In this document: positions 1 to 64,000 of the stretch, piece by piece
Position numbering within the stretch: the stretch's first letter is position 1
Layout of the letters: each line of letters begins with the position of its first letter
From: Bacteroidales bacterium
Lineage (GTDB): Bacteria > Bacteroidota > Bacteroidia > Bacteroidales > UBA3824
Reading direction: 5' to 3'
Length of the DNA: 64,000 nucleotides
NCBI GenBank assembly: GCA_016286055.1
Contig: JAEERW010000008.1
Coordinates: 1 to 64,000, forward strand
Notes under the pieces: generated by a model
Databases searched by the model: none
Seen by the model: only the letters and a program-made list of their open reading frames with translations
Told to the model about the DNA's origin: nothing
Program-made: the position numbers and the translations under genes

Positions 1-1
1 T

Positions 2-1873
2 CTACTTGTGTTGGATGTCAACACAAACAATGAAAACATCAAACAAGAGATTAACACACAAATATATAAATATCTCCCCTCTGACAATTGGAAAACACTT
101 GTGCTAACGCGAGCAATTGTCAAAAATAAAAACCGTTTTGCGTTCATTGAGATGGACAAAATGACGGGAGAAGAAGCCAAAGAATTGTTTTTAAACAATT
201 ATGATAGCTGTATTAAGTTTTCGGATGACCAACTCGACATAATTATAAATGAACTTTATTACCATCCGCTCTTAATTGAGCAAACCGCAATTGCAGTTTC
301 AAATAGCCAAGAAAAAGATGCTGATGAAGTACTAAACAATATAAAAGGGAACAAAGTCAAAAATAAGCGAACAGAAGAAATTTTAGGCGGTTTAGCAATA
401 GAAGAAAAAGAGATACAAGACATTTACACATATCTCATCAACCTATGTAACATAGAAAATCTTTCCACCGACGAAGTAAACTTCCTCGCCGTCTATGTTA
501 CTTGGCCCTATGAACCAATTGCTAACGAAGCAATAGAAACTCTTTTACCCAATAGCAAAGAAAAACTAAACTCACTTATAGAAAAAGGTATCCTTTCCCA
601 TAATGACAAGCACTACTCCATCCACAGTCTTATGGGTGACGTCTTGCGCGAACAAATCAAAATAAGCGAATTTGATTATACCAATTATTTGGAAAATATT
701 CTAATTTTTCTTTATGATGAAATAAAACGTGTTACCTTACACAAATATTCCAAACTCATAACTAATAGTTTAATTCACCACGGACTATGTAACAATATTA
801 TATTGTTCAGAGAGTTTCTTAACGCATTGTGCAACTTCAATGATGTAATTCTGTACAATTTGCCAGAGCCGGAGGTTACCGACATAGTGAAAAAGCTGGA
901 AGCAAACGCAGAGCCTTTCCAAGTTGCCCAATTATACAATGCCGTGGCAAGAGCGGAGGAATTTAAAAACAATCTTTCCGATGCAAAATTACATTATGAC
1001 AAGGCATTAGAAATAATGGGAGATGTGGAAAAATACGAAAAAACATTGGATACAAAAGGGTCATTGCTTAACAACCTTGCAATGCTCGAAGAAAAACTTG
1101 GCGACACCGATTCCGCAAAAAAGCATTATGAAGAATCAGTGGAAATATTAAGGAATTTGCCGGAAACGCCGCAGTATTTGTATTGTTTGGCAACTACCCT
1201 ATACAACCTTGCTATAATCGAAAAAGACCTTGGTGACCCCGATTCCGCAAAAAAGCATTACGAACAATCGCTGGAAATAGGAAAGAAACTGCCGGAAACG
1301 CCACAATATTTGGATAGTTTGGCAACCACACTTAACAACCTTGCACTTCTCGAAAGAAACCTTGGCAACACCGATTCTGCGAAAAAGTATTATGAAGAAT
1401 CGTTGGAAATAGAAAGGAAACTGCCGGAAACGCCACTGTATTTGAAAGAGTTGGCGACTACCCTGCACAACCTTGCAGACCTCGAAGAAACCTTTGGTGA
1501 CACCGATTCTGCGAAAAAAAATTATGAAGATTCGTTGGAAATAAAAAGGAAGCTGCCGGAAACGCCGCAGTATTTGTATAGTTTGGCGACTACCCTGAAC
1601 AACATTGCAAATATCGACAAAAAATTTGGTGACACCGATTCGGCAAAAAAGCATTATAAAGAATCGTTGGATATAAAACTGAAATTGCCAGAAACGCAAC
1701 AGTATTTGCATAGTTTGGCAGTTACTCTGTACAATTTTGCAGACCTCGAAGAAACCCTTGGCGACACTGATTCCGCAAAAAAACATTTTGAAGAAGGATT
1801 GGAAATATCACGTAAAATTGGAAATGATAAATATATTAGGTTCTTTGAAGAACGCTTGGCAAAACTTCCTTAA
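2..1873 (+). CDS. STAND/NB-ARC-like NTPase with C-terminal TPR repeats, 5' truncated by window start (paralog of the next gene)
   Basis: Open frame runs from the window edge (LLVLDVNTNNE... Walker-B-like) and is near-identical to residues after the P-loop in 1977..5201; six ~44-aa TPR units (NLAxLExxLGDTDSAKKHYEESLEIxRKLPETPQYL). Confidence 0.85.
   Translation, partial: LLVLDVNTNNENIKQEINTQIYKYLPSDNWKTLVLTRAIVKNKNRFAFIEMDKMTGEEAKELFLNNYDSCIKFSDDQLDIIINELYYHPLLIEQTAIAVSNSQEKDADEVLNNIKGNKVKNKRTEEILGGLAIEEKEIQDIYTYLINLCNIENLSTDEVNFLAVYVTWPYEPIANEAIETLLPNSKEKLNSLIEKGILSHNDKHYSIHSLMGDVLREQIKISEFDYTNYLENILIFLYDEIKRVTLHKYSKLITNSLIHHGLCNNIILFREFLNALCNFNDVILYNLPEPEVTDIVKKLEANAEPFQVAQLYNAVARAEEFKNNLSDAKLHYDKALEIMGDVEKYEKTLDTKGSLLNNLAMLEEKLGDTDSAKKHYEESVEILRNLPETPQYLYCLATTLYNLAIIEKDLGDPDSAKKHYEQSLEIGKKLPETPQYLDSLATTLNNLALLERNLGNTDSAKKYYEESLEIERKLPETPLYLKELATTLHNLADLEETFGDTDSAKKNYEDSLEIKRKLPETPQYLYSLATTLNNIANIDKKFGDTDSAKKHYKESLDIKLKLPETQQYLHSLAVTLYNFADLEETLGDTDSAKKHFEEGLEISRKIGNDKYIRFFEERLAKLP
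1070..1870 (+). repeat. 132-bp tandem coding repeats (6 TPR units)
   Basis: Repeated DNA motif aaccttgcaatgctcgaagaaaaccttggcgacaccgattccgcaaaaaagcattatgaagaatcg... every ~132 bp. Confidence 0.85.
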
Positions 1874-1976
1874 AAACTCTCAATAACCTTGTACCGTTTC
1901 ACCGACGGGAAGAATAGCATTTTCTTTGCAAAATCAAAATTTTTTCCTTATCTTCGCACCACAAAACTTTTTTGCT

Positions 1977-4900
1977 ATGGATTACAGATACAAAATCTTC
2001 ATAAGTTACCGCCGTGACGACGCGGTGTTCAAAGATACTGTTTACAATATCCTCAGCGAGTATATCGACGAGGACAGGATTTTTGTGGACACGGTGGAAT
2101 TAAATAAAAGGCCAAACAAATGGTTTGAAACCATACACGACGCATTGCTTTCGTCAGAATATATTTTGATTTGTGTAAACAAAGATACCTTCAATCGTGA
2201 ATCGCAAGAAAATAAAACAGATTGGTATTACAAAGAAATTGAAATTGCACTGCAAAGACAGAAAGAGGACAATTCTGTACACATCATTCCAATAATAAAT
2301 GTTCGTCCAAATTTTGACGAAACACCATTTCCTGAACTTTCTCCATTTCAAGATGTAAGGTATCGAATAAAAGAGAGAAATACTACATTTCAAGAACGAT
2401 TATTGAATATTTTGGGAATAGAAGATAGAAAAAATGGAAATAAATCTTCTTATCCCACAATAATTAAAAACATAGTATTCCCAAACAATCTTGTTCCACG
2501 TTTTGATATGCTCAACAAAGTGTGGAAAAGTTTTTATAACCATAATTGTGTGGTAGTCAGTGGTATTGGCGGCAGCGGAAAAACGTCTTTGGCATATCTG
2601 TACGCAAAGGAACAGAATTTTAATAATGTTGCCTGGGTAACAGTTAACGGCAAAATTGAAGACGCCTTTTTGGAAAAAATGGCAGAGATATTATTTGAAG
2701 GGGAAGAACAAGAACGATTTATACAAAATCAAAATAAACCAGTAAAACTTGCAATAGTTAAAAACAAATTATCAAACATTAAAGGTAAAAATCTACTTGT
2801 GTTGGATGTCAACACAAACAATGAAACAATAAAACAAGAGATTAACACACAAATATATAAATATCTCCCGTCTGACAATTGGAAAACACTTGTATTGACG
2901 CGAGCAATTGTCAAAAATAAAAACCGTTTTGCGTTCATTGAGATGGACAAAATGACGGGAGAAGAAGCCAAAGAATTGTTTTTAAACAATTATGATGGTT
3001 GTATAAAATTTTCGGATGACCAACTCGACATAATTGTAAATGAACTTTATTACCATCCGCTTTTGATAGAGCAAACTGCAATTGCGGTTTTCAATAGCCA
3101 AGAAACAGATGCAGAGGAAGTATTAAACAATATCAAAGGGAATAAGGTTAAAAATAAGCGAACAGAAGAAATTTTAGGCGGTTTAGCAATCGAAGAAAAG
3201 GAAATACAAGATATATACACATATCTTATCAACCTCTGCAACATAGAAAATCTTTCAGAAGACGAAGTAAACTTCCTCGCCGTCTATGTTACTTGGCCCA
3301 ATGAACCAATTGCTAACGAAGCAATAGAAACTCTTTTGCCAGATAGCAAAGAAAAACTAAACTCACTTATAGAAAAAGGTATCCTTTCCCATAATGACAA
3401 GCATTACTCCATCCACAGTCTTATGGGTGACGTCTTGCGCGAACAAATCAACATCAGAGAATTTGATTATTCAGAATATCTTGATAATATCGACAAAATT
3501 CTTGATGACGACATAAAATCCGTCACCTTGCACAGTTACTCCAAATGCATCGCAAGTAGTTTCATCAACTACGGAATTTGTGGACGTATTGCTTTGTTCT
3601 ATTCTTTTCTCAATCAATTGCGTGACAACAATGATGTCATTCTCTATCAATTGCCAATGCCTGAATTATATCATTTAGTAAACGAATTTGAGAAATACGC
3701 AGAACCATACGATTTAGCCGACTTGTATAATGCCATAGCAAGAGTTGAGGTGTTCAAAAACAATCTTTCCGATGCAAAAATGCATTATGAAAAGGCATTG
3801 AAAGTAATAGAAGGTGCAGATGAAAATGATGAAACATTGGATTCAAAAAGTGCGTATCTTCAAAACCTTGCAATGCTCGAAGTAAACCTTGGTGATACCG
3901 ATTCCGCAAAAAAGCATTTTGAAGAATCGGTGAAAATAAAAAGGGAACTGCCAGAAACGCCGAAGTATTTGGATAGTTTGGCAAACACCTTAGGCAACCT
4001 TGCAGGTCTCGAAGAAAACCTTGACGAAAACGATTCCGCAAAAAAACATTTGCAAGAAGCGATTGAAATAAGTAGAAGACAGCCGGAAAAGCCGATTTAT
4101 TTGGACTTATTGTCAGGTACCATCAACAACCTTGCAATGCTCGAAAAAAACCTTGGCGACAACGATTCCGCAATAATGAATTATGAAGAAGCGGTAGAAA
4201 TAAATAGGAAACTGCTGAAACTGGCGGAAACGCCACAGTATTTTGATAATTTGGCAAAAACTCTCAATAACCTTGCAATGCTCGAAGATAACCTTGGCGA
4301 CACCGATTCCGCAAAAAAGCATTTTGAAGAAGCGGTGATAATTGAAAGGGGATTGCCAGAAACACCGCAGTATTTGTATAGTTTGGCAACCACCCTTGGT
4401 AACCTTGCAGATCTCGAAAAAAAACTTGGCGACAACGATTCCGCAAAAAAACATTATGAAGAACAGATTGAAATAAGTAGAAAACTGCCGGAAACGCCGG
4501 ATTATTTGGACTCATTGTCAAGTACCATCAACAACCTTGCAATGCTCGAAGAAAATCTTGACGATACCGATTCCGCAAAAAAGCATTATGAAGAATCGTT
4601 AGAAATAAAAAGGAAACTGCCGGATACGCCGAAGTATTTGAATAGTTTGGCAACCACCCTTGGTAACCTAGAAGATCTCGAAGAAGACCTTGGCGACACC
4701 GATTCTGCGAAAAAGCATTTGGAAGAAGCGATTGAAATAAGGAGACAACTGCCGGAAACACCGGATTATTTGGACTTATTGTCAGGTACCATCAACAACC
4801 TTGCAATGCTCGAAAAAAACCTTGGCGACAACAATTCCGCAAAAAAACATTATGAAGAATCGGTGGAAGTAAAAAGGAAACTGCCAAAAACGCCACAGTA

Positions 4901-5201
4901 TTTTGATAGTTTGGCTCTTTCCCTGACTAACCTTGCAGTGCTCGAAGAAAACCTTGGCGAAACCGATTCCGCCAAAAAGCATTTTGAAGAAGCGGTGGAA
5001 ATAAGAAGGCAACTGCCTGAAACACCGGTGTATTTGGATAATTTGGCAAACTCCATTGGTTTTCTTGCAATGCTTGACGCAGAACTTGGCGACATCAATT
5101 CCGCGAAAAAGCATTATGAAGAAGGGTTGGAAATTTCGCGACGAAGTGGAAATGAGGAATATATTAGGTTCTTTGAAGAACGCTTGGCAAAACTTCCTTA
5201 A
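1977..5201 (+). CDS. TIR domain - STAND NTPase - TPR protein (NLR-like)
   Basis: N-term MDYRYKIFISYRRDDAVFKDTVYNILSEYI...(TIR-like), P-loop VVVSGIGGSGKTSLAYLYA, NLLVLDVN, ten ~44-aa TPR units. Start set at ATG 1977 (not 1926) because a TATCTTCGC -7-like box lies at ~1950 inside the longer ORF. Confidence 0.85.
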   Translation: MDYRYKIFISYRRDDAVFKDTVYNILSEYIDEDRIFVDTVELNKRPNKWFETIHDALLSSEYILICVNKDTFNRESQENKTDWYYKEIEIALQRQKEDNSVHIIPIINVRPNFDETPFPELSPFQDVRYRIKERNTTFQERLLNILGIEDRKNGNKSSYPTIIKNIVFPNNLVPRFDMLNKVWKSFYNHNCVVVSGIGGSGKTSLAYLYAKEQNFNNVAWVTVNGKIEDAFLEKMAEILFEGEEQERFIQNQNKPVKLAIVKNKLSNIKGKNLLVLDVNTNNETIKQEINTQIYKYLPSDNWKTLVLTRAIVKNKNRFAFIEMDKMTGEEAKELFLNNYDGCIKFSDDQLDIIVNELYYHPLLIEQTAIAVFNSQETDAEEVLNNIKGNKVKNKRTEEILGGLAIEEKEIQDIYTYLINLCNIENLSEDEVNFLAVYVTWPNEPIANEAIETLLPDSKEKLNSLIEKGILSHNDKHYSIHSLMGDVLREQINIREFDYSEYLDNIDKILDDDIKSVTLHSYSKCIASSFINYGICGRIALFYSFLNQLRDNNDVILYQLPMPELYHLVNEFEKYAEPYDLADLYNAIARVEVFKNNLSDAKMHYEKALKVIEGADENDETLDSKSAYLQNLAMLEVNLGDTDSAKKHFEESVKIKRELPETPKYLDSLANTLGNLAGLEENLDENDSAKKHLQEAIEISRRQPEKPIYLDLLSGTINNLAMLEKNLGDNDSAIMNYEEAVEINRKLLKLAETPQYFDNLAKTLNNLAMLEDNLGDTDSAKKHFEEAVIIERGLPETPQYLYSLATTLGNLADLEKKLGDNDSAKKHYEEQIEISRKLPETPDYLDSLSSTINNLAMLEENLDDTDSAKKHYEESLEIKRKLPDTPKYLNSLATTLGNLEDLEEDLGDTDSAKKHLEEAIEIRRQLPETPDYLDLLSGTINNLAMLEKNLGDNNSAKKHYEESVEVKRKLPKTPQYFDSLALSLTNLAVLEENLGETDSAKKHFEEAVEIRRQLPETPVYLDNLANSIGFLAMLDAELGDINSAKKHYEEGLEISRRSGNEEYIRFFEERLAKLP
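3859..5198 (+). repeat. 132-bp tandem coding repeats (10 TPR units)
   Basis: Same unit as in the upstream paralog, ten copies, with higher-order similarity (YLDLLSGTINNLAMLEKNLGDN occurs twice). Confidence 0.85.
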
Positions 5202-5259
5202 TCTCCTTATCCCCTTCCCCGTCGTAAAAAATAGCATTTCTATTTGATTATAAATCACT

Positions 5260-5862
5260 TCACACATTCCACCGCCATTGCCAGCCACGCAGATTGCTTA
5301 CGCTTTCACGAGGTTGACTTTTGCCGTTTGTCAAGTTGATGCCGCAATCTGGACAGAGGTTTTCAAATCCTGTTAAAATCATTCCGCAAGCCGGGCAGAC
5401 ACTCTGGTGAGTGATGCTCACATTTGTATCAACAGCAGCAACTTTCTCAGGCACAGGCTTATCGAGCACGCTATGTAATGTGGATGTTAAATAGTTTCGC
5501 ACCGCATAAAAATTTGCCCCGTAAATAGCAAAAAACAACACGCAACCCCAGAATAAATAAGACGAGAGATGTCCCGAGAACATAAACATACCCACTAATA
5601 ATGCAGTAAAGAGTATGATTAAAAAGTTGGTGTTGGTGAACTTAAATACAGCATTCTGCTCTTGTAACCTAATAGTTACATCGTAGTGGTATCTAAAAAA
5701 CGAGTTGCGGAGCGTGGCATTGTACACACCGTCATCGAATGAAAACTTTATAGGAGATAGTTTGTTGTTAATACTATGCAAAAACATATCCTCATCAATA
5801 CCGTTTTGAGGAATAGACACCATGCCCGAAGGCGAAAACCAACTGTCGAAAATATTAATCAT
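5260..5862 (-). CDS. Membrane protein with C-terminal zinc ribbon
   Basis: Two hydrophobic segments; CPACGMILTGFENLCPDCG zinc ribbon. Start ATG 5862 preferred because a perfect minus-strand TATCTTTGC box lies at 5885-5893; the supplied ORF extends to 6003 into umuD. Confidence 0.6.
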   Translation of the reverse strand: MINIFDSWFSPSGMVSIPQNGIDEDMFLHSINNKLSPIKFSFDDGVYNATLRNSFFRYHYDVTIRLQEQNAVFKFTNTNFLIILFTALLVGMFMFSGHLSSYLFWGCVLFFAIYGANFYAVRNYLTSTLHSVLDKPVPEKVAAVDTNVSITHQSVCPACGMILTGFENLCPDCGINLTNGKSQPRESVSNLRGWQWRWNV

Positions 5863-5884
5863 CAAAAAACTAAAAACTGCTATT

Positions 5885-5893
5885 GCAAAGATA
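5885..5893 (-). promoter_or_regulatory. -7 box (TATCTTTGC) of the zinc-ribbon membrane protein gene
   Basis: GCAAAGATA on the + strand; Bacteroidetes TAnnTTTG consensus. Confidence 0.55.
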
Positions 5894-5916
5894 AGTTTTT
5901 TAATCAGCAAATATTT

Positions 5917-5925
5917 TACTTTTGC
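5917..5925 (+). promoter_or_regulatory. -7 box (TACTTTTGC) of umuDC
   Basis: TACTTTTGC located 10 nt before the umuD ATG. Confidence 0.55.
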
Positions 5926-5935
5926 AAAAAAAAAT

Positions 5936-6376
5936 ATGGCAAAAATCAGTATTATAGAAGGGGAATTTGAAAAGAGTCTCAGCCTGCAACTCACCGAAAG
6001 CATTCGGGCTGGATTTCCATCGCCTGCCGAAGACTATCTGCACGAGAGTCTCGACTTCAACCGCGACCTTATACGCAATCCGCAGGCCACTTTCTACGGT
6101 CGTGTGGAAGGCAACTCTATGATCGAGGCGGGTATCAACGATGGCGACATTGCCGTTATTGACCGCGCTGCCGAGCCTCAGGACGGCGATATTGTGGTTT
6201 GCTACATCAACAACGAGTTTACCATCAAATACCTCGACCTCACGCACCGTGCCGAAGGATATATCGAACTTCGTCCTGCCAACAAGGATTTCAAACCTAT
6301 CCGTATCAACGCCGACGATGATTTTGAGGTGTGGGGCGTGGTGGTATGGACTATCAAAAATTGGAAAAGATACTAA
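5936..6376 (+). CDS. umuD: UmuD-like S24 peptidase (SOS mutagenesis accessory protein)
   Basis: AGFPSPAEDY cleavage-region motif, EGNSMIEAGINDGD (catalytic Ser), FTIKYL (catalytic Lys); directly followed by umuC. Confidence 0.93.
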   Translation: MAKISIIEGEFEKSLSLQLTESIRAGFPSPAEDYLHESLDFNRDLIRNPQATFYGRVEGNSMIEAGINDGDIAVIDRAAEPQDGDIVVCYINNEFTIKYLDLTHRAEGYIELRPANKDFKPIRINADDDFEVWGVVVWTIKNWKRY

Positions 6377-6379
6377 ATT

Positions 6380-7669
6380 ATGTACGGTATAGTTGACTGC
6401 GACAATTGCTACGTATCCTGCGAGCGGGTTTTTCGTCCCGACCTTGTGGGCAAGCCAGTGGTGGTGCTCTCTAACAACGACGGCTGTGTGGTGGCGCGTT
6501 CCAATGAGGCTAAGGCTCTCGGCATAACAGCAGGAATACCATATTATCAACTTGCCGAAAAATTTCCCGACCAGAAAATCGCTGTTTTCTCATCCAACTA
6601 CGAACTCTATGGCGAACTTACCGGCCGTGTGGTAGAGATTATCAAAAAAGAAGCCCCTGCATATTTTCGTTACAGTATCGACGAGTGCTTTGTGAAACTC
6701 AACGGCATTGCCGACCTCAAACCTTGGGGCGAAAATCTCTCCAAAACCATAAAACAAAGCGTTGGAATACCTGTGAGCATAGGCATTGCCCCCAACAAAA
6801 CCCTCGCTAAAATTGCCAGCCGTTTTGCCAAAAAATACCGTGGCTACCGTCATTGCTGCGTTATCGACAATGAAGAAAAACGCCGTAAGGCACTATCTCT
6901 CACCGGAATAGAAGATATTTGGGGAATAGGACGCCGCTACACATCGCGAATAGTGTCAAGCGGAATCAAAACCGCCCTCGACCTTGCCAAAATGCCTGAA
7001 TCGTGGGTAAGAAGCACATTCAACAATATTGTTATGCTGCGCACTTGGCGCGAACTCAACGGCGACGACTGCGTGCCCGACGAACAGATGGCTGCCAAAA
7101 AGAGCATCTGCACCAGCCGTTCGTTTAACGGTATGATTTCAGATATAAGCCAGTTGCGCACTCATATCGACAACTATGCCGCACGTTGCGCCGAAAAACT
7201 ACGTATGCAAAAAACCGTTGCCACTATTCTCGGCGTGTTTCTTAATACAAATCCCTTTCGCGAAGACCTTCCGCAGTACTACAATTTTTTGGAAACAAGG
7301 CTCATAACGCCATCTAACAGCACCATCACCATAGTTAAAACCGCCAACGCACTTTTGGAGCAACTTTACCGTCCGGGATACAGGTACAAAAAAGCGGGAG
7401 TGATAGTTATGGGCATAGCGCCCGACAGCCCCATTCAACAAGACCTTTTTGACACCGATGCCGAAATGATAGCCAAAATGCGCCGTCTCGACACAGTGGT
7501 AGACCGTATCAACAAGGTCAATGGCACCGAAACCATAGTGCTTTGCTCGCAGCAATATCCATCGCAAAACGGCACAGGCAAAGCCGAAATTTTCGCCAAC
7601 GCAATCAAGCACGATTTCAAAAGCGCAAACCCCACCACACGATGGAGCGACATAATAAGATTGAAATAA
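6380..7669 (+). CDS. umuC: Y-family DNA polymerase V catalytic subunit UmuC
   Basis: MYGIVDCDNCYVSCERVFRPDL, YSIDECFVKL, SIGIAPNKTLAKIASRFAKK. Confidence 0.95.
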   Translation: MYGIVDCDNCYVSCERVFRPDLVGKPVVVLSNNDGCVVARSNEAKALGITAGIPYYQLAEKFPDQKIAVFSSNYELYGELTGRVVEIIKKEAPAYFRYSIDECFVKLNGIADLKPWGENLSKTIKQSVGIPVSIGIAPNKTLAKIASRFAKKYRGYRHCCVIDNEEKRRKALSLTGIEDIWGIGRRYTSRIVSSGIKTALDLAKMPESWVRSTFNNIVMLRTWRELNGDDCVPDEQMAAKKSICTSRSFNGMISDISQLRTHIDNYAARCAEKLRMQKTVATILGVFLNTNPFREDLPQYYNFLETRLITPSNSTITIVKTANALLEQLYRPGYRYKKAGVIVMGIAPDSPIQQDLFDTDAEMIAKMRRLDTVVDRINKVNGTETIVLCSQQYPSQNGTGKAEIFANAIKHDFKSANPTTRWSDIIRLK

Positions 7670-7768
7670 AAATAATTTTTTTCCAAAAAATCTTACCACC
7701 AACTCATTTTTTATTTGGCTTATTGCGCAAATATCTATACCTTTACTTTTTAAAAAAGCGAAAACCGT

Positions 7769-8743
7769 ATGTCAACCTTAGACGAAATAAAAGCACCGAT
7801 AGCGGAGGAGTTGGAAAAGTTCAAGCCCTATTTTGAACAGCAGATGAAGTCCGACAGCCGCAAACTAAACCTTGTGGTACGTTATGCGCTAAAAACCAAG
7901 GGCAAACAGATGCGTCCTATATTAGTGTTTCTGTGCGCCAAAATGCTCGGCACTATCAACGAAAAAACCTTCACCGCCGCCGCCCTTATCGAACTTTTGC
8001 ACACCGCCACCCTTATACACGACGATGTGGTAGACGAAAGTTTTTACCGCCGTGGGCTTTTTTCGATTTTTGCACTTTACAAAGCCAAAATTGCTGTGCT
8101 CTTGGGCGACTTCTTTTTGGCTAAGGGTCTGCTGATGAGCCTTCAAAACGATGACTTTAACCTTTTAAAAACCGTTTCGGAGACGGTGAAAGAGATGTCG
8201 GAAGGCGAATTAGACCAAATTGATCACGCCCGCCGCATGGATATCACCGAAGATTCGTACTACGAGGTTATCCGCAAAAAAACCGCCACACTTATTGCTG
8301 CCTGCACTGCCACTGGTGCACAATCGATAAATGCTAATAGCGAAACTGTGGAAACCATGAAGCAATTCGGCACCAAAATAGGTCTCGCTTTTCAAATCAA
8401 AGACGACCTCTTTGACTATCAAAAAACTGGCGCTATCGGCAAACCTAAATACAACGACATTCAAGAACGCAAACTTACCCTCCCCGTAATCTATGCCCTT
8501 CAAACCGACAAAGACGGTGAAAGCCGCTCTATAAAAAAGATTTTCCGTAAAAAAAGAAAGTCCAAAGACGACATTGCCAAAATTGTAGACTTTGTAATCA
8601 AAAACGGCGGCGTGGAATACGCGGTAAAAAAAATGCAACAATTAAAAGACGAGGCAGTAGCAATGCTCGCCCCCTTACCCGACAACGAAGCAAAAAATGC
8701 CCTTATAAAATTATCAGATTATATCATAAACCGAAATAAATAA
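7769..8743 (+). CDS. Polyprenyl (trans-isoprenyl) diphosphate synthase
   Basis: Aspartate-rich motifs HDDVVDES and FQIKDDLFDYQ, GKPKYNDIQERKLTLP. Confidence 0.93.
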   Translation: MSTLDEIKAPIAEELEKFKPYFEQQMKSDSRKLNLVVRYALKTKGKQMRPILVFLCAKMLGTINEKTFTAAALIELLHTATLIHDDVVDESFYRRGLFSIFALYKAKIAVLLGDFFLAKGLLMSLQNDDFNLLKTVSETVKEMSEGELDQIDHARRMDITEDSYYEVIRKKTATLIAACTATGAQSINANSETVETMKQFGTKIGLAFQIKDDLFDYQKTGAIGKPKYNDIQERKLTLPVIYALQTDKDGESRSIKKIFRKKRKSKDDIAKIVDFVIKNGGVEYAVKKMQQLKDEAVAMLAPLPDNEAKNALIKLSDYIINRNK

Positions 8744-8749
8744 AACACT

Positions 8750-9346
8750 ATGAAAATCAAATCGTTATTAATATCATTAATAGTTGCTGCCATTTTTTTG
8801 GCAGGCTGCAAAGGCGTTAGCCAATTAGCATCGTTTGTAAAATGCGATTTCGACTTTATCAACGTCGACAACGTAAAAGTGGCGGACATCAATTTTTCGC
8901 AAAAAAAGAAATACTCCGACTTTTCTATTGTGGATGCTGCCAAATTGGTTAAAGCATTCACCAGCAAGACATTCAACCTCAACCTTACTGTCAACGTAAA
9001 AGCCAAAAACCCAAACCAACGCAAGGCTGCAATAGGCGGATTCGACTACATTCTTTGGATCGACGATGTAAAAACTCTTTCTGGCACTATGAATCAGCAG
9101 TTTGAGATTGAACCCGGACAATCTATTACTATGCCCATGAATTTTACCATCGACCTCTTAGAAGTACTCAAAGGCGAATCGCGCGACAAAATTCTCAGTT
9201 TTGGCTGTGGTCTTGCCACCAACAATGCCGACGCTTCGCGCGTAAAACTATCGTTAAAACCTTACTTCAAAAATGGCACGCAAATATCTAAGTTTCCAAC
9301 ATATATAACCATAGGCGGCGACAAAATTATGCCGTCTAACTACTAA
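8750..9346 (+). CDS. Lipoprotein, LEA14-like
   Basis: Lipobox AIFLAGCKG; NLNLTVNVKAKNPNQRKAAIGGFDYILWID resembles LEA type-2 folds. Confidence 0.6.
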   Translation: MKIKSLLISLIVAAIFLAGCKGVSQLASFVKCDFDFINVDNVKVADINFSQKKKYSDFSIVDAAKLVKAFTSKTFNLNLTVNVKAKNPNQRKAAIGGFDYILWIDDVKTLSGTMNQQFEIEPGQSITMPMNFTIDLLEVLKGESRDKILSFGCGLATNNADASRVKLSLKPYFKNGTQISKFPTYITIGGDKIMPSNY

Positions 9347-9357
9347 TCTCCACAGTT

Positions 9358-11955
9358 ATGACAAGGCACACTTTTATATTAATAGCGCTAATATTGTCCG
9401 CAGCCTCCGCATCGGCACAAATCGAACTCACAGCCGACGATTTTGCCAACGAGGGCGACGGATATATTTATGCCGTTAAGTATTATCAAACCGACGACGA
9501 TATATATATCAGCGATTTAGAATCAAAAAAGTGGAACCTTGCCGACATTGAGCCAGAAACATTTGACACTCTCCGAATCTATAAGAAAGAGCGTAGCCGA
9601 TATGGAAAACTGTTTCCCAATGCACAGCTGGTAAAATTTCACAGCCGTCGCGATATGGAATTTATCACCAAGGATTCAAACTCCATAAGCATGCAGGGAA
9701 TGGTAAACGACTATCTTGGACTGAAAGCCGCTGTGATGCTTATCTTTCCGCAAGATCTTGATTTATACAAATTTCCTATCAAGCAAGGAACATTTCTCAA
9801 AGACAGTCTCAGCAAAAAGTTTATTTCGAGCTACGGTCTTGCCCAGTTTGCCGACAGCGTGCGTATCGACTTAGATTTGAGCCATACTTCTTATTTCGAC
9901 ACTGTGATGGAAGTGCGCACGCCCACCGATAAGTATTTAGCCCTCCGCGAAAAAAATACCGTTACTAAAAACATCATTGCATACAAGAATAGCCACATTA
10001 TGGGTTGGCGTCCTGCACCAGAATATACAGTAAAAGAACGGACCATATTTTATCGATGGTTTATCAAGGGTGTTGGCGCTCCTGTGTTAGAAATTGAAAC
10101 CGACCGTAAAGGCAAGGTGATCCTTATACGCTACCAATACCGCGAGCCCATGCAAGTGACAATCGAAAAAGAAGACGTAAAATGCAAAGGCGAGGCAACA
10201 GGCACTGCCACAGCGGTAATCAAGGGCGGCACTCCCGACTACAAATACCTTTGGAGCAACGGCAAAAAAAACAAGACCATTAAAGACCTCAAAGCCGGAA
10301 CATACACCGTTACCGTTACCGACAGCAAGGGAACTAAGTTGCAACAATCCATCACATTAGAAGAACCCGCCGAAAAACTCTCCATAAAACTCGACGCCAC
10401 TCCGCTACGCTGCTATGGCGACCACAACTGCCACCTTACAGCCGATGTGCACGGTGGCACCGAACCTTATTACGTGGTATGGAGCAACGACATAGAATCC
10501 CTCGAACTTGTAAACCAAGGCTATGGCATATATGGTTGCATAGTTCGCGATGCAAACCGCTGTTTTGTTTGGGATTCAATAGAGGTTACCGCTCCTAAAA
10601 CACCTTTCAAAATGGTTCCTCACGTTACACATTCACAATGCAAAGGCGAGGCCAACGGTGAAATTGCGTTTGATGTAGAAGGTGGCGACAAACCATATAA
10701 ATTTGAAATTGAAGGCAACCCTGCCCAAGAAGTAAATACTGGCTTCGCTGCCGGAGTATACTCAATTAAAGCTACCGACAAAAACGGATGCGAACTAACC
10801 CGCACAGCCGAAGTACGCGAACCTGAAAAACTACTTGAAGCCACTGGCGAAGCTACCGACGTTAACTGTCATGGAATGAAAAATGGAAGTATCACGCTTA
10901 AAGTTTCAGGAGGGTCGCCCGGATACAAATACCAATGGAGCAACGAAGCCACCACAAAAGATTTAACAGCTATTCCAGCTGGCACTTACACCGTTACCAT
11001 CACCGACTTGCACAAATGCTCCATCGAACGCTCTTTTGTAATCAACCAACCCACCGAAGGCCTGTCGATAACGCACACACACAACGACGTCACCTGTCAC
11101 GGAGGCTCCGATGGCAGCGTAGCAGTTACACCAACAGGAGGAACAGAACCCTACAACATTGTTTGGAGCAACAAGGCAAAAACTCTCAGCCAAGAAAACC
11201 TCAAAGCTGGCAACTACACCATCAACATTACTGACAAGAACAACTGTCTAATTACCGAAACCATAGTAATTTCAGAACCAGAAACGGGCATTGAAATATC
11301 TGCCGAATCCTCCGATTCGCCCTGCAAAGCCGAGGGATTAGGCGAAATTAAGACCGAAATTACCAACGCCGCCTCCCCTATTTCATACCAATGGAACAAT
11401 GGAGAAACTTCCGCCAACCTTAAAAACTTATTATCAGGAACTTACACACTTAAAATTACCGACGGCACGGGTTGTTCTGCCTCTAAGACATTTACCATAA
11501 CATCGCCCGAAAAAGAACTTACCGCCACAATAGAAACCACACCAGCCACATGTTCTTACAGCGAAAACGGCAAATGGAGCGTTCAGGCATTCGGTGGCGT
11601 ACCAGGTTACGAATACAAATTTAGCGACGGCAGCGAAAACCCGCGGCAAACCGACCTAAAACCGGGTCATTACTCCGTAGCCATTACCGACCAAGCAGGA
11701 TGCACTATTAAAAAAGAGTTTGAAGTAACCGCCGCCGAACCCCTCAAAATAAACGCCATAACCCACGAACCCACTCACAACAAACCCAACGGCAGCGCAG
11801 AATTGGAAATCACAGGCGGAACATTCCCCTACAAAATACATTGGAACGACGGTTACGCCGAGCCTAAACGCCGCTTGATGAGCACAGGAGAGTATTATAT
11901 CACTGTCACCGACAAAAACGGATGCACAGCCGAACACGAAATTATTTATGAATAA
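9358..11955 (+). CDS. Secreted protein with multiple SprB repeats
   Basis: Signal peptide; repeated motif C.G...G.......GG..PY.Y.WSNG.....L..G.Y.VTVTD..GC. Confidence 0.85.
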   Translation: MTRHTFILIALILSAASASAQIELTADDFANEGDGYIYAVKYYQTDDDIYISDLESKKWNLADIEPETFDTLRIYKKERSRYGKLFPNAQLVKFHSRRDMEFITKDSNSISMQGMVNDYLGLKAAVMLIFPQDLDLYKFPIKQGTFLKDSLSKKFISSYGLAQFADSVRIDLDLSHTSYFDTVMEVRTPTDKYLALREKNTVTKNIIAYKNSHIMGWRPAPEYTVKERTIFYRWFIKGVGAPVLEIETDRKGKVILIRYQYREPMQVTIEKEDVKCKGEATGTATAVIKGGTPDYKYLWSNGKKNKTIKDLKAGTYTVTVTDSKGTKLQQSITLEEPAEKLSIKLDATPLRCYGDHNCHLTADVHGGTEPYYVVWSNDIESLELVNQGYGIYGCIVRDANRCFVWDSIEVTAPKTPFKMVPHVTHSQCKGEANGEIAFDVEGGDKPYKFEIEGNPAQEVNTGFAAGVYSIKATDKNGCELTRTAEVREPEKLLEATGEATDVNCHGMKNGSITLKVSGGSPGYKYQWSNEATTKDLTAIPAGTYTVTITDLHKCSIERSFVINQPTEGLSITHTHNDVTCHGGSDGSVAVTPTGGTEPYNIVWSNKAKTLSQENLKAGNYTINITDKNNCLITETIVISEPETGIEISAESSDSPCKAEGLGEIKTEITNAASPISYQWNNGETSANLKNLLSGTYTLKITDGTGCSASKTFTITSPEKELTATIETTPATCSYSENGKWSVQAFGGVPGYEYKFSDGSENPRQTDLKPGHYSVAITDQAGCTIKKEFEVTAAEPLKINAITHEPTHNKPNGSAELEITGGTFPYKIHWNDGYAEPKRRLMSTGEYYITVTDKNGCTAEHEIIYE

Positions 11956-11976
11956 ACACCTTATATTATATATATT

Positions 11977-12579
11977 ATGCAATTAGTATTCGCCACCAAC
12001 AACGCCAACAAACTCCGCGAGGCACAGCAGATATTGCCCAACTATGAAATTCTCGGTCTCGAAGACGCAGGAATCCACGACGAACTGCCCGAAACACACC
12101 AAACCATCATCGAAAACTCCAAAGAGAAAGCCGAATACCTATTCAACAAATACCATATAAACTGTTTCTCCGATGACACTGGCTTAGAAGTAGAAGCCCT
12201 CAACGGCGCACCCGGAGTATACTCGGCACGATTTGCAGGTCCGCAAAAAAACAGCGACGACAACATTGCCCTTCTCTTAGAAAAACTCCAAGGCGTAGAA
12301 AACCGCAAGGCACGCTTTGTAACATACGTTACGCTAATAATCAACGGAAAAGAGCATATATTTGAAGGCGAAATGCGAGGCTCTATCCTACCCTACCGCT
12401 CTGGCAGTGCAGGATTTGGCTACGACCCCGTATTCTGTCCCGAAGGTTACACCAAGTCGGTGGCAGACCTCACAACCGTAGTAAAAAACCAAATAAGCCA
12501 TCGAGCCCACTCGCTCCAAAAAATGGCGGAATTTTTATGGAGTGCGGACGGCTTGTCCGCGAATCATAACACCCTATAA
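11977..12579 (+). CDS. rdgB: RdgB/HAM1 non-canonical purine NTP pyrophosphatase
   Basis: MQLVFATNNANKLREAQQIL, FSDDTGLEVEALNGAPGVYSARFAG, GSAGFGYDPVF, SHRAHSLQKM. Confidence 0.95.
   Translation: MQLVFATNNANKLREAQQILPNYEILGLEDAGIHDELPETHQTIIENSKEKAEYLFNKYHINCFSDDTGLEVEALNGAPGVYSARFAGPQKNSDDNIALLLEKLQGVENRKARFVTYVTLIINGKEHIFEGEMRGSILPYRSGSAGFGYDPVFCPEGYTKSVADLTTVVKNQISHRAHSLQKMAEFLWSADGLSANHNTL
12543..12559. repeat. Short palindromic element at the 3' end of rdgB
   Basis: GCGGAC-GGCTT-GTCCGC; encodes the atypical tail SADGLSAN. Confidence 0.6.
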
Positions 12580-12659
12580 AACAATACATTACAAAAAAAT
12601 TAACAAATTTTGGCAAAAAAAACCAAAAATTATTTTCCAAAATTTCAGAAAAATCTTAT

Positions 12660-12668
12660 TATCTTTGC
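12660..12668 (+). promoter_or_regulatory. -7 box TATCTTTGC of the glycogen synthase-like gene
   Basis: TATCTTTGCAG 29 nt upstream of ATG 12697. Confidence 0.6.
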
Positions 12669-12696
12669 AGTCAAATAAATAAGTAAGTCCGATTTT

Positions 12697-13512
12697 ATGG
12701 AAAAGCAGAAAATCCTATTTGTTTCGCAGGAGATATACCCCTACCTGCCAGAAACCGAAATGTCAATGATAGGACGATACCTTCCCCAAGGCATTCAGGA
12801 GAAGAAACGTGAAATACGCGCATTTATGCCACGCTATGGCAGCATCAACGAGCGCAGAAACCAGTTGCACGAGGTTATTAGGCTCTCGGGCATGAACATC
12901 ATTATCGACGACACCGACCACTCATTGCTCATTAAGGTAGCCTCGATTCAGTCGGCACGTATGCAGGTGTATTTTATCGACAACGAAGACTTCTTTCACC
13001 GCAAAGGTATACTCACCGACAAAGACGGAAAATATTACCCCGACAACGATGAACGTGCGATATTTTTTGCCCGTGGCGTATTAGAAACCGTAAAAAAACT
13101 ACGTTGGAGTCCAGAGCTCGTTCACTGTCACGGTTGGATTACATCGCTCGTACCGCTATACCTCAAACACGCCTTCAAAGAAGATCCTCTATTTGCCAAA
13201 AGCAAAGTGGTATATTCTGTTTACAACGATGAGTATCCTGATGCATTTCCAGAAAACTTCTACAAAAAAATCAAAGTAGACGGAGTTAACGACGAAGACC
13301 TTGAAGTGGTAAAGAACCCCACATTCGCCAATCTATCAAAACTTGCAATCAACATGTCAGACGGCGTTATACAAGGTCACGAAACCATCAACTCAGAGGT
13401 GGAGCAATACGCACGCAACTGCGGCAAGCCGTACCTCGACTACCAAACACAAGACAAATATATCGACGCTTATTCCGACTTTTACGACAAGATATTAGCA
13501 GAAAACGAATAA
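12697..13512 (+). CDS. Glycogen/starch synthase-like protein (GT5 N-terminal domain only)
   Basis: KILFVSQEIYPYLPETEMSMIGRYLPQGIQEKKREIRAFMPRYGSINERR; only 271 aa. Confidence 0.8.
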   Translation: MEKQKILFVSQEIYPYLPETEMSMIGRYLPQGIQEKKREIRAFMPRYGSINERRNQLHEVIRLSGMNIIIDDTDHSLLIKVASIQSARMQVYFIDNEDFFHRKGILTDKDGKYYPDNDERAIFFARGVLETVKKLRWSPELVHCHGWITSLVPLYLKHAFKEDPLFAKSKVVYSVYNDEYPDAFPENFYKKIKVDGVNDEDLEVVKNPTFANLSKLAINMSDGVIQGHETINSEVEQYARNCGKPYLDYQTQDKYIDAYSDFYDKILAENE

Positions 13513-13536
13513 ACCAAGAAAAACCAACCATAATAA

Positions 13537-14811
13537 ATGAACAAGCATTTTGTATACGCCATTGTCGCCGCCGCACTTCTTTCAGCATGCGACAACGACG
13601 AGAATATGGGCACTGATCTGATGCCCGAAACCGACCATCCGATAATTGTAGTTACCGACACAATTGATATCAAAACTGAAACTATTTTAGATAATGCAGT
13701 TTATAGCACAAACCAGTCGCACCTATTAGTCGGCGGTTTCGTTGATCCTGTTTTCGGCAAAACAGATGCAGCTTTCTTTGCTAAATTTTCTAACACTTCT
13801 TATGGCAAATTCCCTTCTGAATGCATCTGTGACTCGGTAATTTTAACTCTTGGACTCGATACCACTGCTATACAATTCTACGGCAACACATCAACTAAAA
13901 ATAGTATTGATATATACACGCTTACTAGCAAGGTTTACGCCGACTCCAGCTATTACAGCAATTTCAATTATAAAGATATTATTTCAGACTCTCCTATTGC
14001 CACTGCCGAATTCATTCCAACTAAGACCAAAGAAGAGATACGATTCACTCTCCCGATAGAGTTCGGCAAAAAGGTTATCAATTGCAGCCGCAACACAACT
14101 TTCGACGATAATTTCTATGGTCTATGTTTCACTCAAGGTAGCACTTCTTCGTGCATTCTAAAAACATCTCGAAACAACAACAATATCAAATACCGTGTAT
14201 ACTACCACTGTAAAGGCGACACTGCAAGCACTGCCGTAACGTTTTCGGTAGCAAGTACTAATGCTTGCGCTTCGTTTTTCACTCACGACTATACCGGCAC
14301 AAACATTCCTTCCGATTCTAAATCCGACTCTCTTGTTTACCTTCAAAGCATGAGCGGAACTAAAATCAAAATTGACCTTTCGGATATACGCAAATTTAGC
14401 AAGTTTGATCAAAAACGCATATCTATTATGAGAGCTGATTTGATTCTCCCTATCGACAGCGTTCTTAGCGATATTAAAACATTCGCTCCTATCAACCAAA
14501 TCACTTGTTTGGGCAACAACAAAGATGGTTCTATCATTTATTTTGAGGAATTTTTGACTAAAGACTCATACGGAGGCACCTCGCTACGTTCTATCAGCTT
14601 TGAATCCAGCCGTTGCCGATACAATATCAATCTCACAAGCCGTGTTATCGAGCTGTTAAGATTATACAACAAAAATATTGAGCCAGACTACGACATTTGT
14701 ATTTATCCCTACGCACGCACAGCAGATTTCGGACGCACCGTTATCAACGCTCCGAGCAAAAAATCTTCGCCTATGAAATTAGTGATTCAATATACTGTTT
14801 TTGAGAAATAA
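13537..14811 (+). CDS. DUF4270 family lipoprotein
   Basis: Lipobox ALLSACDND ENMGTDLMP; located between the GT5-like gene and glmS as commonly seen in Bacteroidales. Confidence 0.8.
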   Translation: MNKHFVYAIVAAALLSACDNDENMGTDLMPETDHPIIVVTDTIDIKTETILDNAVYSTNQSHLLVGGFVDPVFGKTDAAFFAKFSNTSYGKFPSECICDSVILTLGLDTTAIQFYGNTSTKNSIDIYTLTSKVYADSSYYSNFNYKDIISDSPIATAEFIPTKTKEEIRFTLPIEFGKKVINCSRNTTFDDNFYGLCFTQGSTSSCILKTSRNNNNIKYRVYYHCKGDTASTAVTFSVASTNACASFFTHDYTGTNIPSDSKSDSLVYLQSMSGTKIKIDLSDIRKFSKFDQKRISIMRADLILPIDSVLSDIKTFAPINQITCLGNNKDGSIIYFEEFLTKDSYGGTSLRSISFESSRCRYNINLTSRVIELLRLYNKNIEPDYDICIYPYARTADFGRTVINAPSKKSSPMKLVIQYTVFEK

Positions 14812-14859
14812 AACGTATTAATATAAACCAAACTTCATAACCAAAAATACTAAAACATT

Positions 14860-16698
14860 ATGTGTGGAATTGTAGGATATATCGGCGAACAAAACGCTTA
14901 TCCAATTATTATCAACGGATTAAAAAAACTTGAATACCGTGGCTACGACTCTGCGGGCGTGGCCATCAATAACCTCAAAAATATCAACGTCTACAAAAAG
15001 AAGGGCAAAGTTTCTGACCTTGAAGCATTTACCAAGGGCAAAGATATTTCAGGAACTATCGGTATGGGTCACACTCGTTGGGCTACTCACGGTGTGCCAA
15101 ACGATGTTAACGCTCACCCGCATACTTCGATGAATGGCAAGTTTGTAATTATCCACAACGGCATTATCGAAAACTTTGCGGTATTAAAAAAGAAACTTGT
15201 TGCCCGCAACTACACTTTTAAATCCGAAACCGATACCGAGGTACTCGCCGACCTTATTGAATATATCTATCTTTTTGGCAAGGTAAACGCCGAAACTGCC
15301 GTACGCCTTGCTCTCAACAAGGTGATTGGCGCATACGGACTTGTGGTAATGTGCACCGACGAACCCGACAAACTTATCTGCGCACGCAATAGTAGTCCCC
15401 TCGTGATTGGCTATGGCGACAACGAATACTTTATTGCATCCGACGCTACCCCATTTGTGCAATACACAAAAAAAGCCGTTTATCTTGATAATCAAAATCT
15501 TGCAGTTATCACTCGCGACAGCGTTACTGTTAAGACCATCAAAAACGACGTTATCAATCCCGATATTCAGCAAATAGATTTCGATAGCGACGAGGCTGAG
15601 AAGGGCGGCTATCGCGACTATATGCTCAAAGAGATTTACGAGCAACCCAAATCTATCCTCGAAACCATCCGTGGACGTGTTTACGAAAACGAAAACGCTA
15701 TTAAGTTGGGCGGACTGTTGGACGTTATGCCCAAACTTCTCAACGCTCGACGCATTATTATAATAGGCTGCGGCACATCGTGGCACGCAGGTCTCGTGGG
15801 CGAATACCTTATCGAAGAGTACGCCCGTATCCCCGTTGAGGTGGAATATGCATCAGAATTTCGTTATCGCAACCCCATTCTTACGCAAGACGACGTGGTG
15901 ATAGCCATCAGTCAAAGCGGCGAAACTGCCGACACACTTGCAGCCATTCAGTTGGCAAAGGCAGCAAAGGCTTGTGTAATTGGCATTTGCAATGTAGTTG
16001 GATCGAGCATCAGCCGCGAAACAGATGCAGGAGTATACACACACGCAGGTCCCGAAATTGGCGTTGCAAGCACAAAGGCTTTTTCTACACAGGTAACAGT
16101 GTTGGCTATGATTGCCCTCTTGCTTGGCAAATGCAAATATATGATAGGTCAGCAACAATATCATCAGTTGCTCACCGAGTTGCTCTCGATACCCGAAAAG
16201 ATTGAACACACATTGCAATCGGCAGCCAAAGTTGAGGAGGTGGCAAAACTCTACAAAGACAGCCGAAATTTTCTCTATCTTGGACGCGGTTGCTACTACC
16301 CCGTGGCATTGGAAGGTGCATTAAAATTGAAAGAAATTTCGTACATCCACGCCGAAGGCTATCCCGCCGCCGAGATGAAACACGGACCTATTGCCCTCAT
16401 CGACGACAAAATGCCAGTAGTGGTAATTGCCACACAAGACAAAGGTTACGAAAAGATTGTCAACAACATACAAGAAATCAAAGCCCGCAAAGGCAAAATC
16501 ATAGCCATCGTTAGCGAAGGCGACACAGTGATTTCAAAAATGGCAGACCACGTGTTGGAAGTACCCAAATTTGACACCGCCATCGGAGCCATCACCACCA
16601 TTGTGCCATTGCAATTGCTAAGTTACTACATAGCCATAATGCGTGGCTGCAATGTTGACCAACCCCGAAACCTTGCCAAATCTGTAACAGTAGAATAA
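14860..16698 (+). CDS. glmS: Glutamine--fructose-6-phosphate aminotransferase
   Basis: MCGIVGYIGEQNAYPIIINGLKKLEYRGYDSAG; SIS domains; C-terminal QPRNLAKSVTVE. Confidence 0.98.
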   Translation: MCGIVGYIGEQNAYPIIINGLKKLEYRGYDSAGVAINNLKNINVYKKKGKVSDLEAFTKGKDISGTIGMGHTRWATHGVPNDVNAHPHTSMNGKFVIIHNGIIENFAVLKKKLVARNYTFKSETDTEVLADLIEYIYLFGKVNAETAVRLALNKVIGAYGLVVMCTDEPDKLICARNSSPLVIGYGDNEYFIASDATPFVQYTKKAVYLDNQNLAVITRDSVTVKTIKNDVINPDIQQIDFDSDEAEKGGYRDYMLKEIYEQPKSILETIRGRVYENENAIKLGGLLDVMPKLLNARRIIIIGCGTSWHAGLVGEYLIEEYARIPVEVEYASEFRYRNPILTQDDVVIAISQSGETADTLAAIQLAKAAKACVIGICNVVGSSISRETDAGVYTHAGPEIGVASTKAFSTQVTVLAMIALLLGKCKYMIGQQQYHQLLTELLSIPEKIEHTLQSAAKVEEVAKLYKDSRNFLYLGRGCYYPVALEGALKLKEISYIHAEGYPAAEMKHGPIALIDDKMPVVVIATQDKGYEKIVNNIQEIKARKGKIIAIVSEGDTVISKMADHVLEVPKFDTAIGAITTIVPLQLLSYYIAIMRGCNVDQPRNLAKSVTVE

Positions 16699-16705
16699 AT
16701 GGAAT

Positions 16706-16722
16706 GCGGGCGACTCGCCCGC
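16706..16722. repeat. Short palindromic element between glmS and the DUF1294 gene
   Basis: GCGGGCG-ACT-CGCCCGC. Confidence 0.6.
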
Positions 16723-16736
16723 TAATTAATATAGTC

Positions 16737-17012
16737 ATGATACCCTATCAAATATTGTTACCATACTTATTAATAATAGGCATAATCGGCGTAATATTCT
16801 TACGCACCGACAAATACAAAGCCACTCACGAAAAATGGCGCATCAAGGAACGCACTCTCCACATTTTGGAGTTTCTCGGAGGTGTGTTCCTTATGCTACC
16901 CGCGATGTACATCATCCGCCACAAAAACAAAAAAGCGTCGTTTTATGTAATTACCTACGCTGCGCTATTTGTATGGCTGATTGTGCTATATTATTGGTTT
17001 GTTAGAAATTAA
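16737..17012 (+). CDS. DUF1294 family small membrane protein
   Basis: TDKYKATHEKWRIKERTLHILEFLGGVFLMLPAMYIIRHKNKKASFYVIT. Confidence 0.75.
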   Translation: MIPYQILLPYLLIIGIIGVIFLRTDKYKATHEKWRIKERTLHILEFLGGVFLMLPAMYIIRHKNKKASFYVITYAALFVWLIVLYYWFVRN

Positions 17013-17052
17013 GAATTAAAAACTAAATTTGCCAAATACACAAATCTTTTAC

Positions 17053-17061
17053 TATCTTTGC
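17053..17061 (+). promoter_or_regulatory. -7 box TATCTTTGC of the activase gene
   Basis: actatctttgcacc, ~50 nt upstream of ATG 17111. Confidence 0.55.
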
Positions 17062-17110
17062 ACCACTTTTTAGATACTGCCATTCTTAGCACACATCAAA
17101 AAAACAATAA

Positions 17111-20100
17111 ATGGGTAAGATAGTAGAAGTTAGCAAATTAGGTATCGACATAGGCTCCACTACCGCCAAAGTAGTGGTTTTCGACTCATTGGGTAAAATT
17201 GTGTTTACTTCGTATCAGAAGCACAACACTTACATATATCAGGCTGTTACCGAGGCTCTCCAAAAGGCAGAGCAACAACTCGGCAACATCACCGTTACTG
17301 CTGCCATCACAGGTACTGCCGGTATGGGCGTATCCGAACGCAACAATATCAAATTTATTCAAGAGGTAATTGCTGCCACCGACGTGGTAGAAAAAAAATA
17401 CCCCGATGTAAAAACCCTCGTTGACATTGGCGGCGAGGATACCAAAATGATCTTTTTCCGTCCGGGCAAAAATCCCGACATCCGTATGAACGGAAACTGC
17501 GCAGGCGGAACTGGTGCGTTTATCGAGCAAATGGCTACCCTCCTCAACGTTAAAATTGAGGATATGAACGCACTTACCGAAAAGGCTAAAAACCACTACC
17601 CTATTGCATCGCGCTGCGGCGTGTTTGCCAAAACCGACATTCAAAACCTTCTTGCCCGCAAGGTGGACAAAAGCGATATTGCTGCGTCGATTTTTCACGC
17701 AGTAGGTATTCAAACATTAAACACACTTTCAAGAGGTTACGAGGTGTTACCGAAAGTAATGTTTATAGGCGGACCGTTGACCTTTATGCCAGAACTCCGC
17801 AAAAAAATGCTTGCCTCAATGCACCTCACCGAAGAGGATATGGTTTTGCCAGAATTTTCGGAATTCTTTCCGGCTCAGGGCGCGGCTATGGCTTCCGAAG
17901 GCGAAGAACCAGTGTCACTTAACAATCTTATTCAAAAATTTGAGGCATCCAAAAATCTTAAATCCGAACCCAAAGACCGTCTACCCTACCTATTCAAAGA
18001 TAGCGACGAATACAACCTTTGGCTCAAAAACCGCAACATTATCACCCCAAAAAGGGTAACGCTCAAAGAATACACCGGCAAAAATCTTTACCTCGGTATC
18101 GACTCCGGCTCTACCACAAGCAAGGTGGCAATTCTCGGCAACAACAACGAATTGATTTTCAGTTACTACATATCTAACGGAGGTAATACTCTCGAAAAAA
18201 TTCACGCCGGTATAAAGCAGTTTTACACCGAAAACCAAGATATTATCAAGAGTCGCAATCTTAGCATATCAGCCTCAGCAGTAACAGGTTACGGTGAAGA
18301 CCTTGTAAAAGCCGCTATGGGCATTGATTACGGCATTGTGGAGACCCTCGCGCATTTTTCTGCCGCCAAATTCCTCAACGACAAGGTTGACTTTATTATG
18401 GACATCGGTGGTCAGGATATGAAGGCTATTTTTATCCAAAACGGCGTAATCAACCGAATTGAGTTAAACGAAAGTTGCTCAGCAGGTTGCGGTTCGTTTA
18501 TCGAAACATTTGCCAAAACGCTCGGTCTTTCTACACCAGAATTTTCGCAAGAAGCCTGCAAAAGCGCCGCCCCGTGCGACCTCGGTACTCGTTGCACCGT
18601 GTTTATGAATAGCAAGGTAAAACAAAGCCTCCGCGAAAATGCCTCTGTGGGCGACATCAGCGCAGGTTTGGCTTATTCCGTTATCAAAAATGCATTATTT
18701 AAAGTTCTCAAACTCAAAAACTTTGACGAACTGGGCAATACAATTGTAGTTCAAGGCGGAACATTTAAAAACCAAGCCGTTTACCGTGCTCTCGAAATTC
18801 TCACTGGCAAAAAACTCACCTCTACCGATATTCCCGAAATGATGGGAGCATTTGGCGCAGCACTCTATGCCAAAGCAAATTACGAGGCAGGCGGCGTTAG
18901 CAACAGCACATTTGTTGGCTTAGAAAACCTCGACACTGCACTCGACTATACCAACAAACAGATTCTCTGCAAAGGCTGCGAAAACAACTGTCTTGTAACG
19001 TCGTTTAAGTTTAACAACAAGCAAACCTACTATTCGGGCAACAAATGCCAAAAGGTATTCAACAGCAAAGGCAGCAACACCGACAAGGGCGAAAACCTCT
19101 TTGCAATACGTTACAACTTGCTTTTCGACCGCAAGTGCGATCTTCCCAAACCTCGCCTCACGATAGCCATTCCAAGGGTGTTGAACCAATACTCCAACTA
19201 TCCGTTTTGGCATAAGTTGTTTACTGAATGTAACATAAAGGTAATGCTCACCCCGCCCACCACAATGCCGATGTATGAAACCGGCGCAGGCACTATTATG
19301 AGCGACAACATCTGTTTTCCGGCGAAGATTGTGCACGGACACATTATGTGGGCTATTTCGCAAAAACCCGACCGCATATTCTACCCCATTGTAACATACG
19401 AGAAAAACGAATATAAAAACACCGAAAACTCGTTTAACTGCCCCATTGTGAGCGGTTACAGCGACGTTATCAAAAGTTCCGTCGACACCGAAAACCGTTA
19501 CGGCATTCCGTTCGACAATCCCGTTTGCAATTTCAACGATGAAGATTTGCTTTACAAAACTTGCAAAAAGTATCTCAAATCGCTTGGAATCAGCAGTTCG
19601 GACATAAAGCGTGCCTTTAAGTCAGCCCTCGAAGCGCAAGCCGAATACCGCAGCACTATCGCCGTTAAGGCAATGGAGATAATAGAGAACGCCAAAAGAG
19701 ACAACCGTCTTTTAGTGGTACTTGCAGGTCGTCCATACCACGCCGACCCGCTCATCAACCAAAAAACCCCCGACATAATCTCCGACCTTGGCGCAAGTGT
19801 TATTTCAGAAGATTCGCTCGCCGCATACTTAGACGTTATCCATTTGCAAATAATTCCGCAATGGGCTTATCCCAATAGAATACTCAACGCCGCACAATGG
19901 GTTGCTAATCAAGATTATAACGTAACATTTGTACAGTTAAACTCATTCGGATGTGGTCCAGATGCAGTTCTCGTCGACGAGGTAACAGATATACTCCGTG
20001 CTTCGGGCAAAAGCAACACTGTGATACGCATCGACGAAATAAATTCCACAGGCTCTATCTTATTGAGAGTCCGTTCGTTGATGGAATCATATAAAGTAAT

Positions 20101-21364
20101 GAATTTAAAGGAGCGTCCGGTACGCCACGAACGTCAAACGGTTAAACCCTTTGGTGTAGAGGATAAAAACCGAACCATACTTGCACCATATTTTGCCGAG
20201 GGTTACAGCGACATTATCCCTGTACTTTTCGAGATGTCGGGCTACAAGTTGGTAAACCTTCCCCGCCCCGACAAACGCTCGGTAGAATGGGGGTTGCGCT
20301 ATGCCAACAACGAGATTTGCTATCCCGCCACCATAGTTATCGGCGATATGATCAAGGCACTCAAAGAGGGCGACTACGACCCACTGAAAATAGCCTTTGC
20401 CATCACGCAGACAGGAGGACAGTGCCGCGCCTCATCGTACCTCGCTTTGATGAAAAAAGCCCTCATCTCGGCAGGACATCCCGAAATTCCTATCGTAAGC
20501 GTGGGCACGGCAGGCAAAACCATCAACTCGCAGCCCGGTTTCCATATCGATTGGATGCGCCTCTTGCCCGTGATTCTACCGTCGGCAATGTTTTTGGATA
20601 GTCTTCTGAGATTTTACTACATACTTGCCGCGCGCGAAATTCACAAAGGGCAAGCAGCCTCATTTAAAGATAAATACCTACGGTTAATTAAAGAAGAAAT
20701 TCCATACAATCAGCCCAAGAAGATTTACGAACTAATGGCAAAGATGGTAGCCGAAGCCGACACCATCGAGGTGCACAACCGTCCCGTACCCCGCATAGGC
20801 ATCGTGGGCGAAATCTACGTCAAGTACAACAAGTTCGGACACCGCTTCATCTCCGACAAACTTATCGAAGAGGGCGTAGAGGTAGTCTTCCCCCCTATTT
20901 TGGAATTTTTTACGCAAGAATTGGTCAACATCCGCAAAAATTGGGATATGCACCTGTCGCACAAGAAGTTCTCTACGTGGGTATTGCTCAAATACTTCAA
21001 CTACTACATCGAAAACGCCATCTCCAAGAGCAAGAAGATACTCGAAAAATCAAAGTATCCCTTTGTGTTTGAGAGCATTAAGCAGATAGCCGGAGAAGCC
21101 GAGCAGACCCTCAGCCTGAGCAACCAGTTTGGCGAAGGGTGGCTGATAAGTGCCGAAATAGCCTCATTCGCCAAGCAAGGCATCAAAAACATCATCAGCG
21201 TACAGCCCTTTGGCTGCATTGCCAACCAGATTATCTCCAAAGGCATCGAAAAGAAACTCAAAAAGCAGTTCCCCGACATCAACCTCCTCTTCCTCGACTA
21301 CGACGACGGAGCCAGTGATGTTAACATCACAAATAGGTTGTATTTTATGTTGAAGAATTTGTAA
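17111..21364 (+). CDS. 2-hydroxyacyl-CoA dehydratase activase (BadF/BadG/BcrA/BcrD ATPase) fused to DUF2229/CoA-dehydratase-like regions
   Basis: Two ASKHA ATPase domains (LGIDIGSTTAKVVVFDSLG; LGIDSGSTTSKVAILG), GGEDTKMIFF, NGNCAGGTGAFIEQMA; 1417 aa. Confidence 0.92.
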   Translation: MGKIVEVSKLGIDIGSTTAKVVVFDSLGKIVFTSYQKHNTYIYQAVTEALQKAEQQLGNITVTAAITGTAGMGVSERNNIKFIQEVIAATDVVEKKYPDVKTLVDIGGEDTKMIFFRPGKNPDIRMNGNCAGGTGAFIEQMATLLNVKIEDMNALTEKAKNHYPIASRCGVFAKTDIQNLLARKVDKSDIAASIFHAVGIQTLNTLSRGYEVLPKVMFIGGPLTFMPELRKKMLASMHLTEEDMVLPEFSEFFPAQGAAMASEGEEPVSLNNLIQKFEASKNLKSEPKDRLPYLFKDSDEYNLWLKNRNIITPKRVTLKEYTGKNLYLGIDSGSTTSKVAILGNNNELIFSYYISNGGNTLEKIHAGIKQFYTENQDIIKSRNLSISASAVTGYGEDLVKAAMGIDYGIVETLAHFSAAKFLNDKVDFIMDIGGQDMKAIFIQNGVINRIELNESCSAGCGSFIETFAKTLGLSTPEFSQEACKSAAPCDLGTRCTVFMNSKVKQSLRENASVGDISAGLAYSVIKNALFKVLKLKNFDELGNTIVVQGGTFKNQAVYRALEILTGKKLTSTDIPEMMGAFGAALYAKANYEAGGVSNSTFVGLENLDTALDYTNKQILCKGCENNCLVTSFKFNNKQTYYSGNKCQKVFNSKGSNTDKGENLFAIRYNLLFDRKCDLPKPRLTIAIPRVLNQYSNYPFWHKLFTECNIKVMLTPPTTMPMYETGAGTIMSDNICFPAKIVHGHIMWAISQKPDRIFYPIVTYEKNEYKNTENSFNCPIVSGYSDVIKSSVDTENRYGIPFDNPVCNFNDEDLLYKTCKKYLKSLGISSSDIKRAFKSALEAQAEYRSTIAVKAMEIIENAKRDNRLLVVLAGRPYHADPLINQKTPDIISDLGASVISEDSLAAYLDVIHLQIIPQWAYPNRILNAAQWVANQDYNVTFVQLNSFGCGPDAVLVDEVTDILRASGKSNTVIRIDEINSTGSILLRVRSLMESYKVMNLKERPVRHERQTVKPFGVEDKNRTILAPYFAEGYSDIIPVLFEMSGYKLVNLPRPDKRSVEWGLRYANNEICYPATIVIGDMIKALKEGDYDPLKIAFAITQTGGQCRASSYLALMKKALISAGHPEIPIVSVGTAGKTINSQPGFHIDWMRLLPVILPSAMFLDSLLRFYYILAAREIHKGQAASFKDKYLRLIKEEIPYNQPKKIYELMAKMVAEADTIEVHNRPVPRIGIVGEIYVKYNKFGHRFISDKLIEEGVEVVFPPILEFFTQELVNIRKNWDMHLSHKKFSTWVLLKYFNYYIENAISKSKKILEKSKYPFVFESIKQIAGEAEQTLSLSNQFGEGWLISAEIASFAKQGIKNIISVQPFGCIANQIISKGIEKKLKKQFPDINLLFLDYDDGASDVNITNRLYFMLKNL

Positions 21365-21459
21365 TTATATTTATATATTTGCAACTGATAAACAAAATAA
21401 TTTTTGCTTATGACAAAACGATAACTAAATTAACATATTAAATAATAATGCATTAGCAA

Positions 21460-21664
21460 TATTCGCGTCCAAGAAAAAAAGCCCCGAAAACTGTTTTTCT
21501 AACGGAAACGGATATCTTTCGCGTGTTCCCGATTTGGAAACACCATCACCCCAATGCTGTGCGCCGTATAGGTGCGCGCAGTGTTTTCTATTGGGGTGAC
21601 GGATAGGTTTCCATTCGGGGCTTCCTATCGGACGCGAAGGTAGAAAAAGGCACGCACCCTTTTT
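21460..21664 (+). ncRNA. Candidate structured ncRNA (extended hairpin, possibly 6S-like) followed by a terminator-like hairpin
   Basis: Nested complementary arms: TTCGCGTCC 21462-21470/GGACGCGAA 21630-21638; AAGCCCCGAA 21479-21488/TTCGGGGCTT 21614-21623; TGGAAAC 21535-21541/GTTTCCA 21607-21613; TCACCCCAAT 21546-21555/ATTGGGGTGA 21590-21599; CTGTGCGC 21557-21564/GCGCGCAG 21574-21581; then AAAAAGG-N7-CCTTTTT 21644-21664. Confidence 0.6.
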
Positions 21665-21705
21665 GTGTCCGTATGCAATGTTGTTTTTGCTGCAAAAAGA
21701 TAACT

Positions 21706-21960
21706 ATGCCAACATTGCAATGGATAGGAAAAGAGGCGATTGTAAGCCACGCCGACAAAGTGCCGTTCCGTGTTTTGGAGCGCCAATATTCGTATGCCAA
21801 CCCCGTAGAGACGTGCCACGGCGCGTCTCCATCATCCAACAACAAAATAATCCACGGCGACAATCTTGAAGCCCTCAAAGCCCTTTTGCCACAATACGAG
21901 GGTAAAATCAAAAAAAATTTTCGTAAATGTCAGCACTATCAGACCTTATATCGCAAATAG
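21706..21960 (+). pseudogene. N-terminal remnant of a second DNA methyltransferase (type III Mod-like)
   Basis: MPTLQWIGKEAIVSHADKVPFRVLE...NKIIHGDNLEALKALLPQYEGKIK matches the usual N-terminus preceding CIYIDPPYNTG in Mod proteins, then stops; overlaps the intact mod start. Confidence 0.7.
21808..21829. repeat. Palindromic element inside the mod remnant
   Basis: GAGACGTGCC-AC-GGCGCGTCTC (10-bp arms, one G-T wobble). Confidence 0.6.
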
Positions 21961-24026
21961 AAAACCCCGACCTTAGGGCGAGGATTCAAGCCGAAACCGA
22001 CAAACTTTTCAAGCAAAAAAAGTTTGGGCTTGTGTTTGAAGACCACTTGCCCGAAACTACGCTTTTGTACGGCACTCCAATCCGTTCAGGAATGACTGCC
22101 GCTCCCCAAAACGACACTAAGCGTCTCCTTACGGTGCTTTCTATCAACGACGGAGAATGTATTGTGGCAGACAATGCCACTAAGCAGACTTTCACCATCC
22201 CTGCCAGCGACCTTGTGGCTGTGGCACAGTTTGGAGAACCTATATATCCGAGCCTTACGCCTATCGACAGTATTTACAACAATACCGACCCCGACGCGCC
22301 CGCTCACGCACTTATACAAGCCGACAATTATCACGCGCTCCAACTTTTGGAATATCTCTATGCCGAAAAGGTAGATTGTATTTACATTGACCCACCGTAT
22401 AATACCGGAGCACGTGATTGGAAATACAACAACGATTATGTGGATTCTTCCGACACTTACCGCCACTCCAAATGGCTCTCTATGATGAAGAAACGCCTTC
22501 TTTTGGCTAAAAAACTTCTCAATCCCGCCGATAGTGTTATGATTGTAACCATCGACGAAAAAGAATATTTGCATCTTGGCTGTCTTTTGGAGGAGTTGTT
22601 TCCCGAGGCAAGGATGCAGATGATAAGTAGCGTTATAAGCCCCGGAGGTGCTAGTAGGTTAAATGCTTTTAATAGGACAAACGAATTTGTTTTTTTTGTA
22701 ATGTTCGGCAATTCTGCACCACAAGCATTACCTTTAAGTGATGATTGGAAAGGGAATATAAAAGGCGGTTCAAGAGATACTCTTCGATGGAGAGAGTTAC
22801 GTCGCGCAAGTACAAATTCGCGCAGAATTGATAGACCTAATTTATTTTACCCAATTTACTTGTCAACAGACGGAAAAAAGATTTTGGGTTGTGGAAAATC
22901 ACCGTCTTTTGGAGAAGATTATCAAAAATGGGAGTCCCCTTTTGATAATTCCATTATAATATTCCCAATTAGACCTAATGGAGAGGAAGGTAATTGGCAA
23001 TTATCACAAACTAAATTGATTGAAATGTATCAAAAGGGATATGTGAAAATTGGAAATTACAGAGGTGTAGAAACTGCCTTTTCATATATAGCGCAGGGTG
23101 AACAAGAAAAAGTAGAAAATGGACTTTTCCCTATTATTGGCAGACGAGATGACGGCTCTATTATAGTTGATGATAGTAAATATGAAGCAAATTATATCCC
23201 AAGTACACAATGGTGGATTAATTCTCACGATGCTACACAAAACGGTACAAAACTTATAAATTCAATATTGGGGAGAGGTAGATTTGATTTTCCAAAATCC
23301 CTATACGCAGTTCACGATGCAATACGATTCTTTGTCGCCAACAAACCAAATGCGTTGATAGTTGATTTTTTTGCAGGAAGCGGCACAACGGCTCACGCTG
23401 TTAATCTATTAAATGCAGAAGACGGCGGCAAACGTCAATGCATAATGGTAACAAACAACGAAGTATCGGCAGAGGAGGCAAAAACCTTACAGCAAAAAGG
23501 ATTTCAGCCGGGCGACCCCGAATGGGAGCGTCTTGGAATTGCCCGCTACGTAACTTGGCCACGCACCGTTTGCAGCATCAAGGGCGAGGACGTAAACGGC
23601 AATCCTCTCAAAGGCGAGTACATCGGCTCTGAACTAAAAATGTCTGACGGATTCAAGGCTAATGTCGTGTTTTTCCGTCTCGGATTCCTTAACAAAACCG
23701 CCGTTTCGCTCGGTCGTCAGTTCAAGGAACTTTTGCCACTCCTTTGGCTCAAATCGGGCGGCAAAGGCAAATGTCCCAATCTCGACACCACAGAGATTCC
23801 GAAGATGCTCATCCTGCCAGAAAACGCATTTGCCGTGCTTTGCGACGAGAATTATTTTGCAGAGTTTGAGCAAAAACTCATCCATCTGCCTCAGATAGCC
23901 ACCGTCTTTATAATCACCGACTACGAAAACGGTTTCAAGCGTATGAGCCAGTCGCTCTCCGTCCAAAACTGTTACCAACTGTACAGAGATTATTTAGACA
24001 ATTTTAGAATCAATGTATTAACGTAA
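21927..24026 (+). CDS. mod: Type III restriction-modification DNA methyltransferase (Mod)
   Basis: DPPYNTGARDWKYNNDYVD upstream of FFAGSGTTAHAVNLLN (beta-class order); followed by res. Confidence 0.93.
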   Translation: MSALSDLISQIENPDLRARIQAETDKLFKQKKFGLVFEDHLPETTLLYGTPIRSGMTAAPQNDTKRLLTVLSINDGECIVADNATKQTFTIPASDLVAVAQFGEPIYPSLTPIDSIYNNTDPDAPAHALIQADNYHALQLLEYLYAEKVDCIYIDPPYNTGARDWKYNNDYVDSSDTYRHSKWLSMMKKRLLLAKKLLNPADSVMIVTIDEKEYLHLGCLLEELFPEARMQMISSVISPGGASRLNAFNRTNEFVFFVMFGNSAPQALPLSDDWKGNIKGGSRDTLRWRELRRASTNSRRIDRPNLFYPIYLSTDGKKILGCGKSPSFGEDYQKWESPFDNSIIIFPIRPNGEEGNWQLSQTKLIEMYQKGYVKIGNYRGVETAFSYIAQGEQEKVENGLFPIIGRRDDGSIIVDDSKYEANYIPSTQWWINSHDATQNGTKLINSILGRGRFDFPKSLYAVHDAIRFFVANKPNALIVDFFAGSGTTAHAVNLLNAEDGGKRQCIMVTNNEVSAEEAKTLQQKGFQPGDPEWERLGIARYVTWPRTVCSIKGEDVNGNPLKGEYIGSELKMSDGFKANVVFFRLGFLNKTAVSLGRQFKELLPLLWLKSGGKGKCPNLDTTEIPKMLILPENAFAVLCDENYFAEFEQKLIHLPQIATVFIITDYENGFKRMSQSLSVQNCYQLYRDYLDNFRINVLT

Positions 24027-24047
24027 GGGCGTACCTTGGGTACGTCC
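24027..24047. repeat. Short hairpin between mod and res
   Basis: GGGCGTACC-TTG-GGTACGTCC, 9-bp stem with one wobble. Confidence 0.55.
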
Positions 24048-24063
24048 GCATCTATCAACAACA

Positions 24064-26925
24064 ATGAGAGTAGAATTATTTCCATTTCAGATAAAAGCGG
24101 TAAACGATTTGCGCCGCAAGACAGCCAGTGCGCTCGGCTTTTATCAGCAGACACATACGCCACAGGTAATTTCGCTGCAAGCACCCACCGGCGCGGGCAA
24201 AACAATAATGATGGCATCGTTTGTAGAAGATGTTATCTACGGCACGGAGGAATTTGAAGAACAGCCCAAGGCTATTTTTGTGTGGCTGTCTGATTCGCCA
24301 CAACTCAACCAACAGTCACAAAACAAGTTTCTAAAATCCGACAAAATTCGCATAAATCAATGTATCAGCATTCAAGACGACAATTTTGATAGAGAAACAT
24401 TCGACGATGGCAAAATCTATTTTCTCAACACACAAAAAATCGGCAAATCGGGCAACCTCTCCCAGCACTCCGACAGCCGCCAATATACCATTTGGGAAAC
24501 CGTAGAAAACACCATACAGCAAAAGTCAGACCGGCTATATTTCATAATCGACGAGGCTCACCGTGGAATGCAAGGCAAGGAAGCCGGCAGAGCCACATCA
24601 ATAATGCAGAGGTTTATCAAGGGCGCACCAGATTACGGCCTTAAAACGCCTGTACCTGTAATAATTGGTATAAGTGCCACATCTGCACGTTTTAATGCAC
24701 TTGTGGGCGACACCACCTCCACGCTACACAAAGTGATTGTACCGGCGGCGGATGTACGTGCGTCAGGCCTTCTCAAAGACCGCATCGTAATCACATACCC
24801 GGGCGACACTCAAAAAAACAACGAAATGGCAGTGCTTGACGCCGCCACCGACGAATGGGTTGGCAAAGTAAAGCATTGGCATCAGTACTGTTACGAGCAA
24901 CATTATGCCTACGTTAATCCTATTTTTGTAATTCAGGTTAAGGCAGGCAACGCCGAAAAAATATCAGAAACCGACCTTGAAACCGTCATTGCCAAAATTG
25001 AAGAACGCGCAGATATAAAATTTGAACCTTTTGAAGTGGTGCATACTTTTGGCGACCACGGCGATTTAACGCTCAACGGTCTAAAAGTAAGTCACATAGA
25101 CCCCAGCGACATTGCCGACAACCGCAAAGTAAAAGTTGTTCTTTTCAAAGAGAACCTTTCCACAGGATGGGATTGTCCACGTGCCGAAACAATGATGAGT
25201 TTCCGCCACGCCGAAGACGCCACTTACATAGCGCAGTTGTTAGGTCGTATGGTACGCACTCCGATGCAATGCCGTGTAAAGGTTGACGAATATCTCAACG
25301 ATGTTAGGCTTTATTTACCTTATTTCGATGTTGATACAGTAAAAAGCGTAGTAGACGAACTTCAAAATACCGAAGGTGGCGAAATACCTACATTTATTGA
25401 CGACGAGCAATTAGGTCACACTAAATACAATACGTATTCGGTGCATATCACTCACAAAAAACAAGACGACGACTATCCCTCATTGTTTGACGGAAACAAC
25501 AATGAAACTAATAACGAAACAAACAACGAAACTAACAGCGAAACTAATAACGAAACTAACAGCGAAACGGAAAGCAGTAATACTACTGATAGTAATACTG
25601 ACAATGACACCAATACAAACAACGATACCAATACTGATACAGTAACAGTAGAAGAAACAAATGTTGTCATTGTAGAACCTGACAATTCTCAGCAGACACC
25701 ACCCGAAAAGACAAAGCCAGAAGAGAAAAAGAAGCCTGTGGTTATGCCTCAACTATTTGAAATCAACATCGATCGCGAGGGGATAATCAAATATATCAAC
25801 GACTTGGGCATAATAACGTATCAGGTAAGAAGTGTAAAAATCAATAGTTACCTAAAATCTCTTCTTAGCCTTTCTTCGCTACTTACACAAACCAACATTA
25901 AGCGCGACGCCAAAGATGTAGTAACTGCCGATGTGGTGGGTAAAATTCACGATTATGTTCAAAAACTACATCAATCGGGTCATTACGATAATTTGGCAAA
26001 AGATGTACTTACATATAAATTGTCGATCAAAATATTTGACGTTTTCGGTTCAGCAATCAACAGCAATGACGTATCCGACCTTTTTACAATGAGCAACAGT
26101 GAACTTGACAGGCTATTGCGCATAGTGGAAACAAAACTTGGTGGCTTCGGTTTTACAAACAAATACGGCGACAAATATTTCGACGAAAACAATCCCGACA
26201 ATTTCAAGATGGATTGCATTCTTTATGCCTTGGAAGAAAAAAATATCGAAGAGTTAAACAATTATGCAGGCAAAAAATTCCACTCGTTAGACGATGAATA
26301 CCGCAAATACATAGTTGCCAAATCTGAGGAAATCAAAAAGCAATATGCTTCCATTATAGCCAATGGCGATGCTGTCAGCAAGCACTCGTTTTCATTGCCC
26401 GAAACAATACAAGTGCCAGTAAACGACAACGGAAAGGTTTACTACGACCATCTGTTTGCTGACGAAAAAACAGGCAAGGCGCAGATTAAACTCAATTCTT
26501 GGGAAGAAGGCGTTATTGAAGAAGAAAAACGCCGTGCGGATTTTGTTTGTTGGTTTCGCAACGAATCACGCAAACAATGGTCGCTCACTATACCTTACGA
26601 AATCAATAACGAAACCAAGGCTACATATCCTGATTTTATCATTGTGCGCCGCGATGCAAGTTTGGGATATATACTCGACATATTGGAGCCGCACGACCCC
26701 ACCCGTACCGACAATCTGCCCAAAGCCAAAGGCTTTGCCCGATATGCTGCGGAGGAATTCAAGATCGGCCGTATTCAACTTATCCGCAAAATAAAAGAGC
26801 AGACCGGCGAAAAATTCCATCGTCTCGACTTCTCCAAAGGCGAAATCCGACAAAAAGTATTAAAACTTCAAACTCCTGAGGAATTAGACCATTTGTTTGA
26901 AACTGACGGAATTATGGAAAAGTAA
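24064..26925 (+). CDS. res: Type III restriction enzyme Res (helicase-endonuclease)
   Basis: QAPTGAGKTIMMASF, IIDEAHRGMQG, LSTGWDCPRAETMMSFRHAEDATYIAQLLGRMVRTP, C-terminal YPDFIIVRR...ILDILEPHD. Confidence 0.92.
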   Translation: MRVELFPFQIKAVNDLRRKTASALGFYQQTHTPQVISLQAPTGAGKTIMMASFVEDVIYGTEEFEEQPKAIFVWLSDSPQLNQQSQNKFLKSDKIRINQCISIQDDNFDRETFDDGKIYFLNTQKIGKSGNLSQHSDSRQYTIWETVENTIQQKSDRLYFIIDEAHRGMQGKEAGRATSIMQRFIKGAPDYGLKTPVPVIIGISATSARFNALVGDTTSTLHKVIVPAADVRASGLLKDRIVITYPGDTQKNNEMAVLDAATDEWVGKVKHWHQYCYEQHYAYVNPIFVIQVKAGNAEKISETDLETVIAKIEERADIKFEPFEVVHTFGDHGDLTLNGLKVSHIDPSDIADNRKVKVVLFKENLSTGWDCPRAETMMSFRHAEDATYIAQLLGRMVRTPMQCRVKVDEYLNDVRLYLPYFDVDTVKSVVDELQNTEGGEIPTFIDDEQLGHTKYNTYSVHITHKKQDDDYPSLFDGNNNETNNETNNETNSETNNETNSETESSNTTDSNTDNDTNTNNDTNTDTVTVEETNVVIVEPDNSQQTPPEKTKPEEKKKPVVMPQLFEINIDREGIIKYINDLGIITYQVRSVKINSYLKSLLSLSSLLTQTNIKRDAKDVVTADVVGKIHDYVQKLHQSGHYDNLAKDVLTYKLSIKIFDVFGSAINSNDVSDLFTMSNSELDRLLRIVETKLGGFGFTNKYGDKYFDENNPDNFKMDCILYALEEKNIEELNNYAGKKFHSLDDEYRKYIVAKSEEIKKQYASIIANGDAVSKHSFSLPETIQVPVNDNGKVYYDHLFADEKTGKAQIKLNSWEEGVIEEEKRRADFVCWFRNESRKQWSLTIPYEINNETKATYPDFIIVRRDASLGYILDILEPHDPTRTDNLPKAKGFARYAAEEFKIGRIQLIRKIKEQTGEKFHRLDFSKGEIRQKVLKLQTPEELDHLFETDGIMEK
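25498..25641 (+). repeat. In-frame 12-bp minisatellite (NNET/NSET) plus degenerate DTNT tract within res
   Basis: Six consecutive 12-bp units AACAATGAAACT AATAACGAAACA AACAACGAAACT AACAGCGAAACT AATAACGAAACT AACAGCGAAACG, then degenerate. Confidence 0.85.
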
Positions 26926-26952
26926 AGAAAAAAGGATTTGGATAATAACAAC

Positions 26953-27000
26953 TTATTCCACACCCGTCTTATGTTCTTTGATATGATGGATGTGGAATAA
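26953..27000. repeat. Imperfect ~48-nt inverted repeat downstream of res
   Basis: TTATTCCACA ... TGTGGAATAA perfect 10-bp arms plus inner partial pairing; no U-tract. Confidence 0.55.
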
Positions 27001-27066
27001 ATAGTAATCCATACTTTTCTTTTCTTAAAAATTGTCAAAAAATTTTAATTTTTGGCTAACATATTA

Positions 27067-27075
27067 TAACTTTGC
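27067..27075 (+). promoter_or_regulatory. -7 box TAACTTTGC of waaA
   Basis: TAACTTTGC 19 nt upstream of ATG 27094. Confidence 0.55.
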
Positions 27076-27093
27076 CAAAAATTAACTACAAAA

Positions 27094-28332
27094 ATGCTAC
27101 TCTACACATTCGGAATAAGGTTTTACAATGCAGCGGCTAAATTAATTTCGCCATTCAACACAAAGGCGAAACTATACACAGAGGGTCGCAAAGATATTTT
27201 TAACAAGTTAAAAGACAATATCGACCCAAACGCAAAATACGTTTGGTTTCACGTTTCGTCGCTCGGCGAGTTTGAGCAGGGACGCCCTGTTATCGAAAAA
27301 TTCAAAGAACGCTACCCCGACTACAAAATACTCTTAACATTCTTCTCGCCATCAGGATACGAAATACGCAAAAATTACAACGGTGCCGACTACGTGTGCT
27401 ATATACCCGCCGACACCCCTCAAAACGCAAAACGCTTTCTCGATATAGTAAATCCCAAGGCAGTTTTCTTTGTAAAATACGATTTTTGGTATAATTTTCT
27501 ATACGAAGTTCACTCGCGGCAAATTCCACTTTACATATTCAGCACAATATTCCGCAAAAACCAAGTGTTTTTCCGCTTCTACGGCGGCAAATACCGCAAG
27601 GTGCTATCATTCTTCACACACCTGTTTGTTCAGAACCAAGAATCGGTAGAATTGCTCAACAAGCACGGAATCACTCAGTGCTCAATTGCTGGCGACACCC
27701 GTTTCGACCGCGTTTGCCAAATTACCCAAAATGCCGAAAACATTCCACTTGTAGACGCATTTTGCCAAGACCACAAAGTGATAGTGGCAGGTAGCAGTTG
27801 GCCGCCCGACGAAAAACTGATTTTTGCCGCCATGGAACGCCTCAAAAACGATGTTGACACACGATTAATAATCGCCCCCCACGAAATTCACGAGGCACAC
27901 CTTTCGGCTATCGAAAAAATGACATCGCTGCCCCACGTGCGCTTTTCAAAGGCCGAAGAATCCACAGTTAGCAAATTCGACGTGCTCATCATCGACAATA
28001 TCGGTATGTTAGCCCGACTTTACAAATACGCCCACATAGCATACGTAGGCGGAGGTTTCGGCAGCGGCATTCACAATATTTTGGAGGCTGTATCCTATTC
28101 CATCCCCGTAGCCTTTGGTACCAACTACAAACGGTTCAAAGAGGCGGTAGACCTTGTTTCGCTCGGCAGTGCCTGCACCATCCGCAACGCCGACGAACTC
28201 TACTCGGTATTCAAACGCTACCTCACCGACGAAGCCCTCTTAAAACGCGCCGGCGAAATCTCCCGCCAGTACGTAGAGCAAAACCTCGGTGCCGCCGACA
28301 AAATTTTGGCTGAGGCCAAGGTGGAGGAATAA
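27094..28332 (+). CDS. waaA: 3-deoxy-D-manno-octulosonic acid (Kdo) transferase
   Basis: WFHVSSLGEFEQGRPVIE, FFSPSGYEIRKNY, SIAGDTRFDRV, VAGSSWPPDE, GGGFGSGIHNILEA. Confidence 0.95.
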   Translation: MLLYTFGIRFYNAAAKLISPFNTKAKLYTEGRKDIFNKLKDNIDPNAKYVWFHVSSLGEFEQGRPVIEKFKERYPDYKILLTFFSPSGYEIRKNYNGADYVCYIPADTPQNAKRFLDIVNPKAVFFVKYDFWYNFLYEVHSRQIPLYIFSTIFRKNQVFFRFYGGKYRKVLSFFTHLFVQNQESVELLNKHGITQCSIAGDTRFDRVCQITQNAENIPLVDAFCQDHKVIVAGSSWPPDEKLIFAAMERLKNDVDTRLIIAPHEIHEAHLSAIEKMTSLPHVRFSKAEESTVSKFDVLIIDNIGMLARLYKYAHIAYVGGGFGSGIHNILEAVSYSIPVAFGTNYKRFKEAVDLVSLGSACTIRNADELYSVFKRYLTDEALLKRAGEISRQYVEQNLGAADKILAEAKVEE

Positions 28333-29553
28333 TCAACTCACCACCAAATCCCGACGGTGCAATAAGAAATCAACAATATTAATATGCGCTATTCCGTTGC
28401 GGCTCATATCTATCTTATCTAACGAAAGGACGTATTTGGGCGAAGAATCGCTGATTGGAGCAAAAGCCGAAAACTCTCGCTCTATTGTTGACTGCGACGC
28501 CAAAAGATACGATACTTGAATAAAGCACTTTTTCGCGTTAAGAATGGCTACAAAATCCACTTCGCCTTTGTAAGTCTTGCCGGTGAACACAGTGTAGCCA
28601 CGCATTAGCAACTCATTGTAAATGATGTTTTCAAGGAAAAAAGTATCCTCAAAATTCACTGTGTTGGTATTTATTATGCGCAACCCCATATCCACAGCGT
28701 AATATTTTTCGTTGGCTTTGAGAGCAGCCTTACCCGCAATATTAAACTTTTTGACAGCGTGAAGCAAATACGCCTTCTGCATCTTGTCCAAATAGTTGTT
28801 GATAGTTTGACGTGTTATCGACTTTTTGGTGTTCGACTTGTAGTAATTGATAACATTCTCAACCGAAAATTCACGTCCAGCATTAGCCAAAATATAGAGT
28901 GATATTTCCACAAAGGTCTTCTTGTCGAATCGCGAATTTTTCTTTACAATGTCTTTCTTAATGATTCCTTCGTACAAGGTTATAAGATAACGGCGGATAT
29001 CGGCTTCACGGTTAAAATCAAACCGCATAGGGAATCCTCCCCATTTGATATAGTCATAAATTGAATCATCCGAAAAACTGCGGTTATTCTTTTCCAAATA
29101 CTCTTTCATCTCTAAAAACGAAAACGGCATTATCTCAAATTCTACCGTCCTGCCTGTAAGCAACGTTGCTAATTCGCCCGACAAAAGGGTAGAATTGCTA
29201 CCCGTTACAAATACTGACACATTGAGTGTGGCTCTAAACGACGACAAAGCCTTCTCAAAGTTCTTTACGTATTGAATTTCATCAAGAAAAATATAATACT
29301 TCTTGCCGTCAACGATACGCGATTTGACTTCTTTATTAAGGTCGGTTGCAGTTTTAATATACTCAAAATCAATATCTTCTAAATTGATATAAATCACGTG
29401 GTCGCCAGTGATACCGTTTTGGATTATTTCATCTTTGATGGTTTGAAGTATTATTGATTTGCCACAACGACGAATGCCCGTAATCACTTTGATCAGGTCT
29501 ACATCGTAATAAGGGCGAATGGTATCTAAGTAACTTTCTCGTTTGATAAGCAT
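28333..29553 (-). CDS. AAA_14-type ATPase with C-terminal DUF4143
   Basis: ITGIRRCGKSIILQTIKDE, YYIFLDEIQYVKNFEKAL, VFVTGSNSTLLSGELATLLTGR, KGEVDFVAIL. Start at ATG 29553 downstream of TAAATTTGC (minus) at 29574-29582. Confidence 0.9.
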   Translation of the reverse strand: MLIKRESYLDTIRPYYDVDLIKVITGIRRCGKSIILQTIKDEIIQNGITGDHVIYINLEDIDFEYIKTATDLNKEVKSRIVDGKKYYIFLDEIQYVKNFEKALSSFRATLNVSVFVTGSNSTLLSGELATLLTGRTVEFEIMPFSFLEMKEYLEKNNRSFSDDSIYDYIKWGGFPMRFDFNREADIRRYLITLYEGIIKKDIVKKNSRFDKKTFVEISLYILANAGREFSVENVINYYKSNTKKSITRQTINNYLDKMQKAYLLHAVKKFNIAGKAALKANEKYYAVDMGLRIINTNTVNFEDTFFLENIIYNELLMRGYTVFTGKTYKGEVDFVAILNAKKCFIQVSYLLASQSTIEREFSAFAPISDSSPKYVLSLDKIDMSRNGIAHINIVDFLLHRRDLVVS

Positions 29554-29573
29554 AGTTGACGATTTTTGTTTTC

Positions 29574-29582
29574 GCAAATTTA
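29574..29582 (-). promoter_or_regulatory. -7 box (TAAATTTGC on minus) of the AAA_14/DUF4143 gene
   Basis: GCAAATTTA on + strand, ~21 nt upstream of ATG 29553. Confidence 0.5.
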
Positions 29583-29616
29583 TATAAATAATTTTCAAAA
29601 ACAAAATATTTTTTCA

Positions 29617-29759
29617 AAATTGTAAAAGATAAACACATCATATCGTTTACATTTTAATAAAAATTTGCAAATTGTAAAAGTTCAAAAGGTGCAAGCGTTT
29701 ACATTTTAATAAATTTTAGAAAATTGTAAAAGTTCAATAGGCATCAGCATTTACAATTT
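29617..29759. repeat. Three-copy iteron array, 52-bp period
   Basis: AAATTGTAAA at 29617, 29669, 29721, each followed by exactly 19 variable nt and TTTACA(A/T)TTT at 29646, 29698, 29750. Confidence 0.85.
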
Positions 29760-29796
29760 AAAAATAACAATAGAGCAATACCCAAAAAATAATTCG

Positions 29797-29805
29797 TATC
29801 TTTGC
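29797..29805 (+). promoter_or_regulatory. -7 box TATCTTTGC
   Basis: tcgtatctttgcg, ~42 nt upstream of ATG 29847. Confidence 0.55.
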
Positions 29806-29846
29806 GAATAATTATCAATTCAAAAACCTAAAAAACATACCACACT

Positions 29847-30929
29847 ATGACCCCCATTATAACCCATTTCGGCACACCGACACCCATTAAATTCGCTCAC
29901 AAAGCCTGCGACGAAGGTCTTTATATTATTTTCCGCTGCTACGGAACTATTAACGTAACCGCTTACGACCAAGACAGTTACCCTGACTTAGATGCATTAA
30001 AACTTGAACTTCATCCAAAAAACATCGTCCAAGCAATCAGCGACGCCGCCGAAAACCGCACAATCGACGACGATGAATTCATAGCCAACCCCGACAATGC
30101 AATCGGTACGGTGATAGAAAACTTTCTATCCACCATAGGCATCACCGCTAAAACCGACATACACACACACATTGCACCAGATGAAAGCCGTGAAGTGTAC
30201 AACGCATTATCATTAGACCTCATTAAGCAAAATAAAATCTCCGAACATCTACCCAAAGAGCCTCACGGCGAACTTATTGGCTGCGGACATTCATCAATAT
30301 CTAACGGAATGATGTACAACTCCAACTCCTACCACGAACTTACCATAAATAAAACCTCAGAAAACACCCTTAAAATATCCAAAACAGACAAAGAGTGCTT
30401 TCAGCCGGAAGTCCGCAAAACCTACACCGCGCCTGTCGAACTCCTCAAACCTATCGCCGAATTGGTAGAGCGGGAGAATATGGCAGCGTGGGCGAAGTTT
30501 CAATACATTGAAGACCCCAATTTCAAGATGTACGACTATTCCTCATCATCAAGCATCAGTTTAGATTTCGACGACACAAGCATAGGTGGCTACCGCCACG
30601 AACACCGCGGCATCAACCTTAGCGCAACCGATCAGCGCGGCTACGGCGACATTACAAAGGAATATATACGACTTTTGAACGAATGTGTCTCTCACGCCAC
30701 ACTTGTAAAAGAAGAAGCCGACGCCAAGGGAATAAACCCTTTTGCCATAGAAATAATGCAGTATACGAATAATAATGGTCATCTAACCAACCCGATAATC
30801 CCCACTCAGCCACAGCCGCCGTCCCCACCCCAAGTGCAGGAAATCCCCGAAGGCGCAATAGCCTGCCCACAATGCGAATACGTCAGCACAGGCAAGTTCT
30901 GCCCCAATTGCGGCACTCGGCTAAGATAG
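29847..30929 (+). CDS. Hypothetical protein with C-terminal zinc ribbon
   Basis: Long ORF with promoter and terminator; CPQCEYVSTGKFCPNCGTRLR C-terminus. Confidence 0.65.
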   Translation: MTPIITHFGTPTPIKFAHKACDEGLYIIFRCYGTINVTAYDQDSYPDLDALKLELHPKNIVQAISDAAENRTIDDDEFIANPDNAIGTVIENFLSTIGITAKTDIHTHIAPDESREVYNALSLDLIKQNKISEHLPKEPHGELIGCGHSSISNGMMYNSNSYHELTINKTSENTLKISKTDKECFQPEVRKTYTAPVELLKPIAELVERENMAAWAKFQYIEDPNFKMYDYSSSSSISLDFDDTSIGGYRHEHRGINLSATDQRGYGDITKEYIRLLNECVSHATLVKEEADAKGINPFAIEIMQYTNNNGHLTNPIIPTQPQPPSPPQVQEIPEGAIACPQCEYVSTGKFCPNCGTRLR

Positions 30930-30981
30930 TCCTGATTCGTTTTAATTCGCTTTTATTCGCTTTAATTTTTGTTCAAAAAAA

Positions 30982-31011
30982 AAGGCAGTGCGCCGCCCGG
31001 TGCACTGCCTT
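30982..31011. terminator. Bidirectional Rho-independent terminator between convergent genes
   Basis: AAGGCAGTGC-N10-GCACTGCCTT preceded by an A-run. Confidence 0.85.
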
Positions 31012-31045
31012 AATATCATAATTTCTGTTAAAACAAAGCGGAAGA

Positions 31046-32368
31046 CTATTTCTTCACAAACTCAACCCTGCGGTTTTTAGCCCTGCCCTCGTCGCTTGAA
31101 TTATCGGCTAAGGGAGAGGTTTGACCTTTGCCAACAGCGGTGAGACGGTTGGAGGCTATGCCCATTTCCACCATTTTGGCAACAATGGCCTTGGCGCGTT
31201 GCTCCGAAAGGGTTTGATTTGACGCTGCATTGCCGGTGTTGTCGGTATGTCCCTGAACCTCAAATTTTAGGTCGGGATTCTCGTTCATAAGTTTAACAAT
31301 GCGGTTGATTTCGCCCATAGATTCGGGTTTGATGGTAGATTTGCCAATGTCGAAAGTGATACCGTAGGTGATAATCTTGCCGTCGGTAGACATACGGTCG
31401 TAAAGCGGAACTGCGCCCTTGGCTATGCGGACGTTCTTGATGAAGAATACGGCGTCGTTTTGATTGCAGCCAAACCAAAGATAGGTAGGCTGTTTTGCGT
31501 TAGGAATATTTACCACCCTGCGCTCGTCGAAATACACCTTGTAGGCGCGTTTGTTGAACGAAATTGCCACGTGATGCCAAGCACTAACTGCCACACCATC
31601 GAGACGTGCATCGCCGCTGCGGGTTTCATCACTATTTGGCACAGGCCAATAGTAACCGAAATATGCATCGTTTAATGTAGTTTTGGTATCCTCATTGGTA
31701 GAAACTTGATGATGAAAACTAAAACCGCCATTATCGCTTCTAATTTTGTCGCCGTGAGGCAGGTGAGTAGTAATTTGCCAACCGTGAGGATTGAATGCGG
31801 TATTATAATCAGGACCATAAACAATGTAAACATCGTACTCAATAGTAAATTGGTCGGTGAGGTAGGGCTTGTTGTCGTTGAATAGCGGAGTGATTTCGCC
31901 ATCGTCGGAAAGCGAGATGCACTTTACACCGTTGAGTTCGGCAATCTGCGCATAACCGCCAAAAACGTCCCATTTAGAGGGGAACTCTCCTATTTGCTCG
32001 TTGGCTTGATCATCCTCAAAGATGATTTCGTCGCCAGCCACAAAGTCGTAACTATTCCACGAAATCTGCGCCTTGGGATTGCGGGGGTCGCTTTTCGGAG
32101 CATTGTTGTCTACTTGGTTTTCCGACTCGTTGTAATCATTATCGTTGCTTTGATTGTTTTTACCCTTGTTAGAATTTTTGTCTTTGTTTCGTCCGGGGTT
32201 CATAGCGTTGTCAACGGCTTGTTCGGTTTTGCGCTCCACATTGTCTTCAACTGTGCGCTTGGCGGCGTTTTCGGCTTTTTCTTTAAGGCGGTCTGCCCAA
32301 TTTTGCGCGTCGGCAGATGAGCACACCGACACAAGCGCAACTGCGGTTAAAAGTGTTGATATCTTCAT
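31046..32368 (-). CDS. OmpA family protein
   Basis: Signal peptide; C-terminal NPDLKFEVQGHTDNTGNAASNQTLSEQRAKAIVAKMVEMGIASNRLTAVGKGQTSPLADNSSDEGRAKNRRVEFV. Confidence 0.9.
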   Translation of the reverse strand: MKISTLLTAVALVSVCSSADAQNWADRLKEKAENAAKRTVEDNVERKTEQAVDNAMNPGRNKDKNSNKGKNNQSNDNDYNESENQVDNNAPKSDPRNPKAQISWNSYDFVAGDEIIFEDDQANEQIGEFPSKWDVFGGYAQIAELNGVKCISLSDDGEITPLFNDNKPYLTDQFTIEYDVYIVYGPDYNTAFNPHGWQITTHLPHGDKIRSDNGGFSFHHQVSTNEDTKTTLNDAYFGYYWPVPNSDETRSGDARLDGVAVSAWHHVAISFNKRAYKVYFDERRVVNIPNAKQPTYLWFGCNQNDAVFFIKNVRIAKGAVPLYDRMSTDGKIITYGITFDIGKSTIKPESMGEINRIVKLMNENPDLKFEVQGHTDNTGNAASNQTLSEQRAKAIVAKMVEMGIASNRLTAVGKGQTSPLADNSSDEGRAKNRRVEFVKK

Positions 32369-32575
32369 AGTTATAGCATTTTGGTTAAAAAATAGATTAA
32401 TTGTGTAGGCATTAACGCCCTATAACAGAAAAAGTTGTTGTTCATTATGTTCAGTATTTAATCTTCATCCAACAGTTTGAATTTGCAGTAAAGGAGTATT
32501 TTTAAATTCGCACTTTTACGGTTTGAGTTCAACAAAATTAAGCAACTAATAATTCTTGTATTGCCATTTTTTTTA

Positions 32576-32584
32576 TATATTTGC
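32576..32584 (+). promoter_or_regulatory. -7 box TATATTTGC of the toxin-antitoxin operon
   Basis: TATATTTGCAAAATAATCTG 17 nt before ATG 32601. Confidence 0.55.
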
Positions 32585-32600
32585 AAAATAATCTGATATT

Positions 32601-32918
32601 ATGGAAATAGTTTTTGAGAAAGATTATTTAAGCAAATTATACTATAAAGGTGATTCGGGAGACAAAAAGCATCGTTTTCAACCACAGATAGTAAAAAAAT
32701 ACATCAACACTGTGAACTTACTTGAAAGCATTCAAAAACCCGATGACCTTTACAAATACCGCGCATTGAACTACGAAAAACTCCTTGGCGACAAGGAAGG
32801 AACAGAATCAGTAAGGATAAACGACAAATATCGTATTGAATTCAGAACATATCCTTCCGAAAAAGAAACAAGAATTGTAATATGCAGCATTATTGAATTG
32901 TCAAACCATTATAAATAA
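32601..32918 (+). CDS. higB: HigB/RelE-family toxin
   Basis: KYRALNYEKLLGDKEGTESVRINDKYRIEFRTYPSEKETRIVICSIIELSNHYK; followed by HigA-like gene. Confidence 0.8.
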   Translation: MEIVFEKDYLSKLYYKGDSGDKKHRFQPQIVKKYINTVNLLESIQKPDDLYKYRALNYEKLLGDKEGTESVRINDKYRIEFRTYPSEKETRIVICSIIELSNHYK

Positions 32919-32925
32919 ACTAATT

Positions 32926-33237
32926 ATGAGCAACTTAGGTTATGGATTCTACCCCACTCATCCGGGAGAGATTTTGACAGAAGAAATTGAGTACAGACAT
33001 ATTAAACCTGAAAAATTGGCGTCTTATATTGGAGTTCAGACAGAATCTTTTCAAGATATCCTGTCAGCCAAAAAGCCTCTGACGGCAGAAATTGCACTTA
33101 TGTTAGAGGCTGCGCTTGACATTCCCGCCGATTCGTTAATGCAGATGCAGACCAAATATAATATGCAGACAGCACGTCAGGATAAGAATTTTATCGACAA
33201 ACTCAACCAAATCAAGAAAATAGCAGCAGTATTTTAA
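32926..33237 (+). CDS. higA: HigA-family XRE antitoxin
   Basis: YPTHPGEILTEEIEYRHIKPEKLASYIGVQTESFQDILSAKKPLTAEIALMLEAALDIPADSLMQMQTKYNMQ. Confidence 0.85.
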   Translation: MSNLGYGFYPTHPGEILTEEIEYRHIKPEKLASYIGVQTESFQDILSAKKPLTAEIALMLEAALDIPADSLMQMQTKYNMQTARQDKNFIDKLNQIKKIAAVF

Positions 33238-33251
33238 AACACCCCACCCCT

Positions 33252-36200
33252 ATGCACAGAATAACAACCCACATTATTGCTTCGGCGATGCTATTGATGC
33301 CTTTCGCCGCATCGGCTCAAAACACCTACGTGTCAAAACCCGCTGCCGACCTCATCTCGTCGGGGCACTACTTCATACGTTTCGACGGCAAGGTGCACGA
33401 CCCCGAACAAAATACCGACATCAAAATGCAGATTGCCACCGCGGTAAAAGACGGCGTTTCGTGCACGTTCAACGAAAGTGCCGACGCCCTTACGCTCAAT
33501 ACCGCCAAAGGCACGTTTATGCTCGATGTCAAAGCCAAAACCTACCGAGTGATTAATCAAACTAATCAAACTTTTAATATCGGCAGGCTGACGTTTCAAA
33601 AGCAAGGCACTTGCAAACTCAACGGCAAAGATTTCTATTTCGACGAATACCGCTCAACCTTAGGCAATAAGGTGCGCTTTTTTTACAATTCTACCAAAAT
33701 AGCCGCTGTGGATTTTGGTGCGCCAGAAATGCCCGTGGTGAATATCAGCACGTTAGACAAAAAAATTCCGCAAAATATGATACTCTGCCTATCACCCGAA
33801 TGGAAATCGTCGGGAGGCGGTGCAGGTGGCGTGCCCAACAATATGCAGCAGCAGATTATTGAGCAAATGCGCAAAGAAATCGACCCTAACGACCTTCCCC
33901 CGGGAATGACCGTTGACGATATGATAAATATGGCTCTCGGCCGTATGAACGGAGGTGCGGCTCAAAATCGACCCACAACTCCTGCCATTGAACCGCCAAA
34001 ATGTGCCCAGCCTTACAACGACCCGTCGCCGTCGAACGATTTGGCAGACCCCACTTCTTATAGCAACATTCAAATCACTGACATCAAGTATCTTACCACT
34101 CCTGTGTATGCGTCAAGATTTTCAAAACCCAAAACACAAGGCGTATTCAACCCATCGATGGAGGTTACCGAGGAGGGGGTAAAACAACAGTTGCAAGCAC
34201 TCGACCAGAAATTTGCCAATATGTCGGTAGAGCAAATCGAAAAGTATATGACCCAAGCCTCGTCCGACATTATGACAGCCATTCAATTCAACCTTGTAAA
34301 TGGATCTCTTATTGAATACTCGCTTGCATTGTGCGTGGTGAATCCTACGGCGCTCAACTACAACAACGCCGGTATTTTGATGGCTTACAAGGGCGAAACA
34401 GAAAATGCCAAAGACCTATTTATGCAGGCGCTCGCTATCGACAACCAAAACGCTATTGTTCAAGTAAATTTGGCTAACTATTACCTCGAAAAAGGCGATT
34501 TGATCAACGCTCGCAAATATGCCGAGAACGCACTTTCTACTCAACCCGATTTTGGCGAGGCATACCAAATACTCACTGGCGTAAATATCAAAGAAAACAA
34601 GTTTTACGAAGCCACCACAACATTGTTTAAAAGTGCCGAGACCTTTTTCAACGACATTACGGCTATGCAGTTTTTCTCGCTCATCTACAACTTAAAGGTA
34701 GAACAGTACAAAGTGGCAGAAAACCCCTCCTACCCCTATATGAACGTGGTTAACAAGGTGTTTACCAAAGAAAACTTCGAAAGCCTTACCCGAGCCACCA
34801 AAGCGGGCGGAGTATCTAACGGTCAGGACGTTATCCAAAATATGAAAGAATTTCCGTGGCCCGTCAACAATGCTGAAATTTGGCAACTGCACGAATCGTA
34901 TCTCAGCAAATCAAACCACAAAGTTTCCAATGCCCTCACCAAACTCAACGAACGCAACAAAGAGGTGATGGATCAAGACCGTTACGCAATACTCTACTAC
35001 GAATCGATGGGTATGCAAAACGCCAACAAAGAACTTGAACGCACCGAAGGAATTATCAACCAATTGTCAGAGAAAAACGTTTCGCTGCATTTACCAGAAC
35101 TCGATATGTACCAACGAATTAGCAATCAAATGGCAAACGACAACGAGGTAATCTACTACCCCGACGCACGTCAGTTTTGGTGCTTAAAAATGTGGGAATG
35201 TTACTACGAAATAATGCTCCAATACCACGAAGGCTTTTGGTACGACCCCGACAATGGCAATCCTGTAAACTATCCTGCCATTTATCCCGCTATGAATAGC
35301 AAGTTTAAAGCCTTGGAAAACAACCTCGAAATTGCATTCAACAACCACAAAAAGCGTCTCGAAGAGATAGACAAGGATCTGGCAAAATGTTTAGAAAAAG
35401 CCAAAACCGAACGTGGACAAGTACGCTGTCTAATAAACGCCGCTCAACAAAAAATGGATGCCGGCGAAACCTACGTAAGAGGCAAAGTGCAAAGTCACTA
35501 CATCGACATAATACACCAATACAAAGAGTGTTACAACCTCGAAATTAAACCAACACTTGAAGAATGGTGGCAAAAGACAATTGCTATGGGAGCATATTGC
35601 GACAAATACGCAGTAATGGAATATTTTGAAAACGACGTTCTTCACGCTGCCAACCTATCGTGGCTCGACAATAATTACCGCAAGGCTTGGGAAAACGGCA
35701 AAATGATTCAAAACAATTGGGACCTTTGGGTAGAACGTCCCCGCCGCGAACGCGATAGTCTCTACGAAATACTTGCCGAACTTCCTCCCGACCCGCCGCA
35801 ACCTCCACAGCAAATGAGCGCAGGCGGTTCCGACGGTCTCGACACAGGCGACCATTACCTCAAAACCTACGGCGAAAAAGAACGACCTTGGATCGAAGTA
35901 GGATTCGACGCTGGTCCGCTCGGAAGAATTGGTCTCCGCCGCGAATCCAATGGCGACATATCTATCACCAACGAGGGCAACGTATTTACAGGCACCAACA
36001 AAAAATGGAATCTCTCAAACGGTGAAACCACCACCACAGGCTACCTCACCCTTGCCGACCAACAAAGAATCAAAGACAAAGGCGGATTCACCAGCCGCAT
36101 TGCCGATTATATGACACAAAAATCCGAAGGTGTGCCTCTAATAGGCAGAGTGATAGCCGCCGCCAAAAACCACTCCGAAGGAACGGGATTTCAGCCATTC

Positions 36201-36416
36201 TTGGGAGAAAAAAGCGGACAGCACACCGCCATCACCACCGATGCCAACGGACATTTCACCGGCTCAACTCACATCAAATTTCGCGAAATACAGTTGCGCA
36301 ACCTTCCGCTCAATATCACCCTTCACACCGAAGACCAGCGCACCGGCACCTACCGCCGTACCAAAATGTGGGTAGGCGCAGATATGGCAGGATTTGGAAT
36401 TAGAATGGGAAATTAA
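33252..36416 (+). CDS. Large secreted TPR-containing protein of unknown function
   Basis: Signal peptide MLLMPFAASAQ; TPR segment YNNAGILMAYKGETENAKDLFMQALAIDNQNAIVQVNLANYYLEKGDLINARKYAENALSTQPDFGEAYQIL. Confidence 0.7.
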   Translation: MHRITTHIIASAMLLMPFAASAQNTYVSKPAADLISSGHYFIRFDGKVHDPEQNTDIKMQIATAVKDGVSCTFNESADALTLNTAKGTFMLDVKAKTYRVINQTNQTFNIGRLTFQKQGTCKLNGKDFYFDEYRSTLGNKVRFFYNSTKIAAVDFGAPEMPVVNISTLDKKIPQNMILCLSPEWKSSGGGAGGVPNNMQQQIIEQMRKEIDPNDLPPGMTVDDMINMALGRMNGGAAQNRPTTPAIEPPKCAQPYNDPSPSNDLADPTSYSNIQITDIKYLTTPVYASRFSKPKTQGVFNPSMEVTEEGVKQQLQALDQKFANMSVEQIEKYMTQASSDIMTAIQFNLVNGSLIEYSLALCVVNPTALNYNNAGILMAYKGETENAKDLFMQALAIDNQNAIVQVNLANYYLEKGDLINARKYAENALSTQPDFGEAYQILTGVNIKENKFYEATTTLFKSAETFFNDITAMQFFSLIYNLKVEQYKVAENPSYPYMNVVNKVFTKENFESLTRATKAGGVSNGQDVIQNMKEFPWPVNNAEIWQLHESYLSKSNHKVSNALTKLNERNKEVMDQDRYAILYYESMGMQNANKELERTEGIINQLSEKNVSLHLPELDMYQRISNQMANDNEVIYYPDARQFWCLKMWECYYEIMLQYHEGFWYDPDNGNPVNYPAIYPAMNSKFKALENNLEIAFNNHKKRLEEIDKDLAKCLEKAKTERGQVRCLINAAQQKMDAGETYVRGKVQSHYIDIIHQYKECYNLEIKPTLEEWWQKTIAMGAYCDKYAVMEYFENDVLHAANLSWLDNNYRKAWENGKMIQNNWDLWVERPRRERDSLYEILAELPPDPPQPPQQMSAGGSDGLDTGDHYLKTYGEKERPWIEVGFDAGPLGRIGLRRESNGDISITNEGNVFTGTNKKWNLSNGETTTTGYLTLADQQRIKDKGGFTSRIADYMTQKSEGVPLIGRVIAAAKNHSEGTGFQPFLGEKSGQHTAITTDANGHFTGSTHIKFREIQLRNLPLNITLHTEDQRTGTYRRTKMWVGADMAGFGIRMGN

Positions 36417-36495
36417 ATTTGGGGGTTTTGATGCAAATACGCAAAAAAAATTTGGGGATTTTATAACATTTTGGTAAAAAAAATTTGGGGATTTT
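36415..36495 (+). repeat. Three-copy direct-repeat array, 33-bp period
   Basis: AAATTTGGGGGTTTT at 36415-36429, AAATTTGGGGATTTT at 36448-36462 and 36481-36495; first two intervals both end in AAAAA. Confidence 0.85.
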
Positions 36496-36537
36496 GTGTA
36501 TTTTCCCCATTTTTGCATTGCACAAATAATAAAAAGT

Positions 36538-37875
36538 ATGGTAATATTCAAGCGAAAAATATACAGCGAAATGGTTCGTTGGAAAAACGAGAGCAAAGGC
36601 AGCAGTGCATTGCTAATCGAAGGCGCCCGACGCGTAGGCAAATCTACGATAGCCAAAACTTTTGCCGAAAACGAATATAAATCATACATCCTCATTGATT
36701 TTACAAAAGCCTCTAAACGGCTAAACGAGTTGTTTGAAGATATAACAGATTTAGATTTCTTCTTTCTAAATCTTCAAAACATTTATGGCGTATCGCTAAT
36801 AAAACGCGAATCGGTAATAATATTCGACGAAATTCAATTTCAACCGCTTGCTCGTCAGGCCATTAAGCATTTGGTAGCCGACGGTCGATACGATTATATC
36901 GAAACAGGTTCTCTGATAAGCATACAACGTAATGTGCAAAATATACTTATTCCAAGCGAGGAAAGCAAAATTACGCTATATCCTATGGATTTTGACGAGT
37001 TTTATTGGGCAACAGGCAAAAAAGATATGCCCGAATTGCTTAGTCAAGCATACCAAATGCATCGGCCATTAGGAGATGCAACACATAGGAAACTAATGCG
37101 CGATTTAAGGCTGTATATGCTTGTAGGTGGAATGCCACAAGCCGTAGAATCATATCTATCTTCAAACGATTTGAGGATTGTGGACAACAAAAAAAGAGAA
37201 ATACTCGACCTATACGAAAGCGATTTGCGAAAATTAGACCCCTCCTCCAACATTGCATCGCGACTTTTTCGTGCAATACCTAACCAACTTAACAACAATG
37301 CTTCGAGATATATGACCAGAAGCGTGGCTCCAAATCAGAGGATAGAAAAAATAGAGAGTATCATTGCCGATTTGGAAGACAGTAAAACGGTAATAATGGC
37401 TCATCATATCAACGATCCTAACATCGGGATGGGTATGTTTCAAGATTTTGACCGCTACAAAATGTTTATTGCCGACACAGGATTATTTGTTACATTGGCG
37501 TTTTTAGAGAAAAAATATACCGAAAACGTTATTTACCAAAAACTACTGTCAGATAAATTAGACGCCAACTTGGGATATGTATACGAAAACCTTGTGGCTC
37601 AAATGTTGATTTCGCAAGGCAACAAACTGTTTTATTACACTTTTCCTGTTCCCGACAGCAACCACAATTACGAAATAGATTTTATTCTTTCGCGTGGCAA
37701 CAAATTGGTACCTATCGAAGTAAAATCATCTGGCTATAAAACACACAAATCGCTCGATGTATTTTGCAATATATTTTCTAAAAGGGTTGGCGACAGAATC
37801 TTACTCTATACAAAAGACTTTTCAAAAGATAGCGAAACTTTATGTATGCCTATTTACTACACACAATTTTTATAA
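36538..37875 (+). CDS. AAA_14-type ATPase with C-terminal DUF4143
   Basis: LLIEGARRVGKSTIAKTFAENEYKSYILIDF, VIIFDEIQFQPLARQAIKHLV, YIETGSLISIQ, NYEIDFILSRGNKLVPIEVKSS. Confidence 0.9.
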   Translation: MVIFKRKIYSEMVRWKNESKGSSALLIEGARRVGKSTIAKTFAENEYKSYILIDFTKASKRLNELFEDITDLDFFFLNLQNIYGVSLIKRESVIIFDEIQFQPLARQAIKHLVADGRYDYIETGSLISIQRNVQNILIPSEESKITLYPMDFDEFYWATGKKDMPELLSQAYQMHRPLGDATHRKLMRDLRLYMLVGGMPQAVESYLSSNDLRIVDNKKREILDLYESDLRKLDPSSNIASRLFRAIPNQLNNNASRYMTRSVAPNQRIEKIESIIADLEDSKTVIMAHHINDPNIGMGMFQDFDRYKMFIADTGLFVTLAFLEKKYTENVIYQKLLSDKLDANLGYVYENLVAQMLISQGNKLFYYTFPVPDSNHNYEIDFILSRGNKLVPIEVKSSGYKTHKSLDVFCNIFSKRVGDRILLYTKDFSKDSETLCMPIYYTQFL

Positions 37876-37883
37876 CCCCTCCC

Positions 37884-38246
37884 CTATCTCACCCTATACC
37901 CCGCCACCATCACGTCATCCAACTGAGGAGTGTCACCGCGCCATTCGTCAAGGAATTTGCCTAAGCGTATCATTTGCTGTTCGCTGTTGAGGAGCGACAT
38001 TTCGGTCATAAGGGCGCGGAAACGTTTGTAGTTGAGTTTGCGGTTTTCTTCGCCTCCAAATTGGTCGGCATAACCGTCGGAAAACATATAAATCCAATCG
38101 CCTGTCTGCACGTCGATTTCCACCGAAGAAAAATCGCGGAAAAACGCATAGTTGCCAATAGGATTCTTCACCGACTTGTATTCTTGCAGTTCGCCGTTGC
38201 GCATAAGATACATAGGATTGTTGGCATTTGACTTCCGCGCCGGGTA
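37884..38246 (-). pseudogene. C-terminal fragment of a SpoIIE/PP2C-type phosphatase
   Basis: Reads YPARKSNANNPMYLMRNGELQEYKSVKNPIG...VEIDVQTGDWIYMFSDGYADQFGGEENRK...LDDVMVAGYRV; a stop lies in frame upstream and N-terminal domains are absent. Confidence 0.7.
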
Positions 38247-38258
38247 TTAAACTTCCAA

Positions 38259-38291
38259 ATGAAAACTGAAACAGTCTGTTTTAGTTTTCAT
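38259..38291. repeat. 33-nt near-perfect palindrome
   Basis: ATGAAAACTGAAACAG-T-CTGTTTTAGTTTTCAT, 16-bp arms with a single G-T wobble. Confidence 0.8.
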
Positions 38292-38333
38292 AAAAATATC
38301 TCCCCCACCCTTTCCCCTTTCCAAAAAAATCCT

Positions 38334-38342
38334 TACCTTTGC
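38334..38342 (+). promoter_or_regulatory. -7 box TACCTTTGC of the DUF1016 gene
   Basis: ccttacctttgccattg, ~42 nt upstream of ATG 38384. Confidence 0.5.
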
Positions 38343-38383
38343 CATTGCATCGCTGCCCTATATACACGGCGGCGGGCAACTTT

Positions 38384-39541
38384 ATGGAAAATACTACCGA
38401 AGAAATATCAATTGCCGTCGACATTATTAAATCGGCGATATTGCAAAGCCAAATCAAAGCCGTAAAAGCCGTCAATCAAGAGCAACTTGCACTGTATTAC
38501 GGCATTGGGCGGTATGTGTCTTACAATACACGCAACAAAAATTGGGGCAAAGGCGTTATTGACAGTATTTCGCAACAGTTGAAGAAAGAACTGCCCGGGC
38601 TGAGAGGTTTTTCCGAAAGGAACATCAAGAATATGCGCACTTTTTACGAAGAATGGAAGTGCTTAGAAAACGGCGATACAAATTCGGCAGTTCCAACTGC
38701 CGAAATAGAAAATCAAAGCCATAATTCGGCAGTTGGAACTGCCGAATTGCAAATCCAAAAATTAGGAATCGTACAAATACCTGATTTTCCGTTAGTTGAA
38801 TTTTTGAGCCTTGGGTTCACACATCATATTGCAATCTTGACCAAAGTAAAAGATATAGAACAACGAAAGTTTTACATCCGTTTTGCTTGCGAATCAAAGG
38901 TGAAGGTGGAAGACTTGGAGGCTCTCATCGACGATGACTTGTATTCGCGCAGAGGCAGTTTACCTAATAATTTTACCAAGACGATTCCCGACAAATTGCA
39001 AGCGTTCCGCGCAATCTCGATGTTCAAAGATGAATACTTGTTGGACTTCATCAATGTCGAGGAACTTTTTGTTCGCGACAAGGATCAAGATGAACGAGTG
39101 GTAGAGCAAGCCATTGTCCACAATGTCAAGAATTTTATAATGACTTTTGGCAATGATTTTACTTTTGTAGGCAACCAATACCGCTTGGAAAAATATGGAG
39201 AAATTCAGTTCCCCGACCTTCTGTTTTTCAACCGCGAACTCAAAGCCCTTGTTTGCGTTGAACTCAAATCGGGACCTTTTAAAACTGCATATCTTGGACA
39301 GTTGGCAGGCTATCTGCGAATCCTCGACGACGAGGTGAGAAAACCCGACGAGAACCCTTCTATTGGTATTTTGCTTTGCAGCAATGCCAACAGCAAATTT
39401 GTGGAATACGTTATCCAAGATTACGACAAGCCAATGGGTGTCGCCACATATCGTACCACTGTGGATATGGAAGACCGACTCCGCAAAGCCCTGCCCGACA
39501 TCGAACAGTTGAAGGCACTATTGGCAGAGGAGGAAAAGTAA
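38384..39541 (+). CDS. DUF1016/YhcG-family PD-(D/E)XK nuclease domain protein
   Basis: LALYYGIGRYVSYNTRNKNWGKGVIDSISQQLKKELPGLRGFSERNIKNMRTFYEEW; C-terminal FPDLLFFNRELKALVCVELKSGPFKTAYLGQLAGYL. Confidence 0.9.
   Translation: MENTTEEISIAVDIIKSAILQSQIKAVKAVNQEQLALYYGIGRYVSYNTRNKNWGKGVIDSISQQLKKELPGLRGFSERNIKNMRTFYEEWKCLENGDTNSAVPTAEIENQSHNSAVGTAELQIQKLGIVQIPDFPLVEFLSLGFTHHIAILTKVKDIEQRKFYIRFACESKVKVEDLEALIDDDLYSRRGSLPNNFTKTIPDKLQAFRAISMFKDEYLLDFINVEELFVRDKDQDERVVEQAIVHNVKNFIMTFGNDFTFVGNQYRLEKYGEIQFPDLLFFNRELKALVCVELKSGPFKTAYLGQLAGYLRILDDEVRKPDENPSIGILLCSNANSKFVEYVIQDYDKPMGVATYRTTVDMEDRLRKALPDIEQLKALLAEEEK
38683..38746. repeat. Two palindromes inside the DUF1016 CDS
   Basis: TTCGGCAGTT-CC-AACTGCCGAA (38683-38704) and TTCGGCAGTT-GG-AACTGCCGAA (38725-38746); encode NSAVPTAE and NSAVGTAE. 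Confidence 0.9.
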
Positions 39542-39553
39542 ATTTGCAATTTG

Positions 39554-39780
39554 TTATTTTCTTTCTTCAAATTTATCCAAAAACTCCTGAGGTGTAAGTA
39601 CGGGGATGTTAGCAAATTCAAGAAATACATTTTTCATTTCAGTATCTCGGCTAATTTAGGGTCGTTGTCAATCATTTCCTTTGATGGCTCAACAATATTG
39701 AGACTGCCAAGGAACTCTATTTCAGGAGACAGTTTACTATCCTTGGGTTTGGTACAACCCTTGAATGTAAGTCCATAAGT
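39554..39780 (-). pseudogene. Remnant of a PIN-toxin/antitoxin pair
   Basis: Minus strand reads ...KPKDSKLSPEIEFLGSLNIVEPSKEMIDNDPKLAEILK* (antitoxin-like C-term) whose stop overlaps ATG of MKNVFLEFANIPVLTPQEFLDKFEERK* (PIN toxin-like C-term without the catalytic core). Confidence 0.5.
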
Positions 39781-39960
39781 TATTTAATGCAAATGTTGTA
39801 ATAATCTTGATGTATAATATGTTTGTTGCAAATATACATATTTTTTTCTCCCCCTCCAAAAACTTGATTTGCAATCCCCAAAATTTTATCCCCAATTTCT
39901 TTTGCTCTAAAAGAAAAAAACAATAGTTTTGCATAGATACTTTTACATACCATAAAATTT

Positions 39961-42900
39961 ATGCAGACCGGTATTTACGAACAAATAATTAATCAACTAT
40001 TTGAAGAAAAAATATCAGCAATAGATCATAACCGTTTTTACATCGGAGAAAGAACTATTGAAAAACACGAGGTTGCTAAACTTTTATCTATGTACCTTAC
40101 AAATATTTTTGAACAGGTATTAACCGACTCTGATTTAGACGAGGATGATGAAGATTTGCTACCATCAAACTCCATTTCCAAAGGTATAAACTTGGCAAAT
40201 GCTATTATCAAAAAATTGGTCAACGAGTTTAATTTAGAATCAGGCAATTTGGTTTCGGCACAAGCAAAAATATTGACCGCGGTAATAGACAAAACACAAT
40301 CTAATTATCCCGATTTAGCAAAGAGACTGCAAGAAATCATGCCCATAAAAGGGCTCGTTAACGGAGCGTTGTTTACAGGTAAGGACATGAAACTTTACAC
40401 CGAATTGCAAAAAGAAATTGCTTCTGCCGATGAAATACATTTTATGGTATCGTTTATCAAGAAAAGTGGACTTGCTTTGCTGTTGCCACAACTTAAAGAA
40501 TTTACAAACCGCGGCGGGAATTTGAAAGTAATAACCACTACTTATTTACAAGCCACCGATTTTGAGGCCGTTAAACAACTTGCTACACTTAAAAATACCG
40601 AAATTAAAATTACCTACGACGAAACTTCCGAACGACTTCATGCTAAGGCTTATATTTTTCTACGCGATACAGGTTTCAATACGGCTTACATTGGTTCGTC
40701 GAATCTATCACAACAGGCTCTGGATACAGGCGCAGAGTGGAATGTAAAGATTACGCAATACGAACAGCCGCAGATGATGAAAACTATCTGCAATTCGTTC
40801 AAAGCATCGTGGTGGGCTGAAAGTTATGAATCTTTTATCAATGGTAAAGATGATGCTCGTTTAAAATCAGCACTCAACGGCAAGATTAACAACGAAATAG
40901 ATTTTTCAAATTTAACAGGATTAATCCGTCCGTTTGATTATCAACGTGAAATATTAGAACGACTTCAAGTAGAACGCGAAGTTCGCAATCACTGGCGAAA
41001 TCTTGTTGTAGCGGCAACAGGAACAGGCAAAACGGTAATGGCAGCAAGCGATTATAAACAGTTTGCTGATAATCACGACCGTGCACGATTGTTGTTTGTG
41101 GCTCATCGTGAAGAAATTATCAGGCAGAGTATCAATACTTTTCGACAAGTTCTTTGCGATTACAACTTTGGTGAAAAATGGTATAGCGGCGAAGAACCTA
41201 ACAATTTTGAATACATTTTTGCTTCAAAAGATACCTTAAACAACCGTTTGGATAAGATAAATCTTCCTGCGGATTATTATGATTATATCATTATCGACGA
41301 AGTGCATCACGCCACGGCCTCATCGTATCGAAAAATTATTGATTATTTTAAACCCAAAATACTGTTGGGACTAACCGCTACTCCCGAACGTATGGATGGA
41401 ATGGATATTAAACATGATTTTGACGGCACAATTTCGGCAGAAATACGTCTCGACGATGCTTTAAACAAAGGATTGCTTGCACCATTTCATTATTATGGTA
41501 TTACCGATACTGTGGATTATTCCGAAGTGGCTTGGGATAAAGGTCATTATGTAACATCCGAACTTTCAAAGATATATAGATACAATGATGCACGTACCGA
41601 GGTAATTTTACGGTCGTTGCAAAAATATATAGATAACATTCGCGATGTAAGGGCATTGTGTTTTTGTGTTGACCAAGAACATGCAAAATATATGGCATCA
41701 AAGTTTACATTATGCGGATTAAAAGCGGATGTTCTTACAAGCGACAACGCCCAAATGCGTACAGTTTTATATAACAGGCTTAAAACCAAAAGCATAAACT
41801 ATCTTTTTGTTGTAGATATGTTCAACGAAGGTGTTGATATTCCGGAAGTGGACACGATTTTATTTTTACGACCAACAGAAAGTCTCACAGTGTTTATCCA
41901 ACAATTTGGACGTGGATTGCGCAAAGCACCGGGCAAGGAATATGTAAATATTTTAGACTATGTAGGCAATAGTCGTGCAGAATTTAACTATACCGACCGT
42001 ATGCGAACGATGATGGGACGCACTTCGATGAGCGTATTAGAAGAATTAAATCTCAACTGTCCGCATTTGCCATTAAAATGTCAAATAATTTTGGAGCCAA
42101 AAGCCAAGGAATATATTGTAAACAACCTTAAAAATGCAATCCTAAATTATAGTTCACGCAAACTAACGTCTTTAATTCAAAATTTTGACCGTAATCATTC
42201 TGTACCTCTTTCTCTCGAAACCTTTGTTGATATATACCAAATTCCATTAGAGAAATTATACAAAGGAAGAACTTGGAATCAACTGTTAAACGAATCTAAC
42301 ATCGTAAACACACAATCAAATTACAACGAAGAATTAAGCCGGGCTGTTTACCGTAAATGGTTGGCCACTGATTCGTATTCTTATTTAAATTTCATAAACT
42401 CAATAGCACAAAAATCATTTAAAATCAACGTAAAACAACTGTCAGCCGTTGACAAAACAAGACTACTGATGTTTTATTACGACCTTTTTGAAACTGCGGG
42501 CAAATATACGAGCCTTCAAGAAATGGTAGATGCACTTTCAAAGGATACATATTTTTGCGACGAAATGAAACAAGTGGTGCCTTTATTGCTAAAAAATAAT
42601 AATGCATACGAAAAGCCCGACAATTCGCAACTGATGAATTTTCCGCTCAAACTGCATGGAATTTATACTAAATCACAAATTCAGGTTGCTATTGGCACAT
42701 CCACACTCGAAAAAAAATCACCGGCACGAGAAGGTGTAGAACGCAACAAAAACACAAAAGTAGAAGCCATGTTTGTGGATATTATCAAAAATCGCGAAGA
42801 GGGTTCTACAACAGATTACGATGATAAAGCATTAACCAGCAATCTGTTTCAATGGGACACACAAAACCGTGTACGTCCTGAATCTAACGAAGGTAAGGCG

Positions 42901-43125
42901 TATATCAATCAAACACAAACCATGCTTTTATTTGTTCGCGAGCAAAAGAATTTTGCCGAAGACAAATCGCGCACCATGGGATATGTATATTTAGGAAAAG
43001 TTACTCTCAAAGATTGGGAATACAAAAATCTTGGCACACGTTATCAAATGCAAATTCGGTGGAAAATGGTGGATGAAATACCTGCCAGCGTAATGCATTA
43101 TGCAAGAATGAAAGAGGTAATATAA
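39961..43125 (+). CDS. PLD-nuclease - superfamily 2 helicase - DUF3427 protein
   Basis: ERLHAKAYIFLRDTGFNTAYIGSSNLS (PLDc HxK), VVAATGTGKTVMAASDY, YIIIDEVHHATASSYRKIIDYFKPKILLGLTATPERMDG, C-terminal DUF3427-like region. Confidence 0.88.
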   Translation: MQTGIYEQIINQLFEEKISAIDHNRFYIGERTIEKHEVAKLLSMYLTNIFEQVLTDSDLDEDDEDLLPSNSISKGINLANAIIKKLVNEFNLESGNLVSAQAKILTAVIDKTQSNYPDLAKRLQEIMPIKGLVNGALFTGKDMKLYTELQKEIASADEIHFMVSFIKKSGLALLLPQLKEFTNRGGNLKVITTTYLQATDFEAVKQLATLKNTEIKITYDETSERLHAKAYIFLRDTGFNTAYIGSSNLSQQALDTGAEWNVKITQYEQPQMMKTICNSFKASWWAESYESFINGKDDARLKSALNGKINNEIDFSNLTGLIRPFDYQREILERLQVEREVRNHWRNLVVAATGTGKTVMAASDYKQFADNHDRARLLFVAHREEIIRQSINTFRQVLCDYNFGEKWYSGEEPNNFEYIFASKDTLNNRLDKINLPADYYDYIIIDEVHHATASSYRKIIDYFKPKILLGLTATPERMDGMDIKHDFDGTISAEIRLDDALNKGLLAPFHYYGITDTVDYSEVAWDKGHYVTSELSKIYRYNDARTEVILRSLQKYIDNIRDVRALCFCVDQEHAKYMASKFTLCGLKADVLTSDNAQMRTVLYNRLKTKSINYLFVVDMFNEGVDIPEVDTILFLRPTESLTVFIQQFGRGLRKAPGKEYVNILDYVGNSRAEFNYTDRMRTMMGRTSMSVLEELNLNCPHLPLKCQIILEPKAKEYIVNNLKNAILNYSSRKLTSLIQNFDRNHSVPLSLETFVDIYQIPLEKLYKGRTWNQLLNESNIVNTQSNYNEELSRAVYRKWLATDSYSYLNFINSIAQKSFKINVKQLSAVDKTRLLMFYYDLFETAGKYTSLQEMVDALSKDTYFCDEMKQVVPLLLKNNNAYEKPDNSQLMNFPLKLHGIYTKSQIQVAIGTSTLEKKSPAREGVERNKNTKVEAMFVDIIKNREEGSTTDYDDKALTSNLFQWDTQNRVRPESNEGKAYINQTQTMLLFVREQKNFAEDKSRTMGYVYLGKVTLKDWEYKNLGTRYQMQIRWKMVDEIPASVMHYARMKEVI

Positions 43126-45245
43126 TCACCACCCCCCTGCAAACTCCCTTCCCAATACCAAACTCTTTTCATTAGCAGTTAAGGGCTGCAAGTTGAGGGT
43201 TTCTAACGATTTGGCGTATTGGTTGATGTCAGAATCCCAATAGAGTATTTGGTTTTTGTCGGTGAGGGCAAAGAGAATGCCTTTTTGGTTGAACCTAACA
43301 GAGTTGACACGGCTGCTGCGAAGGTTGTTTTCTTCGATGTAAAACGGCTGCGACGCAAAATCTTTGGTGTCGAGCAATGTTATGCGCTTATCGGAACCTA
43401 TGAGGGCAAGCAACTGGGTCTTGGGGTCGTAAACAGCCGATTCCACCTTTGATTTTCCGCCCGAAAACTCGTAACCCACTTGGTCGTTTTTGGTATCAAA
43501 ATAAAAAATAGTACCGTCGGCATAGCACACCACAAGCAGATTTTTGTCAGGAATAGCGGTTAAGGACGAGGCAATATGGCGAGAACGAGAGAATACCTCT
43601 TTGGTATTATTGTTGGCAGAATTCCATTTAACAAGTTCGCCTGTGTGTATCAAAATATAGTATTCATCATTATTGTCGGACGAGGCAATTGATATAATCT
43701 TTTTGTTTAGATTAGTGATTGCAACAGATTTTTTATCAAGCGATTGTGCATCATAGATAAAAACTTCGCCATCATCAAGAGCGGCAACTATTTTGGTCTT
43801 GTCGTTAGAGAGAACAGCCGAATTAATATATCCGCTGTTTTTGAGAGCGGAGGTGTTTTGAGCGGAAAGGTCGGCAATATAGTTTTTCTTATCGTAAGTG
43901 CTGTAAATTATAAACTTATCGTTTAAGAAAAATACCTTTTGAATAGGAGCGGTTTTTTCGGTGTTTTTGATACGGGCAAACTCCTGAGGCTTATCGCCCG
44001 CCATCTTGTAACCTGCCACCTCGCCAAATTTAGTTACGGTGTAAAGGCGGTTGTTGCCGTCGATAAAGAAATCAGCCACCTCGCTGTCGTTGATTTTGAG
44101 CGAATTGTCAAAACCATTCTCCTGCATAGCGCAAACCATTGCTTCATAGAGCGTTGGAGTATTTTCTGTAAGTCCAAACTGCTGTTTTATCTGCCAAGCC
44201 GACCACGCAAGACGGAGGTTCATAGTTTTATCTTCATAACGGTTTTTGGCTTTGAGAGCCAACGCGTTCGACACTGCTATATTATAAAGGCGTGCTGCGC
44301 TGTCGGAGGCTTTGTCGGCAATGCGGGTCTGCTCCTCAGCCAAAAGTCGAGCCGACTCGGCATCTTGAAGGTTTTTGACGCAGAGGCAGTTTGGCGGTAT
44401 CTTGCTTGGCAAGCCAAAACGGATTGGGACGCACACGATTGTACCACGATTCAAAATATCCGAGGTTTCCCGCAGGAAGTAGGAACCCAATTTTGCGGTC
44501 GTTGCTAAGCCAACGTTGCATCTGCGAGTTAAAATCGTTGTAATCTTTGGTGTCGGCAAACTCCTCGGCATTCCACGAAGTAAGTTTTTTCCAGTTTCTA
44601 ATCAACGCCTCGTGGGTGATATCAAGCACAGTATCGCCGCTAAGATATTGGGTTTCAATATTATCTGGTTCTATAAAAGGACGAAGCAGTGTATTGTCGG
44701 GCAAGCGGAAAATATTAAGCACTCCGCACACCGCCGCCGTGGATATATCTGGACGGTTGATAATGCCTGTTATCTCGTTGAGTGTGCAGCGGTTGCGCAC
44801 GGGACGGTTTTTGTCGATTTTTACCAAACTCTTAAACGCCGCCGCTATTATCATCTTGCTGTCTTCGAGATTGATTTTTTTGTCAGCCCAATCGGCATTT
44901 CTTACAAAATAGTCGTAAGCGCTCTCGTAAAGTATTCCTGCGTGGGCATTTACCATTAGAGAGCGATTCGGCAAGCGAGGCGAGTGGGTTTCGCTGCGGC
45001 TTAAAATCGGCAATAATCCAACTGTTGTAATCGGCCTTGAAAAAACCCGCACGGATATACGGCACCACACCAGCGTACACCATCGACGATTTTCCATCAC
45101 CCGATGCACCGGTAATAAAAGCCATCTTATTCTCTTCCAACAGTTTAACTATTTGCCTAATATGCAAATCTCTACCCTTAAAGAAAATACTTTCCTCTTC
45201 GGTAAAAGGCCGTAAACCGGGATATGGACAAATGCCGTTATTCAT
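43126..45245 (-). pseudogene. nSTAND1 NTPase - WD40-like repeat protein, interrupted by two frameshifts
   Basis: Three consecutive minus-strand ORFs read as one protein: CPYPGLRPFTEEESIFFKGRD..FITGASGDGKSSMVYAGV..NPLASLAES | LMVNAHAGILYESAYDYFVRNAD..NPFWLAKQDTAKLPLRQK | NLQDAESARLLAEEQTRIADKASDSAARLYNIAVSNALA.. plus WD40-like C-terminus. Confidence 0.75.
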
Positions 45246-45431
45246 AGTTTGATAAAAATTGTCAATGCAAATATACAAAATTAAAGTAAATAATCAAAAA
45301 CCGTGCTATGCAAGTAACTTTAACGAATGTTTGAATAAAAGTTTCAGAAATTTTCAAGAAAATCAATAATGGAGATTCTGTTTTTTTGTATATTTGGAGG
45401 AAATAATTAACAACACATAACTCACATCACA

Positions 45432-46715
45432 ATGAAAAAGACACCATTATTTATTGCAGCGTCTGCCCTTATCCTTGCTTCGTGCGGGGGTGGCAGCAAC
45501 AACAATCAGGGTGCTCAATCACCCGAAACCAACGACAACGGTATTACCGAACAAAACCCCTCCGACGCTCCAAAAAACGCCGACGGTCAGGTAGTGCTCT
45601 CAGGCTCTATCGACAAAAACGTTACTTGGAAAGACCTCGGACTGCCCGTTGACTACGTCGTAGAAGGCGAAATCTATCTCGACGGCAACTCTCTCGTAAC
45701 AGTAGAGCCGGGCGTAACAATAATGTTCACCGGCACCGACGGCAGAATCATTGTTGGCGAAAACGCCGGCATCAAAATGCAAGGCACAAAAGACAAGCCT
45801 ATCGTCCTCACCGGACCCACCAACAATCAAAACGTCGGCAGTTGGGACGGTGTGTGTGTACGCTCCAAACGCGCCGACAACGTCTTTGAATACGTAACCT
45901 TCCAAAACGGCGGCGCAGGCGAACATGTACTCGCAATCGAAGGATCTGCATCCGTCAAAAACTGCACCATCGACGGCACAAGCCAAAACGGAATACATAT
46001 TTTCAAAACCACCGCTTTTGAAAACAACACCATCAAAAACTGCAAAGAATACCCTGTTACCTATCACACGTGGACAGAGAACACCACCATCGGCGGCAAA
46101 GGCAACACTTACGAAAACAACGGCAAAAACTTTATCTACATCCGCACACATTATGGCGACGACAACACAACCTATACATTCGTCAAGGAATCCATCCCCT
46201 ACTTCTGCGACGAAGGCTTGGATTTCAACGGACGCTTCACCATCAACATCGAGCCGGGTGCAAAATTTGCCATCAACCGTGGCTGGCGTGTATATGTAGG
46301 CGCAGATGTAATCTTCAAGGCTAACGGCACTGCCGCCGACCCAATCGTATTTGCTGGTGCAGAAGACAAACCGGGCTATTGGAACGGCGTTGAAATCCAA
46401 ACAACACAAAATGACGAATCCTCTATTACCTACTGCAACTTTGAGAACCTCGGCAACAAAGATTTCTTCGACGACTGTGCTTTCTACATTGGCACCGATG
46501 CAGGCTTCACGTTCAACAATTGCAAAATCTCCAAGACCAAAGCAAAATACGGTGTCCGCGTAGAAAATGCCGGCAACTTTGTTGACAATATGAGATGCGA
46601 CAACATCACCATTTCCGACGCCTCATCAGCCAAAGTAATAGTTAACACCGGTATCGAAGGCGTTATCAACGACGAAGCCACCCTCGACGGCTTAGACAAA
46701 ATCAAGATGGATTAA
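45432..46715 (+). CDS. Lipoprotein with predicted right-handed parallel beta-helix
   Basis: Lipobox LILASCGGG; repeated ...PIVLTGP..W.GV.......FEYVTFQNGG...NCTI pattern. Confidence 0.75.
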   Translation: MKKTPLFIAASALILASCGGGSNNNQGAQSPETNDNGITEQNPSDAPKNADGQVVLSGSIDKNVTWKDLGLPVDYVVEGEIYLDGNSLVTVEPGVTIMFTGTDGRIIVGENAGIKMQGTKDKPIVLTGPTNNQNVGSWDGVCVRSKRADNVFEYVTFQNGGAGEHVLAIEGSASVKNCTIDGTSQNGIHIFKTTAFENNTIKNCKEYPVTYHTWTENTTIGGKGNTYENNGKNFIYIRTHYGDDNTTYTFVKESIPYFCDEGLDFNGRFTINIEPGAKFAINRGWRVYVGADVIFKANGTAADPIVFAGAEDKPGYWNGVEIQTTQNDESSITYCNFENLGNKDFFDDCAFYIGTDAGFTFNNCKISKTKAKYGVRVENAGNFVDNMRCDNITISDASSAKVIVNTGIEGVINDEATLDGLDKIKMD

Positions 46716-46736
46716 TCATTTTGCACACTTTATAAT

Positions 46737-46770
46737 AAGGCAGTCTAAAAATCTTAGGCTGCCTTTTTTT
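46737..46770 (+). terminator. Rho-independent terminator
   Basis: AAGGCAGtCTAA-AAATC-TTAGgCTGCCTTTTTTT. Confidence 0.85.
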
Positions 46771-46799
46771 CTTCGTTTCATTCGTTGTTAAAAAAAACT

Positions 46800-46837
46800 A
46801 ACTAAAATATTTAGTTAAAAAACTATAAAATGTAGTT
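46800..46837. promoter_or_regulatory. Two tandem palindromic operators (ACTA-N7-TAGT) upstream of the BlaI-like gene
   Basis: AACTAAAATATTTAGTT (46800-46816) and AACTATAAAATGTAGTT (46821-46837), centres 21 bp apart. Confidence 0.7.
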
Positions 46838-46856
46838 GAATTTAAAAATTAATATT

Positions 46857-46865
46857 TATATTTGC
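46857..46865 (+). promoter_or_regulatory. -7 box TATATTTGC of the blaI-like operon
   Basis: TATATTTGCAG; TTG at 46836-46838 overlaps the second operator. Confidence 0.65.
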
Positions 46866-46894
46866 AGCGTAAAATAAATCAAAACAGAATAGAG

Positions 46895-47263
46895 ATGGAA
46901 AAACTTACAAAGAAAGAAGATGAACTGATGAACCTATTTTGGGACAAAGGACCAATGTTTGTAAAAGACATTCTCGACCTAATGCCCGAACCAAAACCAC
47001 ATTTCAACACCGTTTCCACAATGGTAAGAATGTTAGAATCAAAAGGGTTCGTAAGCCACAAGGCGTATGGCAACACCTATCAGTATTACGCCACAGTTCA
47101 GCGCAGTGATTTTGGACGCAAGTCGCTCAAAAACATTATCAAGGAATATTTCAACAATTCCTACACCAACGCAGTTTCGGCTTTGGTAGACGACGGCGAA
47201 CTATCGTCAGACGAAATCAAAGACCTTTTGCAGCAAATCGAAAACCAAAACGCTCAATCTTAA
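46895..47263 (+). CDS. BlaI/MecI-family transcriptional repressor
   Basis: LTKKEDELMNLFWDKGPMFVKDILDLMPEPKPHFNTVSTMVRMLESKGFVSHKAYGNTYQYYA. Confidence 0.93.
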   Translation: MEKLTKKEDELMNLFWDKGPMFVKDILDLMPEPKPHFNTVSTMVRMLESKGFVSHKAYGNTYQYYATVQRSDFGRKSLKNIIKEYFNNSYTNAVSALVDDGELSSDEIKDLLQQIENQNAQS

Positions 47264-47268
47264 ACGCT

Positions 47269-49014
47269 ATGGAAACGGAATATTTCTTCAAAGTGGCTCT
47301 TGTAATTGCAGCAATGTACATTACATACAAAATCATTATGAGCCGCGAAAAGTATTACGCCATCAATAGGGCAACAATCCTTTCGTCGGTGGCAGTATCG
47401 TTTGTTATCCCATTGGTAAAACTGCCATTTCTCGACAAAGAGGTTTATGTAGAAGCCGAAACCTTCGCACCTGAAATCGACCTCGAACCCGTTGCAATGG
47501 CAATAGAACCCGAACAGCAAATATCTTTTACCGAAATTATTCCGTACATCTTGGCAGTTGGCATAGCATTATTTTTCTTAAAATACATAGTTACCACGCT
47601 GTCAATCATAGGCAAAGTAGCATTCAGCCACAAAATTACTTTAAGAGAAGGTGTCAAACTAATTATCTCAGAAACCATTAAATCGCCAGTGAGTTGGTTA
47701 AGATATATTTTTATGAACTCGCACGATTATCAAGAAAATTCGCGCGAAGTACTTACCCACGAAATGGCTCACATCACACACCGTCATTCTATCGACTTGA
47801 TTTTTATGGATTTGGCTTGCTGTCTGCAATGGTTCAACCCTGCAATATGGCTCTTTAAACGCGAATTGCGCGCCGTACACGAATATCAAGCCGACCACGA
47901 GGTAATAGCCTCAGGATTCAACGCAAAACAATATCAAACATTATTAATAAAAAAGGCCGCCGGCAGGAAGTGGAGTTCAGTAGCCAGCAGCCTGAATCAC
48001 AGTAATTTAAAAAAACGTATAACTATGATGTCAAGTAAAAAATCGTCACAATTGGCAGTAATCAAGGTACTATTGCCAATAGCAGTTTCGGCACTGTTGA
48101 CAGCAAAATTCGCCGAAAGCAACGCCCAAACCATCGTTGTAACCAGCAGCAAAGATAACCATTTAAATTTGAATATCCAAACTGCGCCGCAAGATCCCAT
48201 CGTAATTGTAGATGGCAAACCAAGCAACACCTCAGCCGTGGAATCGTCAAAAATTAAATCAATCAGCGTCTACAAAGGCACACCCGCCACCGACAAATAC
48301 GGCGATGATGCCCAAAACGGTGTAATTGAAATCACCACCAAAAACGGAGAACCATCCAACATCCCCAGCGATGTAATAAACACCGAACCACCTATACCCT
48401 CAGAGCAAATCATTATCGGTCCCGCAACCATTGATATGGATCACAACATAAAAATGGACATTTCTACCCTACCCTCATCGCCTCTTGTAATAATCGACGG
48501 CAAAGAGGGAACGATGGACGACGTTGACGCTTCTAATGTTAAAAGCATAATGGTTCTCAAAGACCAATCTGCCATAGACGCATACGGCGAAAAAGGTGCT
48601 AACGGAGTAATAATCGTCACCACAAAAAAATCCAAAAAGGAAAATGCTAATCCAGTAAAAATCAGGGTAACAACCCCACAAAACGATGAAGATTCCGTAT
48701 ACGTTACCCCTGATGTAATGCCCGAATTTCCCGGTGGCGACAAAGCCCTCTTTAATTTTATTACCGAAAACATAAAATATCCCGAAGATGCAAAAGCAAA
48801 AGGCATCTCAGGCACAGCCTATTATAGATTTATAGTAAACAAACAAGGCAAAGTTACCAACATCACCTTATTAAGAAGTGCCGGTGACGAATCGCTTGAC
48901 CAAGAGGCAAAAAGAGTAATTGAAATGCTCCCCGACTTTAAGCCCGGCATCAAAGACAACAAGCCAGTTGACGTTCCGATGTCAATGCCGATAAGATTTT
49001 CTACAAAGAAATAA
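47269..49014 (+). CDS. BlaR1/MecR1-like M56 metallopeptidase with TonB-plug-like repeats and C-terminal TonB domain
   Basis: VLTHEMAHITHRHSIDLIFMD (HExxH); two VIxDGKxxx...IKSIxVxKxxxAxDxYGxxxxNGVIxITTKK units; C-terminal YPEDAKAKGISGTAYYRFIVNKQGKVTNITLLRSAGDESLDQEAKRVIEMLPDFKPG. Confidence 0.9.
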   Translation: METEYFFKVALVIAAMYITYKIIMSREKYYAINRATILSSVAVSFVIPLVKLPFLDKEVYVEAETFAPEIDLEPVAMAIEPEQQISFTEIIPYILAVGIALFFLKYIVTTLSIIGKVAFSHKITLREGVKLIISETIKSPVSWLRYIFMNSHDYQENSREVLTHEMAHITHRHSIDLIFMDLACCLQWFNPAIWLFKRELRAVHEYQADHEVIASGFNAKQYQTLLIKKAAGRKWSSVASSLNHSNLKKRITMMSSKKSSQLAVIKVLLPIAVSALLTAKFAESNAQTIVVTSSKDNHLNLNIQTAPQDPIVIVDGKPSNTSAVESSKIKSISVYKGTPATDKYGDDAQNGVIEITTKNGEPSNIPSDVINTEPPIPSEQIIIGPATIDMDHNIKMDISTLPSSPLVIIDGKEGTMDDVDASNVKSIMVLKDQSAIDAYGEKGANGVIIVTTKKSKKENANPVKIRVTTPQNDEDSVYVTPDVMPEFPGGDKALFNFITENIKYPEDAKAKGISGTAYYRFIVNKQGKVTNITLLRSAGDESLDQEAKRVIEMLPDFKPGIKDNKPVDVPMSMPIRFSTKK

Positions 49015-49109
49015 TAAACAATAAACAATATGAATACAAAGGCAGCAGACTGAACGGTTTGCTGCCTTTTTTTTGAAGGGATTTTTTTGGAAGGCACAAA
49101 AAAAATCAG

Positions 49110-49118
49110 TAACTTTGC
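49110..49118 (+). promoter_or_regulatory. -7 box TAACTTTGC of the ORF6N gene
   Basis: cagtaactttgctg 22 nt upstream of ATG 49140. Confidence 0.5.
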
Positions 49119-49139
49119 TGAAAATAAACGAATCAAAAA

Positions 49140-50012
49140 ATGCCCAACAACCCGTTGCAAACCATCAATATAGAAAGCAAAATCCTCGTTATCAGGGGAC
49201 AGCAAGTAATGCTCGATCGTGATTTGGCGGAGTTGTACGGTGTGGAGACAAAAGTCCTCAACCAAGCCGTAAAAAGAAACATAGAAAGGTTTCCGCAAAA
49301 CTTTATGTTTCAGTTGAATGATACTGAATTTACAAATTGGAGGTCACAAATTGTGACCTCCAATTCTGACAAAATGGGTTTGCGTCGCCCGCCGTTTGCT
49401 TTCACGGAGCAAGGCGTGGCAATGCTTAGCGCAGTATTAAAAAGCAACACTGCGGTAAATGTCAGCATACAGATAATGAACGCTTTTGTAGCGATGCGAA
49501 AGTTTTTGCAAAACAATTTGATGTTGTTTGACGAAATAGTTGCTATCAAGCATCATCAATTGGATGCAGACCGCCGCATTGACGAACTTTTTGACCGTAT
49601 GGACAAATACGCCATTGACGATACTCAGGGTATATTCTTTCAAGGTCAAATCTTCGACGCATACGCCAAATTTGAGAGTTTTTTACAAGCCGCTACAAAG
49701 GAGATTATCTTAATAGACAACTACGTGGATTTAAGCGTATTACAACGTCTCACCAAAAAGCAACCGGGCGTTAACGTTACAATCTACACAAAAACCAACA
49801 CACCTCTCACTGCACAAGATATTCAAACTTTCAACGCCCAATATCCAACATTAACCCTTAGGCAAACAGCCACAATGCACGATAGATTTTTAATCATCGA
49901 CAACACTACCCTTTATCACATCGGCGCATCTCTCAAAGACTTAGGCAAAAAATGCTTTGCGTTTGAGATTTTGGATTCGTCACTGATATCTGCGATAATG
50001 GGAAATTTGTAA
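49140..50012 (+). CDS. ORF6N domain protein
   Basis: ILVIRGQQVMLDRDLAELYGVETKVLNQAVKRNIERFPQNFMFQLNDTEF...RRPPFAFTEQGVAMLSAVLKSNTAVNVSIQIMNAFVAMRKF. Confidence 0.92.
   Translation: MPNNPLQTINIESKILVIRGQQVMLDRDLAELYGVETKVLNQAVKRNIERFPQNFMFQLNDTEFTNWRSQIVTSNSDKMGLRRPPFAFTEQGVAMLSAVLKSNTAVNVSIQIMNAFVAMRKFLQNNLMLFDEIVAIKHHQLDADRRIDELFDRMDKYAIDDTQGIFFQGQIFDAYAKFESFLQAATKEIILIDNYVDLSVLQRLTKKQPGVNVTIYTKTNTPLTAQDIQTFNAQYPTLTLRQTATMHDRFLIIDNTTLYHIGASLKDLGKKCFAFEILDSSLISAIMGNL
49335..49365. repeat. 31-bp perfect palindrome inside the ORF6N CDS
   Basis: AATTGGAGGTCACAA-A-TTGTGACCTCCAATT, 15-bp perfect arms. Confidence 0.95.
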
Positions 50013-50146
50013 AAACTTTTTTTGCAATTTCCCCAAAAATCCTTACATAAACCATAAAACTACAAAACGATATTTCCTTCCTCTCCATACTAAACCGCAC
50101 TTCATCAGCGTTTTTTATGAGTTAAATCACATAAAATAACACCAAA

Positions 50147-50743
50147 ATGAAAAAACTTTTAGTTTCGGCTATTGCCGTAATGCTCACAGGCAGCGTCTTC
50201 GCTCAGAAAGCCGAAGACCTTAAAAACAATTGGGAGATGACCATCCCTGTAAAAACCGCCCAGTCTACCACATTAGACAAACTCTTTACCGCTTGGGCCG
50301 ACGTCAATCCCGGCGACTTTGTAAACATCTACAAGAAGTACAAAAAAGCCCCCGCCGAAAACATTGATGGTTACCAGGTAAACTACAAACCAAAAAACGG
50401 CTATATGAAGATTCTTGAAGAGGTGCAGTTCGACAACATCCTCGAAACCTGTTTTTGGAATCTTCCCAACGGCAACAAACTTCTGGGCATCTACATCACA
50501 CAATGCCACGAGTGTGGCAATTGCGGTGAAGACGAGGATGCAGAATGTCACAACGTATTGATGTTTTACGAATATGAAACCGCCAAAAACCGTCTTTCGC
50601 CCCGTGCCGACATCACCAAAAAAGTGATGGACCAAGTAGGCAAAGGCTATCCGTCACTTCCCTGCGAAGGTCGCGACATAGAATACTACGACCCCAAGTC
50701 GGGCAATTACAAAAAAGTTAAATGGAACGGCAACGGATTTTAA
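50147..50743 (+). CDS. Secreted hypothetical protein
   Basis: Signal peptide MKKLLVSAIAVMLTGSVFAQ; stand-alone ORF with downstream terminator. Confidence 0.65.
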   Translation: MKKLLVSAIAVMLTGSVFAQKAEDLKNNWEMTIPVKTAQSTTLDKLFTAWADVNPGDFVNIYKKYKKAPAENIDGYQVNYKPKNGYMKILEEVQFDNILETCFWNLPNGNKLLGIYITQCHECGNCGEDEDAECHNVLMFYEYETAKNRLSPRADITKKVMDQVGKGYPSLPCEGRDIEYYDPKSGNYKKVKWNGNGF

Positions 50744-50769
50744 ACAATCATTAGACATAAATTATCTCC

Positions 50770-50808
50770 AAACGCGCAGACAAATCAGTTTTTTGTCTGC
50801 GCGTTTTT
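50770..50808 (+). terminator. Rho-independent terminator
   Basis: AAACGCGCAGACAAA...TTTGTCTGCGCGTTTTTT. Confidence 0.9.
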
Positions 50809-50908
50809 TATAAAAATCAAAAAAATCATCAAAAAAATTTGTTTTCTCAAAAAAAAGAACAAAATTTGTAATTTATTGACAAAACGTTTTTTCTAAACTC
50901 TAAACAAG

Positions 50909-52912
50909 ATGCGATCAATTATTACAATAGTGGCTCTGATTCTTGTGGCGGCTATTCCGCAGGCAATGGCTCAGAACAAAAAGGTGGATAAGGCTCTCAC
51001 CTATTTCAACTCAGGAGAATACACCAAATGCTCCGAAATGCTTGTGAAACTTTATCCCAAAACCAAAGACCGTCCTACAAAAGGCAAAATTTGTTTCTAC
51101 CTTGGCGAATGTGCCCGCAAAACCAGCGACCCCCGCAACGCCGAACGTTGGTACAAAAAGGCTGTTCAAGCAAAATATTCTAACCCCTTGGCTACTCTCT
51201 ACCTTGCCGACGCCCTCAAAATGCGTGGCAACTACGAAGACGCCTCAGCCACTTATAGTAGTTACATCGACCTCGTTCCCGACGACAAACGCGGCGAACA
51301 AGGCGTAAAAGATTGCGAAACCGCACTTCAATGGGAAAAGAAACCCACCAGATACATTGTTTACCCAGCACGTTGGCTCAACGACAAAGAGAGCGACTTT
51401 GCTCCCGCTTTTGGAACCGACTCAACCGAAATTTTCTACACTTCGGCACGCGAAAGCGCCACAGGCAACGAGCGTAACGCCAACAGCGGAATGTATTACA
51501 CCGATATTTTCTACTCCAAACGCGACAAAAAAGGCAAATGGAGCATTCCTATCCCTGCCGAGGGTGCTGTCAACACCAATTTTGACGAAGGCAGTCCCTG
51601 CATCTCTGCCGACGGACAAACAATGTTTTTTACATCGTGCAAAAACATCAAGAACCAGAACCTCGGATGCAGAATCTACACCAGCACATTGTTGGAAAAC
51701 GCCACCTGGTCGGCACCTGAGGAAGTTCCGCTGTTTCAGGACACCGCCGTTTCGGTAGGACACCCTTGCCTAAGTCCCGACGGACGCACACTCTATTTCT
51801 CGTCCGACGCATCGGGCGGTCTCGGCGGCAGAGATATTTGGAAAGCCACACGCGAAGGCAAAAACAAATGGGGCGAACCTCAAAACCTCGGCGGAAGCAT
51901 CAACACTCAAGACGACGAACTCTATCCCTTTGCCGCAGCCGACGGATCGTTCTATTTTTCGAGCAATGGACGCGGCGGTCTCGGCGGTTTAGACATCTTT
52001 AAGCATTACACCAAAGACGGCGTTACCCACACCGAAAATATGCAAGTGCCCATCAACTCGGCCGGCGACGATTTTGGCATCACATTCTTCAAAAAATTCC
52101 AGAAAGGCTATTTCTCATCCAACCGTGAGGGCAGCCGTGGCGACGATATTTATGCATTCTACCTCCCTCCCATCGAGGTAAGCATCGAAGGCGTGGTTAA
52201 AAACGAGGAAACCACCGTGGTAATCACCGACGCCGAAGTAAAACTCACTGCCAGCGATGGTACACAGTTGGAATCCAAAACCAACAACGCCGGCACATTC
52301 AACTTTAAACTTATCGAAAACCTTGATTATATGTTCGTTACCAACAAGCCAGGATTTCTCAAAGGCGTTGGCAAAGAAACCACCAAAGGCTTAACCGAAA
52401 ACACAGTGCTCCACATCGAAATACTTATGTCGCCTATCAATCAGGTAATTGAGATAGAGAACATAGAGTACGACTTTAACAAGGCAAACCTCCGCGAAGA
52501 ATCGATGGTAAGTCTCGACAAATTGGTTGAAGTGCTCAACGTTAACAGCAATATTACCATAGAGTTGCGTGCCAACACCGACTTCCGTGGCAACGATGAG
52601 GCCAACCTCAAACTCTCCGACGAGCGTGCCAAGAGCGTTGTCAACTACCTTGTTTCAAAAGGCATCAACCCAGCCCGATTAACATCAAAAGGTATGGGCG
52701 AATCCAACCCCGTAAAAGTTACCAAAAAGATAGCCGACAAATATCCCTTCCTCAAAGAGGGCGACGTGCTCAGCGAGGCATTTATCAACAACCTCACATC
52801 TAACCAAGATAAGGAAATCTGCCACCAGTTAAACCGTCGTTCAGAATTTGCAGTTATCAGCACCGACTTTAAGGAGATTGAAAATGGCATTCCTTTCGGC
52901 TCCGACAACTAA
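50909..52912 (+). CDS. porE: TPR - PD40/WD40-like - carboxypeptidase regulatory-like - OmpA protein (PorE-like T9SS component)
   Basis: 667 aa with TPR (ALTYFNSGEYTKCSEML), PD40 (SADGQTMFFTSC; SPDGRTLYFSSDASGGLGGRDIW), CRD, OmpA (YDFNKANLREESMVSLDKLVEVLNVNSNITIELRANTDFRGNDEANLKLSDERAKSVVNYLVSKGI). Confidence 0.7.
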   Translation: MRSIITIVALILVAAIPQAMAQNKKVDKALTYFNSGEYTKCSEMLVKLYPKTKDRPTKGKICFYLGECARKTSDPRNAERWYKKAVQAKYSNPLATLYLADALKMRGNYEDASATYSSYIDLVPDDKRGEQGVKDCETALQWEKKPTRYIVYPARWLNDKESDFAPAFGTDSTEIFYTSARESATGNERNANSGMYYTDIFYSKRDKKGKWSIPIPAEGAVNTNFDEGSPCISADGQTMFFTSCKNIKNQNLGCRIYTSTLLENATWSAPEEVPLFQDTAVSVGHPCLSPDGRTLYFSSDASGGLGGRDIWKATREGKNKWGEPQNLGGSINTQDDELYPFAAADGSFYFSSNGRGGLGGLDIFKHYTKDGVTHTENMQVPINSAGDDFGITFFKKFQKGYFSSNREGSRGDDIYAFYLPPIEVSIEGVVKNEETTVVITDAEVKLTASDGTQLESKTNNAGTFNFKLIENLDYMFVTNKPGFLKGVGKETTKGLTENTVLHIEILMSPINQVIEIENIEYDFNKANLREESMVSLDKLVEVLNVNSNITIELRANTDFRGNDEANLKLSDERAKSVVNYLVSKGINPARLTSKGMGESNPVKVTKKIADKYPFLKEGDVLSEAFINNLTSNQDKEICHQLNRRSEFAVISTDFKEIENGIPFGSDN

Positions 52913-52926
52913 ACTAATGCAACCAA

Positions 52927-53376
52927 ATGGAAGAAAAATTAGACAATAAGATAACGGAGTTTATAGGCAACCATCACGTATTGGTTCTCGCCACTTGTGC
53001 CGACAACCAACCATATTGCTGCGACTGTTTTTATGCCTACGACGCTGAGCGCAACACCTTTATAATAAAGACCGATGCCGAAAACACGCGTCACATGAAA
53101 GAGATAGCCCAAAACAGCAACGTAGCCGCCTCGATAGTGTTAGAGACCAAAGAAGTGGGCAAGTTGCAAGGACTTCAAATATGCGCCAAAGCCGTTACCC
53201 CCACCGGCGACGACCTCTCGCACGCAAAAAAAACATATCTAAAACACTACCCTTACGCCATAGCCGTACCGGGCACATACGTGGTTTTAGAGCCAAATTA
53301 TTACAAACTTACCGACAACCGATTAGGTTTCGGCAAAAAACTTGTATGGAACAGACAAGACAACAATAATATATAA
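52927..53376 (+). CDS. Pyridoxamine 5'-phosphate oxidase-like flavin-binding protein (YhbP-like)
   Basis: ITEFIGNHHVLVLATCADNQPYCCDCFYAYDAERNTFIIKTDAENTRHMKEIAQNSNVAASI. Confidence 0.8.
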   Translation: MEEKLDNKITEFIGNHHVLVLATCADNQPYCCDCFYAYDAERNTFIIKTDAENTRHMKEIAQNSNVAASIVLETKEVGKLQGLQICAKAVTPTGDDLSHAKKTYLKHYPYAIAVPGTYVVLEPNYYKLTDNRLGFGKKLVWNRQDNNNI

Positions 53377-53398
53377 ACAAAATCAAAAACTTCAAAAA

Positions 53399-54301
53399 AT
53401 GAAAATTAAAGCAACACCAATCTGCGCCATCGTAGCAGCATCGGCATTAATGTTTCAGTCGTGCGCAGGCGACAGCAACAATCAAAACAATCAACAACAA
53501 CAGCAAGATCAGCAGCAGACCCAAACAAGTCAGACAAACGAAAACAATTTCTATCTGATACCCTCTCCCGAAGACCTCTTCGCCTTCACAAAAGACAAAA
53601 GCCTTCAATTTGTTCCCGGCCTCATCAACCCCGTGGAAAACATCGACAAATACATCGACGTAAAATCCAAAGAGTTGAACTTCGGCACCTATACCGCCGA
53701 CATGGCATACTGTGCAGCCTTTGAAAAATCGCTCGAATCTTACAAAGAGTTTACCGTAGTTCACCAACTATCCGACGCTATCGGTATTGGCAACGTTTTC
53801 ACACCTGCACTCGAAAATAGACTCAAATCGCTTACCGACAACCGCGATTCGCTCAAACAAATGGCAAGCGACATCTATTTAAACATTCAAACCTTCCTCG
53901 ACTCTAAGAACCGCTCTAAAACAATGACGCTGATTTCAACTGGCGGATGGCTCGAATTTCTTTACATCGTTGTAAACTCAGTAGATAAATTTGAAGCCGA
54001 CAATCCAACAATCCAGCGCATTGCCGACCAGAAAATCATCTTCGACAACCTTATGCTACGTCTTGAACAGCAACAGGCCGATCCCTCTATTAAATCCACA
54101 ATAGCCGACCTCACTCCTCTCAAAGCAGCATTCGACGAACTCACAGTAGAAAAGAACCAAACCTCATCATCTACCAGCAATTCAGGCGCTATCAAAGTGG
54201 GCGGAGGTATGAAAATCAAGATGACAGAAAATAATTTTAATAAAATTAAAGAAACAATTACCTCTGTAAGAAATAATATCACAATAAACAACGTTAAATA
54301 A
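53399..54301 (+). CDS. Hypothetical lipoprotein
   Basis: MKIKATPICAIVAASALMFQSCAGDSNNQNNQQQQQ lipobox; internal start chosen. Confidence 0.7.
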   Translation: MKIKATPICAIVAASALMFQSCAGDSNNQNNQQQQQDQQQTQTSQTNENNFYLIPSPEDLFAFTKDKSLQFVPGLINPVENIDKYIDVKSKELNFGTYTADMAYCAAFEKSLESYKEFTVVHQLSDAIGIGNVFTPALENRLKSLTDNRDSLKQMASDIYLNIQTFLDSKNRSKTMTLISTGGWLEFLYIVVNSVDKFEADNPTIQRIADQKIIFDNLMLRLEQQQADPSIKSTIADLTPLKAAFDELTVEKNQTSSSTSNSGAIKVGGGMKIKMTENNFNKIKETITSVRNNITINNVK

Positions 54302-54324
54302 GTAAATATTAAACTTCTACAAAT

Positions 54325-54948
54325 ATGAAAAATATATTTAAATTTTTACTTGTTGTTTTAGTATCAGTGCCTTTGGGGCTTCAAGCACAAACTACTTGTA
54401 GCGACCAACTGAAGATGCGCAAACCGATGGCTCCATACCGTTACAATACCGCATCAAAAAGTGCAATGTGCCAGACAGGTCGCAAATACGAGTTTGTACT
54501 GCCTATTACCAAAGGTATGGACTATAGAATACAGTTTTTCGCAAGCACAGTATTCAACAACAATATCGATGTTAAAATCATCGATATGAGCACTGGCGAG
54601 GTAGTTGTGAATGTTCCTGGCAAACTAGACAACGACGAGCCGAAAAGCCCCCAGCAGACAGCATTGCAGGAGTATATGGATCTCAAGAAAAACAGATTTG
54701 TCCATCCGTTTTTCGACTTCACTCCCGTGTCGTCTACTTCTCTCAAAATAATGTTAGACGTAAAAGAGGTGGAAATTCCTAAAGAACAGGTTCAAGAGTA
54801 CACCTACGACGATTACGACTACGAACAGCCCCGTCAGCAGGCTCAGCAGCCAACACAAGAAGAAGGCTTTGCAGTGCCCCTCGAAAAACTCAAAGGCTGT
54901 ATTTCGGTTTACATTATCGACCGCGAAACAGAAGAAGACTCGTTCTAA
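54325..54948 (+). CDS. Hypothetical secreted protein
   Basis: Signal peptide FKFLLVVLVSVPLGLQAQ. Confidence 0.65.
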   Translation: MKNIFKFLLVVLVSVPLGLQAQTTCSDQLKMRKPMAPYRYNTASKSAMCQTGRKYEFVLPITKGMDYRIQFFASTVFNNNIDVKIIDMSTGEVVVNVPGKLDNDEPKSPQQTALQEYMDLKKNRFVHPFFDFTPVSSTSLKIMLDVKEVEIPKEQVQEYTYDDYDYEQPRQQAQQPTQEEGFAVPLEKLKGCISVYIIDRETEEDSF

Positions 54949-54966
54949 ACGATGTTGAAAACCATA

Positions 54967-55000
54967 AAAAAAAGCCTTGCTTTACCGCAAGGCTTTTTTT
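54967..55000. terminator. Rho-independent terminator
   Basis: AAAAAAAGCCTTGC-TTTACC-GCAAGGCTTTTTTT, symmetrical so may serve both strands. Confidence 0.9.
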
Positions 55001-55019
55001 ATGCCATTTTTATTAATAA

Positions 55020-55415
55020 TTATTGTTCCACAGGCGTATGTTGTGATAATATAAGCAAAAATCTATCAACAATTCCCTCCATAGCCTGCGACACGGTTTC
55101 AAAACTCTCAATTTTGCGCGACTTGTATACAAGGGCTATGCTAAATATAACGCCACCAGCATCAAGACGGTGACGGCGCAAACGGTATGCCTCACGGGTA
55201 AGACGCTTAATGCGGTTGCGGTCTACCGCATGCTTAAACAAGTGCTTACTCACCGATACCATCATCTGGCAATTACCGTTGTCGAATTTGCTCCCTACTG
55301 TATAGTAAACCACAAAAGGAAAGGACATAAACGACCGCCCCGTATTAAAAAGATTTTCGATACGGATAAGGCTTTTAAGCCGGTCTGTTTTGCCTAATGT
55401 ATCGGTCTTGTGCAA
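55020..55415 (-). CDS. rnpA: Ribonuclease P protein component
   Basis: FNTGRSFMSFPFVVYYTV...MVSVSKHLFKHAVDRNRIKRLTREAYRLRR. Confidence 0.93.
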   Translation of the reverse strand: MHKTDTLGKTDRLKSLIRIENLFNTGRSFMSFPFVVYYTVGSKFDNGNCQMMVSVSKHLFKHAVDRNRIKRLTREAYRLRRHRLDAGGVIFSIALVYKSRKIESFETVSQAMEGIVDRFLLILSQHTPVEQ

Positions 55416-55421
55416 AATTCT

Positions 55422-56177
55422 CTATTTTCTCTTGTTGTTTGCTATAATAAACTGCTCCAAAGCGGCGGGCATGCTCTTGGCTTCATCAGTGGGAGCCTTA
55501 ATATCCAAACGGTAGCCGTATTTTTCTACAGCCTCCCAAGCCGAGTGTCCAAAGGCGGCAATCTTAACGTCGCCCTGCTCAAAGTCGGGGAAATTTTCGT
55601 GTAGACTCTTGATACCTGCGGGGGTAAAGAACACAAGCACTTGAAAATTTGGAAAATCGGGTTTAAGGTCGTCCAATTCGGCACTTACGGTTTGGTACAT
55701 CACGCATTTATCGAACTTGATACCCACACTGTTGAGAAAATCTGGAATCTCGTTGCTACTTACATCGCTCGTTACGAGAAGGAATTTCTCTGCAATATTC
55801 TTTTTGAGTGCGTCGATAGTATCGTTAAAAGAATTTTTTCCGTGGAATATCTTGCGTTTGCGGTATACGATATATTTCTGCAAATAAAGGGCTATCTGCT
55901 CAGTGGTGCAGAAATACTTCAATGTTTCAGGAACGGCGTATTTCGTCTCCTTCGCTATTCGGAAAAAATTGTCAATGCCGATTTTGCTTGTAAAGATAAC
56001 GGCGGTATAGTCGGGCAAATTGATGTGCTGTGCCCTGAAATCTTTGGTGCTAACACCGACAATCTTGATAAACTGTCGGAATGTGACATTAAGTTTCAAC
56101 TTTTCAGCCAAATCAAAATAAGGGCTGCTGTCGCCTACGGGTTTTGGCTGAGAAATCAGCAAATTTGTAACTTTCAA
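55422..56177 (-). CDS. hemD: Uroporphyrinogen-III synthase
   Basis: NLPDYTAVIFTSKIGIDNFFRIA; FFTPAGIKSLHENFP; IAAFGHSAWEAVEKYGYRLDIKAPTDEAKSMPAALEQFI; adjacent to rnpA. Confidence 0.85.
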   Translation of the reverse strand: MKVTNLLISQPKPVGDSSPYFDLAEKLKLNVTFRQFIKIVGVSTKDFRAQHINLPDYTAVIFTSKIGIDNFFRIAKETKYAVPETLKYFCTTEQIALYLQKYIVYRKRKIFHGKNSFNDTIDALKKNIAEKFLLVTSDVSSNEIPDFLNSVGIKFDKCVMYQTVSAELDDLKPDFPNFQVLVFFTPAGIKSLHENFPDFEQGDVKIAAFGHSAWEAVEKYGYRLDIKAPTDEAKSMPAALEQFIIANNKRK

Positions 56178-56239
56178 AACTCTTTATTTTAAATTTATCC
56201 CATCTGTCCCACGTGGCGGAATATCTGCAGCTCAGCTAA

Positions 56240-57439
56240 TCAGCGGGACAGTATCTTGACTGCGAGCATCACTGGCAAAAATTCCACGCCGCAAAGGTAT
56301 AAAAATAAATAAAAAGTAGAAAAATGTTTATCAAAAATTATTTTAATCAACCTCATTAATTTAATCAATTCTGCCAAAATGCACACCCCCGCCCCTATCA
56401 CAAACAGCGTTTCAACGGTAAATTGGTAACCGATATACACCATACAAAAATTAATGGGCAGCAACAACACTCCTAACATCTGCAGTATGTACGAAAGGTT
56501 GGTATAATGCAGAGTAAAGGTATCGCGGCAGAGGAAAAGGTTGCTCAAAAACATCGAAACCAATAGTTTAATCAAGTAAATTACAATAACCAACCCACAA
56601 CTAATTGCCAAAGCCAATAAACAATAAAAAGGCTGGTTAACACCGTACTTTGCCATCACTATCAATACAAACAACGACACGTTGAGTATGTAATTTACAA
56701 ACAAAGTCCATCCCGCTTTTTCGGCAGAGATGTTGCGCTCGGAGGCGGCGTTGTTAAACGCGTTGTAGAAACAGTTTATCATCAAAAGGCGATGAATGTA
56801 TCCATGCGACAAAAAATTGGCTATAAGGATTAAAATAAGGCTCAATACCATAGGTATTAGCATTTCGGCAGGAAACACAATGCTGCTTTGCTTACTACCA
56901 AGGTCGATATGGAAACGTTCGGGTATTTTGTTCTCAATCTCTATCTGCCACGCATCAATACCGTAGAATGGCAGAGTAAAGTTGCCCAATTTTGTAAGGT
57001 CAAAAGGCGTGTACATTACCAACGAATCGGAGTGGGTATAAATATCTCGGTCGTGACGTCTATACATAAACGAGGTGTTGTCGGAAGGTATGCCCACAAG
57101 ATACTCGGTTTCGTTAATTTCAAAGGTAACCACACTATTCTGCAAGCGCGGACGAGTTTCTGGAATAGTAAATAGCGGAAGGGCGTTCTCAGTCAACTGA
57201 GCACAAAGGGTATCTACAAGCGGTGAAACAGTTACCTGCGGAGGTGGCGGTGGTGCGATACTTACCGATTTCTCCCAATAAAAAAGGTCTACCGATGGTA
57301 GCGAATGGTAATAGATATACGAAGTGCTGTCGCCGCCAATAGAAACCTTATGAGGCTTTTTTGGCGGTGCGGCGGCAGATATTTCAAAAACTGCCAACAG
57401 CATTGTCAATATTACAAACCTAAATCGCATTATTTGCAA
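56240..57439 (-). CDS. DUF4271 family membrane protein
   Basis: Multi-TM C-terminal half; Bacteroidetes neighbourhood DUF4271-hemD-rnpA. Confidence 0.75.
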   Translation of the reverse strand: MQIMRFRFVILTMLLAVFEISAAAPPKKPHKVSIGGDSTSYIYYHSLPSVDLFYWEKSVSIAPPPPPQVTVSPLVDTLCAQLTENALPLFTIPETRPRLQNSVVTFEINETEYLVGIPSDNTSFMYRRHDRDIYTHSDSLVMYTPFDLTKLGNFTLPFYGIDAWQIEIENKIPERFHIDLGSKQSSIVFPAEMLIPMVLSLILILIANFLSHGYIHRLLMINCFYNAFNNAASERNISAEKAGWTLFVNYILNVSLFVLIVMAKYGVNQPFYCLLALAISCGLVIVIYLIKLLVSMFLSNLFLCRDTFTLHYTNLSYILQMLGVLLLPINFCMVYIGYQFTVETLFVIGAGVCILAELIKLMRLIKIIFDKHFSTFYLFLYLCGVEFLPVMLAVKILSR

Positions 57440-57498
57440 AGGTAATTATTCTAAATGTAAAAAACACTATAAAAATCATTTTTTTTAACCACTCATCA

Positions 57499-60400
57499 TC
57501 AATCCAAACTCATAGTTATGCTAAATCCAAACTTTATGTTGCTTGTGCGGTAACTTGTAGATATTATTGGATTGGTTATCTGATGGTTGTAATACAACTG
57601 CACTTTAAACCTTTCCGATAAGCGGTAATCGGCGGTGGACTTTATCGAAAAACTTGTCTGACCTGCCGAAATTTGGTCGTAGAGGTTTTCAATCTCGCGG
57701 ATTATGGTCTTGTCGTCGTCGATAACAAAGTCGGCTCTAAGGTCGAGGTCGCTCTTGAAACGATTGCTTCCGCCCGAGGTGCGGATATTCAAGGGCAATT
57801 GGGCAAACTTATATCCTACACCAATAATCCACTCCTTGCGGTACATTTCGGATATTTGGCTGTTGGCAAATCCGAGGGTTATCTGACGGGTGCGGCGGTA
57901 CTCAAATTTGGTGCTCATAAGGTTCACCCACGAAATGTCGATTCCTGCAAGAGGTGCGAACTTTTCATCGAGGGTAACGGCGGCAATTTCGTATTGCGGA
58001 ATAAACAGGTTGTTGGCTTCGTAGCGGGCAAACGAGCGTCCCCAATTGTATTCGTCATCAAAACTGTACTCGGCGTTGTTTTTAAAGTTAGTAATCGAAT
58101 ACGATGAGGTGTAGGCATGGGTAAGCATAGCCGAGCGAACCACATTTTTGAGCAACGGAATATTTCCGAGTCCCCTGTAGTTGATGCGCCAGTTTGGCAA
58201 AGGCATTTTGAGGAAGGGGTCGAGCCGGATTTTATGTGCACTTGTGCCTGCGTATGCCGAAAGGAAAGCGGGCAATAGCACATCTTGATGGGTTTTGCTA
58301 TATCCGTTGGGATAGTTGCCGTAAAGAAGATTTCCTCCTGCGTCTACCTGTGGTGTGGGATCGTAATTTTTCAACCCCATACGGCGATCGGCCTGGCGCT
58401 CGGCGATAATTTCGCGGTTAGTGAGAAATTTGTTGTATGTATCCAAAGAGTAGTCGTCGCCAACTTTGTGGAAGGCGGTCTTTATCATATTGTAGCTAAT
58501 GCGGAAATTACCGTGTTTTACCCTGCTCGAAGTCTGCCATCCGTCAATATCGGTTGCATAAGCAAAGAACTCTTCGGTGTTGTAAACTATGCTGCGATCA
58601 AAATTTACATCTATCCTAAATGTGTTGATAGGTTCAAGAGCCACCCTTACACCAATGCTGTTACCCTTGGTGTACATAACAGGGTCCGCAAGGGTTGAAT
58701 CTTGCAATAGCCAACCTTTATCAGCTGCATAAAGGTGAAAATCATCATCATTGAGAGCCATAAGATAGTCAATACCAGGTGTTATCATTCCGTCTGTATA
58801 ATTAGAACCAAACACCTTTGTATCAGGACGATAGCCAGTGAGCGTATTTGAGCGTTGGTTTTTGTAGGTAACGGATATATTTCTTACGCTCATCAATGCC
58901 ATAGCCAAATAGTCGGTGGCCACCAATAACGGACTATCGTTTACATCCTTTTTGCCCGTTATTACAGCTGTACAGCCTTCATAATCGTCATCGGCGGTAA
59001 AGCGTATCCTATTCTTATCAACAATGCTCACACTGCCATTTATAGGCTGTCCGTCAATATCGGTAATAGTGGCATCAACGTCGGTAGTTCCAAGGTTGTG
59101 ATAAATTAAGCGTCCCACCCCCTTGGCAAAACGGAGATTATTTTTGGTGGCTACAACTTCACGTTTTTCGTTGTTAGCCTTTTTGCGACCATCCTTACTG
59201 AAACGTTTCATCACATCGCGGAAATATGGCGCTTTGCGGTAGACAGATTCAAAGTTCAACGCTCCATTAAGAGTCAGCACACCGTTGTTGGATATTGTGT
59301 TGCCATGGTTGATATAATAAGAAGGTGTTGTGTCGGTAGCAGCTACCTCCACTGGGTCGATTCCTCGTTCCCATTGGTAGTCGGCATTGTAAATAGCGTT
59401 TGCAGATACCCAGTTAAACAGCGGTATCTTGTTGAGGGGCGCCTGATATTGGAATTTTACATTCTGCTTGTAGAGGGTGTTGTATCCCAAATCGAGGAAT
59501 TTCATAAACAAAGTATCTTTTTCTCGCTCGTTTTCTACTGCAAAACGGTCGATCTGTCCGTCGGGATTTACGCGGCTCTCGTTGTTTGCCGAAAAGTTCA
59601 TAGAAAGATTTTGCGACAGTTTGTAGCGGAGTTCGTAATTTCTACGCCAACGGAAATCTTTTTGATATGTCGGGTCAAGGAAACCGTCGTCGATATCGAT
59701 ATTGCGATAATGAATTGTAGAATACGTGCGGTCGATATTGGCAGAGGCGGCCACCATAGTAGGCAAGAGATAAAAGTTGAAGTCACGGATAAGAGCCAAA
59801 TGCTTGTTTCGTAAAAATTTCACCTTCGACAAGGGTCGGTAGTTCTTAGGATTGTAGGTGAAGTTGTAGTCAAGATTCGACTGAAGTATTTTTTCTAATT
59901 GTGACTTAATGGTAACATCGTGCATATAGTATTCGCTGTATGCAAATCCGGCGGTAAAGTTAGAAACATGGTACAAGGGTTTTTGCTTTGGCTTGTCGTT
60001 TAACTTTGACCGCTGGTCTTGATTTTGGTTTTCCAAATCGGGGGGATTGTTTGCATTGCGTTTTTCCTCCTTACGCAGTTTGGCTTCCTCCTTTGCTTCG
60101 CGGCTACGGCCTTCGATATGCATATTGGTAACGTTGAAACTCTTGCGGCGTTCAAATGTTATGCTACGGTCGCGGATTTCGTTTTTTTCATCCTCGGAGA
60201 GAGTGGGATTGTTGAGGGTTTCCTTTAATTCTATATCGGGATCAAGGGGATTGTAGCGAGGTATCTCATAATTTTCAGAATATCCAAAATAGAAGGGCAT
60301 CCTTACTCCGTAATCGTTGTTAAACAATTTTCCCATCTGCACTTGCGATGTTAAATCGTATTGATATACGGTAGACTGGTAGCGCTCGCCAACCCTCTTT

Positions 60401-63400
60401 TCTATGCTTCCGAATCCAGGAGTATGGGTATATCCCGAAACAGCTACGTTGGCAAAATCGGCCATCTGAAGTTCCACTTTTCCTTTTGCAGCCCAGCCGC
60501 CTTCTTCACGGAAATCGGTTAGGCGTAGTTCGTTGACCCAGATTTCGGCGGTTTTGGCGAGTCCGTCGTCGGAAAGTACGTTGCTTTCTTGCGAGGGATT
60601 GCGCACACCTATCATTATAGTTTTAATATTGCTGACGTTTGGGTTACCCATAACGGTTATCCTAGTGCCATCATCGTGGGCTATGGTATATGGCATGCTT
60701 ATCGAAACTGTAGAACCAGCTTCACGTGCGGCGTTGTTTCGCATTACCTTAACATCTTGAAGGTCTTCAAATACGATCTCCACATTGTTTTCAAGAGGCC
60801 AAACAGCAATGCGTCCATTCTCGTCGTTGGTATAATAGCCTTCGGGGGTAACTTTTAACGGAAGTTCGTATTCGTAGTAGTTTTCTTTATAGTCGGAACC
60901 CAAGCGGACAAAAATACTAAGGTCGTTGTCGTGGAGCACCGTACCCGGATGCTGCTCTTCGTGAACAAACATTTTGAGTTTTTTATACTGGCGAAGGTCG
61001 AGCACAGCAGTTTTGTAAGCAGCCACCGATTGTCCGTCGGGAAGATTGGTAACGTGAAGTGCCATAGATTTCTCATCTTCCTCCACCACTTGGTTGGTTT
61101 GATAGTCGCGCTCTCGGTCTATGCCGGGAGGGAGAAGATAGTTGACGGGAGTTTTGCTGCCGTTTTCTTCGAGACTTACGGTAGAGATATCCAAAAGTCC
61201 GTCGCTGTACTGATGGTCGGTAACAATTTCGCCAGCAGAGGTCATCGCAGCGTTGTATTTGCGCCATTCGCCACGAACAAGGTTCATTTCGGCAAAACGG
61301 AGAATTATGTCTTTTTTAGCGTTGGTGAGGAACATACGCATAAAGCGTATCGACTTAAAATCCGAAATAGAGCCTACAATGCTGTCGGGTTCGTAAATAG
61401 GCACTTTAAATTGATACCATTTTACAGTTTCGGTTTCACCATTAACAGTTTTAACATGGCTTTCTATCATATCCGAGATGTAGTTTTGTCCCACCTGCAT
61501 TTGGTCGGGCGAGATGTGCACCTTATATTGATAGTAAGACTCTGTTTCGCTGAGGGTGTTGTCGAGATTTATGTCTTCCACGTCGGGATAGCGGTCTTTT
61601 ATGGTGCTGTAACTTGAATTGCCAAAGTCGCGCGAATTACCTTCGGTGCCATTGTAGAGTTTGTAACGGTCGGCTATCGAAAGTTTCTGTTCATCGTAGT
61701 CGGAACCACGGAAAAAATGGTAGTTGTCGTTCGAGGGGTCGGCGTATGCGTCGGCATATGCTTTGGAAGATGAACCGAATTGGTTTGAAATGCGATTCAA
61801 GTAAGAACCGAAGAATGAACGTTCTTGTTCGTCGCTTAAACCGTCGAAACCCCAATCCTGAACATCCTTAGCACCGTTGCTGTTGTCGAATGCGTTAACG
61901 AGGAAGGTCTTGTTTGAAACCAAACCCCAAGCGGTGGTGTCGATAAACTGCGGGTCGGAGGGATAAGGCAGACCGTTTTCAAAACTTTTGCGCGAATCTT
62001 TAAGTACGTCTTCCGAAACGTTGCCGAGGTTGAAATAGAGGTCAACACCCATATCATCTTTTTCGTAGATAAAGGGGTCGAGCATCCAGAACTCTATGTA
62101 TTCGATGTTGGATGCTTCAAAGTCGGTGGTTGTGAGTTCGCGCATAACACCGCCCCAACGTTTTGAAGGATTTTTAAGTGAACCGTCTTCGTTGATACCA
62201 GCCGAAATACCCGACTCGCCTTCCACGTCGTAGTTGTAAGGTCCGCGCTCGGTGGGATAATAAGCAAGGTTGAGGATGGTCAACTGAGTGGATATTCCGC
62301 TGATAGACTGTGCATTTGGGAAAATTTCACGTTCGTAGACTGCACGGATGTAGTGGTTGCTTTGGTCGTCTTTGGTAATATAAGAAGGTGTGATGCCGTA
62401 ACTGCTTGTGGCTGTGCCTTGAAGGTCGCTAAGCACATTGTACCACGCCAAACGAGCTCGGTTGAAACCATATCGGAGGTCGTTGTTGTACTTAGCCTCG
62501 GGGAAATTTTTGTTTCCACCTGGTGTAGACGCCAAAACCCATTGCGACACGGATTTAACATCAATCTTGGTTTGGGCAGATTCAAAATCGTCGATATAGC
62601 ATGTGCCCGCCTTGTCGATAGATCGGCTGTGTCCTGGAACAAGTTGTGCGAACTCGCCTTCAAAGCTCAATCTTGATTCCGCCTTGGTGCTTATCAGCGG
62701 CAAACGGTCGATAGCTTTGGTGAGTCCGGGCAATGGCAATGTGTAACGGGTGTCGAGACCCCAGATAACATTCTTAATAGGTTCGTTACCAAAACTTACC
62801 TTATTAGTAAGGGTCTTTTCAGAAAGCCTCATCACAGTACCACCAATATTAAAATTCTTGTTGAACTGATAGTTGAGATGCGTACCCATAAGGTTTTTGG
62901 TGGTAGAGTTAAAGGTGGTGTTGCTCTCTACCGAAACAAGTATTTTGTTTCCCGACGAAAGAATAGATTCGTTAAGAATCTTTACCGAACCCAGAAGATA
63001 ATCCACAGTATAATCGCTACCCTCTTTCAACTGCATTCCGCCACAGGTAACTTTTACCGAACCTTCGGGAATGTTCATAGCATCGAGAGATATTTCGCTT
63101 CCCGCCGACGATTTGTATTTACCTGTAATGTAAAACTTGTCGCGCTCGGCGTTCTGTTTGGCTATTGTCTTGGTGCTGTCGTAAAGTTGGTTGTAGCAAT
63201 ATTTGGCTGCGTCGCCACTGTTGTTGATTTTCTTTTCGAGATACGAGCCGAAGGGTTCGAGCATAGGCAGATAAAGACGTCCGCGCTCAGGATTAATTGT
63301 TACACCGGGAATAAAGTCGAAAACACCGTCTGGGGTAGATTCGAGAGCTGTGTTGGCATTATCAAGGTTAAAGACCCTGAGCAACACCTTGCCATCAATG

Positions 63401-64000
63401 TCGCCGGCATTAAGATAGTTGATCTCGGTGCCGGTTTTGTCGTTGTGATATTTAATCTGCAGGCGGAAGTTGTCTTTTTCTATCTGGAAAGCGTTGAGCG
63501 AATAAACGTTTTTCATCATAAGTTGCCAGTTTGGCAATGCAGGCGAAAACGAAGTGCCGCGCAAAAGTTTCAAAATCAAAGTCTGCGAAGGCTGCACTTC
63601 CGAACTAAACTCACCCACTTTGTAGGTTTTACCTTTATATGTGTATTCATACGCAACAGCAAGTACTTCGTCGTCTTGGAGAGCGGCGTTAAGCGAAATA
63701 AAACCTAGTTGCGGATTAAAAGTATATTCGTTTTGGGCAAGTTTGCGTGCGTTGCCAATCTTTTCGTAATCGGTACCAGGCTCAAAACGTCCGTTCAAAG
63801 TGCTTGTTACCGAATTAATATCGCGTACCGCCTTATAAGAACCAGTTAAAATAGCATAAAGATTGTTGGCAGTGTTGGAGGGCGAAGCGTTCGACAAACT
63901 AGTTTTGTGCACAGCTGTTCGGTTGTAAATAATTGACGGTTCGCCAAGGTCGAGGAAAGCCACGGAGTTTCGGGTGTCGTCGGTAGCAAGTCTTTTGTTG
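57499..64000 (-). CDS. sprA: Cell surface protein SprA/Sov (T9SS translocon), 5' end outside window
   Basis: RSIDKAGTCYIDDFESAQTKIDVKSVSQWVLASTPGG; very large outer-membrane protein; frame stays open through window end (..KRLATDDTRNSVAFLDLG). Confidence 0.93.
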   Translation of the reverse strand, partial: NKRLATDDTRNSVAFLDLGEPSIIYNRTAVHKTSLSNASPSNTANNLYAILTGSYKAVRDINSVTSTLNGRFEPGTDYEKIGNARKLAQNEYTFNPQLGFISLNAALQDDEVLAVAYEYTYKGKTYKVGEFSSEVQPSQTLILKLLRGTSFSPALPNWQLMMKNVYSLNAFQIEKDNFRLQIKYHNDKTGTEINYLNAGDIDGKVLLRVFNLDNANTALESTPDGVFDFIPGVTINPERGRLYLPMLEPFGSYLEKKINNSGDAAKYCYNQLYDSTKTIAKQNAERDKFYITGKYKSSAGSEISLDAMNIPEGSVKVTCGGMQLKEGSDYTVDYLLGSVKILNESILSSGNKILVSVESNTTFNSTTKNLMGTHLNYQFNKNFNIGGTVMRLSEKTLTNKVSFGNEPIKNVIWGLDTRYTLPLPGLTKAIDRLPLISTKAESRLSFEGEFAQLVPGHSRSIDKAGTCYIDDFESAQTKIDVKSVSQWVLASTPGGNKNFPEAKYNNDLRYGFNRARLAWYNVLSDLQGTATSSYGITPSYITKDDQSNHYIRAVYEREIFPNAQSISGISTQLTILNLAYYPTERGPYNYDVEGESGISAGINEDGSLKNPSKRWGGVMRELTTTDFEASNIEYIEFWMLDPFIYEKDDMGVDLYFNLGNVSEDVLKDSRKSFENGLPYPSDPQFIDTTAWGLVSNKTFLVNAFDNSNGAKDVQDWGFDGLSDEQERSFFGSYLNRISNQFGSSSKAYADAYADPSNDNYHFFRGSDYDEQKLSIADRYKLYNGTEGNSRDFGNSSYSTIKDRYPDVEDINLDNTLSETESYYQYKVHISPDQMQVGQNYISDMIESHVKTVNGETETVKWYQFKVPIYEPDSIVGSISDFKSIRFMRMFLTNAKKDIILRFAEMNLVRGEWRKYNAAMTSAGEIVTDHQYSDGLLDISTVSLEENGSKTPVNYLLPPGIDRERDYQTNQVVEEDEKSMALHVTNLPDGQSVAAYKTAVLDLRQYKKLKMFVHEEQHPGTVLHDNDLSIFVRLGSDYKENYYEYELPLKVTPEGYYTNDENGRIAVWPLENNVEIVFEDLQDVKVMRNNAAREAGSTVSISMPYTIAHDDGTRITVMGNPNVSNIKTIMIGVRNPSQESNVLSDDGLAKTAEIWVNELRLTDFREEGGWAAKGKVELQMADFANVAVSGYTHTPGFGSIEKRVGERYQSTVYQYDLTSQVQMGKLFNNDYGVRMPFYFGYSENYEIPRYNPLDPDIELKETLNNPTLSEDEKNEIRDRSITFERRKSFNVTNMHIEGRSREAKEEAKLRKEEKRNANNPPDLENQNQDQRSKLNDKPKQKPLYHVSNFTAGFAYSEYYMHDVTIKSQLEKILQSNLDYNFTYNPKNYRPLSKVKFLRNKHLALIRDFNFYLLPTMVAASANIDRTYSTIHYRNIDIDDGFLDPTYQKDFRWRRNYELRYKLSQNLSMNFSANNESRVNPDGQIDRFAVENEREKDTLFMKFLDLGYNTLYKQNVKFQYQAPLNKIPLFNWVSANAIYNADYQWERGIDPVEVAATDTTPSYYINHGNTISNNGVLTLNGALNFESVYRKAPYFRDVMKRFSKDGRKKANNEKREVVATKNNLRFAKGVGRLIYHNLGTTDVDATITDIDGQPINGSVSIVDKNRIRFTADDDYEGCTAVITGKKDVNDSPLLVATDYLAMALMSVRNISVTYKNQRSNTLTGYRPDTKVFGSNYTDGMITPGIDYLMALNDDDFHLYAADKGWLLQDSTLADPVMYTKGNSIGVRVALEPINTFRIDVNFDRSIVYNTEEFFAYATDIDGWQTSSRVKHGNFRISYNMIKTAFHKVGDDYSLDTYNKFLTNREIIAERQADRRMGLKNYDPTPQVDAGGNLLYGNYPNGYSKTHQDVLLPAFLSAYAGTSAHKIRLDPFLKMPLPNWRINYRGLGNIPLLKNVVRSAMLTHAYTSSYSITNFKNNAEYSFDDEYNWGRSFARYEANNLFIPQYEIAAVTLDEKFAPLAGIDISWVNLMSTKFEYRRTRQITLGFANSQISEMYRKEWIIGVGYKFAQLPLNIRTSGGSNRFKSDLDLRADFVIDDDKTIIREIENLYDQISAGQTSFSIKSTADYRLSERFKVQLYYNHQITNPIISTSYRTSNIKFGFSITMSLD

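Follow-up and report, generated by a model that had tools for sequence, protein, structure and literature searches.

Here we report a structured RNA of about 220 nt, followed by a start-codon hairpin, in the 64,000-nt stretch of Bacteroidales DNA that was analysed (hereafter the window). With moderate confidence, and judging from sequence and its covariation, we read the element as a cis-acting leader that would have its own promoter and be transcribed into restriction-modification (R-M) genes and a few others, with a start codon that is closed by default and opened when the 5' tail changes its pairing partner. The RNA is probably a built-in switch for the timing of R-M enzyme production in gut Bacteroidales. 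The family is previously uncatalogued and lies outside Rfam 15; it has no known relatives, and the structured leader as a general idea is already known.

Extent and fold of the RNA

The element begins at GCATTAGCAATA (21449) and runs to about 21718, including the hairpin on the next start codon (Table 1). The earlier note had placed it at 21460–21664; a feature does lie there, but the true one is larger on both sides. The folding energy of 21460–21664 predicted by RNAfold was −84.5 kcal/mol, compared with −56.7 ± 4.5 kcal/mol in 200 dinucleotide shuffles (z −6.2, with 0 of 200 as low), and the median z of the minimum free energy over 46 family copies was −6.6. All the nested segments claimed for a long rod were found at their coordinates, among them TTCGCGTCC/GGACGCGAA, AAGCCCCGAA/TTCGGGGCTT and TGGAAAC/GTTTCCA (21535–21541/21607–21613), as were the ATCACCCCAAT/ATTGGGGTGA stem with its GC-rich tip and the AAAAAGG-N7-CCTTTTT hairpin.

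Beyond this rod, the RNA has a fast-evolving compensated stem (P3), two pseudoknots that are supported outside the window's genus, and the hairpin abutting the start codon. The 46-nt bulge or large central bubble of the earlier note is structured and contains the conserved hairpin P2a and, in most copies from outside the genus, also one strand of the pseudoknot PK1. The idea of two alternative folds held in part, in that the competing hairpin GTGTTCCC-GATTT-GGAAACAC exists and its pairs co-change in congeners (GTG..CAC / GCG..CGC). An open reading frame (ORF) on the minus strand (21588–21911) overlaps the RNA, and the RNA copies vary in length in that region.

Downstream of the RNA, the window first has an 84-aa remnant, the truncated N-terminus of an MPTLQ-type methyltransferase that is intact in the sister genomes L024 and L028, and then intact type III Mod and Res genes. 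It looks as though the cargo has been replaced behind a conserved leader. As the remnant overlaps the start of the intact Mod gene by about 30 nt, the leader could control Mod only through coupling or read-through. Within the Res ORF, positions 25470–25760 encode a low-complexity run of NNET-like repeats that may be hypervariable or phase-variable. Directly upstream of the RNA (17111–21364) lies the gene for a 1417-aa CoA enzyme activase (BcrAD_BadFG and DUF2229), which is not considered part of the unit because the upstream gene differs among loci.

Table 1. Features of the RNA and its downstream genes in the window. Cells are alignment cells over the family copies; permutation z-scores ignore the kinship of the copies.
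Feature	Position	Strand	Observation
Promoter −7 motif TAnnTTTG (TATATTTG)	21374..21381	+	67 nt 5' of the RNA
5' tail TGCATTAGCAATA	21449..21461	+	Pairs with the P4 flank (PK2) or the start-codon hairpin (P0); permutation z −4.7 (PK2, outside genus) and −4.9 (P0)
P1 5' strand TTCGCGTCC	21462..21470	+	96% of cells paired in 46 copies; 8 of 9 pairs with two-sided changes
P2 5' strand AAGCCCCGAA	21479..21488	+	93% of cells paired; 8 of 10 pairs with two-sided changes
P2a hairpin CTGTTTTTC..GGAAACGG	21491..21511	+	Helix 3; within the former bulge; 55 G-U vs 1 A-C cells
Genus-level alternative hairpin GTGTTCCC-GATTT-GGAAACAC	21523..21543	+	Nine-congener alignment; 3' half also pairs with 21607–21613
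P3 5' strand	21545..21555	+	Fast evolving, fully compensated; native vs permuted partners z −23, 46 copies
P4 apical hairpin	21558..21581	+	96% of cells paired; 84 G-U vs 0 A-C cells
P3 3' strand	21590..21604	+	Same permutation test as the P3 5' strand
P2 3' strand TTCGGGGCTT	21614..21623	+	Covariation over 46 copies
PK1 segment	21624..21629	+	Pairs with the bulge in most non-genus copies (CACGG/CCGTG type); z −6.3 outside genus, −1.4 within
P1 3' strand GGACGCGAA	21630..21638	+	Covariation over 46 copies
Terminator-like hairpin AAAAAGG-N7-CCTTTTT	21644..21664	+	Helix 5; 88% of cells paired
Start-codon hairpin GCAATGTTG..CAACATTGC	21675..21718	+	ATG at 21706–21708; covaries across 42 copies, z −7.2
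P0 3' strand TGTTGTTTTTGC	21679..21690	+	Partner of the 5' tail; overlaps a start-hairpin arm
84-aa remnant of MPTLQ-type DNA methyltransferase (apparent original cargo)	21706..21960	+	Start same as in the intact L024 and L028 genes
Type III DNA methyltransferase Mod, 699 aa	21927..24026	+	PADLOC MTase_III E 2e-193; PF01555
Type III restriction subunit Res, 953 aa	24064..26925	+	PF04851 ResIII E 1.6e-15; PADLOC REase_III

Distribution of the family

Among 60 relatives searched with BLASTN, eight congeneric genomes each had a single copy, 80–86% identical. The covariance model R1, consisting of the window's sequence and these eight, detected six further full-length but divergent copies, a single one from the window's genus and the rest from other families of the order; its antisense matches, a mirror of the palindrome, were dropped. 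With the model R2 (13 sequences; strong match defined as E<1e-8, the E-values of both models being rough), about 40 strong copies were found in 22 of 394 Bacteroidales genomes, at one to five per genome. The window's own genome has three copies, the two further ones at C5:272217 and C9:45092. Among 398 genomes drawn from the phylum, R2 found no copy in the 397 other than the window's. The named homologs come mostly from metagenome-assembled genomes (MAGs) of ruminant-gut Bacteroidales. Sequences resembling very divergent members were seen at L143 (before an EcoRI-type methyltransferase; e.g., AGCGTTTGCTATTTATTCGG), L142 and L151 (R2 E 9e-7), which suggests that the family is wider than R2 detects.

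BLASTN matches in phage and plasmid records were chance-level pieces only. A pattern scan of genome contigs returned 14 records, of which eight were ruminant-gut Bacteroidales MAGs or similar; L043, inspected among the remaining six, was a chance match, and the five others were judged to be chance from their taxa. Four viral pattern matches were obtained, of which the two inspected were both chance, and a second viral pattern scan gave no match.

None of the 4227 families of Rfam 15 reached its gathering score anywhere in the window, and a scan of the eight homologous loci (E≤1) gave no match at the RNA. A relaxed scan of the locus (21300–21760, E≤10) returned chance-level matches only, to miRNA, snoRNA and staphylococcal families; Bacteroidales-1 (RF01693), which the earlier note had named for checking, was absent from these matches and from those at the eight homologous loci. 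No description of the RNA family was found in the open-access literature searched.

The same note had proposed a divergent 6S RNA, which would bind RNA polymerase. Neither RF00013 nor RF01685 had a match at the locus (gathering score or E≤10) or in the genome, and the RF00013 model does give matches in control genomes. The rod-like fold and similar length agree with a 6S RNA, and the Rfam 6S models are weak in Bacteroidales, giving sub-threshold matches only. However, the family is sporadic and multicopy rather than a single near-universal housekeeping copy, the RNA precedes R-M genes at a fixed distance and its central bubble is structured, and in the genome G059 a sub-threshold 6S-Flavo match and the family copy lie on separate contigs, so that we consider a 6S identity extremely improbable. 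Sub-threshold 6S-Flavo matches occurred in 13 of 59 Bacteroidales genomes (G059:C19:12479-12605, G063:C106:6012-6142 and 11 others), possibly the true 6S RNA of the order, poorly covered by Rfam. An RF00013 match in G006 (L021, E 0.007) was without any sequence motif of the present RNA family and was set aside.

Covariation of the helices and pseudoknots

That the element is a structured RNA with compensatory changes was strongly supported by the covariation check run on the homologs. On 13 sequences, P1 was 100% paired with four two-sided changes. Over 46 copies, all five modelled helices covary, with two-sided changes in 30 of 37 pairs, and 92.9% of cells were paired compared with 80.1% after column shuffling and 36–51% with slid partners, in an alignment that was fitted to the covariance model and is so biased towards the model pairing. 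The evidence from P3 is less alignment-dependent, its own-partner pairing being retained despite only about 33% identity of the P3 region between copies.

Permutation z-scores, which ignore the kinship of the copies, were −6.8 overall for PK1, in which TTCACGG of the bulge pairs with CCGTGAA directly 5' of the P1 3' strand, and −3.3 overall for PK2, in which the 5' GCATTAGC pairs with GYTAATGC at the foot of P4. Within the window's own genus, neither pseudoknot showed covariation, and there was no informative variation. The start hairpin is typically GATTGATAG..CTATCAATC-ATG, and its arms covary. P0, the pairing of the 5' tail with this hairpin, is of the type GCTATTA/TGATAGC outside the genus and AGCAATA/TGTTGTT within it; as the P0 strand overlaps the PK2 strand, the two tests are not independent. 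In nested folding, P0 was rarely predicted and the closed-start state was favoured by a median of 3.8 kcal/mol. An outer pairing, GCATT..AATGT around the terminator, was retained solely within the P0 idea.

These pairings also bear on whether the element is a transcription attenuator only, in which the body and the terminator-like hairpin would be competing folds and the start hairpin would be incidental. That hairpin is conserved and placed between P1 and the start hairpin, as an attenuator would have it, but no conserved segment was found to pair with its arms, P0 encloses it instead of competing with it, and the arms of the start hairpin covary independently. We therefore regard attenuation alone as unlikely.

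Strand, promoter and spacing

The modelled helices contain 162 G-U versus 29 A-C cells; P2 is the sole helix with A-C above G-U and accounts for 22 of the 29 A-C cells. Of the two strands, it is the plus strand that gives the better fold in 42 of the 46 copies. Together, the excess of G-U and the better plus-strand fold indicate that the plus-strand RNA, and not a DNA fold, is the selected molecule. They thereby argue against a DNA-level element, such as an attC-like folded recombination site for swapping defence cassettes, a reading that is prompted by the long inverted repeat, by sister species that carry different R-M genes behind near-identical RNAs, and by the apparent cargo swap in the window itself. 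Homologous recombination in a conserved leader is enough to account for such swaps, and the promoter motif upstream in one orientation and the start-codon hairpin likewise count against a recombination site, which makes it a very unlikely reading.

The motif TAnnTTTG, the established promoter motif of Bacteroidales, was present 30–110 nt upstream of the RNA in 30 of 46 copies, whereas shuffles lead one to expect 2.0 ± 1.4. In the interval from P4 to the ATG, it was found in one of 42 copies (2.2 expected), with no enrichment 3' of the RNA. Transcription therefore probably reaches the gene through the leader. For 39 of the 42 copies, the downstream ATG lies 40–61 nt past the terminator-like hairpin. 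The family shows features expected of a cis-regulatory leader: a covarying fold on the coding strand, a fixed position before a class of genes, and a promoter motif only upstream.

A free, trans-acting small RNA of about 260 nt, ending at the AAAAAGG..CCTTTTT hairpin and working elsewhere or binding R-M proteins, would account for the conservation of that hairpin and for the U-rich tail after it. Yet the fixed spacing to the ATG, the covarying hairpin at the ATG and the lack of an intervening promoter motif link RNA and gene in cis, and the downstream proteins are unrelated to each other. A trans-acting role thus appears rather unlikely, and the cis-acting leader remains our preferred reading.

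Genes downstream of the RNA

The first gene downstream, called by Pfam, PADLOC or closely similar N-termini, belongs to R-M systems of unrelated kinds in 33 of the 46 copies. EcoRI-type methyltransferases follow the RNA in 19 copies, often with a second gene that is DUF262-like (by eye only). Eight copies in the window's genus, that of the window included, precede N6/N4 methyltransferases, type III or type I-like systems, and two others precede MmeI-type IIG enzymes. Single cases were an N6_N4 methyltransferase, a Tsp45I endonuclease, a helicase-HNH protein (type IV-like) and a D12 methyltransferase.

The other 13 copies are without a recognised R-M gene; they precede three sulfatase-fold membrane proteins, one GDSL hydrolase, two HTH proteins, two P-loop proteins and one unclassified protein, while three have no gene and one is at a contig end. 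The sulfatase-fold (LtaS-like) membrane proteins and the GDSL hydrolase (L065, L103, L110 and L105) are candidate surface-modification or defence genes.

In the reverse test, R2 located the RNA at 10 of 30 EcoRI-type loci. Four of the RNA-less loci (L138, L139, L140 and L146) carry a gene of about 70 aa with an HTH_3 domain directly 5' of the methyltransferase, in a controller-like manner.

Proposed mechanism

The nascent leader would fold with its start region closed by default. This bacterial group does not rely on Shine-Dalgarno sequences. If the 5' tail, GCATTAGC(T)AT, forms P0 by pairing with the loop and 5' arm of the start hairpin, the ATG would be freed; if the tail is instead held by the RNA body at the P4 flank (PK2), which would compete with P0, the start hairpin would stay formed. 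The body might be stabilised or broken by a ligand, a protein, a phage factor or the speed of transcription, and the level of R-M expression would be set in this way. Read-through of the terminator-like hairpin may offer a second route. We infer regulation here from pairings that would exclude each other. The leader would thus fill a role that in other R-M systems belongs to controller (C) proteins.

More broadly, and only tentatively, evolutionarily unrelated R-M systems (type I-like, II, IIG, III and IV-like), together with some putative surface-modifying enzymes, may all have adopted this single RNA device in Bacteroidales. It might play the part of C proteins at the RNA level, keeping expression low until the leader is flipped, be it by a signal of cell state or infection or by the completion of entry into a new host.

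Comparison with known systems

It has long been asked how an R-M system can enter a new host and not kill it; the answers so far have mainly been C proteins, antisense RNAs and methylation-dependent promoters. If the present reading is true, a conserved leader common to R-M enzymes of unrelated kinds would answer this question in a general, portable way and supply a ready-made sensor. The family would also mark candidate defence genes, and the non-R-M genes behind the RNA are leads.

C proteins are encoded directly before type II R-M genes and time their expression. The leader resembles them in its position before R-M genes, and an HTH_3 gene stands before the four RNA-less EcoRI-type methyltransferases of the same order; in contrast, the regulator here would be a cis-acting RNA common to unrelated R-M types. 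With riboswitches and start-masking leaders, it shares a pseudoknotted body, proposed alternative helices and a putative expression platform at the ATG, whereas it has no known ligand or Rfam match and the genes behind it are mostly R-M and not metabolic. It is similar to 6S RNA (RF00013) and 6S-Flavo (RF01685) in length and rod-like outline, but it is multicopy, in cis and pseudoknotted, with a structured bubble and no model match. The AbiF-associated RNA is likewise a structured RNA adjoining a phage-defence gene, and there one RNA goes with one protein family (PMC12373285), whereas here one RNA family goes with many unrelated R-M enzymes. Antisense RNAs, finally, regulate R-M or toxin-antitoxin genes (reviewed in PMC3874152); control would be RNA-based in both cases, theirs acting by complementarity and the one described here as a sense leader with a conserved fold.

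Follow-up and report, generated by a model that had tools for sequence, protein, structure and literature searches.

A tandem inverted-repeat array beside a PDC-S01-type ATPase gene is probably its own operator, and similar arrays recur across the family

What does an array with constant arms, constant spacing and changing intervals do between two divergent bacterial genes? The question is raised by positions 29612..29767 of the window, the stretch of 64,000 nucleotides from a Bacteroidales bacterium analyzed here, in which the whole array consists of three 52-bp units. As an earlier note on this DNA had described, copies of AAATTGTAAA begin at 29617, 29669 and 29721, each followed by 19 nt and then by the inverse arm, which is TTTACATTTT at 29646 and 29698 and TTTACAATTT at 29750. 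An independent repeat finder recovered three 52-nt copies at spacings of 52 and 52, with copies 2 and 3 showing 75% and 69% identity to copy 1, and the self-repeat score of the array lies ~24 s.d. above that of dinucleotide shuffles. The same letters contain two 33-nt inverted-repeat elements of the form TTTACA-N21-TGTAAA (29646-29678 and 29698-29730), which are identical to each other at 29/33 positions; a dyad scan whose sole input was the repeat lag picked this 33-nt dyad in both copies of the window array (p<=0.01) and chose 34 nt in three orthologues. The array is best read as two 33-nt elements, 19-nt linkers and outer half-sites, and the features of the locus are as follows.

28333..29553, minus strand: AAA_14 + DUF4143 ATPase of 406 aa, PADLOC PDC-S01 (Pfam, PADLOC profile, alignment)
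29575..29606, minus strand: Bacteroidota-type ATPase promoter, TTTTG-N19-TAAATTTG (pattern match)
29617..29626, no strand: outer half-site AAATTGTAAA, adjoining the ATPase promoter; one base changed in G004 and G012
29627..29645, no strand: 19-nt linker 1, differing among species
29646..29678, no strand: predicted 33-nt inverted-repeat operator element, invariant in three species; dyad p<=0.01; unique in the genome together with its twin
29679..29697, no strand: 19-nt linker 2 (species comparison)
29698..29730, no strand: predicted 33-nt inverted-repeat operator element, invariant in three species (dyad; genome uniqueness)
29731..29749, no strand: 19-nt linker 3 (species comparison)
29750..29759, no strand: outer half-site TTTACAATTT, adjoining the divergent gene
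29798..29806, plus strand: -7 box TATCTTTGC of the divergent 360-aa gene (sequence)

Two close species (G004 and G012, ATPase 97-98% identity) retain the array, and a comparison of the array region in the three species revealed 11 variable positions, of which none falls within the 33-nt elements (0/66) versus nine within the linkers (9/57; Fisher p=7e-4), the remaining two lying one in an outer half-site and one outside. Because this distribution and the dyad scan agree, the sites under constraint are the 33-nt inverted repeats, which the 19-nt intervals separate as fixed-length linkers, so that of the two readings offered earlier, 52-bp units or 33-nt repeats with 19-nt intervals, it is the latter that captures the conserved unit. 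The intervals do differ between copies, as had been claimed, but they are not freely variable: the second and third 19-mers have 13/19 positions in common, and species differ by a few bases. With up to three mismatches allowed, the 33-nt element occurs twice in the whole genome, both times in the array. A looser pattern, TTGTAAA-N19-TTTACA, was tried as the signature of a wider regulon and rejected, as its 45 genome matches compared with 31 for the reversed control (both strands, palindromic) are near chance outside the array.

The array belongs to the ATPase gene. In two other genomes (G015 and G017), ATPase and array are absent as one block (28333-29789) and a different gene occupies the site; the flanks are of 94-98% identity up to 28332, the waaA stop codon, and homology resumes at 29790 (BLASTN of the empty site), in the -7 box region of the right-hand gene. 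This joint absence bears out the earlier assignment of the array to the ATPase, and the promoter position proposed for that gene was also recovered. The right-hand gene encodes 360 aa, has no Pfam family and ends in a zinc-ribbon-like C-terminus (CPQCEYVSTGKFCPNCG, by eye); the array as an operator needed by this gene was considered and rejected, its promoter being kept in the two array-less genomes, and shared control of the gene by the array is possible. At more distant loci, the comparison proposed earlier gave a mixed outcome: in same-genus orthologues of 62-64% identity, the array sequence of the window is absent, but an equivalent array of other sequence is present with a spacing of 51. 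In the Treponema orthologue of 75% identity, the elements are again 33 nt and the linker is 18 nt. The period of 51-52 is distinctive of the window clade, being common to these same-genus orthologues and the Treponema one.

The ATPase matches PF13173 (E=1.4e-32) and PF13635 (E=7e-12), which joins an ATPase domain to one of PD-(D/E)XK type, carries Walker A (GIRRCGKS) and Walker B (YIFLDEIQ) motifs, and scores E=4e-133 against the PADLOC profile PDLC04787; by profile match and domain fusion, it belongs to the same protein family as PDC-S01. Its C-terminal PD-(D/E)XK-like fold reads EVDFVA...QVS, in which the catalytic Lys of E-x-K is missing. This replacement (QV[A/S/C/T] for E-x-K) is found in 128/152 relatives of the window ATPase, whereas an E-x-K subfamily retains the Lys. 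Because the catalytic Lys of the motif is lost, the C-terminal domain of the window-ATPase subfamily probably does not cut DNA. PDC-S01, in which an ATPase and a PD-(D/E)XK-type domain are fused, is among the commonest defence candidates of prokaryotes, and most candidates of this kind are not yet validated (PMC12988326). It is reported to be the most frequent single locus in rumen genomes (PMC13356809), and it has been ranked fourth among prokaryotic defences by frequency. By their PADLOC assignment, the ATPase of the window and the related genes are phage-defence candidates of the PDC-S01 type. The open-access text that we searched on PDC-S01 deals with prevalence and domains and does not mention operator arrays, self-recognition or loss of the catalytic Lys, and our search of the open-access literature returned no earlier description of operator arrays for the PDC-S01/AAA_14 family.

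Our bioinformatics analyses indicate that the constant arms and constant spacing, which the earlier note had singled out as unusual, have equivalents throughout this family. ATPase relatives were gathered from Bacteroidales, Treponema, Lachnospiraceae, Oscillospiraceae and Eggerthellaceae; they were reduced to 152 at 80% identity, spanning Bacteroidota, Treponema, Firmicutes and Actinobacteria, and the 220 bp upstream of each start were scored for self-repeat lag. The best lag was 39-42 bp in 96/152 relatives (63%) versus 7/73 promoters of other genes (10%; Fisher p=3e-15), the lags 39, 40, 41 and 42 bp being found in 22, 55, 13 and 6 relatives, respectively. Of the four controls that were significant, one is the window array viewed from the divergent gene's side and another is the window's second AAA_14 gene. 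The effect is present in 10 of the 15 non-redundant loci from outside Bacteroidota, these 15 being the whole sample of other phyla. About a third of the 40-bp class gave no scored lag, owing to real absence, wrong start codons or weak repeats. Among 29 more AAA_14 genes of the window's genome, 28 have upstream repeats at p<=0.01, with a lag of 32-33 in nearly all and a different sequence at each gene, and in the E-x-K subfamily of the same genus, 77/79 genes are significant, 72 of them with a lag of 32-34. The other AAA_14 subfamilies considered here likewise match PDC-S01 models. A query from the start of the L079 protein served solely to find candidates. The window array is one case of a family-wide feature, with private promoter arrays at nearly every PDC-S01-type gene.

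Several loci illustrate this diversity. The window itself harbors a second gene and array that are part of the same phenomenon with a different sequence, the array consisting of AAATTTGGGG three times at 33-bp spacing.

36410..36505, no strand: second window array, AAATTTGGGGATTTT three times (third copy truncated), period 33, upstream of the second AAA_14 gene
36538..37875, plus strand: second AAA_14/DUF4143 gene, PDC-S01 (PDLC04786 E=1.8e-94), E-x-K motif intact (PIEVK)

Clear arrays also occur in cultured members, among them Rubneribacter badeniensis (L150), with three copies of ACTTTTCAATCGAATGAAAAGT, and Treponema bryantii. The 4.2-Mb genome G000, with 59 AAA_14 matches, shows an unusually large expansion; on its contig C23 (~2852-4008), the divergent AAA_14 genes L070 and L089 share one intergenic region in which each gene has a separate array close by, CTGCAAAAAGTTACT in one case and TATGGAAAAAATGACAAA in the other. 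At L053 (G027 C126), a 40-bp unit recurs across 170 bp or more, which far exceeds the array length of other members. L123-L129 are orthologues of the window ATPase at 68-75% identity in Treponema and Lachnospiraceae/Clostridiales genomes from gut samples, an identity that points to recent transfer across phyla.

A candidate reader of these arrays lies within the ATPase itself. An AlphaFold2 model (mean pLDDT 83) predicts a winged helix-turn-helix at about residues 206-290, with its third helix at 248-260.

28783..28821, minus strand: codons 245-257, SITRQTINNYLDK, predicted recognition helix (AlphaFold2 helix 248-260; covariation peak)

The nearest solved folds are the archaeal ATPases SSO1545 and PABY2304 (PDB 2fna and 2qen), which match over nearly the full length and differ in sequence (15-17% identity), followed by Cdc6/Orc1 on origin DNA, and also NLR resistosomes. 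A precedent for an SSO1545-like ATPase as a DNA-binding transcription regulator is provided by IniR of mycobacteria, whose ATPase domain is predicted to be SSO1545-like and which binds a promoter and controls transcription; it differs in having MalT-like and SdiA-like domains, in activating another operon (iniBAC) and in the absence of a DUF4143 domain (PMC5760070).

For each 13-residue window, operator similarity was compared with protein identity, corrected for identity elsewhere; the comparison used the 125 relatives whose operators were scored and the 2781 gene pairs that fall at 40-80% identity. Over the whole protein, the top windows fell at 242-259 with a peak at 245-257 (rho 0.186; max-statistic permutation p=0.007, a test in which operators were shuffled freely among genes and shared ancestry is not fully removed), and covariation elsewhere was not significant in the AAA domain (p=0.18) or the nuclease domain (p=0.065). 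The second subfamily has its maximum (p=0.010) at L088 residues 245-257 and a lesser one close to the nuclease motif; the 245-257 stretch of L088 likely corresponds to the first two helices of the same DNA-binding domain, not to the recognition helix. Particular helices also go with particular operators. For example, genes of the helix class xDxNTxYNYL have GGTTATAACC-type operators in 7/11 cases versus 2/141 other genes (Fisher p=3.5e-8), the pairing occurs in unrelated families, and several of the remaining four genes have near variants of GGTTATAACC (by eye). Treponema orthologues with ITRQT helices, for their part, have window-like TTTACA/TTGACA...TGTAAA elements.

Taken together, a palindromic, gene-specific site is present at the gene's own promoter, and the helix/operator covariation, which is statistical evidence, points to the gene product as its probable reader. 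The array is probably a cis-acting operator of the ATPase gene, at which the ATPase would bind its own tandem sites and repress its own promoter; the earlier suggestion that the ATPase binds the array is thus probably sound. According to this model, the TTTACA/TGTAAA half-sites would be recognized by the winged helix-turn-helix that lies between the AAA and degenerate nuclease domains, at least two dimers, or higher oligomers, would line up at the fixed 52-bp spacing, and the bound oligomers would shut down the promoter until released by a signal acting on ATP state or assembly (both this switch and the signal, plausibly infection, are guesses). We infer physical binding, cooperativity, repression over activation and the signal from these patterns. 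With an operator sequence of its own at each paralogue, dozens of copies could coexist in one genome without cross-talk, and because there is a private array at each promoter, each copy probably controls only its own expression.

The placement of the arrays would fit a repressor. The last copy typically stops 0-10 bp from the -7 box in the 33-bp classes and often extends over that box in the 40-bp class, and in Treponema and Firmicutes it overlaps the -35, i.e. where a repressor would sit. The periods of 33, 40 and 52 bp correspond to ~3.1, 3.8 and 5.0 helical turns, which are whole turns only roughly, and helical phasing is plausible. At the window locus, the array ends ~10 bp upstream of the -33 element of the ATPase promoter and leaves the core promoter uncovered, so that repression there would call for an oligomer reaching beyond the array or for some other mode; the array might also serve activation, or regulate the divergent gene.

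A bolder reading, which we consider unlikely, is that PDC-S01 acts as a self-addressed immune switch, each copy being held on its private array and the array-bound oligomer forming a sensor disrupted by infection; if so, the dozens of non-redundant copies would be independent detectors, each with its identity in the helix/operator match. That the ATPase-bound array is chiefly an assembly platform or sensor rather than a plain repressor site, with an ATPase filament or ring nucleated on the gene's own DNA that infection would release or trigger, is to our minds distinctly unlikely: the AAA+ and STAND-like fold, with Cdc6/Orc1 and NLR resistosomes as structural neighbors, the fixed period and arrays that far exceed the needs of repression (L053, 40-bp unit, 170+ bp) speak for it, whereas the location at promoters, mostly touching the -7 box, is what simple repression predicts. 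Operation by a different trans-acting regulator, with no binding by the ATPase, strikes us as quite improbable. Promoter-proximal palindromes usually mark a dedicated repressor and the covariation is statistical, but the 33-nt element has no other genome site within three mismatches, no conserved regulator gene adjoins the arrays, the operator differs at every paralogue and the covariation centers on the recognition helix of the ATPase itself. Another reading is of a mobile cassette carrying the ATPase, for which the repeats would be ends, iterons or homing sites, in keeping with the patchy family, the orthologues of 68-75% identity in Treponema and Lachnospiraceae and the gain or loss of ATPase and array as a block. 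It is very improbable, as the repeats lie on the promoter side of the gene only, the swapped block begins at the waaA stop codon with a different gene as the other allele, there is no target-site duplication and the arrays differ among mobile relatives; nor is 'iteron' supported in the sense of plasmid replication, which calls for a Rep protein and a replicon, since the contig is of chromosomal type (224 kb) and the adjacent AAA_14/DUF4143 gene is not of a plasmid initiator family. The hint of a CRISPR-like or small-RNA array, drawn from constant repeats and variable intervals of constant length, can virtually be dismissed, given linkers that resemble one another and drift slowly between species by point mutation, a search of the 19-mers against viral contigs without meaningful match (the sole one, attributed to chance, falls in coding sequence, within a gene predicted to be a phage structural, portal-like one), a position between two divergent promoters of which neither would transcribe the array, an Rfam search without credible match (best E=0.08, taken as chance) and the absence of the CRISPR combination of near-identical repeats, unrelated spacers and mobile-element matches.

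Among known systems, controllers of toxin-antitoxin and restriction-modification genes are DNA-binding proteins that read palindromes at their own promoters, often in tandem and specific to each copy. The ATPase arrays are alike in being palindromes at the gene's own promoter, in tandem and copy-specific, with the ATPase as presumed reader. Unlike in those systems, the predicted reader combines an AAA+ ATPase and a nuclease-like domain in a single polypeptide, the sites number 2-4 or more at a period typical of the subfamily, and a genome may hold dozens of non-redundant operators. For a candidate reported to be as abundant as PDC-S01, the predicted DNA target, which is found beside almost all family members and can be predicted from sequence, would be a first direct handle on which DNA these ATPases bind, on what keeps the copies apart and on how they are released. 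It would also give an apparent recognition code between helix residues and operator, and a means of finding family members from DNA alone.

A pair of genes near the ATPase also provides a defence context. This type III restriction-like pair lies three genes away (21927-26925); one of its genes is DNA methyltransferase-like (DPPYNTG motif, by eye), and the other is for a ResIII helicase-nuclease (PF04851) and has a low-complexity insert at ~25470-25700 (NNETNNETNSET... then NTDND...) that resembles an expandable repeat tract. At 32601-33237, on the other side, a gene for a HigB-like toxin (PF05015) precedes one that probably encodes a HigA-like antitoxin.
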